From assembly GCA_933228675.1 (NCBI GenBank), contig OW121744.1, positions 117,947,600 through 118,011,599 on the forward strand: a DNA stretch of 64,000 bases. Reading direction: 5' to 3'. Below are positions 1 through 64,000 of the stretch, piece by piece. Below the pieces are notes generated by a model, which saw only the letters and a list, made by a program, of their open reading frames with translations, was not told where the DNA came from and searched no databases. This DNA is from Stomorhina lunata. Lineage: Eukaryota; Arthropoda; Insecta; Diptera; Rhiniidae. Numbering within the stretch: position 1 is the first letter of the stretch; every line of letters begins with the position of its first letter. The translations under genes and the position numbers were made by a program.

Positions 1-285
1 TCCATTTAAGCATTCCACATAAAAAGGAGTAAAGTACATGGCATCATTGTAATGCGGCTTTATTAAAAGGGGTCGAGTTTTCTTTTGTTGAAACTGTGTG
101 ATTTCAGCTAAGGGTTTCATTGTTTAAGTTTTTTACTTTATTTAGTTTAAAGCTTTACAGAAAAAGTATCAAATGTTTAGTGTTAAGTTCGTAGAGAACA
201 GGTGACAGGCTATTATTATTTGTATTTGATTTTTATCTTATGAAGTAAAGAATACGACTTCAAAATGTAACACCTTGTTAGCATA

Positions 286-351
286 CAATTTGTTATAAAT
301 AGTGTCAGCCTGCATCTGCAATTTGTTATAAATAGTGTCAGCCTGCATCTG
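286..351. repeat. 33-bp direct duplication at the edge of the 10-bp satellite
   Basis: Positions 286-318 and 319-351 are identical 33-bp copies in tandem. The second copy runs straight into the 10-bp array. The preceding 285 bases are AT-rich, and I see nothing in them. Confidence 0.9.
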
Positions 352-1487
352 TCTGTGTCTGTCTGTGTCTGTCTGTGTCTGTCTGTGTCTGTCTGTGTCT
401 GTCTGTGTCTGTCTGTGTCTGTCTGTGTCTGTCTGTGTCTGTCTGTGTCTGTCTGTGTCTGTCTGTGTCTGTCTGTGTCTGTCTGTGTCTGTCTGTGTCT
501 GTCTGTGTCTGTCTGTGTCTGTCTGTGTCTGTCTGTGTCTGTCTGTGTCTGTCTGTGTCTGTCTGTGTCTGTCTGTGTCTGTCTGTGTCTGTCTGTGTCT
601 GTCTGTGTCTGTCTGTGTCTGTCTGTGTCTGTCTGTGTCTGTCTGTGTCTGTCTGTGTCTGTCTGTGTCTGTCTGTGTCTGTCTGTGTCTGTCTGTGTCT
701 GTCTGTGTCTATCTGTGTCTGTCTGTGTCTGTCTGTGTCTGTCTGTGTCTGTCTGTGTCTGTCTGTGTCTGTCTGTGTCTGTCTGTGTCTGTCTGTGTCT
801 GTCTGTGTCTGTCTGTGTCTGTCTGTGTCTGTCTGTGTCTGTCTGTGTCTGTCTGTGTCTGTCTGTGTCTGTCTGTGTCTGTCTGTGTCTGTCTGTGTCT
901 GTCTGTGTCTGTCTGTGTCTGTCTGTGTCTGTCTGTGTCTGTCTGTGTCTGTCTGTGTCTGTCTGTGTCTGTCTGTGTCTGTCTGTGTCTGTCTGTGTCT
1001 GTCTGTGTCTGTCTGTGTCTGTCTGTGTCTGTCTGTGTCTGTCTGTGTCTGTCTGTGTCTGTCTGTGTCTGTCTGTGTCTGTCTGTGTCTGTCTGTGTCT
1101 GTCTGTGTCTGTCTGTGTCTGTCTGTGTCTGTCTGTGTCTGTCTGTGTCTGTCTGTGTCTGTCTGTGTCTGTCTGTGTCTGTCTGTGTCTGTCTGTGTCT
1201 GTCTGTGTCTGTCTGTGTCTGTCTGTGTCTGTCTGTGTCTGTCTGTGTCTGTCTGTGTCTGTCTGTGTCTGTCTGTGTCTGTCTGTGTCTGTCTGTGTCT
1301 GTCTGTGTCTGTCTGTGTCTGTCTGTGTCTGTCTGTGTCTGTCTGTGTCTGTCTGTGTCTGTCTGTGTCTGTCTGTGTCTGTCTGTGTCTGTCTGTGTCT
1401 GTCTGTGTCTGTCTGTGTCTGTCTGTGTCTGTCTGTGTCTGTCTGTGTCTGTCTGTGTCTGTCTGTGTCTGTCTGTGTCTGTCTGTT
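351..1487. repeat. 10-bp tandem satellite, about 113 copies
   Basis: The unit GTCTGTGTCT is repeated almost perfectly for about 1.14 kb. The only change I noticed is one G to A at position 711. Because 10 bp is not a multiple of three and no register gives a stop, all three forward frames stay open for 380-400 codons of Ser-Val-Cys-Leu repeats. These open frames are artefacts of the repeat. The near-perfect homogeneity suggests recent expansion or ongoing homogenisation. Confidence 0.97.
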
Positions 1488-4364
1488 AATGTATTTGGCG
1501 AAATTTCAATACCGATTTCTTCTTAAAGCTGAAAATTGTAATGCCTCATAAATCATTCTTAAACATCCTTCATTATTCCTTTAACTTTTTGTTTATCTAT
1601 AATGTGGTTACTTCGCCCAAACTATTATTTTTTTACTTATCTACTGAACCAACTTCAGGAACTGTGTAGATAATGCAAACTATTGTCTTTAACTACTCGA
1701 GCTCAAACTCGTTACGTATTGACAAAATTGGCATTGACTTTATTAACTAGAATGACAAAAAAGGTCTACTTTAGTTTTTTTAATGTTTTGAGGTTTCTTT
1801 AGAACATCATTATTGTCATCATCATCAAATTTAAACAACTAGACAATAGAAACTCTTCTTTATACAGATTTGAGAACAACACAGCTTTTAGGAAAACATC
1901 CGTTTGGTATTCATGGCTAAAACATTTAGCCACAATTTGTTCAATACAACAAGGCCTTTGTTAAGATATGTAGAGGGATATACTGACACACATACATACA
2001 TAGATATTAACTCTTGCAGAATTTGAGCTCGATGAAGGCTATTTTTATTCTATGGCCACATAATGACACTTTATGGACATGTTACTGACTGAAAAGAGAT
2101 ACATTTTATTACAGTTTTTTTTGTAACTAAACTTTGCCTAGTTTGACTCTTTGAAAACTTGTTTATGGTTTAGTTTAAGGAACTCAAGTATTTTTTACAT
2201 TTCTAAAATCAATAAAAAATTTTCCATCACTTTTCGAGTTTATAAACAAAAACCTTTTTAAAATCATTTCCTTTTTTGTTTTTCCTGTCTCGATTAAAGT
2301 CAAGTAAAAACCAATCTCAGTTATGCAAACTATACAAGTGTTTTTCTAAAAGAGTCTCTATAATGTTATATCCTTTTAAACTTGAGCATAAGAAGGGAAA
2401 AGCCCTCAAGTCCTTTTAAGTCAAATGTTTGTGATTTTTTTCTTGCGTTACATTGTTGCTATGTTTATTGTAAGTGTGTTTTTTTATTTCCCATTTTATT
2501 TCTTTTTGCCTTTTTTGCAGGCTTAAATAAACATGGTTTAATATATGTATGTATAAATTTTACTTCAAATCAAAAAATCATCAAACTTTGAAAAAAGGGT
2601 TCCACATTTTGTAAGTTCAAGACATCAAACAAAATATTTACTAAAAATGTTTTTAAGATAAGAGATTTCCTGAGTTATTTTCTTCCTGGTTTCCTTTTTA
2701 TTATATTTGTTTTTTATTTTTAAAGGCAATATTTAAATTGAAACATAAAGGATTCGGGATTAAACAAAAACAAATTTTGTTAAATGAAAACATTTTTATA
2801 ATATTTACAAAAGTTTTTCCTGTTTTATTAAGACACTGGTTTGTTTTCTTATACTTATATTTGATTTTTTAAAAGCCCAAAGAAATCCTTAAAATATGCA
2901 ATGAATATTCAATCATAAATACAAAGAAAAATATGAGACTAACTCAATATGTAAATTATCTTATAATCGGGATTTATTGAAAAACAGGGAAATATAGAGG
3001 AAAAGATTTGTTAAATAGAAGAAAAAGATATGAAAGGATATAATTTCATGTACAGAATTTAATTTTAAGGTTTTTATTAATTCAACATTTGTTTAGTTTT
3101 TTTCTCTGTTTATAAATGTATTTTTCCCTGTTTCTGTTAAATTTTTTTGTCGACTTAACTATCTTGGTACTACTGGCTTAATGATTGCTAATGTAAAACC
3201 TACATTCGTAGATAAATTTTTCCAAAAATATAGTCTAGTACCGGAATTTTAAGATTCAATATTGATTATAATTTTCCTACTTCCAGTTTTAAATATCTTA
3301 ATATTAATTTTTCGATTTTACTTCGTCATTTCTCAAAGAAAATTTTTCACTTTCCAATTTTTGTTAAATGCTTAAAATAAAAAATCAATTTCTTTAAAAT
3401 TATTTTAAGCTTGAAATCCTTTAATTAGTCATGCTTTTTTTGATCTTCTAATAAAACAATAAAAGTAGTGCAAAAATAATCCTTTGAAAAAATTATTTTT
3501 TTCCTTTTATTCAAAATTTAAATCAATTTGTAAGGAAAAGAGAATTTTACTTGATTAGGTGAAATTTTGTTGTTACCCTATACCATCATGTGTAGAAAGG
3601 GTACATAGTATTTTGGTTAGATGATGTTAGGGCATATAAATATAATATATGCGACCATAATTCTGAGTCGATTACATCTGTGCACTTGTCTTTGTATATA
3701 TTTGTCTATCTGATGTAAGTCCATTACTTTGGAAACTTCCAATTAAAAGATTTTAAAAGTCTAGTCAGAAGATACATGGCAATTATATTTAGTGCAACTT
3801 TTTATTTAAAAGTAAATTAAGGTTCGCCAAGAATTATTCCTTATTTTTCCATAACTCCATGTCATGGTAGGGCAACTTTTGTTTAAGCTTGACAGACTAA
3901 ACTTTTTTATTTGTATTGAATTTAAACAAAATAGATGAAAATTTCTTTGATATAAACATATTCATTTATTTTCTTTCATCTCTCAATTAAAAAGCTTAAT
4001 TTAATAAACATTTATTTTAGGGTTTCTTGGCACAAACAATAGCTACAAAAACATTTACAACATTTCTATTGAGTACCCTTAGTATCCTTTCAATATCATT
4101 TACTTTTCCGTAGCCAACCTTAAGTAGCTTAAGAATACAAGTACAAGTATATACAATTTAAAAATTTATTACTCAAGTCAAAATGAAGTCTTTGTTAAGG
4201 ATTTATAACAATAAAATTAAATTAACAAAATTTTATGCCAAAGAATTTATGAAAATATTTGCTAGCATCACAAACACTTAACTCACTCAATTCACTCATA
4301 ACCAGTTAAAATCCCCTAAAAATCCTTAAATAATTTTTAAGTTTGAGTTTTTGAAAGTGTGTAA

Positions 4365-4408
4365 AACAGGATATCAGTTTTGAAAGTTATCTCAACTGAT
4401 ATCCTGTT
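4365..4408. other. Perfect 15-bp stem hairpin
   Basis: The arms 4365-4379 and 4394-4408 are exactly complementary around a 14-nt loop; the core of the left arm is ACAGGATATCAGTT. It stands out in AT-rich sequence because the arms have mixed composition. No function is assigned. Confidence 0.8.
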
Positions 4409-5171
4409 GTCTGGAAGAATCTAAATAAATTTGTTTAATACATCAGCACACACACATATTCACTTGAAGGTTTTGTTGTTTTTAACTAAGAGTCCTTATA
4501 ATAGTTTTTGAGAATGTGTATGTGCAAAGAAACCCTGCAGTTGCAAATTGAAGGATCATTCCAAATATTGATAAAATTTTTAAAGAGGCTTGTCATTAAA
4601 AAATGTTGAATCCATTGTCAAATTTGTTCATATCTCTTAAAGGACATGTTAAAATCATTGATCCTTTCACTAGTATTTGGGACTATTGTTCATTTTGGAA
4701 CTGCTGGTAGCTTTTAAGGATTAGTTGAGTTGTGTTAGCTTCTAAAGGGTTTTGTAAACATTTTATGGCATAATGACTTTATTAAGCCTTTCACCAATTT
4801 TATATTCCATATTTTCTTGCCATAAAACAAAAATTTAAACATTTTAATATTCTAGTCATTTTATGAAATATTGGAAAACTTTATGTCTTGGCCGGATATT
4901 TTAAGGTTTTTTAAACAGGTTATAAACTTAATTTAACAACTCTTAAAGTTTTGCTCAACTTTATGTTATGTTATATTTTCTTAATTGGTTTATATTCATA
5001 TTAAGATTTTCATATTGTTTCTTTAGATTATTTATTTAAATTTCTACCTTATTTTAAGAAATTCTAAATTAAGTTAATCCTTAGAAACTTTTAAAACAAT
5101 ACCTTGAAAAAAATAGCTCTAAGGTTTTAATAAAACACAAAAGCCGACCAAAACAGGAAACTAATGCAAAC

Positions 5172-5231
5172 TACCTAGAGCGTATGAGTGTTATTTAATT
5201 AAAAGCATAACACGTATACGCTTAGGTGGTA
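5172..5231. other. Imperfect hairpin of about 60 nt, pre-miRNA-like size
   Basis: The left arm (about 5173-5194) pairs with the right arm (about 5207-5229) over roughly 20 bp, with one 2-nt internal loop and one bulge, around a 12-nt loop. Each arm contains GCGTAT and the GTGTTAT segment or its complement. The shape is compatible with a small-RNA precursor or a short foldback element; the sequence alone does not decide. Confidence 0.55.
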
Positions 5232-5379
5232 TTATAACAACATTTTTTGTATAATAGGATAAAGTTTTACTAACAAAAGTCTAAGAAATTCAAATATGAA
5301 AGAAAGTTCAGCCAGTTAAGAGGGTCCATAGGATACCTCATACCCTTAAGTAATATTGTAAATATATCGTCACCTTAAG

Positions 5380-5640
5380 TGGAAGAGGGCTCAACTACTC
5401 TTCTAGTTTTTTTGACAGCAGAAGCAAAAAAAGTTTTAATTCTGCTGGTATAGGCAGCCTACGCCTGGTTATAACACATGTTGGTAAAGAATATAGTGTA
5501 CCACATTATCTTCAGATTTTTACAGGTGAATATAAAAATTGAGATACGCTCATGCGCTCATGCCAGAGAAACCCAGTAGACTGATGTAATCAGTCAAACA
5601 TTTTCCGCCTAAAATCTTTGTACTAAATTTCATTGTAATA
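5380..5640. mobile_element. Relic of a dispersed repeat (same short motif as at 55.5 kb)
   Basis: The segment GGCAGCCTACGCCTG near 5455 recurs as GGGCTGCCTACGCCTG near 55575, each preceded by a similar GGTAT context. Only part of the element is recognisable, and no coding capacity is visible. Confidence 0.4.
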
Positions 5641-7869
5641 TATCCTATTACTAGTATTTAAATTTTTTTCGGCTGGGTTGCATTATTGTTTAATATTGCC
5701 ATAATCTTTGGTATAGTAATTGATATTCCGATTGTAACTTAAACCAATATGGTTCGTCCTTGAGCCGTCCAACATTGTCAAATGTCAATCACACTTGCAA
5801 CCAATATTCCGATTAAAATAATTCATGGGCGAATGTAGGTCAGACATCTTTGAAAGCATTTGGTATCGATGTTTATGCCTTCAAGCTCTGTAGGCATTAT
5901 TTTTTTTCATATAATTTTTTACTTGACTCAAATGTATACAAAATTGTTCAAAACGAAACTAAATGAAAGCTTAACTAGAAAACTTAAATTCAATAAACTT
6001 TAAATATTTTGACATGTTTTTAATAAAGAAATTTAAAAAGGGTTATATTCAAAAAAAGAAAAAAAATCTAAACAAAATTTATTTATTTTTCCTATTACAT
6101 ATATGTCATATTTTTCAATTTACTATTTATCATTTTGTCTCCTAAACTTCAAAAGAAAATACATATATACATACTATAAAAAAAACCGACAGACATACAA
6201 AATATGTTGGGTTTTTTATATCAAAAGCCAGAGAAAGCCCTTGAGAACCATACATTATATTGATGTTATAGACTTGATGTCTGACATCATAAAATAAAAA
6301 TTGTTTTTCCATAAAATACATAGAAATTAAATAAATAAAAAAAAACAAAAGAAAAGGCTATACTGACTCTTAAACTACACTACATATAAAAAAAAATTTA
6401 ATTTTCTTGAAAAAAATATTAGAAAAAAGGATTTTATTTTTATTCAATGGAATATTGTTTTTACTAAGAGAAATTTAAATATTTCGTTAAAATTTTATGC
6501 TTCTTTTAAATAACTTTTATCAAATAAGTTTCGAAATTCCAAACACTCCCCCCCCCCCAAAAATAGTTATAGAATAAATAAAACAAAAAAATAATTTGAA
6601 CATACATTTACTGACAACATGTCAACATGTTTGTCTAAGCAATTTTTAACATTTCCGTTGCAGACTTTATACAAAAAATATCTATAAGTTTTTTACAATA
6701 TCTTTATACTAAACAATTTTTTATTTCTTTTCCTTTTTGGCCATCACTTTAGCTTAAACTTTAAAATGTTAATCCTTTTTGCCAACACCCGCACACAATT
6801 TAGACAGTTTTACACATATTGATACTTGATGGAGGTTATTTATCGTTTTCGTATATACGAGTATATTCCTGGCACAACGCATATGTTTGGCAATTTGATA
6901 AGGGATTGACAAGTATGTGACAAGACACTCTCATGTTGCCTAAGTGGTTGTAACAATATATAAAAATTAAGAAAAAATAAAAAAATGATGAAGGAGAATA
7001 TAAAAACTGTTAGCATAATGCCAATATTAAGGGGGGAAATTTATAAAGTTTTTAAAATAGAAATTTTCAAGCAAGAACAACGATTTAATTGTCCGATATA
7101 ACTTTACTGATAATTAGTAAATTATTATACCCTACACTAGCATAGGCGGGATGGATTTTTGTATCAATTTTGTAACTTCCAAAAATATTAATTGATTTAA
7201 AAACCACCTTAAGTATGTCCATTTATTTTTATAAAAAATCTTCCAATTTAAACGATTAGACTTATGTATTCCTGTGAGTACCCCTACATCTTGCGAATGC
7301 TTTCAATATATACATACATAACTAATTTATAAAACGTATGTCTGGTTACATATTGGAAATTAGTTATATTCTTTTTTCATATCTAAAATCAATTAATTTA
7401 AATATTTAATATGTGTTATGGAAATGTTAAATATTCTGGCCATGTGTTAGTAATAAAATCATTTAGTCATTTGTTTATATCAAAGATATCGCCTTAAATA
7501 AACATAAAAATAAAATTATATATTAGTTTTTCTTATATGGCTTTCTTTTTGTCTGACCAGTCAAAATCAAACATAAACATGTTAATAAAAATTACCAGAC
7601 ATAAAAAGACAAGAAGACTTCATGACATCCTGGAGAAATAAACAAATAAATTTAAGGAAGGAGTGTTTCAGGCAGAGAACGAGAGAAATCGGAAGTTGAA
7701 GTGTTTTTGTCATGAAGGCGGTTAGTTGGCTAATGTTTTTGGTTAACATTCATGTGTATTTAAATGCTTAATCGCATACATGTAAGTGTGTATGTGAGTC
7801 TAACAGTGGACACAAAAGGGAAATGAATAAATAATATTTATAGCAAAAATTTCACTTTACTGTATATTC

Positions 7870-8960
7870 AAGCAACGGTTACTATGTCTACATATACTAA
7901 TCAATACTAGACTATAGTTAAGTATATACTAAGTATATACTAGACTATAGGCTAGTTCAGACTATACTAGACTCTAGTCTATACTAGACTCAAGTCTGTA
8001 CTAGACTCTAGTCTATACTAGACTATAGTCTATACTAAATTATAGTTTAGTCTATACTAGACTCTCTAGTATAGACTATAGTCTATCTACTATTGTAGAA
8101 TATAACTTATACTACACTATAGTCTTTACTAAAATATAGTCTATACTAGTATAGACTAAAGGCTAATACAGACTATAGTATAGTATATACAATAGTCTAG
8201 TATAGACTAAAGTCTATACTATTGTAGGTTATAACTATACTACACTATAGTCTAATATAGACTATAGGCTCGTACAGGCTATAGTCTAGTTAGACATTAG
8301 TCTAAACTATTTTAGATTATAACTTATACTATATAATAGTTTTTACTAAAATATAGTCTATACTAGGCTATAATCTAGTGTAGACTATAGTCTAGTATAG
8401 TAGAGTCTAGTAAAGGATATAGCTAGTACAGAGTTATAGTCTAGTATATACTGTAGTCTAGTAGTCTAGTATATACTGTAGTCTGTAGTCCGTAAACGAC
8501 TTTAGACTTTATAAAGTCTATACTAGACTATAATCTAGTATAGACTATAGTCTAGTATAGTAGAGACTAGTAAAGACTATAGTTAGTACAGACTATAGTC
8601 TAATATATACTGTAGTCTAGTAGTCTAGTATATACTGTAGTTTGTAGTCTGTAAACGACTTTAGTCTGCAGTAAACTAGTTATTATATACAATAGTATAG
8701 ACTATTGTCTAGAAAAGACTATAGTCTAGTATAGACTAAAGTATAGTATAAACTTTAGTCTAGTATAGACTTAAGTTAAGTATTGACTATAGTTTGGCAT
8801 AGACTATAGTCTGGTATCTGTAATAGACTATAGTCTGCACTAAACTAAGTAGTTGTAATCTACAATAACATAGACTATAGTCTAGTAAAAACTATACTCA
8901 TGTTTAGACTATATTGTAGTATAGACTATAGTCAAGTATAGACTATAGTCTAGTATCTGT
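7870..8960. repeat. Palindromic CTATAGTCTA repeat field 1
   Basis: About 1.1 kb is woven from imperfect copies of TAGACTATAGTCTA, itself a perfect 14-bp palindrome, interleaved with CTAGTATAGAC. Spacing is irregular, so this is not a clean tandem array. A longer internal duplication is visible: the segment around 8350-8480 recurs around 8530-8660. Both strands read almost alike, so extensive local foldback is possible. Confidence 0.85.
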
Positions 8961-10995
8961 TTTTTTTTTTAAATTAAATAATGAAAAAATTGTACTAAAT
9001 TTTTAGAAATATGTATTTAAGTTTACACTATAGTCTAATTTGGGCTTGTGTCGTTTGTAGTTTTAACTAGAATAAAATCTACAATAAACTTCTGTGAAAA
9101 ATATATTATATCTGACTCCATAGCAGTTTAGGGTCTGCAGTAGGTTTTGATCTTCAGGAGACTATGATATACACTAAACTATAGCGTACAGTAAAATATG
9201 TCTTTTCAACAAATTTCTGATATAAAATTCTTTTGCTGTTTTCTTGTCCACTGTACTTTTAAAGATAGTGTGAACTTTTAAGTTTGTTCTTATTCTGTAC
9301 TTACGTCAGTCAGTCTGTCTAGTCGCTTGCTATTTGTTAACTTAACTATAAAAATTATATGTTTAAGAAATACAGAGACATTATGCCACAGGATTACTCT
9401 AAAACAGATATTCACACACACACATGCACACACACAGATTTGTAAAGTGACAAAAAGTAGAGGAAAACTAGCAAACTGTAAAAATAGTAAACTAGAAAAA
9501 GAATAACCCTGAAACATTGATAAATTAAACAGATTTATTACTTAACTGGAAATCATCTTTATTCACATATATTACACCACATCCCCGCTTGAGCGACTGA
9601 CAAGCCCTTTTTTATAAAACCCCCTCGTGCAATGAATAGCAGTATTTGTACGTTATAGTGTTTATTTTGCATTATTTTCAAGAATAGATGACAGCATTAC
9701 TAGTCTTAAGAGTTCAGGCATTTGATTTGATTTCATTCTGTTTTTCTTGTTTTCTTTTTGTATTAACCAAAAGTCTAGCGAAATGTATCATTGTCTTTTG
9801 TCTTTTTTTCAGTAGTAGTTTTTTTTTTTGAAATTTATTTATTTGTCATTGTCTGTTGGTATGTTGGAGTGTTTTATGTTAAGGTTTCTAAATGTTTATG
9901 TCTTGCCATCTGTTTGTCTTGCTGTCGTGCTAAATGTCATTTAGTCTGTTTCATGTTCTCTTCGTTTTGTTTGTTTTATAGATCCTTGGTCTATGTCTGG
10001 TTGTTTGCTTTATCATTTCTCTTGTTGTTGGGGCTTTTTGTTAATTTTGTTTTATTTCTTTTTGCATTTCAAATTATTTAACTTTCTTTTCTCTACTTGT
10101 TTTTAGATTCTAGAATATAATTTTATTTTTGTAATTTTATATAATGTTACGTATTATTTACATATCTTTTGTATTCATTTGTTTTTTCAGGTTATTTAAT
10201 TTAAAAAAAAGTAGAATACGGTAGTAAAAATGGATATAAGGGTAAAAGTGTATTAGTCTAAAAATAACTTTTGTATGAAATTTATTAATTTTCATGCAAA
10301 ATTAAATCGAAATTAAAAAAAAAATCGGAGAATCTGAATATATGTATTTCAAAATTATTAAAATTGAATTCTTTTAAACTTCTGTCTCGTGGAAAATAGC
10401 ACAAGCATTTTTAATAAATCATGGCAATTCATTGCGTTTGTATTTAATTTTTCTGCTCCTGTACATATTCTATAAATATCATTGTTTGTTTGTTTGTTTT
10501 CTTTTAATTTCCCAAACTTTTCTTTCTCTCTGAACAATGAGTATGTCCCCAGTATTTAATGTTGGTTCCTTTTGTCTATTTTTGTTTATTTATTGGTTGT
10601 ATGTAGTTGTAGCTCTGTTTCTTCATTATTAATCTTTTGATGTCACCATTATTCATAATCAGTCGTGTTGAAAATAATACTTATGTATTATTGCTTTTTT
10701 TGTTTGTTATTTCCCTTGTTCGTTAATGTTTTAGTTGCTTATTTTCTTGTCGAGTTTTAGGTTTTCAATTTCAATTGAAATTTTTTTTGTTGCGTTTAAT
10801 AATGAAAAATGTTTGCCTTACATTTTGTCTAGGCTTTAGCTCTATTATTATTATCCATTAGTTATATACATCTCTAGTATTTCAGTATTTAAAAAAAAAA
10901 TGTGCTTAGAATATTAAATGTTTTTTTGTCCTGATTAAATTGAGGAGGCGAAAGCTTAAAGTATTACCGTAAAGAGACTTATTCTAAGTTATATA
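8961..10995. other. Non-coding stretch between two palindromic fields
   Basis: This is T-rich, low-complexity sequence with a CA-rich patch near 9415-9440. The open frames here encode Phe/Val/Leu-rich low-complexity peptides without an initiation context or domain and are not called as genes. I see no exon. Confidence 0.5.
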
Positions 10996-12140
10996 GTTTA
11001 GACCAGACTATTAAGTAGACTATAGTCTAGACTAGATTATAGTCTAGACTAGACTATAATTTAGACTAGACTATAGACTTGACTAAACTATAGTCTAAAC
11101 TACACTATAGTCTAGACCAGACTATAGGCTAGTCTAGAATTGACTATAGTTTAGATCAGTCTATAGTCTAGACTGCACTACAATTTAGAACAAACTATAA
11201 TGTAGATCAAGCTTTAGTTCAGACAAGACTAAATCTTACTATGGTGTAAATGAACCTATATTGTAGACCAAACTAAAGTTTAGACTATAGTTTAGACCAG
11301 TCAATAGTCTAGAGCAGACTATAGGCTCAACTAAACTAAAATCTAGAACAAACAATATTCTAGACCAGACTATGATATTACATATTGGACTGTCATCTTG
11401 ATTCTACAATAATCTAGATCAGAATATAGTCTAGATACGAGTAAACTATAGTGTAAACTAAACTTTAGTTTAGACCACATTTTAGTCTAAACTGGGCTAT
11501 AATTTATTCAAGAATATATTCTAGACTAGACTATATCTTAAACCAGACTATTGGTAAGATCGGACTTTAGTCTTAACTGGACTAAAATAAAATCAGACTA
11601 AATTACAGACTATAGTCTAAATCAGATTTTATTCAAGATCAGAATATCATCTAGGTCTGAATATAGTTCAGTCTATAGACTAAAACAAACTGTAGTCATG
11701 ACGGGACTGTAATAGAATAAGAATATAGTATAGACCAATTTAAATTACAGATCAGATTATAGTCAATCTACAGTCTATACTAAAATATAATCACGAAAAG
11801 GTTATAGTGTAGACTGAGAAAGTTTTAGTCTTGACCAAGGAGGAAGTTTTAGTCTTGACCAAACTATAGACTAAAGTCTACGCCAAAATATAGCCTTCTC
11901 TGACAATACTTGTCAAAATCTTTGACTCAAAAGCTATAGCCTGCACTAGTATTTACCAGGTTATAGTTTATACTAGACTTAAATCTATATTCAAAATCAT
12001 TCTTTAGTCTGAAGTCTAAACCAAACTTTAGTCTTTACAAGACCATAGACTACATTAAATTTTAGACTACATTAAATTTTAGACTATATTAAATTTTAGA
12101 CTATATACTTCACTAGACTATAGTATATTTTAAACTACAC
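10996..12140. repeat. Palindromic CTATAGTCTA repeat field 2
   Basis: A second, more diverged field of the same type as at 8 kb uses TAGACTATAGTCTAGAC and variants such as ACCAGACTATAG. Degeneration increases rightwards. It ends with three tandem copies of an ACATTAAATTTTAGACT-like unit near 12050-12105. Confidence 0.8.
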
Positions 12141-13270
12141 TACACCTTATATTATTCTGACTCAGATTATGATTTTATAACGTTTCTCATCATTCATGAA
12201 GTTTTGGTTAGTATTTTTATGGTTGAGGTTATATTTCATTTGTTTTTGTTGGATCTATTCAAGATAATACACACAACAATAATGTCAGAGCAAATATAAT
12301 TTTCAAGCAGTTGAAATGACCAGAAGCTAAATAACAAATGAAAAACCCAAATGAAGCAGATAGGGCAAACATGGTTGGATTTTGAGGCTGTTGACTAAAT
12401 AACTTGTCTACAAGAATAATGATAAAAATAAATGAGTCGTTTGGTAAAAAAAATGGTAGTTTGAAAAAAAATATATTTTTTTTGTATAATAACAAATGAA
12501 GTCACAAAATGCAATCAAAAGAAATCTCTATTCCTCTATTTACTCGAAAAATGATATACACTCCTATTTAAATGGACATAGTTCTGGTCTTCCCGTCATT
12601 TATAATTTTCATGATGGACTTCATTGTTGTTAAATTATTTTTGTAGATTTTTTTTGCATGAAATTTTTTTGTGTTAAATTATTTTTTTTTTGCTTTTTCT
12701 TCTTGTAGTTTTATGGCAGAATAGTTTTGAACATTTTGCTGAATTTGTAATTCATGTTACCGCCTTTTATTACATTTACTTGAGAAAAAAACTTCTGCAG
12801 CCAGTTGGAGTTTTTTTCAGTTTTTACTGTCTTTTTTCATTTTTAAGGGAATAATAGATATATAATAGAAGAAACCGTTGAAAGTCTTCAGCACAAGCTG
12901 TAGATAATAGGACAGCGTGTGTTTTTTATTCACACTTTTATCTTAAAATTTAGCATATTTTTTTTGAAGGACATTTCGTTTTTTTTCTTGGAATAGGGCC
13001 ATTGATAATGTTGGATATTATGATTCTTTGTTGTATTATTTTACTTTTTGTACTGACAAAAAAGCAACGGAAAAGTTCGAATGGTAGCTTGTAGAATAAA
13101 TATTCAGAATTAACAAAATTATAAGATTTTTTTCTTTATTGATTTTGGGAGAAACACGATTTTAGTAGAAAACAGCTTAAACTTGAAAAATGTTAATACC
13201 GCACATTCGGAAAAATAGACTTAGCCTAGACATATACTAAGTATAGACAAAAACCAGTATACAGATAAGA
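12141..13270. other. Non-coding AT-rich stretch
   Basis: Homopolymer runs of A and T dominate. A reverse-strand open frame at 12259-12495 has no recognisable domain. I see nothing functional. Confidence 0.5.
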
Positions 13271-13589
13271 CCAGAATTGCAGCATTCGATATTGATCGAA
13301 AACTCAGACTTTTCAGCAAATATTGTGTAACATACCTTATGGATTTTCAAAATAATTTATTTAGCAAAAGGTTTGATAAAAATTGATATCTAATCATATC
13401 CGTTTGTTTGTCAAGACATTTAGTTTAAAGGAAATTATTTTACTATCAGTAAACTTTTGACAAATAAGTTAAAATGTAGTGAACCTTGTATGTTACATAT
13501 TATTAAGATTATCCTAAAAGTGTGCCACACAAATGTCTCTGATATATCTTAGACTATGACTGATATCGAATGCTGTGATTAGGCCCCAG
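13271..13589. mobile_element. MITE, family A copy 1 (about 318 bp)
   Basis: The left end reads CCAG...GCATTCGATATTGATCG and the right end has the complementary order ATATCGAATGC...GGCCCCAG. Its length almost equals that of the better-preserved copy at 51712-52029, and internal segments such as the stretch around ACTATCAGTAAACTTTTGAC recur, inverted, at 18215-18320. No open frame is present, so this is a non-autonomous inverted-repeat element. Confidence 0.75.
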
Positions 13590-14590
13590 ACTTTTTATCA
13601 GCTATTAAAGAATAGTCTCGACATCGACCAGATCTAAGCCAAGACAAAAGCTTAATTAAAGGACAAATAGACATAGTTTTAACAGTATTCAGTCTATTGT
13701 AGAGATGTTATTTAAATATTTTTTTAAAATTATAAAAATTGTGTTTTTTTCTTATCCCTCATCCCTTAGCCAGTATCATTCATGCAATAGCATTTCCTTT
13801 GACAAATTTCCATTATAAATATTTTCCAGCTGAAACGTGACTGACATGCCTTATTGTTAAAATCTTCCTACTGTTTTCCTTTATTCGTCTTCTATAAAAT
13901 ATTGCGAATTTTTAAAAGAATTTTTGGTAATTTCAGTTTTTTTTGTTAATTTTATTCCCTTACTTTGCTTGATTTTTTCATAAAATAACTTTGGTTTATT
14001 TGTGCGGCTGTTTCCTTTTTTTTTCATTCCTGTTGTGCTATAATTTTATGGTCCTGATTTTGTTCTTTCTGCTACCAAATATTTATTCAATTTGCATAAA
14101 ATTTGTGTTTATTTTTCGCACAAAGGCATTAAATGAAACAAAGAAATTTAAATATACACTTGGACGAGAAAGTTTAAATTAAACAAAGGCAATTGTTGGC
14201 TGCTATTAAAATGAATTAAACAAAGACAATTGTGAGATTTTTTTTTAATTAAAACAATAGAGGATTTTTTTAAATAATTATTTATTGTTAAAAAAGAAAT
14301 GCTTATGAATTGTGAGACAATGATACCCTGGAAGTAGGCAACAGTTTTCGTTTTTTAATTAAGTATTTCAATTGTATGAATTTGCATTGAAATGGATTTA
14401 ACGTTTTAATTTAAATTTAATAAATTGTAAATGAAACGATTTTAAAAATGTATAAAATAAATAAAATTAAAGCATATTTTTGGGGTGATACTTATTAACG
14501 AGGTAAAAAATATAAAGTAAAATTGCATTTGTTATAAGTATTTTTTTTTTTATTATTCTAAATCATTAAATATTTTATTTTTACTTCCAG
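13590..14590. other. Intron sequence before the first visible CUB exon
   Basis: AT-rich, with a pyrimidine-rich tract ending TTACTTCCAG at 14590, a good splice acceptor. Nothing else is supported. Confidence 0.6.
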
Positions 14591-14814
14591 GTGGCGATAT
14601 CTCTAAAGATCAGTGCAACAAAACAGTGGATATTTTTGAAGATGTCAGTTCTCCCGAGGTGACGAATCAAAACATAGGCCGACCCTTAACCTGCTCTTAT
14701 CGTTTTCGTACATTAAAAGGTGCTCCCAGGGATTTTGTCTTAAGATTAAGATTTAAAAAGTTCAAAATTGGTACTTTACTCAATGCCACACACTGTGAAG
14801 GAGGATATTTGCAG
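14591..14814 (+). CDS. CUB/LDLa membrane protein, exon a (first CUB-like module, N-terminal half)
   Basis: Exon between acceptor TTACTTCCAG and donor CAG|GTAATA. It opens with two bases completing a codon (phase 1) and then encodes 74 residues. The first visible residues are GGDISKDQC, followed by CSYRFRTLKGAPRDFVLRLR, then ATHCEGGYLQ. The spacing of the Cys, the aromatic residues and the alternating hydrophobic strand fits the first half of a CUB domain, an extracellular beta-sandwich used for protein interaction. The real start codon and signal peptide are not in this exon; the GTG at 14626 is not an initiator. Splice frame and neighbours tie it to the six downstream exons. Exon call sure; domain call good. 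Confidence 0.88.
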
Positions 14815-16610
14815 GTAATATTACCAAGAACCTAAAATTATTTGTTAAGCCAAACAAATAACTTACTTAAGTTTTTTATAGTTTCTTTCATAAGCTTTTT
14901 ATTGATATTTTATCTTTTTGTATACCGTAAAACTTTAAGTGTTAACTTTAAAGCTTTTTGGCGTTGGAAACGTTTTATTGCACACACACATTTTGCTTAA
15001 TATATAATTTGTTAACATTTATTGTTCGTCATGAATTAAGGCTCTAGGGAATTGTGATTTATGGCTAAAGACATTCTAACATACAGACTAATACATCAAA
15101 TCAAGAAAAAACACAGAACAAAAGATGAAGAAATATATAAAGATATCAAATTAAATTTATTGCTTAATATAAGAACTGCTGGCTTACAAAATACACGTAC
15201 TTAGACATTCCCGCTTACACACATTCGAAAGATAAATATCCTTACAGCATATTTTGTGTGTATATATTTGAAGACATTGTATTATTGTGGCCGTTTTAAG
15301 ATAAATGTATGACATGAGCTCAACATATGGACGTCATATTAATAATAACGTAAGACTAAATAATGATTTCTTGAATTTTGTTTTATTCTTACTTTCTTTC
15401 TCTTGTACAAAATGTGTCAAATAAAAAATTTCTTTATAACTTATTTATTTAACTGTTAAGTTGTATGTGTGTGATTTCCACTTCCGCTTGTTAAACAGTA
15501 AATACCACTAGATGAGATTTTTTCATAACACATGAACATAACATAATATAACATACATAATACATTTCCCATTTATCTCTAGGGATTAAAGCAAATCGCA
15601 AAAGAACTACTAACTGACCTTAGAGCTCAGTTCTTTTTATAACTCTACGTTAGAATAAAGGGAATATAAAACTTTTTATTCTTTTTGTGGCTTTTTTTGA
15701 ATATGAAGTTTAAAAAAAATATCTGAGATCTTAGTAAAAAATATGTCCAAGCTTAGTCTAGAATAAATCCAAATCAAACTTCTGTCCAGATAATCCGCAG
15801 AATTAGTGAAGACTTGCTCAGTTATGATCTTTGGACTTTATCGTGTACAAATAATCATTATTATCCTTATTTAATAAAAATTTTCTTTACTTAAACAAAT
15901 TTTACTTATAATTTTCAATTTCATTATAACTGGCACTTTAACAATGAGTTGCACTTTGACAATGACTTATACTATGACTGTGCTTTTTACTTTGACAATC
16001 ACTCGCTTTTTGATCATGTCTCGTATTTTTGATTCTAACTCTTATACAAAAGTGCAAGTCTTTTTGATGCTGACTGGCACTTCGCCTATGACGTGCACTT
16101 TGAATACATAGAACTTGTATTTGAACTATCAAGTGTGGTTTCGCTATTGCTCTGACCTAAGCCCTTTAAAACTTACAAAGGGACACTCATTTTTTAAATT
16201 TCTCACATTAATAAGCCCTGGTGTAGAGTACAATAATGTTTACAACAACTCGATATGATTATTTTTTTAGTTTTATTTGTCCATCATTATTTTTGGCCAT
16301 TACTGCTCCAGCATAAATGATAACATATGGGATTCATTTTGGCCCAAATGACAGCTTCATATTTATTTTGCTCGGTCTTAGCAAACAAAAAACACAAAAT
16401 CAAAAGCGAACAGCCACAAAAAACACTTTCAAAGCTAAAGCCAAAAATTTCCTAAAAAAAATCTTAGCTTTCTATCTCAAGCGTTGGGCCATAGGGAATC
16501 CTCGCTGTTGCTTGTGTGAGTGTGTGTGTTTCCGTTGGCGTGTAATGAATTTCAATTTATATCAATTTTTAATACGACTTTTTTTTCTATATTTTCTCTG
16601 ATATCTTTAG
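14815..16610 (+). other. Intron a-b of the CUB gene
   Basis: A 1.8-kb intron. It contains a field of degenerate CTTTGAC/ATGACTTGCACT repeats (15925-16130) and is otherwise AT-rich without another exon. It ends in a pyrimidine-rich tract and ATCTTTAG. Confidence 0.8.
15925..16130. repeat. Degenerate repeats of an ACTTTGACNATGACTTGCACT-like unit
   Basis: About nine imperfect units of roughly 18-24 bp alternate CTTTGAC/CTTTTGAT with ATGACTTGCAC/ATGACTGTGC variants. A related cluster occurs at 46620-46720, outside this gene. The reverse-strand open frame across it is a by-product of the repeat. Confidence 0.6.
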
Positions 16611-16754
16611 ATAGTGGATGGAAATGCCAAAACGGATGTCTCCAATCGCAGAGAGCCTGGTATGTTTTGTGGAGAAGCGGAACAACCTCAGACATTTATC
16701 AGTGAAACAAGTTATGTGAAGGTCCTTTTTCATACAGACAACTTTACGGATCAG
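16611..16754 (+). CDS. CUB/LDLa membrane protein, exon b
   Basis: Exon of exactly 48 codons, phase 0 at both ends, between ATCTTTAG and CAG|GTGAGA. It begins IVDGNAKTDVSNRREPGMFCG and continues to FHTDNFTDQ. The order DG, then PGMFCGE, then an alternating hydrophobic strand, matches the second half of a CUB domain (the DG, CG and terminal strand positions). It therefore completes the module started in exon a, whose last residues GGYLQ join directly to IVDG. Confidence 0.9.
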
Positions 16755-18178
16755 GTGAGAAAGTTAATTTAAAGTTATTATCTTTTAAATTAAGGTATTT
16801 AATAAAAGTTGTAAGGATTTTTCAATGGATTTTTAATAAATTACATTTGAAGTTTTTTTTTATTAAAAAAAAACTTATCAGCGATTGTTTAAAATTCATT
16901 GACATATTATTGGCTATATTTTATAGTCCTCTTGAATTTTGTTTATTTTTATTTTATTATTTTATAAATTTGATATTCAGCATTGATTTTATTTTGCATG
17001 TGAGTGTCAATGCCTAAAGACCAGAAAGAGAAAAGATGAAAAAATTTATATAAGCGGAAATTAACAACGAAATATATTTTATCCATAATAAAAAATCTCA
17101 CAAATATCATCAGTATTAAGTCATATAACAAACTGTCAACAGGCATACATACCTACATACTTTTATGCACAGACTTATGCAAATTTACACAAACACACAT
17201 TTATATCCATATTAACGAGTAAAGATGTGTTATAGTAATATGAGGGTCCACTGAAAAATTCAAAATTAAATAGAGAAAATAGGATCAATATAAAAATTTT
17301 AAGCAAATCATTTTAATTGAAAGCAAATGTTAAAACTGCATAAATTATTTGGCTTTAGACTTTAAGCTCTACTTTCGAAATTCCATAATCAGAAAATCTT
17401 GCATGTCCTGTTCATATTTTGTCAAAACTATTTGTTGGACTATCAATAACGCGTAACGGATGTAAATAAATGCATATAAATACAAACACATGCAACATAA
17501 TTTACACACTCACTCGTTTTATAATTTACATGTGTCTGAACAAGCAAATGCGTGTATTGCATTTAATGACAATTCTAATAGACAACAAAAAAAAAAAAAG
17601 AGTGTAAAAACAATGTTCATAAAATTTATATACTCGAGCTTATGCTAAATACACGTGTTGCCTGGCAAATGGGTCTTTTTTACTCAAGTATACAAGTAGT
17701 GAATGCGTAAATGTGTATTATATGTATGTACATACATTTGTATGTACATGAATATTTAATAATAAATGAGAATGAATGTGTATTGGTGTGTTAAATTACG
17801 TTATTTCAGTCAGGACAGGTTTTAAGCGTAAATATCAATTTACGCAGTCAATGTATTAAATATTGACAATGCAAACTTGCGCATACATAAATACACATTG
17901 ACATACTTATGTGTATATCGAAATATGTACCGAAATACATATGCAATGAAAGTAAAATGTATAATAACATGGCTCATAATTGTTAGCAAATGATTTATGT
18001 CCTTAGTCAAGAAAAAATTGTGTCGTAAGTTTTCATTGGATGCTATTATTTTAATTTTGTCAAAAAGATTAGGTTAAAGTAAAAGTCTGAAAATTAGATT
18101 CACTTACACTTTGAAGCCCACTTGTTGTATTTCCGGTTGGCTTTAAAAAGCTCTTATTCCGGTAAGTTTCTATGTCAA

Positions 18179-18400
18179 CCAGGGGCGATCGATATCGATC
18201 GACATAGTAAGATATTTTATAAACATTTGCATACTTTTAGGATAATCTAAATAATTTATTATATAGTTATAAAAAGTTGACTACACTGTAACTTATTTGT
18301 CGAAAGTTCACTGATAGTAAAATAGTTTAATTTAAAACTAAATAGATATGTTTGGTTATCAAATTTTATTTTTATTTCTAGATAAAAAAGATATTTTAAT
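18179..18400. mobile_element. MITE, family A copy 2, truncated and inverted
   Basis: It begins CCAGGGGCGATCGATATCG, like the terminus of copies 1 and 3. It continues with CATACTTTTAGGATAATCT and ACTTATTTGTCGAAAGTTC, the reverse complement of the interior of copy 1. Similarity fades after about 18350, so the far terminus is missing. Confidence 0.65.
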
Positions 18401-20278
18401 TTTTTATTTGGGAAACCCTAACCATATTATTGTGAACATTTGGAGACAATTCAATGAAATTTGACTCATATTGCCGTTCTTTGAACAGAAATAATGTCTA
18501 CGGAATAAAGTTTAATTTGGTAGATAATTTCAGATACCTACCATATACAAAATTTACCTGAATTGAGTTTTGCGAATATTATGGAGCATACCTTTAGGCT
18601 GCGAAAAAATCGATTCCTAGAAACCTTTTATATAAGAAATACCCAAGTCAATGGACCCATACAAACCAGTTTTCGCATAAATACATATGTGCCAAATTTT
18701 ATTGATTTATCTGCATAGGACAATTTCAATCTTAAGAATATGGGTAGGTTTTCCCAAACATAAAAGCTTAAATATCTTTCTTATCTGAGCAAACATAGAA
18801 AAATATATGCCACCATTACGTCTTTGTTAATTAAAAAAAAGGTTTCAAAGTCAAGCACATATGCATTTTTTCAAAAGTCACAGATAATATTAATCAAAAG
18901 TGATGCAAAATTTTCAAACTAGAAACAAATTTTAAAATTTTGTATTTATATTTTTTTTTAATAAAAAATTAATTAATTTTGGTGGCACTCTAATGATGAA
19001 ATAAATAAACAAATATGTAAATATTCAGAAATATCAGTGCATTGGTGAATAAGTTTAAGTGTGTATATCCTTGTAGATATACATACATATGTAGACATGT
19101 ATGTATTTGTACGTATAAATGGCTATATGACACATGTCATTAGTGATGTTAATATCATCGAATATTATGATGATGCCGGTAGTCAGTGTTCATTCAAATC
19201 CTTATACAGGCATATGAATACAAATATATATACTCTGGCTGATGTTGACATTTACAATACATGTGTATATGCATACATATACAAACAAACACAAGTAGTT
19301 GTCACAAATATTTTCATTATAATTTTCATTTCTGATCTTCGCTCCGAAAAACCTTGTGTCATTTATCAAGTATAAATATGTATATAAATAATATTGATAC
19401 TTTTGTGGGTGTTTATGTATGTGTACATTAACACATATATGTATGTATGTATGAACATGTAAAAATTTTCTTATTTACATAAGTATGTAGGTCTTTGAAG
19501 GCAGGTGTGAATATTTTAAATTTTTTCATTATTTATTAAACAAAATTTAATTTAAATATTTTCTTTTTAAATTTTAATTTTGCTGTTGTAGTACTTTCTT
19601 TTTTTTTTGTTTATAATGTTAATTATATTTATGATGTAACCTAATTTGCTATATTATTAATTGAATTGTCTGTTATTTTATGAATTTGTTCTTGTACGTA
19701 TTTATTACTAATGCAAAAAAAAACAACAATAATATTTTATGCAAATAATTTAATTTAAATAATTATTGGTTGAATAAATGATTAAATTATAATAAATTTC
19801 ATTATAAGTTAATCATTTTATTGTATTTGAATGAAAAAAAGAGAAAACACATAATTTAATAATGATGAAATTATGTTATTAGATTTTGAAAAAAAGTGTG
19901 AATTGTTCATAATTCGCATACATAATTTAATATAAATTATATAATATAATCATTTAGGGAAATAGTGATATAACTTAATTAAGTACTATTTACTAAAATG
20001 GCATTTTAAACTACAATGACTTAATATTATAAAGTAATATGCACTCTTTAAATACAAATTTTAACCACAAAAATCCTCATAATTTGAAGAAGTTTTTATT
20101 AATATCAATTATACGCCATGTACATATAACAAAACAATTAAATTTCAATAAATGAAAACTTCAAAAGCACATTAATGGAAAATTTTTGGTTTAAAATAAT
20201 TAAAATTGAAGGAATGTATGATTGAATAGTTTCTTATGGAGAACGAATATAAGCCAAATAAGTAGAAACAGAAAAAAA

Positions 20279-20980
20279 CAAGTAAGGAAGTGCTATAGTC
20301 GGCCAAGCCCGATAGCCTTCACCACTAAGGTCAAAGGTGTTCTTTTTTCTGTATAAAGTCAAATATTTGTTAAATTTTGTCATCAAACAAACATTTTCTC
20401 ATAACTTATATATTTAGGCTATTTCCGTCATTTGGACTTATATGAGAGCTAGGGTCAAATTTGGACCGATTATCTCGAAATTAAAAAAAACTGATTACAG
20501 TTTTAAAATTCTTATTATCTTCAGATTCAGATTTACGAGCGTTTTACAGAATTTTTGTCTTATATAGTGCCTTTTGCCAAAAGAGTTTGTATGGGAGCTA
20601 TGGTCAAATAGTCAGTATTTGTTTAAATCTTATAAAAAAATATTGATATTTGTGGCCAAAATATCAATTCCGGGAAGTGGGACCTATAGAACGTATCATA
20701 AATAATGAATCGATTTTGATGAATTTCAAGAGCCATGATCCCACTATCAAAAAAGTTATCTGTGCCAAATTTAATTAAATTATCTTTAGAATTGCGACAT
20801 GTACTTTGATTAAAAGGTTTACAGCCAGCCAGACGGACGGACATCGTTAAATCGGCTCAAGAAGTGATTCTAAGTCTATTGGTATACTTAAAGGTGGGTC
20901 TAAGACCAATATTTCTATGCGTTACATACATCAGCACAAACTTATAATACCCTTCCCACTTATTGGGGTGAAGGGTAAAA
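20279..20980 (+). mobile_element. Dispersed non-coding fly repeat, copy 1
   Basis: It starts AAGTAAGGAAGTGCTATAGT and ends in ATACCCTTCCCAC...GAAGGGTAAAA. Between them are stretches such as GACGGACGGACAT, AAGTGATTCTAAGTC and TATGGGAGCTATGGTCAAAT. The same order of blocks recurs at 26560-27873 and, inverted, at 62972-63600. The layout resembles the degenerate interspersed repeats (INE-1/DINE-like) common in fly introns; that assignment is from memory and needs a repeat-library search. No coding capacity. Confidence 0.7.
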
Positions 20981-21257
20981 CTTCTAGGGGTAAATGAAAA
21001 ATTATAGGTGTGAGAAAAATATAAATTGGTTAGGGTTACAAGGGAACCTAATATAAAAACTTTTAAATAAAAATTAAATAATTCATCTAAAAGCACTAGT
21101 TTAGGTTTTAGATACAATATTTCTCCAATAATATTTAAAAAATATATTTAATTTTACCATAAAATATGTTTGTTTCCTTGCTATAAAAAAAACTACCCAA
21201 AACAGTCGGAAGTTGTCAGAATTAAAACCAATTGTATTGAAAGTTTTGTACGTAAAC

Positions 21258-21286
21258 ACCAAAACTTACTCAAAGTAAGTTTTGGT
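21258..21286. other. 12-bp perfect stem hairpin
   Basis: ACCAAAACTTAC at 21258-21269 pairs exactly with 21275-21286 around a 5-nt loop. It lies in an intron; its role is unknown. Confidence 0.7.
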
Positions 21287-22404
21287 TGTTTCTTTAAAGT
21301 AAACCCACAATTATAGACTAAAAGGTTTTCTTGACAAAATCTTGATAGAAACATTTCTTATATTTTCAACAAATTTATGTAAAAGTTTTCAAAAAAGATC
21401 ATTATAAGTGTAAAACAAAAATTAGAATTTTATATAAATAAGAATATAAGAGGAAACTAATAGAAATTTCTTGAGTTAAAGTAACATTCAAGTTTTAAAT
21501 TTCAAAAGATTTTTTTTGAAATACTTTCTAAGGACATTAAATTTATCAAAAACCTAAATTTAAGTATATTTTAAAAAAATGTGTTTACTTAAAAAAAAAA
21601 CACAGACCAGACATTGTTTTCATAATTATTTTTAAATTTATTCCATGCTAACAAAATGAGAAAACCAAATAAATTACTTGAAACTAAAAGAATGCCAGAC
21701 TTTATCTAACTCAATTGCAGTTTGTTTGTCTTCAAAATGTTAATATTTTCTGATTTTTTCTTTTAATAATATTTGCAATGTATACGAGAGTAAGAGCCTG
21801 ATAAACTTTATTACATAATAAATGCACTTCATGAGGATGCAAACAACTGCCTACTCCAGTTAACACTCGAGCTTTAGCCTTTGGCAGCAACTCCACCACA
21901 TGTCTTTGTCTTTGTTTGAATATTTTATAAAATAGAGATTCTTTCTATTTATTCCTTTCGAAGTTTTTATTATTATTATTTCTTCATTTTTAAAATACTA
22001 AAGTTATATATTCATTCTTTCTAACTATTCATTCATTTGACACACTCGTCCTTTAGAACTACTGACTACTCCTTTTAAGCTTTCCCATTTGTAGTTTGCT
22101 TGTGTTGATTTCACAGTTTTCCAACCACCTTTAATAAAGTCATAAATATTTATGAAAAACTTTAGCTATTTCGTTCTTGATTTCCCCCCAAACCAAAAAG
22201 CTAGAGAGATTACTTGTCAGACAGTTTGTAGTGCAGCTACAGACAAACTGCCAGAGACATGAAGAGCCTGGAATAGGAAAAAATGCACTAGAATTATATG
22301 GAAAAACAAAAAAAAAAAAAAAAAATAAAAAGCCATTATAATGAGTTAGCTGTTGCTCATCAAGCCATAAGTTCTTCCTGTTTATACTTGCTTAAATGAT
22401 AGTA

Positions 22405-22495
22405 AATATGAACAACAGCAACGGCAGCAGAAGTAGCAAAAGCAGCATATCTATGGCAACAACAGCAGCAAAGCAGTGCATTGCAGCAAACAACA
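22405..22495. repeat. CAG/CAA-rich trinucleotide patch
   Basis: Interrupted runs of CAACAGCAACGGCAGCAG and related triplets. Such opa-like tracts are common in fly introns and exons. Here no splice-bounded frame supports a coding role. Confidence 0.6.
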
Positions 22496-23458
22496 GAAAA
22501 TGTTGGTAATGGTGGCAGCTACATAAAGTTTTTTCCAGAAAACTTTCCATGAATAAGGTCAATGCGACTTTGGGGATTGCTAAAATTTGCTTATCTTATA
22601 AAAGAAAGTGTAAAGATTAACATTTAATAAAGATTTATCGAAATATTAGGAAGAAAATGTCATTTTCACTTATAAAACTTTTTTGAAAAAACTCAAGGCG
22701 TATTCACAGTAAATGAGACATGATCTTGAAATATTTTCAAAAAAAAAAAATGTAGCTCATTTTTTCAAACAACCTCACCCACTTTGTCATTGAGTAAAAT
22801 CCGAGTTGTTAAGTTTTATTTACATTTAATAAAGAAAAAAGTTTTAAGAAAAAAAAAACGTTATAATGCTAAAGACAAGAGTGTTTTGGATGATAGTAAT
22901 GAAGAGCTTTAGTAGAAAAAGTAATATTTGCTTTTTGCCATCTAAAAGTAGCAGAAAAAAATGAAATAAAAGAGGATTTGTTTACTCTTTACAGAAGGTT
23001 AATGATCTCAAAGCAAATAAATCTAAAAAAAATTTAATGTTTTTAAATAAAACATAAATAAAAGAAAAATGAAAGATTACTTGAGACAAACTGAAAAGAT
23101 ATTTTTTGTAATTGTAATTATGAAAATTATATTAAATGTATAGAATTGTGTACAGCATACTTCTAGGAGATAAAGAGTTAAAGCCTTTGAAATCGTTGTT
23201 AAAGATTTTGTGGATTATTTTAGATTGTATTTATAAGTTGCTAATGTAATTAAAGAGAGTTCATATAAAAGAAAATAATATAAAAAAATATTGTCTACTT
23301 CTAGGGGTGCATGAAATTAGATAAATAATTTTCGCAGTCTTAGATGTAGATAAGATCTAAAATTGTGTTTGTAGGATCAAATAAATTCAACCACAAAATA
23401 GAGAATAGTAGATTGCGGACATTTCTGCATAAAAAAGTCTGATAATGTGTAGTGGATA

Positions 23459-24000
23459 AAGAGTTTTGGAGACTTTTTTCTATGGAAAAAAGTGTTTTGG
23501 AGACTTTTTTCTATAGAAAAATGTTTTGGAGACTTTTTTCTATAGAAAAAAGTGTGGTGGAGACTTTTTTCTATAGAAAAAAGTGTGGTGGAGACATTTT
23601 TCTATAGAAAAAAGTATGGTGGAGACTTTTGTTCTATAGAAAAAAGTGTGGTGGAGACTTTTTCTATAGAAAAAAATGTGGTGGAGAACTTTTTTCTATA
23701 GAAAATGTGTGGTGGAGACTTTTTTCTATAGAAAAAAGTGTGGTGGAGACTTTTTTCTATAGAAAAAAGTGTGGTGGAGACTTTTTTCTATAGAAAAAAG
23801 TATGGTGGAGACTTTTTTCTATAGAAAAAAGTGTGGTGGAGACTTTTTTCTATAGAAAAAAGTGTGGTGGAGACTTTTTTCTATAGAAAAAAGTGTGGTG
23901 GAGACTTTTTTCTATAGAAAAAAGTGTGGTGGAGACTTTTTTTCTATAGAAAAAAGTTTGCTGGAGACTTTTTTCTATAGACAAGTGTGTGGTGAAGACA
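23459..24000. repeat. 31-bp minisatellite, 18 copies, CTATAG core
   Basis: Each 31-bp unit is GTGTGGTGGAGAC followed by the palindrome TTTTTTCTATAGAAAAAA. I count 18 copies, most exactly 31 bp apart. The first three carry TTTTGGAGAC in place of GGTGGAGAC, and the last two are also diverged; such variation at the edges is usual where unequal exchange homogenises the middle. It lies in an intron of the CUB gene 340 bp before exon c. Confidence 0.93.
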
Positions 24001-24340
24001 TTTTTGAAAAGGAAATACCTTTAAAAATATAACATACTTTGAAGGCAACACTAAAATGTTTACCAAATTTAAGGATATTGTTATTATTTTACCTCTTATT
24101 TAAATCATTTATTTTTAGTATTGCCTACTTTTTAAGTTCAAAATTTACTTTAAAGGTTATATTAATGTTTTTTCTCTATAATTAACGTACAAATTAGACT
24201 TTAGACTTTAAAATGTTTCCTTCCTTTTCTTAATATAATTACACCTTATTTTATAGCCTACTTTAAGGTGTTTACACTAATTTCGTTTTATTGATTTTAT
24301 ATTATTTCTTTCAATTTTCGTTCTTTTTGTTCACTTACAG

Positions 24341-24447
24341 ACTTATTTCACTTTCGATTCGCGTGCCGAACAACAAACAGAAGTTTATTTACGTTACGGC
24401 CAACATCCAGAATTGTATCCCAATCGACGTGGTGAGGTCGTTCAGGG
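24341..24447 (+). CDS. CUB/LDLa membrane protein, exon c
   Basis: Short exon (35 codons plus two bases, phase 2 end) between TTCACTTACAG and donor GGG|GTAAGT. It encodes TYFTFDSRAEQQTEVYLRYG and then HPELYPNRRGEVVQG. It links the end of the first CUB module to the next one; the YLRYG...LYPNRRGE segment is typical of a strand and linker. The two leftover bases GG pair with C of the next exon to give Gly. It is too short to be detected by length alone; the frame-consistent joins on both sides are the main evidence. Confidence 0.88.
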
Positions 24448-25167
24448 GTAAGTAATCATTTGGCACAAGAAAAAAAAATATATAAATAAAACTCAAGTAA
24501 CAAAAAGCTACTAAATACTTAATAGCAATAACCAACATTATGAGGCCGAAATGTAAATTGTTTACCGTACATGTACCAAATTGTAATGTAATGTTTAACA
24601 ATAATTTAATTTTATTATATTACACCAATTTTTTTCTTTTTTTGCTTTTATTATTGCGAGTTTGTATGAGCAATTTGGTTTCTCTTCTGTTAAAAGTGCG
24701 ACCATAATCATATTTGTTGCTAATAAAACACGCACTACTTAACACAAAAAAAGAAAAGAAAAACTCAAGCAATTTAATAAAAATAATAATAATAATAATA
24801 AAAAATCCGAAAATAAATTCTGGAAAATAACAAAAATTGTTTAGCTTTTCAAAGGAAAATAACAAAATTAAATGATTGAGTATAATTTTGTTTGTGAAAA
24901 TATTATTTTGGAAATTTGTTATGAAACATAATGTAACTGTGTTTACATTAATATTTGTACATATTGACAATTATTTCTCAATTTTTTATGATAATATCAA
25001 TATAATTATTTTTTGTCTTAAGCTTTAATCCTTTAATGTATAGAACTTTGCTTAAGCTTAAGTGCTTTATTATTTGATTCCTTTAAATCTCTGGTCTCAA
25101 TTATTGATTTTTAAATTTATATTCAAGATTTTTTCTCTCATACTTTTTACATTTCCTCTATTTCCAG
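24448..25167 (+). other. Intron c-d of the CUB gene
   Basis: A 720-bp AT-rich intron. Nothing is recognised in it except a short AAT microsatellite near 24780-24800. Reverse-strand open frames are chance. Confidence 0.85.
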
Positions 25168-25341
25168 CTCATATTGCGAACGTGAATATCGCGATTGTCG
25201 CTTGCAAACATGTTACGTACAATCACCTGCGTATCCGGGTCTCTATCCAAGAGCCTTAAATTGCCGTTATAAATTACATACGAGACAGCCATACATCAAA
25301 TTGTATCTACAAAATGAACAATTTGCGGTAGATGGTCAAAG
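25168..25341 (+). CDS. CUB/LDLa membrane protein, exon d (second CUB domain, first half)
   Basis: Exon between CTATTTCCAG and AAG|GTAAGT, encoding SYCEREYRDCRLQTCYVQSP, then AYPGLYPRALNCRYKL, then a strand ending NEQFAVDGQ. The pattern SPAYPGLYPRALNCRY is the classic CUB opening (SP.YP..YP....C.W/Y). This is the best CUB match in the protein. The exon starts with one base that completes Gly with exon c and ends with AG, which completes Arg with exon e. Confidence 0.95.
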
Positions 25342-26559
25342 GTAAGTCAGAGTTGTTGTTGTTTTATTTTTTTTTTACTTTCCATAAAACAAAACGTGAA
25401 CAACAAGATAAAAACCAGGGCGGGGATATAAAAAGAATATCTACCTTAAAGCCCTTTTAACTTTTTGGCACTTTAAATGACATGAACAGAAATAAAACAA
25501 AAGAGAGCGAATGAAAATCAACTTAAGGCCAAAACTTACCATCAAACAAACACATATGGAACTGGCAGACAATAGGCGAAGATATTAAATTACATGGAAG
25601 AACAAAGAAAGAACAATATTTTTTTCTCCTTTGTTCTCCAGAAATTAGCGTTTATTTAGTTGTTCACAGTAATTTGTCATTTTGGCACGTCTTTATTTTC
25701 ACAAGCAACTGCTTATGTCACATCTTCAACACTAAAACAGAATTTCTGAAAAAAAGAAAATTTCTACAAACTTTAACACATTCATAGAAACTAAATACTC
25801 CGGCTATAACAAACATTTATATACATAGCAGACAATTTTAGAAATATTATATTCATTTTGAAAATAAAGTATTTTCTAAACTCTTAAAAAATATCCTACT
25901 AGTCTTTCGTAATGTATGGAAATTTTTTTTTTTGGCAAAGTGACAATGGCAATTTGACAATTCAAGTTTTGTTAATACCAACATATTCGAAGTAGAAAAT
26001 TTTTTCTTTTTTTTCTGTTTCATTCTGTTATATTTTAAAGTATGTATTTGTTTTAAAATATTTGTTTAAAAGTTTGTTAGAAAACGACAAGTTTTAGACA
26101 TGATTTTTCAATAATGTGCAAAATCATAATATTTATTTTGGTTGCAAAAAATATTTATACAAAAAAAATTGTTTTAAAGCTAAAAAAATATGCATAAATT
26201 ATAAAAAAAAATTCTTAAATGTAAATAAAATATTTTGAAACTAAAATTGGTTATGGAAAATCTTAAATATTCATCATTTTATAAAAACAATACAGTTTTA
26301 GGAATATATGCCAATTTTCTCTTTTTTAAGAATAACAAGCAAAATATAAGAATTTACAATTTTAATATTATTACTAAAATATGACTAAATATGCTTTCTA
26401 AGCTCAATAGAAGTCTTTATTTCATTCTATTACAAAATATTGTATTTTTGAGATGTATTCAAAGACATAATTGAACTTACTAGGTCTATAATATATGGTT
26501 CAATGTTTATATTAAAAAAAAAAACAATTACACGTCATATACCTTAAGGACAACCGTGC

Positions 26560-27873
26560 TAAAAGTATAGGCATATAAATACTGTATATCGAAATTTGGA
26601 CCGCCGTACTATGGTATTTCTGCTGAAAAAGGCCATTTTTGGCCACAGCTTTTAAAAAATTGAATGATGCAGTTCTATGGGAAAGAGTCTAGGTATTAAG
26701 GCTTAATAATTGTTTTCAAGAAAAAGTTATATTATATGTTTTAAAAAAGGAATTGAAATTTGCTTAATGTTCTAGAACGAAGAGTGATAAAATTTTTCAT
26801 CAAACTCACTACCACATGCATCGAATATAGCTTCACAGTTTTAATCTTGATGCTGATTATTGGATGGGTTAAGGTACAGAGCCTTAGTTTTAGTCTGCAG
26901 AAGAAAATAACTTAATCTCGTATATAGTTTAAAAGATATCAGGAAATCAAAAAAGCTCTATTAAATTGAGTGTTTTCGTTTTTCTTTGGACAAAAATTAA
27001 GTTGGCTCGGTTTTACTCGGTGCTCCCACCTTAACCACGCAAAAGGCGAAAGTCTTTTCTCTAGATTGAGTGAAAAAAATTCACTGAAATTAAGCGATCG
27101 TAGTACAGTTCAAAATTTTCTGAAAACAGTCACGTAAATTGTTACGCATAATTTAACCAAAATATGTTGCAGTCATTTAGGCTTAAATTTTTATTCAAAT
27201 TATATTTAAGTGTATGTCCAACGCAGATACCCCTAGAAGTTGACGAATTTCAACCAAAATTAGTAGACCTCATTTTTGGGTCAACTAAGTTTGTTGAGAA
27301 TTCCAGCTTATATTAATAGACGTGTGTCGAATTTCATTAAATTCTGTTGAGAATTGTACATTAAGAAGAAAAATAGGTGTAAAAATGGTGGTCGACGAAT
27401 TTCAGTTTTTTGAATTTTTCTTATCTTTATAAAACTGAACAAATGTGCAAAATTTTATTGTTGTAGAATCACTTAGAACTCGAATAATTTCTGCTCAAGA
27501 CATGGTGACTTTTTCATATTTAGGTTGAACCTTGTCTAGGAGCTATGGTTAAATATTCTAAAGAAATTTGATACAGTAATTTCTGTTTTTTTTTTGGCAA
27601 TATTTCTCTTTAAATATATAAGTTAAAATTTGTGTTTAAAATTTTAATTTCGGGAAGTCACAACAATTTTAGCCAATATCAATAGATACTGTAACACTAC
27701 CAAAGCCGATGTCTGCACCTTATTTAAATACTTTGACTACACATTTACAAGAACAGACGCCGCCGTCTTCAGGAAGTGATTCCGAGTCCATCGGCACTAA
27801 GATGGGTCTTAGATCAACATTTCTATTCGCTGTATACATCATAACCTTCCCACATATAGTGATGTAGGGTAAA
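26560..27873 (+). mobile_element. Dispersed non-coding fly repeat, copy 2 (long, diverged)
   Basis: Shares with copy 1 the blocks AGCTATGGTTAAAT, TTCGGGAAGT and GGAAGTGATTCCGAGTC, plus the GGGTCTTAGA...ACATTTCTAT...ACATCATAA tail and the closing ACCTTCCCAC...TAGGGTAAAA. The left boundary is uncertain. No open frame of note. Confidence 0.65.
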
Positions 27874-30800
27874 AAGATATCATCACACTAATTTCGCTAT
27901 CAATCAGGACTAACAAATTTTCATTTCATATAAATTGTATTTAAAAATTTTTGCATATGCAAATATAAGCGACCAAATAATTTCCACATTTATAATATTT
28001 TCATTTTATTTTCAAATGTTTAAAATAACATTTGTTTTCAAAGCTTTCCTTATAATTTTGTTTATTACATACCCTCGTAAAAATAAACCAATGAAAGTAT
28101 ATTTTTTTTACCAAATTTATCAATAAAAAATTTTTTATATAAAATATAAAATTATCTTTCTACCCCAAGACTCGTAATAAAAACTTTGAGCTGCTTTTCT
28201 TGATATAAAAATTTTTATATTTTCATATTTTTACAGTTAAATCATAAAAAAGAAGGGAAAGAGAAAAAAAGTTTTACGTATTTTTATGATTTCATTTCGC
28301 ATCTGATTATAGAGATTCAAATGCGTTAGAGGAAATGAACGAACTGATTCCAGAATGTATGTGTGTGAGAGCTCTATGGAGAAATTTACATAGGGGAGAA
28401 AAGAGTCAAATTCCAGACAAGTCCTCTTTTGAAAATTTACATATACAGAGACAAGTATGGAAAATAATTCTACAAATGTTATGAATGTGTGTTTAAAGTG
28501 TGATATTTTAGTCTAGTGTTATATTTAAAATGTTTGTCTGTCTGATTTTCTGTTTGTCTCTCTGTCTGTCTGTTATTTGGTTTTTGTCTATCGTTCCATG
28601 TGTCTGGTTTTCCATTCCGTGACTCTTCTTTAAATGTGTGTATTTGAGTATTTGACTGAGTTGATTGGATGTATTAAAAACTTTTTTGTAACTGTTTATT
28701 GAAATTGATGCGTTATAAAAGTTTTGAAATTTATTTTCTAGCTTATATATTCTGTATGTAGAAATGATTGACAGTATGTGTTAAATACTTAAGAAGAAAG
28801 TTTAAAAATTAAGGATTTACTTTTCAACAAATTTAAATAAAAAAGAAATTTTATGATTAATAATCAAAAGTTCACAAAAGTTATTAAACATTTGCTAAAA
28901 GAGAGAAATTTTCAAGCAGAAGTCTTAAATTTGCTTATATGAGTATTAAAAATTTGAAGAATCTTAACCGTTTTCATTAGTTTAAGCCAAATGTTATACT
29001 AAAGCCTTAAAAATCATTTTATTCTAAAAGCCAATTCATGAAAGAATTTGTTTTTTAAATCATGATCATCATTGATAAAAAAACAACCCTTATTTTTTGT
29101 TCATGGTGAAGGTTATAAAAACAAGTTGAGCCTTTGAAGGCCAAAAGCCAAATTAGTTTATCAAAAAACGAGACCTTTAGAAACCCTTTAAAAAAACGAC
29201 CAGCTTTTATTTGAGTCTATCTAAAGCAAATTTGCAGTTCAGTGGATTTTAGCAGATGTGAAAAATAAAAACGAATTAACAACATCAAAGATACATTTTT
29301 TATTCAAACACGTTTCAGCCTAAAATTGTGTTTTACAAAAATGCGTGACCAATAAAAAAGCCCCCAAAAAACTAAAAAGAAATTCAAATTTTCTATAAAA
29401 AATTTCATGTTGCTTTATTTCTTAAAAAAAGAAGAAAAAAGTAATAACCATGATAAGGATTTGTTTTTAATTGCTGTTTTTTTCTTTGTTTTTTTTTGTT
29501 GCCTAGTTTTAGGCTGAATGGTTTTGTGTGAACAAATTAATCAAAAATAAGGAAAGGGAATTGAAACCGGAAGCTAAATAATAAAAATAAACAAGAAAGT
29601 CTAGATGGTTAAGGCAGAAAATAAGATACTCTACCCTATCAAGAAAGTCTTATACAAACCTAACTATTAGAAAATGTTGATCGATTCTCTCAATGAAAGA
29701 TGTTTCATAGAAAATTTCTCTGTGTCTTTTTAAACTTTCCTCTTATTAGCATTAAGGTTATTTTAAGTGGTAGGGGTTTTTTAAGAGTGAATTTTGGACA
29801 ACTTCAAATTGAGTGATTCTTAATCTTTAGGATTAGATTACAAATCACTTTCACTTAAGTAAAATTTTGGATCGGTTTAGTTGTTGTAGGGTATGTTATT
29901 GTCAAAAAATATAAACTACAAATAACATGTTAATATTTTTCAAACAAAAACTTTGAGACATTGAACATTTATTAGGACTCTAGATCTAGGTTTCTATTTG
30001 TTTTTGCTACGAAGGGTAATTGTCTTGTTTGTTTCTGTGTTTTAGAAATTTATCTTAATTTTTTATAGACATTTTTATGAAGATAAAGGTCGTGTATTTT
30101 TTTTTTTTTTTTCTATTTATTTTTATTATTTTGACTTTTACATTTTGTTTAACATTTACGGTCTGTTTATGGGATTTTTTGTTTGTTTTGGGTTTTTGTT
30201 TTCTATTGTTTTAAAAATTTTGACCTTTGTCATTAAATTATACTCTTCACTGGCAAACGGTAGGAGTCTTAGCAGAGACATTGCCCTAAATTGAGACGCG
30301 TGACAAAATTCGAATAAACTTTTTGAAAAGAAATGTTAGTACATTATTAACAAGAGAATTAGCAAAGAAAGTTCTGATAGAATTTCAAATATTTTTTGTA
30401 TCTAAAGTTACTTTCAAGTTCACAATTTCTATGACCCCTATAAAATCTGGTTACATTTTTGGAAAAATGAGTAAAATCAAAATTAAAATGATTATTCCAC
30501 CATGAAATGAAACCTTTTTGTTACAGCCCCCCAAGTATTAAATTATTTGATAGAAGTCATTATACAAGTATTTCTAAATTTTTCAAAAACTCAACTCAAT
30601 TTTTTGTTGTCTCTTCCTTTAAAAGGGACTTGTTAAACTAACAATTTCAAAGTTTAAAAGACCTGACCCTGCTACTTTATTTCCTTTTGTAACATTTTCT
30701 ATATTTATTTAATATCATTTGCCAACTAAAGATAACAGTAGGTAACTAAGTATTTTAGCATAAATTTCCCCCTTCTGTTGATTTCTAAGTTACAAAAGCT

Positions 30801-31798
30801 TTTTAATTTGAATTTGTTTTTCCAATTTAAGTTTTTTTCCTCAACATTTTATGCTGGTAATTTCCTTGACTTTAATGTTCAATGAACACGTAACGCAAAG
30901 GGAAAATGAAAAGAAAAAAAATCATTGAAATTTGAAAAAAGACATATAAGAAAAAACTAGAAAAAATTTAAAGGAAATTCTAACATTTCTAACAAATGAA
31001 AGGACATGAACGCACATTAGTCTGTTCGTTAAAGTATAGACTGACAGACTAGTGAAAAGTAAATGGAATACAAATGATGAAACAGGCAAAAGACATTTGT
31101 TTGATACTAAACTTACAATAATGTTCTCACTTAACTCTGTTTTCTTTTATTCTCATAACATCTAAAAGGACACTCTTGGACACACCATTACGCTACTTAA
31201 AACACACACATAAAATTTGCACACACTCACTCAAACATACACATGCACAGTTAAACTAGTCAAGAATTCGTTTTTTTCTACATTTTATTTGCCTTTTCAT
31301 TTCTTTTTAATTTTTTAGTTTCCCATTTTATTTTTGCTGCAGAAATTGTAAGTAAAACGGAAATTAATGTATATTTCTTTAACAGTTTCTTTGACTCCTT
31401 CTCGTTTATCCTTTTCTTATTTGTACTAAAAAATATATATTGTAAAATTCATGTGCTGTCAAAGTATGGCAGAGCAATAAGAATAAGTGTGTGTTGCAAG
31501 AAGATTGACAGTTTCTTAGAAATGATTTTAAAATGGCAGCAGCAACAATTGTTGCTGGAAGGTTTTACAAAGTAGTTGTTATAACGTTTATGTATGTTTT
31601 TTGTACAATTGCCAATCAATATTAAATTAAATTGTTTGTTTATTACCCACTATCAGTAATTAATTGCTTAAGATAGTAAATCTTCTTTTACAAAAGAACA
31701 ATCTTTATTTTTTTAACAATGAAAAAGATAAATCAATTAAACAGGAAGTCAAAAAAATATGAAAAATCAATTGATTATTAAAAAGTCGACAAACTGGA

Positions 31799-32530
31799 AC
31801 TAGAACTGAACTAGAACTGAACTAGAACTGAACTAGAACTGAACTAGAACTGAACTAGAACTGAACTAGAACTGAACTAGAACTGAACTAGAACTGAACT
31901 AGAACTGAACTAGAACTGAACTAGAACTGAACTAGAACTGAACTAGAACTGAACTAGAACTGAACTAGAACTGAACTAGAACTGAACTAGAACTGAACTA
32001 GAACTGAACTAGAACTGAACTAGAACTGAACTAGAACTGAACTAGAACTGAACTAGAACTGAACTAGAACTGAACTAGAACTGAACTAGAACTGAACTAG
32101 AACTGAACTAGAACTGAACTAGAACTGAACTAGAACTGAACTAGAACTGAACTAGAACTGAACTAGAACTGAACTAGAACTGAACTAGAACTGAACTAGA
32201 ACTGAACTAGAACTGAACTAGAACTGAACTAGAACTGAACTAGAACTGAACTAGAACTGAACTAGAACTGAACTAGAACTGAACTAGAACTGAACTAGAA
32301 CTGAACTAGAACTGAACTAGAACTGAACTAGAACTGAACTAGAACTGAACTAGAACTGAACTAGAACTGAACTAGAACTGAACTAGAACTGAACTAGAAC
32401 TGAACTAGAACTGAACTAGAACTGAACTAGAACTGAACTAGAACTGAACTAGAACTGAACTAGAACTGAACTAGAACTGAACTAGAACTGAACTAGAACT
32501 GAACTAGAACTGAACTAGAACTGAACTAGA
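31799..32530. repeat. 11-bp tandem satellite, about 66 copies
   Basis: The unit AACTAGAACTG is repeated for 732 bp with no change that I can find until the last partial copy (ending CTAGAGCAG). Perfect identity over about 66 copies implies very recent expansion. Every frame contains stops, so it encodes nothing. Confidence 0.97.
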
Positions 32531-34051
32531 GCAGAAATAGGTATTTATTTATTAATACAGGCTCCTCGTTTAACATCCAAGTTTCCATTATCATCCCCCA
32601 TTTTCTTTGAATTTATTTTATAAATAGCACATGCTTATCCACAGTCAGAAAATCCCCTGTTTAACGACCACGATTTAAAAATAGAAATAAAATCCAAGTG
32701 TCTATTTTGTGATGTGCTGGCTATTTTGATTTTAATTATCCTTTAACCCGCAACTGTCGCAAGAAACATGAGACACAGTTTCGTCTCAATGAATGCTTCC
32801 AAATAAAAACAGGAAACACCATAACCACCACTAACACCAGCATTTTTGTGACAAGGATGGAACATCTAATTCCTTGAAATACTAATGATAATGACTGTTA
32901 ATGACAGTTATCAGGTTTATATGTATTTCTGACATTCACTTAAATGTAAAATATTTGAAAAATTGTGAATTATAAATTTTTTTTTAATCTGAAAATAAAT
33001 TAATCAATAGTTATTAGTATTTGATAAATCGTGTGCGTCATAACCTTGTTGGGAAATATGTATAAAGGACCATCGCTAGAGATGGCAGCTGTTATGGTGA
33101 CTGACCTCCATATTACTGACAATCAACAGAATGACGGACATGAATGAATGAACATACAAATGAAAGGAGATGATGAAACAATTTGGTTTTTTGTTGTCGT
33201 ATATGCTACAGTTTGTTGTTGTTGTTTTATTGTTGCTGTATCTATTTGTTCCGCAGCAACATTTCGTTGTTAAGTTTGCCTGTGATTCTAATGATAACGT
33301 TAATGATAATGACTGGATGAGGATGAACTGCAGATGATGATTTTTTTCATTTGGTCGGTCGTTTGGTTGGTTTGTTTGGTTGTGGCTTATATGATGAGTT
33401 TGATGCTGATGGTGCTTATGAAAATAATGATGACGATGATGTTTTTGAAATATGTATTTCTATGGACTTTATTACTTTGTCTGCTAAAAATACGCATACC
33501 AACAAAAGTAAGGTCACATTAGGCAAATATTTGATGATTAAAATCTAATCTTTAGACAAAATATTGAAAAATTATTAAGTTGTCTTATAATCTTTCAAAT
33601 ATTTTCTTAGTCTGTTCTTACATTTTTACGGTTACATTAGCACTATGGTTCATCTTAAAAATTTCATTTTTCAGCAAATTTATTTTGTAAATTTCATTTA
33701 AATAATTGATGATGAAAGCATTTATGAACACGTCCAACGCTAAAAGTTTTTGCTCTAATTTTTATCTTGTTGTTGCATCGTTGTTAGATAATTAAACGCA
33801 AAAACCTTGTTAACAATTATTTGAATTGAATTATGATTTATGACCAGAATAATGATGGTGGAAATATTTATATAATGAAACTGTTAAGTACATTTGTTGC
33901 TCAAATTATATAAAATGGGAAGAGGAAAAAAGATGACTTGACTTTTTTTTTTGCAAATAAAATTTGGTTAATGCTAATGCCAAGTATTCACTTAAGACTT
34001 GTACTTAGTTTTTATTATATAATTGAATTTTGTATTTTTTTTTATTTCTAG

Positions 34052-34206
34052 ATGTGAAAATGTTATGACCTGTCCCATAAGGCCCATTGGTTCGGGCAAC
34101 GAGCACTGTCCCTATGATTGGCTGGCCGTTTATGATGGCAGAGATGAGCATTCGCCATTGATTGGTAAATTCTGTGGCCTGGGAAAGTTTCCCTTTAGTA
34201 TAATAG
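34052..34206 (+). CDS. CUB/LDLa membrane protein, exon e (second CUB domain, second half)
   Basis: Exon between TTATTTCTAG and ATAG|GTAAGT. After the shared Arg it encodes CENVMTCPIRPIGSGNEHC, then PYDWLAVYDGRDE, then GKFCGLGKFPFSIIG. DWLAVYDG and KFCG are textbook CUB positions: an Asp and a Tyr-Asp-Gly of the kind that can contribute to calcium binding, and the third/fourth Cys pair. Together with exon d and the start of exon f it forms one complete canonical CUB domain. Confidence 0.95.
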
Positions 34207-35758
34207 GTAAGTAATGCTGCTTGAAAAAAGAACTTGTGAAATATTTTAAAATTCTATTTAAGTAGCAAGAACTTAATTTTGGCAAATAATTTAACTAAAC
34301 AACATTTAACTTTAATTTAACTTAACTACATTTTCTGACTTTACTATACAAAAGGGAGTGATTTTTATAAAATACTTTATTCTAAATAACTTCTATTTAA
34401 AGCGTTTGTGGAATCAGTTCTAAACTAATATTGAAAACGCTCAAAGTTTTGTTCTATAACAACAATATTCTAATATTTATTTATACGACTTTAGACTGAA
34501 TGTCCATCTATCAATGTTTTGCTACGTATAGCAAAACTTGATTCAAAATTTTTCAATATACCCAGCAAAACTTTTCATTATCAAAAAACAGCTAAACTAT
34601 TGAATACGAACTAATAAGTTTAAGTTATAACATAAACATGGTGATGTCATTGGATGTAAGTAAGTACTTACCAATGGCAGAAAAGTAATGACATAAGTAA
34701 GTAATTGTAAAACAACAACTAAAACTTTTTTCAGAATAAATTGCCTTTTTAATTACAAATAAGTACTTACTGCAATAACTTTTAAGTATTTGGAGGGTAT
34801 GTTGTAATCATTACAAGGTAACCAGTTTGCAGAGTACATCCAATTATCAAAATTTTGCTGGGTATCTTAAATGTGAAATATTGAATATTTTCCCTCAATA
34901 AATTGCATAATCAGTTATAAGATTTTCAAAACCAAAAGCTCAAAAAAGGCCAAAAATCAAGCTGGCAAAAATAGCAAAAGTATGTGCATATAAATTTTGT
35001 ATAAATGTTATAGCACCCTCATACAAATGTCCAATTGTATGACCTGAATGGCCTCAATAACATGAAATGTTAATTTCGTAAATACAACATTGCAACATTG
35101 TGGACAAATCGAATGTGCAACGTGTATAAATGTGCAAGTAAAAACATACATATATGTATGTGTATTAGTCCTTGTTGACTATGAGCATGTTAAACTACAT
35201 CTTTGTATGTATGTGAATAGTTGTCCATGGCGTTGTAGTTGTTGCTGGTGTAAATGCAGTTTGTAGATTAAATTAAAATTGCCCAACAAAAAATTTAGCT
35301 TAACAAACGAAAACTGTATTTACTTGTTTTTGTTACTCTTTTACTATAGAAATGTTTGCTGGGTCTTGGTCTTTTTGCTTGCTGGGGAGTTTGTGCAAAC
35401 CGAATATGTCATATAAAGGATATTGAATGCTAATGTAATTAATATTTATTAAATGTTTATGTGTTCTGCATTTCAAAAATCATTTATACATTTGAACTTT
35501 GGATCAGCAAGTGGGGGAGGGGATTTGGAAAAAGGAAGTTACAACACGTTTATATAAAAGTGATAAATTGTAACCTTTAAACTAAATAAAGTTATAATAC
35601 AATATATAAATCTATGTATTTCTATTTGTTACTATTTGTCATTGGACAGGAATATGTTTTTATACAATTTATTCATTTTATAGTTATTTTACAAAATTAT
35701 TTATACATTCAGCTCATTTCCTTGTTTAAATGTTTATGTGTTTGTTTTTTTTTTCTAG
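34207..35758 (+). other. Intron e-f of the CUB gene
   Basis: A 1.55-kb AT-rich intron. It carries a MITE with TA target duplication (34561-34862) and no exon. Confidence 0.85.
34561..34862. mobile_element. MITE with CCCAGCAAAA termini and TA target duplication
   Basis: The left terminus CCCAGCAAAACTTTTC and right terminus ATTTTGCTGGG are inverted repeats, and TA flanks both sides (34559-34560 and 34863-34864). At 302 bp and without an open frame it is a non-autonomous element. TA duplication suggests mobilisation by a Tc1/mariner-type transposase (inference). The sub-terminal halves also share GTAAGTACTTAC-like blocks in opposite orientation. Confidence 0.72.
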
Positions 35759-36038
35759 GTACATCTCAATACATGTATGTTGAGTTTGTTACATCACCGG
35801 CCGGACCTTTATTAAATACCGGCTTTCATTTCAATGTTGGCAATTGGCCAGGACATGTGGAAACAGCTGGCATTAAACATGGCATTTGTGATTGGTTACT
35901 TAGTTCCGATTCTCTAAAGGATAGCAGTGCTAGTGAGGGCATATTCCTAAGTATAGCTCATTGGTATCCACCCAACACCTCCTGCAGTTATCATATAAAA
36001 GGACGAATTGGAGAAATAGTGCGATTATATTTCCCCAG
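35759..36038 (+). CDS. CUB/LDLa membrane protein, exon f (end of second CUB, start of third)
   Basis: Exon between TTTTTCTAG and CAG|GTAAGT. It begins TSQYMYVEFVTSPAGPLLN and GFHFNVG, the closing strands of the second CUB domain, then runs into HGICDWLLSSDS and SIAHWYPPNTSCSYHI, ending in RIGEIVRLYFP. The HWYPPNTSCSY segment is the first-half signature of a third CUB-like module. The boundary between domains is internal to the exon. AG at the end joins T of the last exon to make Ser. Confidence 0.94.
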
Positions 36039-38825
36039 GTAAGTGAGAAAAATTATTATTTTAAAAATTTAAAAAAAATGGGTAGATAATGTTTCTTTAT
36101 ATCAATTTTTCGTACTTGTATACATGTTTGCTATTGTATGTATGCACTTTAATTTAACTAAATGAAAATTAAATATCACTTATACGTGTGGTTTTCGATT
36201 ATTCATTGAATAGGCCTATAACAACTGAAAAATTCTGTTGAAATTTGTATTTTTGTATTTTTGTCTGATGTTCCAGTTTGGCTGCCTGCCATCATACTCC
36301 TATACGTGCTATTAATTTTAATATATCGCGTCAGTGGAATATCATTAAAAACAATTCAGATAAGCCATAAATATCCAGCGCCCTCAAATACTCACATTTT
36401 AAATTTTCCTTTCCCAGCCGCCACCTACAATTCAATTAATACCTGAAACAATTGTTAACAACTGTATTTGTCAGAAATTAAAAATCACTTGTAACAATAA
36501 AACATAAAATAACAAAATAAATGTACAAATACACATACATATGCAAGTCCGGGCAACCTACATCCGCTTTTGGCAAATGACACAAATGAAAAGGTTATAC
36601 AAACTTATACTAGTATGTGTGTGTGTGTGAAAATTTTAAGATTACAAAAAAGTAAATATATTGTTAAAAATCCCACAGTGTTTCATTTAAAAAAATGTAT
36701 GTATGAAAAAAAAGCAAACAAATTTTTTTTTGCTTTTAACCGGCAACAATGTTGACAGTGTCTAGACAATTTGTACGCAAAAGTTTATATACAAAAGTGC
36801 ACAAGCTTATGTACGAGTACTAGTACTTACATAGACCAAAAGCTTTTGTATATATGCCTTTCTATACATATATTCATTGTTAACATGTATGTATTTGTCA
36901 TGGTCTTTTGTTCACATGTGACCAGTTAAGCAGCCACACACTCAGGAATTATACATCACATTCAGAAAGCACCCTCACATTAAGCGTGAAAATGTAAAAA
37001 ACCATATATTTTTCGCTATATTTTTTTTTGGTGAATTTAAAAAATATACGAGGATGTGTGTAACCACGTTAAAAGTTAAGCAGAACATAAAACAATTGAA
37101 CAAAAAGAAAACAAAATAATATTGAAAAAGTAATAATGAACGAGTGTAACAAGCGCTTCAACATTTGAACACACAGACTTACACACATACAGATGCCTAA
37201 AAGTATGCACTTTTTAGATTTAATATGTAAAATTACACGACTAACAACTTTTCGCAATAAACCACGTTTTTCAATAGAATATGTCTTATACGATTTTCAA
37301 TAACCTTTGTCTTTCAGTCGCCTATAAACTACATCGTATTGCGTTCTTCAAAAGTCTATATATTTTTAACCCAGCTACTATGTTAGACAAATGTTCTGGT
37401 CATATATTTTGACCCCAAAATTTTTTTATTGAGAAAATTCAAATTTGTACATTTCAAAAATAATTTAAAAGCTTGTGATCAATGAAATATGTCACCGTTT
37501 GAGTGATTGTGTGTCGGTGTGAAGGACTAATAGGTTGTTTGCAAGTTATGCACTCAGTAAATACGATTTGGGTCATCAAAAAACCCCTTACTTAGTAGCA
37601 GGGTTAAATAAGACTTCCCTAGCGATCATGCGGAAGCAAAACTATGCTTTCGAGGACACATCGGAATCTTCTTACAGTACCTGGTTACAGTACCTCTTCC
37701 ACAAGACTGTAGATGAAATGCAGACTTTTAATTAGCCTTAATCTTAAGCAAGATTACGCCTTAAGTTTGTATTTTTATTATATTGAACTCTTATAAATGG
37801 TTATTGCAATTCCAGGATACACATTATTACATATGTTTGTGGCTGTTCATCACATTAAATACAACAGGAAGTTTTTACTCATCAGTAAATGTGCTCGTAA
37901 TACTATTAACTGTGAAATTTCTTTGCCTGTTCCGCAGTACAACAAAACAATGAGTATTTTATGTATTTTGGTATTGTTTTATTGCTGTTGCAAAAGTTTT
38001 ACTTCAACCTCTGTTTTATGTTGTTGTCAGAGTGAATGTTCATTTCTTCATGTTGTTGTTTTCGAAGAATATATTTTTAAACATAAATATAATATAAAGT
38101 GACGTATAACAAAAAACACATTTTCAAGTAGGGAATATAAAACCTTTACACACACACACATACATACATACATTTATACACACGTATAGTATATATTTAG
38201 CCACATTTACACTAACTTATATATATTACACTTTAAGAAGACGACGCGGCATTTTAACCCAAGTGACAGGTTAAATTAAAACGTCACATAAATCTTTACT
38301 AGAATTTTCATTAAAATATTTAAGTGGCGCAAAAATGAACGAAAAGGAAAATAAGTTAAAATGTATAGAGTAAAAATTACAACACCAGCAGCAACAACCA
38401 CAACATTAACGACAATTTGAAATCCTTTTTGCTCCGCTTTAACACGCACACACACATATTATATGCTCAATACTAAAATGTAGTAGTTGTTCACTTTGTT
38501 AACTTCGAGTGTGTGTATTTCCTTAAGAGGGAACTGTAGACATTTGAGTTAAAAGAGAGAAAAACTATAAATAAATACTAGAAGAAGAAACCGGTGCATG
38601 TTCAAGTTTTGGTAAGAGGAGACAGCAAAATTTAACAGCCACAAAAATATGCTATACTTCGAGTAAGTCATTGTTGCATATCAAAGTTAATGTTTAAGTA
38701 GGAAAAAATTAAGAATGAAAATAAGTGGTATCCTTAAGTTTATGTATTTGTACTGCATTTTCTTATTTATAAAAGTAGTCAAAGAATTTGTTGCAAAGAA
38801 AAGGAAGAGAAAAAATGGCAAATAA

Positions 38826-38920
38826 GTAATAGTAGGTCTAGCCCGACCTACACCTTTGAGGTCAAATGTAGATCTACTAAGAGAAATTTTCAAAGATGTA
38901 CCCTATACCAAAGGCGAAAA
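38826..38920 (+). mobile_element. Short relic of the dispersed fly repeat
   Basis: The block TCTAGCCCGACCTACACC and the following TTGAGGTCAAATG resemble the 5' block of copy 1 (AAGCCCGATAGCCTTCACC...AAGGTCAAAGG). Only about 90 bp is left. Confidence 0.4.
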
Positions 38921-40392
38921 GGAATAAAATTTTAGAGAAAATATCAAAATTTTCTTAAAATAATCAAAGTTGTAAATAATTTTTTTCTTTTTTTCCAAAA
39001 ATAAGAATATGTTTCTTTTGAATATATGTACCTTGTTGTCATATAAATGTAAAATAGTTAAGCCCAAGTGATCATTACATTCAGCGTTTTAACAAAAAAA
39101 AACTTTTTTTAGACTAAAAATAACGAGCATTTAGTTATAAAAATATAAAAACCTGCAAGCAAAAGTAAAGAGCTTATATGCCCCTTAACATAGGCTAAAC
39201 TATATTTTTTTAATAAACTTTTTAGCATTTCGCCACTACTGAGCACATACTAATACTCGTACATAAAATAGAAGATATAGGATTTTTTCATAACGATGAT
39301 AAGCTCTACAATCTAGTTGTGGTACGTCTAGAAGTGTTAGTACACACATACATACATATGTATTTATAGTTGTGGCTGTTGTAATACTTATTCATCACAG
39401 AGAGTTTAGTTCATAACATACGAATGACTGTGTCGTAAGTGTGTCAGCATTTCTTGTATGAAGTAGTTTTGGTTTTCTATTCCCTTTTTCATACTTTGTT
39501 TTAGTATATTTTTTTTTGCTGTTTTCTATTTTTTGTCGTATATATGGATTATAAGGACATACCGCAAGGCATGTCCAAAATCCTTTATATGGTTGTAAAT
39601 TTGTTTTGATATGAAGAATTAAGGTAGTAGTGTGGAGATGTTTTAATTTAACTAGACATACTAATTCAAAAATAAAAGATAATGAGAATATTTAAATATC
39701 AAAAGTTTTACTTTTTTTTGGAGAATTTTTTTGAAGTTTTCTATCAAGATTTAATTATTTTTTCGTTAGTATTTAATAATTTTCAATATAACTAAATTTC
39801 TAAATTAAATGACATCTTATGGAGCAAATTTCCTTAAAAACCCCCTAAATAAAGAACCACATCCTCCCTAATTCCTTTAACTCTATTTCAACGTAATATT
39901 TAGTACTTTACTTTTGTGCACGTCTATATCGTAAATATTATTTTCTATATAGAATTTCTATTTCTTTATACATTTCTTTAAATTATTTATAAAATATTTT
40001 TCTATTTCTTTGAGAAAAAAGACTATTTGAAGTATTTTGTAGAGCAAATAAAAACGAAATGAAATTCTGCTGTAACAGCATAATTTTTGGTACGTTTCCT
40101 TATCTTATAGGAGTGTGTGTCAGTTGGATGTTGCTGACTTTATGTTTCTCCAATTTCTTTTGGTTTGGCCTTTGTCTGCTATTTAAGGATTCTTGCGATG
40201 AAGTTTTGTAGGCGTTAGGCATGAAAAACCTTTTTATTAGCTTCAATTTTCTACTGCTTCTCTTTTATTTTGCCATAAATATGAACTTAAGGTGAAATTG
40301 AAATAGATAATGTTTAACTAGAAGTTTGAAGCTATGAGATAAATTATGAGGGATTCAAGAGAAACATATAAAGGATTTTTTTATAATATAAA

Positions 40393-41090
40393 AAATGAAT
40401 GTTATCGATAACATTTTCATAAAAAAATCATAGTTATCAATAAACTTCCATAAAAAACTAATTTAACGATAAATTTTGAATAAAAATTAGACTTACCGAT
40501 AGCCTTTCTATAAAAAATTTTGGTTGTCGATAACTCTATCGATAACTTTTCTATAGAAAAGCTATGTTATCTATTACTATTCTACTGAAAAGCAAAGTTA
40601 TCGATAACTTTTCTATAGAAAATTAAAGTTATCGATAACTTTTCTACAGAAAAGGAAAGTTATCGATAACTTTTCCATAGAAAAGCAAATTTATCGATAA
40701 CTTTTCTATAAAAAAGTAAAGTTATCGATAACTTTTCTATAGAAAAGCAAAGTTGTCGATAACTTTTCTACAGAAAAGCAAAATTATCGATAGTTTTTCT
40801 ATAGAAAAGTAAAGTTATCGATAATTTTAGAAAAGCAAAGTTATTGATAACTTTTTATTTAGAAAAGCAAAGTTATTGATAATTTTTCTATAAAAAAGCA
40901 AAGTATTCGGTAATATTTGTATCGAAAAGCAAATTATCGATAACTTTTCTATAGAAAAGCAAAGTTATCGATAACTTTTCTATAGAAAAGCAATGTTATC
41001 GATAACTTTTCTATAGAAAAGCAAAGTTATCAATAACTTCTATAAAAATGCAAAGTTATCTATATATTTTCTATTGCAACGAAATGAACT
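40393..41090. repeat. 31-bp minisatellite of two abutting palindromes (ATCGAT and CTATAG)
   Basis: The unit joins AAGTTATCGATAACTT to TTCTATAGAAAAGC, period 31 bp, about 20 copies with scattered substitutions; the left edge is most diverged. Both halves are perfect palindromes, so single-stranded DNA or RNA could fold at every unit. It lies in the last intron of the CUB gene. Degenerate relatives lie at 42590-42830. Confidence 0.92.
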
Positions 41091-42589
41091 GCCTGTAGCA
41101 TGACCTTTGATTCGATGAATACTTTAATTGTGTCATTTTATGGTTAACGCTGACACCATCAAAATATGAATATAACAGGATCTAAGGTGTCTTTAGTTCT
41201 TATACAACTTAAAAATACTGTCAGGTAGACGATTTTGTGTGCTTGTAGGGCATTTATATGTAATAAAATATTTGTCATATTTTATTACTGAAGCCTAATG
41301 TAATTGTATCCAATTTTGTGATTATTATTTTATTTTTTGCTGTTCATACCTTTAATACTTTTTGGAAACCCAAAATGAAAATAAAGATGAAGCTAAACCT
41401 GAATATAACATAATAAAAGAAGACTGAGCTAAAAATATCTGTCAGCTTTTATAAAAATCCATAGAGGTATAAGAATGTCTGTAAAATACAAATGTTTATC
41501 TGCTTAGTTGGTGTAATATTTGTAGGTATTTTAAGCCTAAAGGATCATAATTGTATAAATGTTTTAGTGTGTATGTGTGTGTGTTTGCCAAAGTTTTATG
41601 TGGCATTTATATGACACAAATACTAAAGTATTGCAACCAAAATTTCTACACACTCATACTTAGAAAGATATACATATTTATTTTTATTCATTGTCCTTAT
41701 TGCCTCTATCTCTTTGGTTTGGGTTTTCCTTTACTGAAACAGTTCAACTTAGCCATTATTACTTTTAAGGCTGTTGTTTTTTTTCGTTCGGTTTTGTTCC
41801 TTTCTTTCATTTGGTTTTATTATATGCAGAGTTTTCCGTTTTTATTTTTATTTTATTATTATGATTTTGTGCAAAAGTAATTGAAAAACTTTTTCTATTA
41901 ATTTTATTAAATTCTACATTGTCAAATATGAGCAGCAGAAAAAAAAGTTATGCATGTGTTGGGAATAAATGAATGTGTGTATGTGTGTATGAAAGCTATC
42001 GTGAGAAAAGAAGTATTTAAATCAGATTATTAAAATTATTTAAATCCTGTAACGAAATGTCTGTTATTGAAGAAAAATTCAGTTTGAACATTTTTTATAA
42101 GTGACAAAAAATGGTTGATAATTTCTACTTTAATACTTTATTAGCGAATCAGATTTGAATTTCTCATTTTAACCTGAAATGATATATATGTATCTATGCC
42201 TTAACTTTTTTTAATTTAAATACAATTTCCCACTATTTATGTTATTCTAGAAAGAAATTTCATAAATTAGATATGTATCTCTGTCCAAAATGTTTACTTC
42301 AAATTTATATACTTTTTCAATATTTTCTGTACTTATCCTTATTTGGAATAAAAGTTGTATGTGGTATCAAATACCTGAAAGCTTAACAACATGACGAAGT
42401 GAAGAAAGCTTAAGAGCTATGCAATTTCTTGTTTTGGGTAAATTCCATTTTCGTCATTGCAAAAAAATCTATTTGATTTTCTTTGCAGTGAAGAGAGTTG
42501 TTATAATGTATTTGTTGGTATTATTTAACAGGAAATATACAAAAAGCCAGAGGTGACGAGCAGAGTTCTGTCAAAAAAGGAACATAATT

Positions 42590-42830
42590 TTTTGAAAGAA
42601 AAACTAAGTTTTCGTTAACATTTTATAGAAAAGGACTTTTCTCAAGAAAACCAAAGTTATCGTCAACTTTTTTTCTGAAGAATTATGTTATTGATAAGTT
42701 TTCTACAGAAAAATAAAATTCTCGATATCGAGTTATAGCTAACTTTTCTTTTAAAGATTACAATTTTTGATAATTTGTTTGTAAAAAGTTATTCTTTTCT
42801 AAAAATAAAAAAAGCTTTAAATTCTCTATA
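42590..42830. repeat. Degenerate copies of the 40.5-kb minisatellite
   Basis: A few broken units keep the words AACCAAAGTTATCGTCAACTT and TTTTCTACAGAAAAATAAA. They sit 1.5 kb right of the main array and look like an old, decayed part of it. Confidence 0.55.
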
Positions 42831-43359
42831 AAAATCCTTATTGTTCCTTATTCTAAACGCCCCTGCTTTCACTCATATTTCTGTGTTATTTTTACTGTGT
42901 CACTTGGGTTTTTGTTTGGTTAAGGTTTGTTTTTGTTTTTTTGTTTGCTTCTATTTTACTACACTCGTATTTGTGAGTTTTAGGATTTTTTGAGGATTCT
43001 AATGTTGTTGTACACAGGATGAGTGTTAAATAAGCAAAGGATGAGATTATGTTTTCCAGTTTCTATTTCACTAAAAAGGATATGTTTTTGCTTTGTATGT
43101 TCTTTTTTTTTGTAGCCAAAAGAATTATGTTGGCTCTGTGCCAGTTTTGTTATGCTGGGATTCGTTATAAACGAGAATGTGGTAATACATGTTTGAGGTT
43201 TTTTAGGCACAAAACAAAATCCCAAAAAAAAAAAATCTATGTAACTGATTAGATTAGTAGTAACAAACATATTTAGGTAACATTTTAATAACATAAAGGA
43301 ACTTTAAGAAAATTCAAGTTTTAATTAAATCATAATATTTTTCTTCTTTTCATTTACAG

Positions 43360-44929
43360 TTTTCGCATTAATCGTATAGAATCACCGATTTTAAAATATG
43401 ATGGTGATTGTGGTGAGTCTTTGACTATTTACGATTCAGATCGTGCTGATCCTGCTCGCATTATTAAAACATTCTGTGATACCTTTTCACGTCCCATGGA
43501 AAAAGTGGATTTTGTTAGCACGAGTCCTTCATTATTTGTGCAATTTGAATCCAAGACTGGTTCTTATAGTGGCAGCTCTTTGTATTACTGGGCTCATTAT
43601 GATTTCTTTAACAACACCCGTTTTGGTGATCCTGTGCCCAATACTCTTTGCGATGAGGTCATGTATGCCTGGAAGCATCCCGGAGGCAAAATACGCTCGC
43701 CCATGAATTCTTTGATATTCAAAAGAACTGGGGGTTCGGATGTAAGATGTCAATACAAATTTGTTACAGATCGCAGGTTATATGCTCGAGCAGTGATTGA
43801 AGTGAATTCTGTTATGTTTAAGGAGTTACCCTACAACAATAATGCCTGCACTAGATGCCACGAGGAACGTGTGGATAAGCTGGTTATATGGGAAGAGAGG
43901 GAAAAATTTCAAAACAATTTAGCCTGTTTCTGTGACAATATACCAAGACCTGTAAGAGTCATATCCTCGGCTGATCAAATGAATTTGGAAATGATTGTTC
44001 AAGGGCAACATGCCATTACATCTTATTTTAAAAATCCCAATCCTTTATTTGAGGCTTCCTATGAATTTGCCCATGGTCCTTTGTGTGGACCCATTATACT
44101 GGGTCCTTCTCCCGATGGTGAATTGGTGTATCCATTCAAAAAAGCCCTGGCCTTGGTTACAGGACCCATGGGAGCCCAGCCTGAACATCATTATAGACGT
44201 GAAAAATGTATTTGGGAATTAAAGGTGGCCTCCCAAAGAGATTTATGGCTTAATTTGGAAAAGGCACGTTTTGGCGACCGTACCTGTGATAGTGCAAAAA
44301 TAGAAGTTTATCTGGCAGGACGTCTTGAGCCTCGCTTTATTATCTGCCCCGAAAATATTTCATTGGCTCGTGATTTACCCATACTCTCCACTGCCGATTT
44401 GGGTGCTTTAGGAGCCGATCAAGAACCTTTGCCTGTACTCATACAATATACGGGAGATGGTCAACCGGGCAAAAATATATTCCGTTTAGTGTGGACTGAA
44501 CTTTTCCATCTGCCTCGCAATCCTGATGGCAGTTTGGCCGCCTCTTTGCTGCAGGATAATGACTGTAATTTCAAGTGTCCTGGCAATTCTCATATATGCC
44601 TACCGCGTCATTTGGTGTGTGATGGTATACAAAATTGTCCCAATGTTTCTCATACTGCCTCCCTGGAAGATCTTACAGAACATATACAATGGAATCTGGA
44701 GCAGTTAGATCTATGGCATGAACACAAGGATAAGCAACATCTAATGAATGCTATTTTAGATGATGAATCTTCCTTGATTTGCATTCGAGAATATAGTCAC
44801 AAATTATCTTATGCAGAAATTGCCTTTTTCGTTATAATGTCCTTGGCGATAGTGATTTTAATTGTTCTGATCTTAAGGCTCATGTGTAGAGGATCATCAA
44901 AGCATAAGGAGGCCTCTGGGAATTACTGA
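43360..44929 (+). CDS. CUB/LDLa membrane protein, last exon (CUB modules 3-5, LDLa, transmembrane helix, stop)
   Basis: The exon begins after TCATTTACAG and encodes 522 residues to a TGA at 44927-44929. SFRINRIESPILKYDGDCGE and SLTIYD close the third CUB-like module. A fourth spans about LCDEVMYAWKHPGG to FCDNIPRP, and a fifth about PLCGPIILGPSPDG to RFIICPEN. An LDLa-like module follows: DCNFKCPGNSHICLPRHLVC, then DGIQNCPN. Its last Cys comes only after about 50 residues (SLICIRE), and the usual acidic calcium box is not recognisable. YAEIAFFVIMSLAIVILIVL then forms one transmembrane helix (extending to about ILRLMC), leaving a tail of roughly 14 residues. The product is a type I surface or vesicular receptor-like protein. 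Drosophila has several CUB+LDLa membrane proteins (Culd, Neto and unnamed relatives); I cannot choose the orthologue. Neto is less likely because it has two CUBs and a long tail. Confidence 0.95.
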
Positions 44930-46000
44930 AAATATATTTAAAAAATTATACAGAAATACACGAATTTGTTGAACATTTTCTCAAAAGTTATTTAGTAAAT
45001 AGAATATAAAAAAAACATCTTAAGTTAAATTTGAAATTTTAATAGAGTATTGAAAAAAAATCTTAAATACTGAACACACAATTTATTCTACACACTTTTA
45101 AGAGAAAATCTATAGAAAAACTTTCAAAAAGTTAGATTTAGTAAATGATTTCAAATAAAAACTGACAACAGAAGAAATAAGCTTATTATTAGAAAAAGAA
45201 TAAAAACACATACTTCCCTTAACAATTAAGTTCCCTTTAGCTGTTTAAAGATTTTTTGTTTTAAATTTAATTTTTCAAATAATTTTTAACAAATTTACAC
45301 AAAGTGAATTGTAAGACACAAAAGAATAATAAAAAAATAATAATAAATAAATAAAATTAACAAAATTAAAAAAAAAAACAAGAAAATGCCATATTTTTTG
45401 CACAAAATTAAAAGAACAATATAATAAATTAGTAAAAAAGGAAAATATTTTAATAAATAGTTTTTATGAAAAATAAATTCTAAAAGATAAATAAAAATAC
45501 TTGTGAAGAAAGTTTTTTTCTCACACACAATTAAAGAGACATTACTGGTATGTAAAAAAAATAAAAAATAAATTCTTCAATTTAAAGAAGAATATCAAAC
45601 AAATAATTGAAATAAAAAATTGAATAAAGAATGAAATTTAAACAAATACATTAGTTATAGAATAGGTGTGTTCCCGTAATTTTACGAAACTAAACAAAAG
45701 TGTTCTCAATAGATATTGTTGTCATTTCTGACAACAAAGAACTATTTTTGTTACTTTCCTTAGAGTACGGGAACAGACGTAATATGTATTGTACACTTAG
45801 TTTTTAAGAAAAATGAATAAGATATAAATTGTAGCTATGTAAACATATTGTAGTAAATAAATGAACAAATAAATGAAATATTGTGTAAATGTAAGATTAT
45901 ATGCATTTAGAGACAACAACAAATATTTAAGAAAATATTGGATATGAAAAAAAATTAAATAAAAAATTAATACCTGAAAATATATAAAGAGATTAGGCTG
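44930..46000 (+). other. Probable 3' UTR and 3' flank of the CUB gene
   Basis: Very AT-rich, with several candidate AATAAA polyadenylation signals (for example near 45153, 45200 and 45855). I cannot tell which is used. A 107-bp foldback element lies inside it (45669-45775). Confidence 0.5.
45669..45775. mobile_element. Short foldback element (107 bp) with TGTTCCCGTA termini
   Basis: TGTTCCCGTA at 45669-45678 is inverted at 45766-45775. The two halves remain similar towards the centre, where TTGTTGTCATTTCTGACAAC forms a tight inner hairpin. The whole element is an imperfect palindrome: either a tiny foldback MITE or, if transcribed in the 3' UTR, a long RNA hairpin. Confidence 0.65.
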
Positions 46001-46379
46001 TTTTATTGTCTCAAAAATGGAAAAAATGGTAAGACGACATCAAGCTAGAGTGTCTTAACTTTCTCTAATGTAGTGTTTTTATGCATGGCCACGCTATCCT
46101 ACAGTCAAAGACTAATAAAAAAAATGTTGTACTTTCATTCATTAATTTGCCGTATGGTCCTTTCGATAAGTCCCATTAAACAGGAGGGTATACCGCTTTT
46201 ACTCGAATTCGGAAATAACTAATGGAAATGATTATTCAATGATCGAAAGCTAAGACACACTCACGTGCTCATGAAATGTATGTTTGTTTGTGCGTTTATG
46301 TATTTTTCATTGTTCTTTATCCACTTTTATTTCATATTTGACAGAAAAAAAATGTATAGAGTGCAAAATTTGTATATTA

Positions 46380-46980
46380 TATAGTCATTACAGTGCTCAA
46401 GATAAATCAATATACCAGTATATACTACAGCGTCTGATACTGTGTCTACTATAGTGTGTACGACTGTGTTTCGACTAAATTCGAAACTATACTACAGTAT
46501 CTTTACTATAGTTTTTACTTTACTATAGCCACCCAATACTAGTCGACACAATACTATGAACAGATACATAGCACAAACTGTAGTAAGAGAGGAAACAGTA
46601 ATATTTTGGTCTTTGGTAATGACTGGTACTTTTGCTATGACTTCCACCTTGACTATAACCTACTCTTTGACTATGATTCGCGCTTTGCCCATGACTTGCA
46701 CTATGACTATGAAAAATTAATTTTATAATTTTTTGTCTCGTGGGTAGTCCCTGTTAGTGTCTCGACTATAATCTACAATATACATACTATAGTGTCTCAG
46801 CTAAAGTCGACAATGAATTATAGTATCACAACAATACTTCATTTTAGATATAGTCAACACTTTATTTTAGATAAAGTTGACTTTAGTTGAGAAACTCAAG
46901 TATAGAGCAGATTATAGTCGAGCACATTAGTGTCAGACTATTGTGTATTGATCTTAGCAGTATTATTCTACAGTGCGATT
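46380..46980. repeat. Diverged CTATAG/GACTATAGTCGA repeat field with TGACTATGAC cluster
   Basis: Irregular words such as ACTATAGTGT, ACTATAGTTTTTACT and ATTATAGTCGA recall the fields at 8 and 11 kb. Positions 46620-46720 are a cluster of CTTTGACTATGACTTGCAC units like that at 15925-16130. No coding capacity. Confidence 0.55.
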
Positions 46981-47250
46981 TCTATTATGTATAAATAATA
47001 CATCGTTGGTCTTATGTAGAAAGGCCTTAACTCGTATATATATGAAATTTTATAGGAGAAGGGAGAAACAGATTTAAAACTGTTATTGACAATTGATTAA
47101 AATGAAGGAAGAATCTTTTTTAAAACTTTCCTTTTATTTTTACATATGACAAAAACTAAATTGAGATAGGGCTTTTTGAAGTCTCATTTTAGAGCACAAA
47201 TGCGACTAAGGGCTTTTTTCTGTAGTGATCAAAACAAATTATATTAATTC
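46981..47250. other. Non-coding spacer
   Basis: AT-rich sequence between two repeat fields. I see nothing in it. Confidence 0.5.
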
Positions 47251-48340
47251 AAGCTTTTCATAGTGAATGTTTCTTCAGAAAAGCTTTCGATGGCGAAAGT
47301 TTTCTATAGGAAAGCTTTTGTTAGAGAATGTTTTCTATAGGAAAGTTTTTGATAGCGAAAGTTTTCTATAGGAAAGCTTTCGATAGCGAAAGTTTTCTAT
47401 AGGAAAGTTCTCGATAACGAAAGTTTTATATAGGAAAGATTTCGATAGCGAAATTGATGTAGGAAAGCTTTCGACAGCAAAAGTTTTCTATCGGAAAGCT
47501 TTCGATAGCGAAAGTTTTCTATAGGAAAGCTTTCAATTGCGAAAGTTTTCTATAGGAAAGCTTTCGATAGCGAAAGTTTTCTGTAGGAAGCTTTCGATAG
47601 CGAAAGTTCGATAAAGAATGTTTTCTATAGGAAAGCTTTCGATAGAGATTGTTTTCCGTTGGAAATCTTTCGATAACAAAGTTTTCTTTCTATAGGAAAG
47701 CTTTCGATATTAAAAGTTTGACATCAAATGTTTTCTATATGAAATCTTTCGATATTCAAAGTTTAATGTATAAAATTAACAGTTTTCTATAGAAAATATT
47801 TTGATATCGGAAGTCTATTATATGAAACCTTTTGATATTGAAAGTTTTACATAAGAAATTGGTAGTTTTATTTTGGAAAGGTTTCGGTTAGGATAAAGCT
47901 TTGGATATTAAAATTTACCTTTAGGAAATCTTTTGATAAAAAATTTTTCTATCCCAAATATTTTGACGGCTAAAGTTTTATACAAGAAATCTTTGATATT
48001 AAATGATTTATATAAGAAATCAGTTTTATTGGAAAGCTTTCGATATTAAATATATTTAATTGAAAGCTTTTTACATCAAAAGTTGCCTATAGTAAAGCTT
48101 TTGGTGCTCAAAGATTTCTATAGAAAAGTTTAATATAAGAAATATTTCGATATCGAAAATTTATTATAGGAAACCTTTTAAAAGTTTTATTGGAAAGCTT
48201 TCGAGGTAGTATATTTTTAGTAGAGATATTAAAAGATACCTTTAAGAAAGTTAAAAGTTACTTATAGGTATTTGATACTGAAAGTTTTCTATTCGAAATA
48301 TGTTGTCGACAATAGTTTAAATAAGAAATCAATACATATC
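47251..48340. repeat. 31-bp minisatellite of CTTTCGATAGCGAAAG and CTATAG palindromes
   Basis: The unit CTTTCGATAGCGAAAG plus TTTTCTATAGGAAAG has a 31-bp period and is regular for about 14 copies to 47700. It then decays into scattered words (TTTCGATATTAAA, TTCTATAGAAAA) until about 48340. The second half-unit matches that of the arrays at 23.5 and 40.5 kb; the first differs. Confidence 0.85.
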
Positions 48341-48819
48341 AGACCAAAAGCTTTAAGATTCAAAAGTTTTGTTTTTATAATTTATAGATATGGCGAGATG
48401 GGGCTTTTAAAAAATATATTTTTTTTTAAGGAATAAGCTAGATATTTTTAGAAAAAAAAATATCATTGGAACCACAAAAAAATCAATTTCGAAAAAAGTG
48501 TGACTTAGGAAGTTTCTAAATGACACCGATGATATATCAAATATTTCGTACCACCTAAAACTATACTACTTTATTTCATCAATTTGGCTTTACATTGACT
48601 GTGATAATCGGTTCTCTAAGGACTCTCAACAAACTGAATGATATTTAATAATTTAAATTTCTAAAACTACTTAGCACTTATCACTTTTAATGATTAATTT
48701 GCATACCAATTATACTAATCAATTGATTTCGCCACAAGATAGTTATCATACCAAAGTCTTATTCCTATTTCTGCTAAACGACATCAAATAGTATAAAACT
48801 AACTCTACTTAAGTTCGCT
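48341..48819. other. Upstream region of the first gustatory-receptor unit
   Basis: AT-rich 5' flank. A TATAAAAC word lies at 48792, only 28 bp before the ATG, too close for an ordinary TATA promoter with a leader. AGATAGTTATCATACC near 48738 recurs as AGATAGTTATCTTCC before unit 3 (52684), so it may be a shared upstream element. Confidence 0.4.
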
Positions 48820-49872
48820 ATGTCGACATATTACTTTTATTTGAATAAAATCTACCACAAAATTATTAAAATAATTTATTATAATTCCCTGATATTGGGT
48901 AATACTCCGGGTGCATATGATGAACAAACGAATAGTTTAAAAATTACAAAGTCATATATAATCTACAGCGCCTTCATTCAAATCGTTTTCTTACTAATTA
49001 CTCCTTTAAGTTTACCATTTCTTCAGCCAATGAATAACTATATGGTCAATAAACCAATATTAAAATGGACCTTTTTAGTGGCGAAAATTGTCAGATTCTT
49101 AACGATAGTGGTCATTAGTCTTATGATATGGCAAAGAAGACAAATAACAAAGAGTGTGTGGAACTCGTATAGGCAATTTTTAAAGAAATATCAAAATTTT
49201 TGTCAGCATTTTCGTTTTATTATGAATGACAAATTTCTAAGAGAAAAAGAAAGTCTAAAGAAATTTATGGTTTACAAATTTTTCTTCATATACTTACATG
49301 TTTTAACTATTGGCTGGATGTATATAAACATACAGAAAAATGTTAATAAGGAATATATTTTATCGGTTGCTTTAAACGGATTACAAGGCCTTTACCTGCT
49401 AACGACCAATTTGCAATTCTCTTTGATTTTATGTCAATCAACTTTACATTTTTCCTATATCAATCAATCTCTTGAATTGTTACCAAGTATCTCTAGAATG
49501 ACTTTAAGGGATTTATTAAAATACTACGCTATTTTTTATAAAATGCATATGGAATGCTTACAATTGACACAACAAGTTTTGGAATACAGTAAAACTATAA
49601 CATTTTTTATGATTGCTAAAATTTTCACTACCAATGTAATAATTTTGTATTATGCGGTCTTGGTGCTAATGGGGAATATACCCTTGAATAATATCAGCCA
49701 TTTTGTGGGTACCGTTACTATCGCGATCTTTTACTGGGACTCATTGATGATTGCAGATGCGATTGATTATACGTTGACTTCTGCCAATAGAGCTGGCAGT
49801 GTTTTAAAAGGAACTTGGTTTGAAATGAAACCGGAAGAGGATAGAAGGGATTATGATCAATTAATACAAGTG
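48820..49872 (+). CDS. Gustatory-receptor-like exon, unit 1
   Basis: Open exon of 351 codons from ATG to the donor GTG|GTAAGT at 49872/49873, phase 0. It encodes about six hydrophobic helices in the gustatory receptor (7tm_7) pattern: N-terminal YNSLILGNTPGAYDE, NKPILKW near residue 78, LQGLYLLTTNLQF near 190, FSYINQSL near 212, KYYAIFYKMHMECLQ near 238, FTTNVIILYYAVLV near 270 and FYWDSLM near 305. Insect GRs are ligand-gated chemosensory channels of the neuron plasma membrane. The seventh helix and the TYhhhhhQF signature belong to a following exon, absent from the next 670 bp. Reading past the donor adds only nine residues before a stop. Subfamily resemblance is perhaps to Drosophila Gr22-type receptors (weak, from memory). 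Confidence 0.9.
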
Positions 49873-50544
49873 GTAAGTTTTAAATATATTGTATATTTAT
49901 AATGTTATATATCGTATTTACGTTTCGAAAATAAACTGTTACAATTTAAAGATCCGTCTCTATTTTATTGACAAAAAAAATTTGTGTATTTTGAAAGGTT
50001 GAAATTTTTGCTTAAAATCTAGCCCTTTGGGTTTTAGAAAATATTCAACTTGTAGTAAAGCCCTTTTGTTTTTTGCCAATGGTCAAAAACTGAACTTTTT
50101 TACCATTTAAGAATTTTCCTTGCTGATGGCTTGTTGACCTTATTCCAAAATTTGGATTTAATGTTCCTTGTAGTTTGAAAGTTAAAACGTGTTTTGCTTC
50201 TCCTCTAAAAAAACTAGAAGCATAGTTACGCCCTTTTGCATTTTAGGTGGCGATATATATTTTTTGTTTTAACTAAATACGTTATATTTTACACACATTC
50301 GATTATTGCAACTGAAGAATATATTTTACTTTATGTAGCTAATTTCACTTTCTGACCAGTTATTAGCCCAATAGTTATAACCTATTTATTTAACTTAACA
50401 ATGTAACTAATTATTTATTTTTATAATAAGATGGCCATCATTTAATTACTACAACAACAAAGTTGTCTTCCATTTACACAAAGTCCTTGGACATTTATAT
50501 ATAAAAATCTAAGCCATTAGTGTCGAAATACTTGTTAGTGCGCA
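49873..50544 (+). other. Spacer between receptor units 1 and 2
   Basis: No exon encoding a seventh helix or a TYhhhhhQF-like motif was found in any forward frame. A TATATAAAAA word at 50496 lies about 20 bp before ATTAGTGTCG and about 48 bp before the next ATG, a plausible promoter for unit 2. Confidence 0.6.
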
Positions 50545-50550
50545 ATGTCT
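50518..50550 (+). promoter_or_regulatory. Conserved leader and start context of receptor units (unit 2 shown)
   Basis: The 30 bases before the ATG of unit 2 (AGTGTCGAAATACTT, then GTTAGTGCGCAATGTC) are closely matched before unit 3 (AGTCTCTAAAAACTT, then CTGAGTGCGCAATGTC). They are recognisable before unit 8 (AGTATCGAAATGACT) and, more weakly, before units 5 and 6. There is no splice acceptor directly before the ATG. The block may be a short 5' UTR with an initiator-like AGTG start. Confidence 0.5.
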
Positions 50551-51591
50551 TTAAAATATTCGAATAAACTTTATAAAAAAATAATTAAAATAATTTACAT
50601 ACATTCTCTAATATTGGGTATTATACCGGGAAAGTTTGATGAAAAAATACAAACATTCAGAGTATCAAAATCGTATAAAATCTACAGTTTCTTCATACAA
50701 TTGATATTCTTTTTGATAACTCCTCTATCATCGCTTTTTCTACCGCAGAAGAGTAATTATATGAACAATAAGCCCATGTTACAGTGGGCCTTTGTGGCGG
50801 GAAAAATTGCACGATTCTCAACATTTATTGTCATTACCGTCAAGATATGGCAAAACCGGAAACGCTATTTAGCCGTGTGGGATATATATTCAAAGTTTTT
50901 GTTAAAATATCGAAATTTTCATAAAATATTTAATCTAATTATTGAAGATGATTTTCATGAGAAAAAGAAAACTTTGAAGGATTTGATAATCTACAAGTTT
51001 TTCATCTTGTATCTTCACTTTTTTTCTATACACCTGTTATATATTGAAATGCGGGAAAAACCGAGTCAGCGTTATTCTATTATAGTTGTGCTAAATATGT
51101 TTCAGGGCTTATATTTGCTGACAGCTACTTTACAGTTTGCCTTGATTTTAAATCACATCAGTTTACATTTTTCCTATATAAATCAATCTTTGCTAAAGCT
51201 GCAACATTGCAACAATATTTCCCGCAAGGATCTGATAAAATATTACATGACTTTTTACCAAATGCATATGGAATGCTTTAAAATGGCACGTTTTCTTTTG
51301 CAAGCTTGCGCATCTGTAACCCTTTTTATGTCTTTGAAAATTTTCACCACCAATATTATTCTTCTGTATTATGCGGTTTTGGTTTTTATGGGAATATTTT
51401 CATCCTATAAGGTGGCTTACTTTTTGGGCATTTTTAGTATCGTAATTTTTTACTGCGACTCATCATTGATGACTGAAATCTTTGATCACGCACTAACTTC
51501 TGCCAATTGTACGGGGAGTATTATACGGGGAACTTGGTTTAAATTGAAGGAGGGAGAGGATTTGAGGACTTTTAAAAAATTAATTCAAGTG
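50545..51591 (+). CDS. Gustatory-receptor-like exon, unit 2
   Basis: Open exon of 349 codons ending at GTG|GTGAGT (51591/51592), phase 0. The ATG is in AGTGCGCAATGTC, a context shared with unit 3. Landmarks align with unit 1: SLILGIIPGKFDE, NKPMLQWAF, FQGLYLLTATLQF, HFSYINQSLLKLQ, KYYMTFYQMHMECF, FTTNIILLYYAVLV and LTSANCTGSIIRGTWF. It ends LIQV, exactly as in unit 1. The donor is GTGAGT rather than GTAAGT but still good. Past it, the frame stops after six codons. No local last exon. No frameshift or internal stop, so the unit looks functional. Confidence 0.9.
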
Positions 51592-51711
51592 GTGAGTTAT
51601 TTTTTCAATTAAATGTCTATACCAATTTCCGAACACGATTTTGTTAATAACCTCCTAAAACTATGCACCAATTTTTCCATTGTGTCTTAAAATGATACCA
51701 ATTGCGGCAAT

Positions 51712-52029
51712 CTGGGGCCAAATTACCGCATTCGATGTCGATCGAAAACTCTGACTTTTAAGCAAATATTGTATACTTTAGGGATGTTCAAAGTTACTTC
51801 GATGCAAAAAGTTTATTGAAATTTGGTATTCATTTTGATTCGTTTTTAAAAACATATAGTCTAATTAAAACTCTTTTACTATAGTTCATCTTTTGGTAAA
51901 TAACTTCAAGAAAATATAGTAAGCTGTGCATCTTTTAAATAATTTTGATTATGCTTAAAGTATGCTATACAAATATTTTGAAAATATCTAAGATTTCGAT
52001 CGATATTGAATGCGGTAATTTGGCCCCTG
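51712..52029. mobile_element. MITE, family A copy 3, with 34-bp terminal inverted repeats
   Basis: The inner termini 51714-51747 and 51994-52027 are inverted repeats of 34 bp with two mismatches, starting GGGGCCAAATTACCGCATTC. The element is about 318 bp, nearly the same as copy 1 at 13271-13589. No open frame. I could not define a target-site duplication. A partial further copy with ATATTGATCG and GTAGCATACTTTTGGGATG follows directly (52030-52200). Confidence 0.85.
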
Positions 52030-52200
52030 GTCTCAGTTCTAACGATTTGTTTAAGAAACAATATTCAATATTGATCGTCAATATAGTATTTTTAGTGAAT
52101 ATTGTGTAGCATACTTTTGGGATGTTTAAAATTTTGTTCAGTTGCCTTACTTAACTGTATAGTTTTAATTTAAGTCTTTAATTTTGTGAAAGTATGTAAC
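52030..52200. mobile_element. Partial family A MITE copy adjoining copy 3
   Basis: CAATATTGATCG, GTGAATATTGTGTAGCATAC and TTTTGGGATGTTTAAA follow the order of the left half of copy 3. The right half is not recognisable. Confidence 0.5.
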
Positions 52201-52778
52201 TTCCATCACTTTTTTATTATTATTAGTTTTCTGATTTTCTCAATGATTTCAAATTCATTACATTTTTCTATAAAGATTTGGTAAAAATTATAGTAAAAAT
52301 GTAAATAAAAAGTTGATGGTAAAAATGTAAATAAAAAGTTGTGGTGTAGAACACTCTAAACTCAGGTCATTGTAAATTATTTAATATCTCCAGAAAGTAT
52401 GCCGTTGAATATCAAACGAAACTAATTTGAAAGAAATTTAAGCAAAATATTGCACATATGTTTAGGAGAATTAAATAAGTAAAAGTGTTAAAAAGTTATT
52501 TTAATGTATTTTGTTTTTGTAGAGTCCTAGATGACTTCTTTACTCTTTTACTAGGCTGGATTATGAATACCTTATTGTTGTTGTATTTATATAACAAATT
52601 TCAGCAAAACTAAAAAATACCCTTCACAGCTGATCGATATTAAAACAATAGTATGGTAATACGCATGTTACATCTAACAATAAGATAGTTATCTTCCTTT
52701 AAGAATACAAGGGCAATAAGTGTTTGGATAATTGCTTTTCAAATTTACCACTAGTCTCTAAAAACTTCTGAGTGCGCA

Positions 52779-53813
52779 ATGTCCAAACATTATCTAGACA
52801 AACTCTACAACTGGATAATAAAAATAATATATTTTTACTCCCTAATATTGGGTATTGCACCGGGTAAATTTGATTTTCGAAAACATACCTTCAAAATAAC
52901 CAAATCATATTGCATCTACAGTCTGTTCATACAACTATGTTTCCTTTTAATTACTCCTCAAACAACGGCATTTGCTAAGTCTGATAATTATTTGGCCAAT
53001 AAACCTATGCTAAAATGGACTTCAAGAATGGGTAGAATTTCACGATTTTTAACTATAGTAATCATAGGGTCAGTGATATGGCGGAGACGACAGAGTTTGA
53101 TGAAACTTTGGAACACTTATTTACAATTTGAAAAAAGATATCGCAAATTCATCAAAAATTTCAGCTTTATTATAAAAAAAGATTTCCAGGAAGAAGAAAA
53201 ACGTTTGAAAAAATTATTGCTATACAAATTTTTCTCAATACACCTGCATGCCATCACCATTAACATTTTATATATAGAAATATTGCAAAACCCCAGTCAT
53301 CGTTACTATATAATGATTGCTGTAAACATGCTGCAAGGTCTTTATCTTTTAACAGCAAATTTGCAATTTTCTTTGATTTTATGTCAATTGAATAAATATT
53401 TTTCATATATCAATCAATCCTTAATATCTCTACAAGGAAATACAAATATTCCTATTAAGGACTTAGTTAAATATTATTTAATATTTTACAAAATGCATTG
53501 GGAATGCCTGAAAATGACTCGTTTAGTTTTGGAAGTCAGTACCTCAATAACATGTTTCATGATTGTCAAAATTTTTGCCACCAATTTGATAATGTTGTAT
53601 TATTCGGTTTTGGCGTTTACAGGAAATTTACCTTCAAATAATTTGGGTTACTTTTTGGGCATTGTGTGTATTTTAAACTTTTATTGGGATGTACTTTTGA
53701 TAATAACAGTTTTTGAACAGACTTTGGCTTCTGCCAATCACACGGGGAGTATTATACATGGAACATGGTTTGGTTTTTTGCAGGGAAAGGATGGAAAAGC
53801 TTTGGTTAAAGTG
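52779..53813 (+). CDS. Gustatory-receptor-like exon, unit 3
   Basis: Open exon of 345 codons ending at GTG|GTAAGT (53813/53814), phase 0. Start context AGTGCGCAATGTCC, as in unit 2. Landmarks: SLILGIAPGKFDF, NKPMLKWTS, IHLHAITINILYIEI, LQGLYLLTANLQF, YFSYINQSLISLQ, KYYLIFYKMHWECLK, MIVKIFATNLIMLYY, FYWDVLLI, LASANHTGSIIHGTWF. A few residues are lost near the end compared with unit 1 (GKDGKALVKV in place of the acidic stretch). No internal stop or frameshift. Past the donor the frame adds 11 residues and stops. No last exon follows; the next 2 kb is mostly simple repeat. Confidence 0.9.
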
Positions 53814-54009
53814 GTAAGTTTGAAAAGTTACAGCAACAACAGTTATTAAAGAAATGGTTTAAAACAAGATTGGCCATTATTTGCGTGGCAGGGGAATAAC
53901 AACAATTTATATTAAATAAGAAAACTTTTTCTTCACTCGTTCTCAAAAAAAAAAGAAAACACAAATAAAAATATGCCTACTAAACCAACAATAACAATAC
54001 ATAATAAAT

Positions 54010-55330
54010 TTTATATAGAAAATTTTTTTATCAAAATTTGTGTATAGAAAATTTTTTTATCAAAAATTTTTTTATCAAAAATTTTTTTATCAAAAATTTT
54101 TTCATCAAAAATTCTTTAATCAAAAATTTTTGTAGAAAATTTTTTTTTATCAGAAATTTTTCAATAGAAAATTTTTTGATAAAAAAATTTTCTATACAAA
54201 AGACAAATAACACTCAAATGGTGCCTGTGCAAATTGTGAAGCCTTCTTTGAAAAGAGGAAAGGGAGATGAAAAGTGGTGAAAGGGAGAGATAAAACTTCT
54301 CATGCTTTGTATTCTGTAGCCAATTTTATTTCTTTTACATCGACGGCATCTGATAGGCGTAGCTTATCTTTCTAGGGTTAATGTATTTAAGTATATTCCT
54401 GAAGTAGGCCTGAAACATTTTTCTCAAGAAAATTTTTTTATTAAAATTATTCTATAGAACATTTTTTTTGATTTTATTGAACATTTGTTAGAAATTTTTT
54501 TATAGAAAATTTTTTTAATTAAAAATTTTTCTATAGAAAATTTTTTTATCAAAAATTTTTTTATAAAAAATTTTTCTATGGTCAATTTTTTAATCAAAAA
54601 TTTTTCATAAACATTTTTTTTATCAAAAATTTTTCTATGGTAAATTTTTTTATAGAAAATTTTTTTATCAAAAATTTTTCTATAGAAAATTTTTTTTATC
54701 AAAAATTTTTCAATAGAAAATTTATTATCAAAACTTTTTATAAAAAATTTTCTATGGTAAATTTTATTATCAAAAATTTTTTTAAAAACATTTTTTTTCA
54801 GAAATTTTTCAAAAAATCCTTTGATAAAAAATTTGCTATACAAAAATTTTCTATAGAAAAAATTTTTTTTCATTTTTTTTTTTTGTAGAAAAATATTTCT
54901 ATTAGAATTTTTTGTAGAAACATTTTTTTTATCAAAAATTTTTTTATTAAAAATGTTTCTATAGAAAATTTTTTTATTAAAAATGTTTCTATAGAAAATT
55001 TTTTTATTAAAAATTTTTGTATAGAAAATTTTTTTGTTAAAAAATTGTCTATAGAACATTTTCTTGAAAATTTTTTTATCAAAAAATTTTCTAGGGAAAA
55101 TTTTTTTTATCAAAAATTTTTAGAAATTTTTTTTACAGAAAAAAATGTTATCGAAAGTTTTTCTTTAGAAAAAAATTTTAATCGAAAATTTTTCTATAGA
55201 AAATGTTTCGATAGAAAAATATTTTTATCGAAAATTTTCCAAGTAAAATATTTTTATTGAAAAGTTTTCTATAAAAAATGATTTTTATCGAAATTTTTTC
55301 ATCAAAAATTTTATCTATAATAAAGTGTGT
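54010..55330. repeat. AT-rich tandem array of about 30-bp units (TTTTCTATAGAAAA and TTTATCAAAAA)
   Basis: The units alternate CTATAGAAAATTTTTTT with ATCAAAAATTTTT, period about 30 bp but often with a 15-bp sub-period. They are interrupted at about 54190-54420 and diverge at both ends. The CTATAG half-unit is shared with the arrays at 23.5, 40.5, 47.5 and 60 kb. Confidence 0.85.
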
Positions 55331-55349
55331 GTATCGAAAATATTTTGAG

Positions 55350-55640
55350 ATTAAATTTCTTTGTTCTCTTGAACCTTGTATTTTATTGCTTTAAATTAGA
55401 TTTTGATTTTGTTTCTTGTATACTTTCTTTTTGTATTTTTTTTTATATTAAACGGCACCAACTGACCTTTTAACATCCAAATTCCAACTGAATGCTTTCG
55501 ATACTCATGTTCACGAGTTTCACTAATGATCGTGATATTTGCTAAAATTGCAAAAGGTCTTCGGCTACTGGTGGTATGGGCTGCCTACGCCTGCTAATAA
55601 CTAGTTAGAGCAAACGAATTGTTCACTCTTGACTGACTTA
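55350..55640. mobile_element. Dispersed repeat, left member of an inverted pair around units 4 and 5
   Basis: Blocks TTTGATTTTGTTTCTTG, GGCACCAACTGACCTTTT, AATGATCGTGATATTT and CTTCGGCTACTGGTGGTATG recur in reverse complement at 58980-59225. It is non-coding. The block GGGCTGCCTACGCCTG also occurs near 5455. Confidence 0.7.
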
Positions 55641-55921
55641 AAATACCTTATGGCAAAACATGGTCATGGAGTGGTTATTTATGGTTATATTTGATATTCT
55701 CTTATACTCGTTGACTTCAAAACAAAATTCATTGTGAATGGTATTAAAGACAAAAACTAACTTCCGATTACTATTTTAAACTAAATAAAATGTCACTGCA
55801 ATTGATGATTCATTTATGACAATTATTGTAGATAAATGTGATAATATTGCATTATGGCAGAAATACTTTTGAATAAAAAGAAATTTATTATTTTAGTTTA
55901 TTTCACAACTCTTAAAGGGCA

Positions 55922-56974
55922 ATGTCGCAAAATTTTGTAAACAAAGTTCGGAATATAATTATCAAAATAATTTATTTTTATTCCCTAATGTTGGGAATAG
56001 TACCGGGAATATATGATAAACAAAATCAATGTTTTAAAATAAACAAATCGTATCGTATTTATAGTGTCTTTATAAAATTTACTTTTCTTATGATAACTCC
56101 TTTAACATCGCCAATTGTACAGCAAAAACAAAATAACTATATGGTCGATAAACCAATTCTGCAATGGGCTTTTGTGGCTACTAGAATAATACGATTCTCT
56201 ACAATTGTTATCATTAGCTCTGTTATTTGGCGAATGGTGCAAAAATTTATGATTTTATGGGAAACTCATACAAGATTTAGGTCAAAATATCTAAAATTTC
56301 AAAAACATTTTCGGATTATTTTTAAGAATAATTTTAATGACGAAATGAAGAATTTGAAATATTGTTTGATTTATAAATTTGTATCCACCCATCTTCATGC
56401 CTTGAGCATTAGCATTTTGTATATAAAAATACAGGATAATCCCAGCAGGCGTTATTATCTAATGGTGGCTCTGAACATATTGCAAGGTCTATATCTTTCA
56501 ACGACAATGTTGCAGTTTACTTTGGCCTTAGGTCAAATGAGTCTATATTTTACCTACATTAATCAATCTTTGCTTTCATTGCAAAGTTCTAATAATATTC
56601 CTATTAAAAATTTACTGAGATATTATTTGATATTTTTTAAAATGCATTTCGAGTGCTTGGAGATGACAAGACAAATTTTGGAAATCAATATAAATGTTTC
56701 ATTCATAATGATTGCAAAACTTTTTGCCTTTAATATTTTACTTTTGTATTATGTCGTCCTGTTATTTATGGGAAATTTACCTACGAACACTATAAGTAAT
56801 TTTGTCGGTATCGTGTGTATAGTTACCTTTTACTGGGATGCATTATTGATAACTGAAGTTATTGAAAATACCTTAGCTTCGGCTATTAATACAGGAAATA
56901 TTATTAAAGGAACATGGTTTGAATTTAATCGACAAGAGGAGGAAAAAGTAAATTTTCAGAAATTAATGATAGTG
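55922..56974 (+). CDS. Gustatory-receptor-like exon, unit 4
   Basis: Open exon of 351 codons ending at GTG|GTAAGT (56974/56975), phase 0; start in GGGCAATGTCGC. Landmarks: SLMLGIVPGIYDK, DKPILQWAFVATRI, STHLHALSISILYIKI, LQGLYLSTTMLQF, YFTYINQSLLSLQ, RYYLIFFKMHFECLE, IAKLFAFNILLLYYVVLL, FYWDALLITEVIENTLASA and NIIKGTWFEF. It departs most at the conserved TTN before the fifth/sixth helices (AFN here). Unlike its neighbours, the frame stays open for 35 codons past the donor and encodes a hydrophobic stretch (GTVFILILIIFSSML). That could be chance, or an intron-retention form with its own last helix. No standard last exon in the 490-bp spacer. Confidence 0.9.
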
Positions 56975-57466
56975 GTAAGTGTCAAAATTATGTTTAATGT
57001 TTTTAAAAAAAGTTTAGGGACAGTTTTTATTCTTATCTTGATAATATTTAGTTCTATGTTATCTAGTTTATCTGAAAGGTAATATTTGTTTATTTAATAT
57101 CTTAATCCCTCCAATTTATGCCTATAGGCAATATTTAGCAAATTTATTCAAGTTTTTCAAAACTAAGACCCTAGCATTTTTTTTTTAGCTAAGACACAAA
57201 CCCTTCATATGTTTAAAATGAAAATAAATAAAGGTTTTGTTGTTAAAGTTTGTTGATTTTATCCAACAATAAACATAAAATACCTCCGTTTAGTTGTTAT
57301 TATTAATTTATAATCAAACAATACCACCATTAAAGAGTTATTTAATTTAATTAAAAGATCGTAATCGTTTTCGATAATAGTTATAATTATTACTACTTCT
57401 CTCTAATTAAAATTTTTTAATATTAAACCAAAAGGCAAGTAGTAAGCGAATAGTCTTCAGAGTGAA
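56975..57466 (+). other. Spacer between receptor units 4 and 5
   Basis: AT-rich, no last exon, no repeat recognised. The ATG-proximal part resembles the leader of the other units (AGTAAGCGAATAGTCTTCAG). Confidence 0.6.
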
Positions 57467-58513
57467 ATGTCAAATTATATTTTAAACAAACTTTACAAAA
57501 GTATCGTTAAACTTATTTATTTGTACTCCCTAGTTTTAGGCCTAATACCCGGTCCACTGGATAAAAACAATACAAAATTTAAAATCACCAAATTCTATCT
57601 CATCTATAGTGGCCTTGTACAATTCATATTTTTATCAGTTACCCCTTTGACATCGCCATTTATACAACAAAATAATAATCATATCGTTAATAAACCAATT
57701 TTGCAATGGTCCTATATGGTGGGTAAATTAACTCGTATTATAACAATTGTAATCATTATCGCTGGAACCTGGCGATCAAGGCAAAAATTATCTTTTCTTT
57801 GGGATCGTTATTATCATTTTCTATGTAAATTTCAAGATTTTCAACAAGATTTTGGCTTAATAATCAAAGATAATTTTGAGTATAAGAAAAATTATTTGAA
57901 AAAAATATTGATATATAAATTTATATCTACACATCTGAATTCTTTTACCATTACTTGGATGTATATTGAAATGCAAAAAGATGCTAGCCGGCGTTACTAT
58001 ATAATGGTTGCCGTAAATACATTGCAGGGACTATATCAACATACAGTCAATTTACAACTTATGTTGATTTTACATCAACTCACCCATTACTTTTCCTATA
58101 TAAATCAAGCCTTGTTATGCCTGCAAAGCTCTAAAAATATACCCATTAAGGATTTACTCAAATATCATCTCAAATTATATAAAATGCATTACGTATGCTT
58201 GAAAATGACTGGTACATTTTGGAAAATTTATAAAACTATAGCCTTTTCTAGTTTTGTCAAAATTTTCACCACCAATGTCATTCTTTTGTATTATGCAGTT
58301 TTAGTGAATTTGGGTAGTTTACCTTCTCACAGTAGAGGTAATTTTATGGGTTCCATGAGTATAGTCTGTTTCTATTGGGATGCATTTTTGGTAACTGCAA
58401 TCTTTGAGCAGACATTGGCCTCTGCTAATCTTACGGGGAGTATAATAAAAGGAACTTTGTTCGAATTTAAAGCTGAAGAGGATGCATGGACTTTTAGCAA
58501 TTTAATGAAAGTG
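57467..58513 (+). CDS. Gustatory-receptor-like exon, unit 5
   Basis: Open exon of 349 codons ending at GTG|GTAAGT (58513/58514), phase 0; start in AGAGTGAAATGTC. Landmarks: SLVLGLIPGPLDK, NKPILQWSYMVGKLTRI, STHLNSFTITWMYIEM, LQGLYQHTVNLQL, YFSYINQALLCLQ, KYHLKLYKMHYVCLK, FTTNVILLYYAVLV, FYWDAFLV, LASANLTGSIIKGTLFEF. It is closest to unit 6 by shared words (SFIQQ-type loop, IITIVII, AGTW). GTLFEF replaces GTWFEF. No internal stop. The end of the exon with its donor is copied at 58885-58962. No last exon downstream within the 3.2-kb spacer. Confidence 0.9.
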
Positions 58514-58884
58514 GTAAGTGTAGAAGACGAATTTATGTTAATTTCTACTTAAGACTACTAAAAAGATTATAACTATTTATAGTTAGTTAGTTAGGTACTT
58601 GTTCTTTATTGATTCTTTTTTCAATTTTTGATTTTTACAAACTCGGAATAAAAGGTAATATACAATTTTTTGAGAATAAAAAGAACTTACGACTATGACA
58701 TAATGTCGTCAGTCGGTAGAATTACAAAATATTCTGATTGATATACAAAAGTACGTTTAGCTTTCATTTATCTTAGTAATTAAATTCTCTGATAACATCT
58801 TTTCTATATTTTATTGCATCTATTATGTAACGAAATAAGTCATTGAAGCTGAAGTTTACATTATTTAATATAATGATATAATTT

Positions 58885-58962
58885 AATGAAAGTGGTAAGT
58901 GTGGAAGACGAATTTATGTTTATTTCTACTTAAGACTACTAAAAAGATTATGACTATTTATA
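58885..58962 (+). pseudogene. Duplicated end of receptor unit 5 with its splice donor
   Basis: About 78 bp, from AATTTAATGAAAGTGGTAAG to the downstream ATTATGACTATTTAT, repeats 58502-58580 with about four changes. It holds only the last few codons, the donor and the start of the intron, so it is not a functional exon. It is a local segmental copy about 385 bp to the right. Confidence 0.85.
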
Positions 58963-58979
58963 TAAAATAGTGACAGTTC

Positions 58980-59225
58980 TTGAAACTAGTGTAAGACTTT
59001 GTGATATAATCATGACCAGGTAGCTCATACCACCAGAAGCCGAAGATATTTTGTAATTTTCGTAAATATCACGATCATTAATGAAACTCAGTTGGGATTT
59101 TAATGTTAGAAAAGTCGGTTGGTTCCGCTTTGTTGAAGAAAATACAAAAACAAAATATTCAAGAAACAAAATCAAGAAAACATTTTTAGCAACAATATAT
59201 GCAATTCGAGCGAACAAAGAAACAT
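58980..59225. mobile_element. Dispersed repeat, right member of the inverted pair
   Basis: Reverse complement of much of 55350-55640. ATACCACCAGAAGCCGAAGA, AAATATCACGATCATTA and AAACAAAATCAAGAAAAC are the matching blocks. The reverse-strand open frame over it is chance. Confidence 0.7.
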
Positions 59226-59406
59226 TGTGGCCATGACACTATTATTTTTGTAAACATTATTTGAAATAAATTTAATTGAATTGGGAATAGTTTTCGAAAC
59301 AAAAATAAATTCTAATATTAAACAATATTATATTTTTTAGATTTTTATCGAGAATTTTCGCAGAATAATATTTTTATTCTGCGAAAATTTTCGATAACAA
59401 TTTAAA

Positions 59407-59653
59407 GGCACAAGGCCAATACACGGACGGTCGTAGTATTGCCAGTACATAAAATGTGCGTTTGTTTACAAAAATATTCATATACAAATATATTTGAGTA
59501 GGATATAATTAAATCTGGCAGCAGTGAAAAAATCCGCCGCGCGGAAAAGTAGAACAAAGTTCTACTTTTTTCCATTGCCGCTTCAAATTTGACAAATCAA
59601 AAAACAGCTGATTGCCGTCCGCAGCCACTTGCCGCGTGCATTAGCCCCCTACC
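59407..59653. mobile_element. MITE of about 247 bp with GC-richer body
   Basis: The left end GGCACAAGGCCAATACACGG and the reverse complement of the right end (GGTAGGGGGCTAATGCACGC) agree at most positions. The body includes CCGCCGCGCGG and a perfect 11-bp stem (59545-59555 with 59559-59569, loop AAA). It is clearly GC-richer than its surroundings. TTAA occurs at both edges (59402-59405 and 59654-59657), which may be a target duplication, but AT-rich flanks make this weak. Confidence 0.6.
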
Positions 59654-61030
59654 TTAAAATATTTTTCTATAGAAAAATTTTCTCAAATATATTTATTTGT
59701 AAAAAATTTCGATATAACTATTTTTTTATAGAAAAATCTTCGATAAAAATATTTTCCTATAGAAAAGTTTTTTAATAAAATATATTTCTACAGAAAAATT
59801 TTTGATAAAAAAATCCTATAGAAACATTTTTTATTAAGAATTTTTTAGAAAATTTTTTTAAAAAAAATTTTCGATAGAAAAATATTTTGTCAAAATATAA
59901 TATTTTTAAAACTTTATCGAAAATTTTTCTTTAGAAAAATATAATTTTTAATAAAAAATATTTTTAATAAAAAAAACTTTCCATATAGAAAAAATTTTAA
60001 AACTTTATCGAAAATTTTTCTTTAGAAAAATATAATTTTTAATAAAAAAACTTTCCATATAGAAAAAATTTTTGGTAAAAAAATTTTCCATAGAAAAATT
60101 TTTGATAAAATTTTCAGTATGGAAAATTTTTTGATAAAAAAAACTTTCTATAGAAAAATTTTTGATAGAAAAATTTTCTATGGAAAAATTTTTTATGGAA
60201 AAATTTTCTATAGAAAAATTTTTGATAGAAAAATTTTCTATAGAAAAATTTTTGATAAAAAAATTTTCTATAGAAAAATTTTTGATAAAAAATTTTTTAT
60301 AGAAACATTTTTGATAGAAAAATTTTTAATAGAAAAATTTTTGAGAGAAAAATTTTCTATAGAAAAATTTTTGATAGAAAAATTTTCTATAGAAAAGTTT
60401 TTGATAGAAAAATTTTTAATAGAAACATTTTTGATAGAAAAATTTTTAATAGAAAAATTTTTGATAGAAAAATTTTCTATAGAAAAATTTTTGATAGAAA
60501 AATTTTTGATAGAAAAATTTTTGATAGAAACATTTTCTATAGAAAATTTTTTGATAGAAAAATTTTCTATAGAAAACTTTTTGATAGAAAAATTTTCTAT
60601 AGAAAAATTTTCTGTAGAAAAATTTTTGATAGAAAAATTTTCTATAGAAAATTTTTTGATAGAAAAATTTTCTATAGAAAAATTTTTGATAGAAAAATTT
60701 TCTATAGAAAAATTTTCTATAGAAAAATTTTTGATAGAAAAAATTTCTATAGAAAAATTTTTGATAGAAACATTTTCTATAGAAAAATTTTTGATAGAAA
60801 AATTTTTGATAGAAAAATTTTTGATAGAAAAATTTTCTATAGAAAAATTTTTGATAGAAAAATTTTCTATAGAAAAATTTTTGATAGAAAATTTTTCTAT
60901 AGAAAAATTTTTGATAGAAAAATTTTCTATAGAAAAATTTTTGATAGAAAATTTTTCTATAGAAAAATTTTTGATAGAAAAATTTTCTATAGAAAAATTT
61001 TTGTTAGAAAAATTTTCAATAGGAAAAGTG
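59650..61030. repeat. 30-bp array of TTTTCTATAGAAAAA and TTTTTGATAGAAAAA half-units
   Basis: From about 60110 on, 15-bp half-units TTTTCTATAGAAAAA and TTTTTGATAGAAAAA alternate with high regularity for over 900 bp; before that the array is degenerate. Because 30 is a multiple of three, one frame stays open for 305 codons as a Phe-Leu-Ile-Glu-Lys/Phe-Ser-Ile-Glu-Lys decapeptide repeat. That is a property of the array, not evidence of a gene. Confidence 0.93.
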
Positions 61031-61736
61031 TTTTAAAAATAAGTAAGTGAAAAAAAAGTTCTAAAAACAAGTAAACAAACATTTCTGTAATGGACCCATA
61101 TGCAGTAATCGCCATGAAAGGGTTATTTTTTTTTTGTCAAGTAAAATTGTTTAGTTTAATAAAATATTTGTGACAAAAATCAATCAGGGGTTAAATTGTT
61201 TCCATTAGCTTTTATATGTAATTGTTATTTATTTACATAATCATAGCGACAATTAATAAAATAAAAGAAATAAGATACCAATCGCTTAAAATACATATGA
61301 GCATTTCCTTCGGATGGTCAACCAAGATGGAAAAACAAAATGTTGATAATCTTCATGTTTTATTGCTTATAATTATAAAAAAATACATTTTTTTAGAATA
61401 TAATATGGTTTTGTAATCATATCTCAACTGTTTTACTTGAGAAAATTGAAACGGAAACTGGAAAACTTTAAATTTTTTAAGAATTTTTAATTGTAACTTT
61501 ACAGGCTAAAAAAACGTTTTAAACTTCATGAAATTTACTTTTTACACTAAACAGGCTACCAAGAAAATGCCAAAAAAGTTTTGTTTTCTATATTTGTTGT
61601 ACATTAAAAGTGTACAAACGTACTTTCGGAACCCCAGGAAATGCCCATATGTATATGTATTATTATTTGAATGAATTAAAGTTATAGCTATAAACCCTTA
61701 ATTGTTAGTGTGTGAATAACTTTATTTAAGTGAGCA

Positions 61737-62786
61737 ATGTTTTATAATATTTTAAATAAACTTTATAATATTTTTTACAAAATTATTATCAATATTATTT
61801 ATTGGTATTCTCTTATATTGGGCATAACACCCGGTTTGTTTAAAAAAGATAATCTCATCTTCGAAGTTACAAAGTCATATCTTATCTACAGTTTCTTTAT
61901 ACAAGTAATTTTTTTGGTCGTAACTCCTTTAACATTGCCTTTTATACAGCAAAAGGATAACCATATAATTCATACGCCGATTTTAGAATGGACCTATTTG
62001 GTGGGTAAATTTGCAAGAATTATAACAATTGTTATAATCGTGGCTGGAACATGGCAAGAAAGACAACATTTTATATGTTTATGGGATATCTATAAAAGTT
62101 TTAGAACTAAATATCGAGATTTCCAACGTCATTTCCAATTAATCATTAAAGATGATTTTAATGTGGAAAAAGAATCTATAAAAAAGATATTGGTATATAA
62201 ATTCTTTTCCATACACCTACACGCCTTCACCATTAGCTGGATGCATATTAAAATCCAAGAAAATCCCAGCAATCGTTATTTTTTAATGATTATTTTAAAT
62301 ACCCTTCAGGGTTTATATCAGCTCGTGGCTAATCTACAATTTGCTTTGGTTCTATGTCAACTGAGTTTACATTTTTCCTATATAAATCAGTCTTTACTAA
62401 CCCTACAACGCTATAGAATTGCTTCCTCTAAGGACTTACTCAAGTATTATTTGATATTCTACGAAATGCATTGGGATTGCTTGAAAATAGCGCGAATAGT
62501 TTGGAAATCTAGTGCCTTAGTTACATGTTTTATGATTGGTAAAATTTTTACCACCAATGTCATTCTTCTGTATTATGCGGTTTTGGTGATCTTGGGAAAT
62601 TTACCTTCTAATGTTACGCTTAATTTTATTGGCATTGTGTGTATATTAAACTTTTATTGGGATACATATTTGACTATCGCAGCCATAGATTTGGCTTTGG
62701 TTTCCGCAAATCGTGCGGGAAGTATAATTCAAGAAATTTGTTTGGAATTCGATCGTGAAGATAATGAAAAAAAATTTATGCTAATG
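61737..62786 (+). CDS. Gustatory-receptor-like exon, unit 6
   Basis: Open exon of 350 codons ending at ATG|GTGAGT (62786/62787), phase 0; start in AGTGAGCAATGTT. Landmarks: SLILGITPGLFKK, HTPILEWTYLVGKFARI, IHLHAFTISWMHIKI, LQGLYQLVANLQF, HFSYINQSLLTLQ, KYYLIFYEMHWDCLK, FTTNVILLYYAVLV, LNFYWDTYL, LVSANRAGSIIQEICLEF. The otherwise near-invariant GTW near the end is EIC, and the last codon is Met where the others have Val. The frame is intact, so these are substitutions rather than decay. Past the donor only two sense codons follow before a stop. No last exon follows. Confidence 0.9.
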
Positions 62787-63639
62787 GTGAGTGTTTGAAA
62801 ATATCTTAATATTTGTTTTTTTTTTTTAATATAAGCCAGTTTCAGTAGAATATTAGCAAAGACACTTAAAATTTTTTACATACTTGACATTCTTATGCTA
62901 AAAAAATCATTAGAGGTAACTTTTAACACCCTTCATCACTGGAATATAATATATACTAAGTAGCAATAGCTTTTTATACCCTTCACCCCTAAGGTGGAAA
63001 AGATATATTGGGTTTGTGCTGATGTTTGTAATGCATATTATACCGATCGACTCAGAATCACTGCTTGAGTTGATTTAACGATGCCCATTTGGCTGGCTAG
63101 GCGTATATAAATGTAAGCTTGTTAGCTAAGTACATGTCGTAACGTCAAAGATAGAATAAAACTTAGCACAGACTTATATTTTGGTCCAGTGATGATCCCT
63201 ACACCAAAAACAAATTGCTTTTTCCATAGGAATACCTTGCCGGAATACAGTTTCTGGCAAATTACAGTCGCAAATTTAATTGTATTTTAGTAATAGTAAA
63301 CAAACATGATGCCCATAGTAACCTAAATCTGTGTACCTTACTTGTCTATACCTCCCATATAAGTCAAAAGTCTTTTAAATTCCCAGAAAAGCACAAAAAC
63401 GTTTATAAATCTAAAAATAATTGCATTTTATCACTAAAACTTTGCAGAGATAAATATATTTTGTAAATATTAACCAATAACCTAAATTTGGTATGAATCG
63501 GCCCACAATTGACTCTAGCTTCCATATCAGTTCCTCAGCCGGAAATGACATAAATCTACTAAAACCTTGAAATCTTTCCACATTAAAATCTCTGTAAGGG
63601 TCATTTGTTAATAGATTGTATAAAACATTTGTGTTGAAT
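62787..63639 (+). other. Spacer with transposon relic between unit 6 and the unit 7 remnant
   Basis: Mostly the inverted dispersed repeat at 62972-63600. No receptor last exon. Confidence 0.7.
62972..63600 (-). mobile_element. Dispersed non-coding fly repeat, copy 3 (inverted)
   Basis: Read on the minus strand it shows the same blocks as copy 1: GGGCATCGTTAAATC, AGTGATTCTGAGTCGATCGG, ACAAACATCAGCACAAACCC and the closing AGGGGTGAAGGGTATAAAAA. It lies directly before the surviving end of receptor unit 7 and occupies the place of the missing part. Confidence 0.7.
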
Positions 63640-63765
63640 ACATTTTTTTTAATAATTGAAATCATTGATTGTACCTTGGCTTCCGCTTATAGTACGGAAA
63701 GTATTATTAGAGGTACATGGCTAAGATTTCAGCAGAAAGAGAATGTAAAGCAAGTAATGAGTGTG
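63640..63765 (+). pseudogene. Gustatory-receptor-like unit 7, C-terminal remnant with intact donor
   Basis: About 42 codons align to the last part of the other units: FFLIIEIIDCTLASAYSTES, then IIRGTWLRF, then a short stretch to the donor GTG|GTAAGT at 63765/63766 (phase 0). The helices before it are absent, and a dispersed repeat lies immediately upstream. The remaining frame and donor are undamaged, so the loss may be fairly recent. It cannot make a receptor by itself. Confidence 0.8.
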
Positions 63766-63927
63766 GTAAGTTTTTATTAAAAAAAACATGAGTCTTCATA
63801 AACTAATTAACAAATTCAAACACAAGATAATGTTGACATAGTTAAAACATTAAGATCTTATCTATAATAGTACCTGCACATGCCGTTCATATTTTTTTAG
63901 CCTTTAGTATCGAAATGACTCTAGACA
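63766..63927 (+). other. Spacer before unit 8
   Basis: Short AT-rich spacer. TTAGTATCGAAATGACT near 63904 resembles the leader of unit 2 (TTAGTGTCGAAATACTT). Confidence 0.5.
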
Positions 63928-64000
63928 ATGTCAGAACGTTTAGTTATAATTCTCTACAATTATATTATAAAAATAACATATATTTATTCCCTATTATTGG
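63928..64000 (+). CDS. Gustatory-receptor-like exon, unit 8 (5' end, cut by window edge)
   Basis: ATG at 63928 in AGACAATGTCAG opens a frame to the window edge. It encodes MSERLVIILYNYIIKI, then TYIYSLLLG. This matches the N-termini of the other units (hydrophobic start, then YSLILG). It shows that the tandem array continues to the right. Confidence 0.8.
   Translation, partial: MSERLVIILYNYIIKITYIYSLLL

Follow-up and report, generated by a model that had tools for sequence, protein, structure and literature searches.

Can a row of large receptor exons, each with a start codon and splice donor of its own, be the 5' part of a single gene? The question is raised by the right end of the window, that is, the whole 64,000-nucleotide stretch of DNA analyzed here, where six intact first-exon open reading frames of 345-351 codons, each beginning with its own ATG, follow one another on the + strand (Table 1). 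An earlier account made from the letters alone (the sequence-only reading) had described at least eight such units on one strand with their own ATG, and the six intact units, remnant and partial eighth unit found here agree with that description. We consider it very probable that the array consists of alternative first exons that feed one shared 3' exon to the right of the window, and that it forms the 5' part of one gustatory-receptor gene. This interpretation draws on the units and their frames, the donors, purifying selection, spacers in which no last exon was detected and the protein layout of an annotated relative.

Table 1. Units of the array and associated features, with their positions in the window.
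Feature	Coordinates	Strand	Details
U1, alternative first exon, 351 codons	48820..49872	+	donor GTAAGT at 49873; 7tm_7 E 7e-17
U2, alternative first exon, 349 codons	50545..51591	+	donor GTGAGT at 51592; 7tm_7 E 1e-10
U3, alternative first exon, 345 codons	52779..53813	+	donor GTAAGT at 53814; 7tm_7 E 2e-20, profile 2-307 of 370
U4, alternative first exon, 351 codons	55922..56974	+	donor GTAAGT at 56975; without its own Pfam match
U5, alternative first exon, 349 codons	57467..58513	+	donor GTAAGT at 58514; 7tm_7 E 1e-12
U6, alternative first exon, 350 codons	61737..62786	+	donor GTGAGT at 62787; 7tm_7 E 6e-14
U7, remnant: terminal 39 codons of a first exon, body missing	63649..63765	+	intact phase-0 donor GTAAGT at 63766
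U8, eighth first exon, initial 24 codons, cut by window end	63928..64000	+	ATG at 63928
Donor-tail copy of U5, 83 nt, 96%, without exon body	58880..58962	+	GTAAGT at 58895

Results and Discussion

The Units and Their Donors

The encoded proteins of the six intact units are 47-56% identical to one another, and both a 7tm_7 match and the Gr/Or fold place them in the gustatory-receptor (7tm_7) superfamily. Five of the six exons score above the Pfam cut-off for 7tm_7; U4 gives no match, yet falls within the same range of identity to the other units. To the left of position 48820 a tblastn search returned no further unit, the single fragment obtained being at chance level (E 0.08). The left neighbor of the array (43325-44929) is a membrane gene's terminal exon, in which a CUB match falls below threshold and an LDL-receptor-like repeat can be recognized by eye. 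Just left of U1 (47250-48300) a degenerate repeat of a palindromic unit, about GGAAAGCTTTCGATAGCGAAAGTTTTCTATA, can be made out by eye, and a long minisatellite that is open in several frames occupies 332-1505.

Large tandem exons with their own ATG and a homologous phase-0 donor are found in six of six intact units, and the remnant retains its donor as well. Each donor is of the form GTRAGT and is the sole GTRAGT between the ATG and the stop. That all donors share one alignment column, as had been claimed, is true of the nucleotide alignment, provided that U3 and U6 take a 9-nt in-frame gap immediately ahead of their donors, while in the protein alignment the last residues of U6 sit three columns off; all gaps between the six units at the nucleotide level are multiples of 3. 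The lack of GTRAGT within the exon bodies is in itself unremarkable, with a mean of 1.2 sites in codon-shuffled sequences and none in 138 of 500 shuffles. On the + strand of 48820-64000 there are nine GTRAGT sites, comprising the seven donors, one at 61043 and one in the copy of U5 at 58895, and this 83-nt duplicate of the U5 donor region amounts to a free-standing decoy donor.

Search for a Last Exon Within the Window

The spacers that follow U1 to U6 measure 672, 1187, 2108, 492, 3223 and about 860 bp, in agreement with the 490-3,220 bp given previously. The sequence-only reading had found no last exon in them, and this part of the claim stands now that the true C-terminus has been searched for; the motif on which it relied, TYhhhhhQF, was the wrong test because the C-terminus of this lineage reads HLIILVQF, in which QF is retained and TY is not. 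In all six frames of the window the pattern T[YF]xxxxxQF produced zero strict matches and three loose ones, none of which is a last exon. The C-terminus of the relatives described below, searched for as a profile built from five of them, was likewise not found anywhere in the window, the best scores being 6.3 bits (+ strand) and 7.0 bits (- strand) in the array and 12.0 bits in the window as a whole. As a positive control, copies of the C-terminus reduced to 50% identity had a median of 42 bits and those reduced to 40% one of 25 bits, with 30 of 30 exceeding 12.0 bits at each level; the control is weaker for an exon split in two, where halves beat the best array peptide in 26-29 of 30 cases (50%) and 17-22 of 30 (40%). 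Within the limits of this divergence control, no private last exon was detected between units.

The spacers contain repeats of several kinds. Two of them hold AT-rich arrays with a 15-nt period, made of self-complementary units of about TAGAAAAATTTTTGA (54000-55330 and 59650-61040), and the second of these forms long inverted repeats. A dispersed element is present as inverted copies (77-87%) in two spacers, at 55356-55586 and 59018-59222, and a dispersed repeat at 62973-63105 recurs in opposite orientation (about 80%) at 20820-20980.

Relatives and a Shared C-Terminus

A search of 5.8 billion proteins gave 11 relatives altogether, and the same 11 were recovered when it was repeated with two alignments at E 1e-10 and E 1e-3, the latter repeat scoring the best 7997 candidates by shared words. 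The named relatives are calliphorid, four of the 11 are unnamed, and none is named as muscid or Drosophila; the designation Gr58 used here is taken from their annotation. In the viral_contigs and genome_contigs collections there were 91 and 107 pattern matches with no relative among them, as expected for an insect gene. A search of PDB sequences with the six-unit profile returned two MCM21 kinetochore chains (E 0.3 and 0.67), which we dismissed as chance.

Three of the relatives are Cochliomyia hominivorax proteins, "putative gustatory receptor 58a" isoforms 1-T1, 2-T2 and 3-T3 (P0001, P0008 and P0009), by name the products of one gene, an annotation made by others and known here from the proteins and names alone. 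The suffix "-T1" presumably follows the naming convention of the funannotate pipeline. Over their first ~348 residues the isoforms are 46-52% identical pairwise, and the last 54 residues, which start at the donor site of the window, are identical in all three pairs. Three first parts on one identical 54-residue C-terminus support the alternative-first-exon interpretation that had been proposed for the array. The likeness to the window thus lies in homologous large first parts that end at the same site, ahead of a common C-terminus, the T1 protein sharing 44-49% identity with the window's six exons; the difference is one of number, three isoforms against at least eight units.

The Gr58a/Gr58b models of Calliphora vicina and Lucilia cuprina (P0003, P0004, P0005 and P0006) are of the same exon type, and P0006 and P0004 share the C-terminus, of which one C. 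vicina protein has 51 of 54 residues. They differ in how the exons are joined: L. cuprina P0004 has two first-exon stretches in a row before the same C-terminus and appears to fuse two first exons, and the C. vicina models P0003 and P0005 seem to read through the donor. Besides the three isoforms, P0004 and the C. vicina protein with 51 of 54 residues, six of the 11 relatives are left; these have V-S at the GTRAGT column and end 6-29 residues beyond the donor site. The 7tm_7 profile is matched in full by four of four tested relatives with the shared C-terminus. In P0001 the structure match ends at about residue 376 and the last 55 residues have pLDDT values around or under 50, so that the match does not bear on helix 7 itself.

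Selection on the Units and Their History

A dN/dS comparison between units had been suggested earlier, a value near 1 together with a lack of spliced reads being taken to speak against functional alternative exons. A single codon-model value for the six units over 344 codons gives omega 0.26, far from 1 and indicative of purifying selection, with pairwise values of 0.19-0.29; dS is near saturation (pS 0.58-0.69), so that omega is a long-term average in which a recent relaxation of a single unit could go unnoticed. When random change was simulated at 0.2 hits per site, none of 400 frames was left open. In a tree of 15 sequences (three of 18 stretches, shorter than 300 aa, were dropped) the six window units form a single clade with full support; measured against the flies sampled, their radiation thus took place within the lineage of this fly.

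These data weigh heavily on the possibility that the units are decayed tandem gene duplicates, formerly whole genes that lost their private last exons and are now mostly non-functional. That no last exon was found in the spacers is in keeping with such a history, and the remnant U7 establishes that units do decay; set against this are six intact 1-kb frames with in-frame gaps only and conserved donors, both already cited against decay in the sequence-only reading, and the low omega, together with terminal branches so alike (0.46-0.61) that no unit looks accelerated, and relatives that bear first parts of this kind on one common end. We judge general decay of the array to be very unlikely.

Unit Boundaries

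Over the 120 bp that precede the ATG, similarity between units is above that of shuffled sequences; further out and past the donor it is at the shuffled level. As judged from sequence, a conserved block of 120 bp, exon and donor fits a promoter-exon-donor module. A k-mer test for a common upstream motif found none beyond chance, the observed score being reached in 24-28 of 40 shuffles. An exact 12-mer, AAGATAGTTATC, occurs upstream of U1 (48736) and of U3 (52682), and no other site in the window matches it with at most one mismatch.

The frame of each unit remains open past the donor, and it could be argued that the units are single-exon genes, translated through the "donor" to the in-frame stop to yield six-helix proteins, much as the public C. 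vicina models P0003 and P0005 have it. However, the sequence after the donor is not conserved among units, the stop falls at a different position in each, 11-107 nt beyond the donor, and the products would be without helix 7, whereas the whole 7tm_7 profile is covered in each of the four tested relatives that end in the shared C-terminus. Translation through the donor is, in our estimation, extremely improbable.

Proposed Mechanism

Returning to alternative first exons on a shared end, the gene would belong to the type that blow-fly annotations call "Gr58a/b", its first exons standing in tandem. Every unit opens with a start codon of its own, a separate promoter for each is probable, and a transcript that begins at one unit would run through the later ones, which would be removed as intron. 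From the phase-0 donor, splicing would then lead to a single 3' exon common to all units, or to a few such exons, located past position 64000 and resembling LNQFSDYLACNKLEFCIYGLVNFDKASSFRYFVSALLHLIILVQF. The first exon is predicted to supply helices 1-6, the ligand-facing part, and the shared end the final ~54 residues, expected to include helix 7, which lines the channel pore; a switch of first exon would thus exchange the ligand pocket and leave the pore end unchanged. The position of the shared exon, the choice of promoter for each unit, the splicing, the location of helix 7 and the function in taste are what we infer. Trans-splicing of separately transcribed units to an independently transcribed last exon has nothing specific in its favor beyond avoiding a first intron of more than 14 kb for U1, which must otherwise pass the window end, and can be set aside as barely conceivable, because all units lie on one strand and need no more than ordinary cis-splicing to an exon further downstream.

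Comparison with Known Loci

The layout is already known from many insects, as described in the portions of the literature cited here, and the present locus adds a member with at least eight units. In Drosophila Gr39a, large exons with their own start and donor, as in the window units, encode six helices each and are spliced singly to shared small exons coding for helix 7; there are four large exons in D. melanogaster, exon A has seven copies (five intact) in D. mojavensis, exon copies have been gained and lost, and published omega values for the large exons are 0.14-0.27 (PMC2204066). Gr39a differs in having three shared exons, and in D. melanogaster only four large ones, and is likened here by layout, not by lineage. 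Among calyptrate flies, as the source is, a bitter-receptor cluster of Musca domestica has 11 receptors encoded by one gene (PMC4195910) and Stomoxys ScalGr29-57 comprises 49 candidate bitter receptors (PMC7944917); both are compared by description, not as the same locus. In other insect orders, a single Gr gene likewise yields splice variants in which long first exons precede common C-terminal exon(s), with 30 variants for Tribolium Gr214 (PMC6720082), 17 for Anoplophora Gr99 and 13 for Leptinotarsa Gr48 (PMC6720082, PMC6175461) and 13 receptors for Blattella Gr60a-m (PMC6175461), every count being above the eight units visible here. At least eight units exceed the four large exons of D. melanogaster Gr39a but fall short of Musca (11), Blattella (13) or Tribolium (30), and the term "giant" used in the sequence-only reading is an overstatement. 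Excerpts on tsetse and medfly (PMC3998910, PMC5034548) and on D. pseudoobscura (PMC3011837) provide general background. Among the matches listed for Gr58a, no title or abstract beginning deals with this locus, although a published account may still exist.

Concluding Remarks

It is possible, though we think it unlikely, that this is one Gr58-type gene of a calyptrate fly with far more than ten units, of separate origin and with a single pore-helix exon in which TYhhhhhQF has become HLIILVQF. The notion of a separate origin of the layout arises because Gr23a, Gr28b and Gr39a are the only gustatory loci with alternative splicing mentioned in the cited part of the Drosophila paper (PMC2204066). 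Were this more far-reaching picture true, many ligand pockets would have diversified on one altered pore. Since the sequence of the shared end is known from relatives the locus is directly testable, and because public models in these relatives look split or fused, receptor counts in such flies need the shared exon as a guide. As one of the known kind, the locus contributes a clear case of modular taste receptors from a calyptrate fly.
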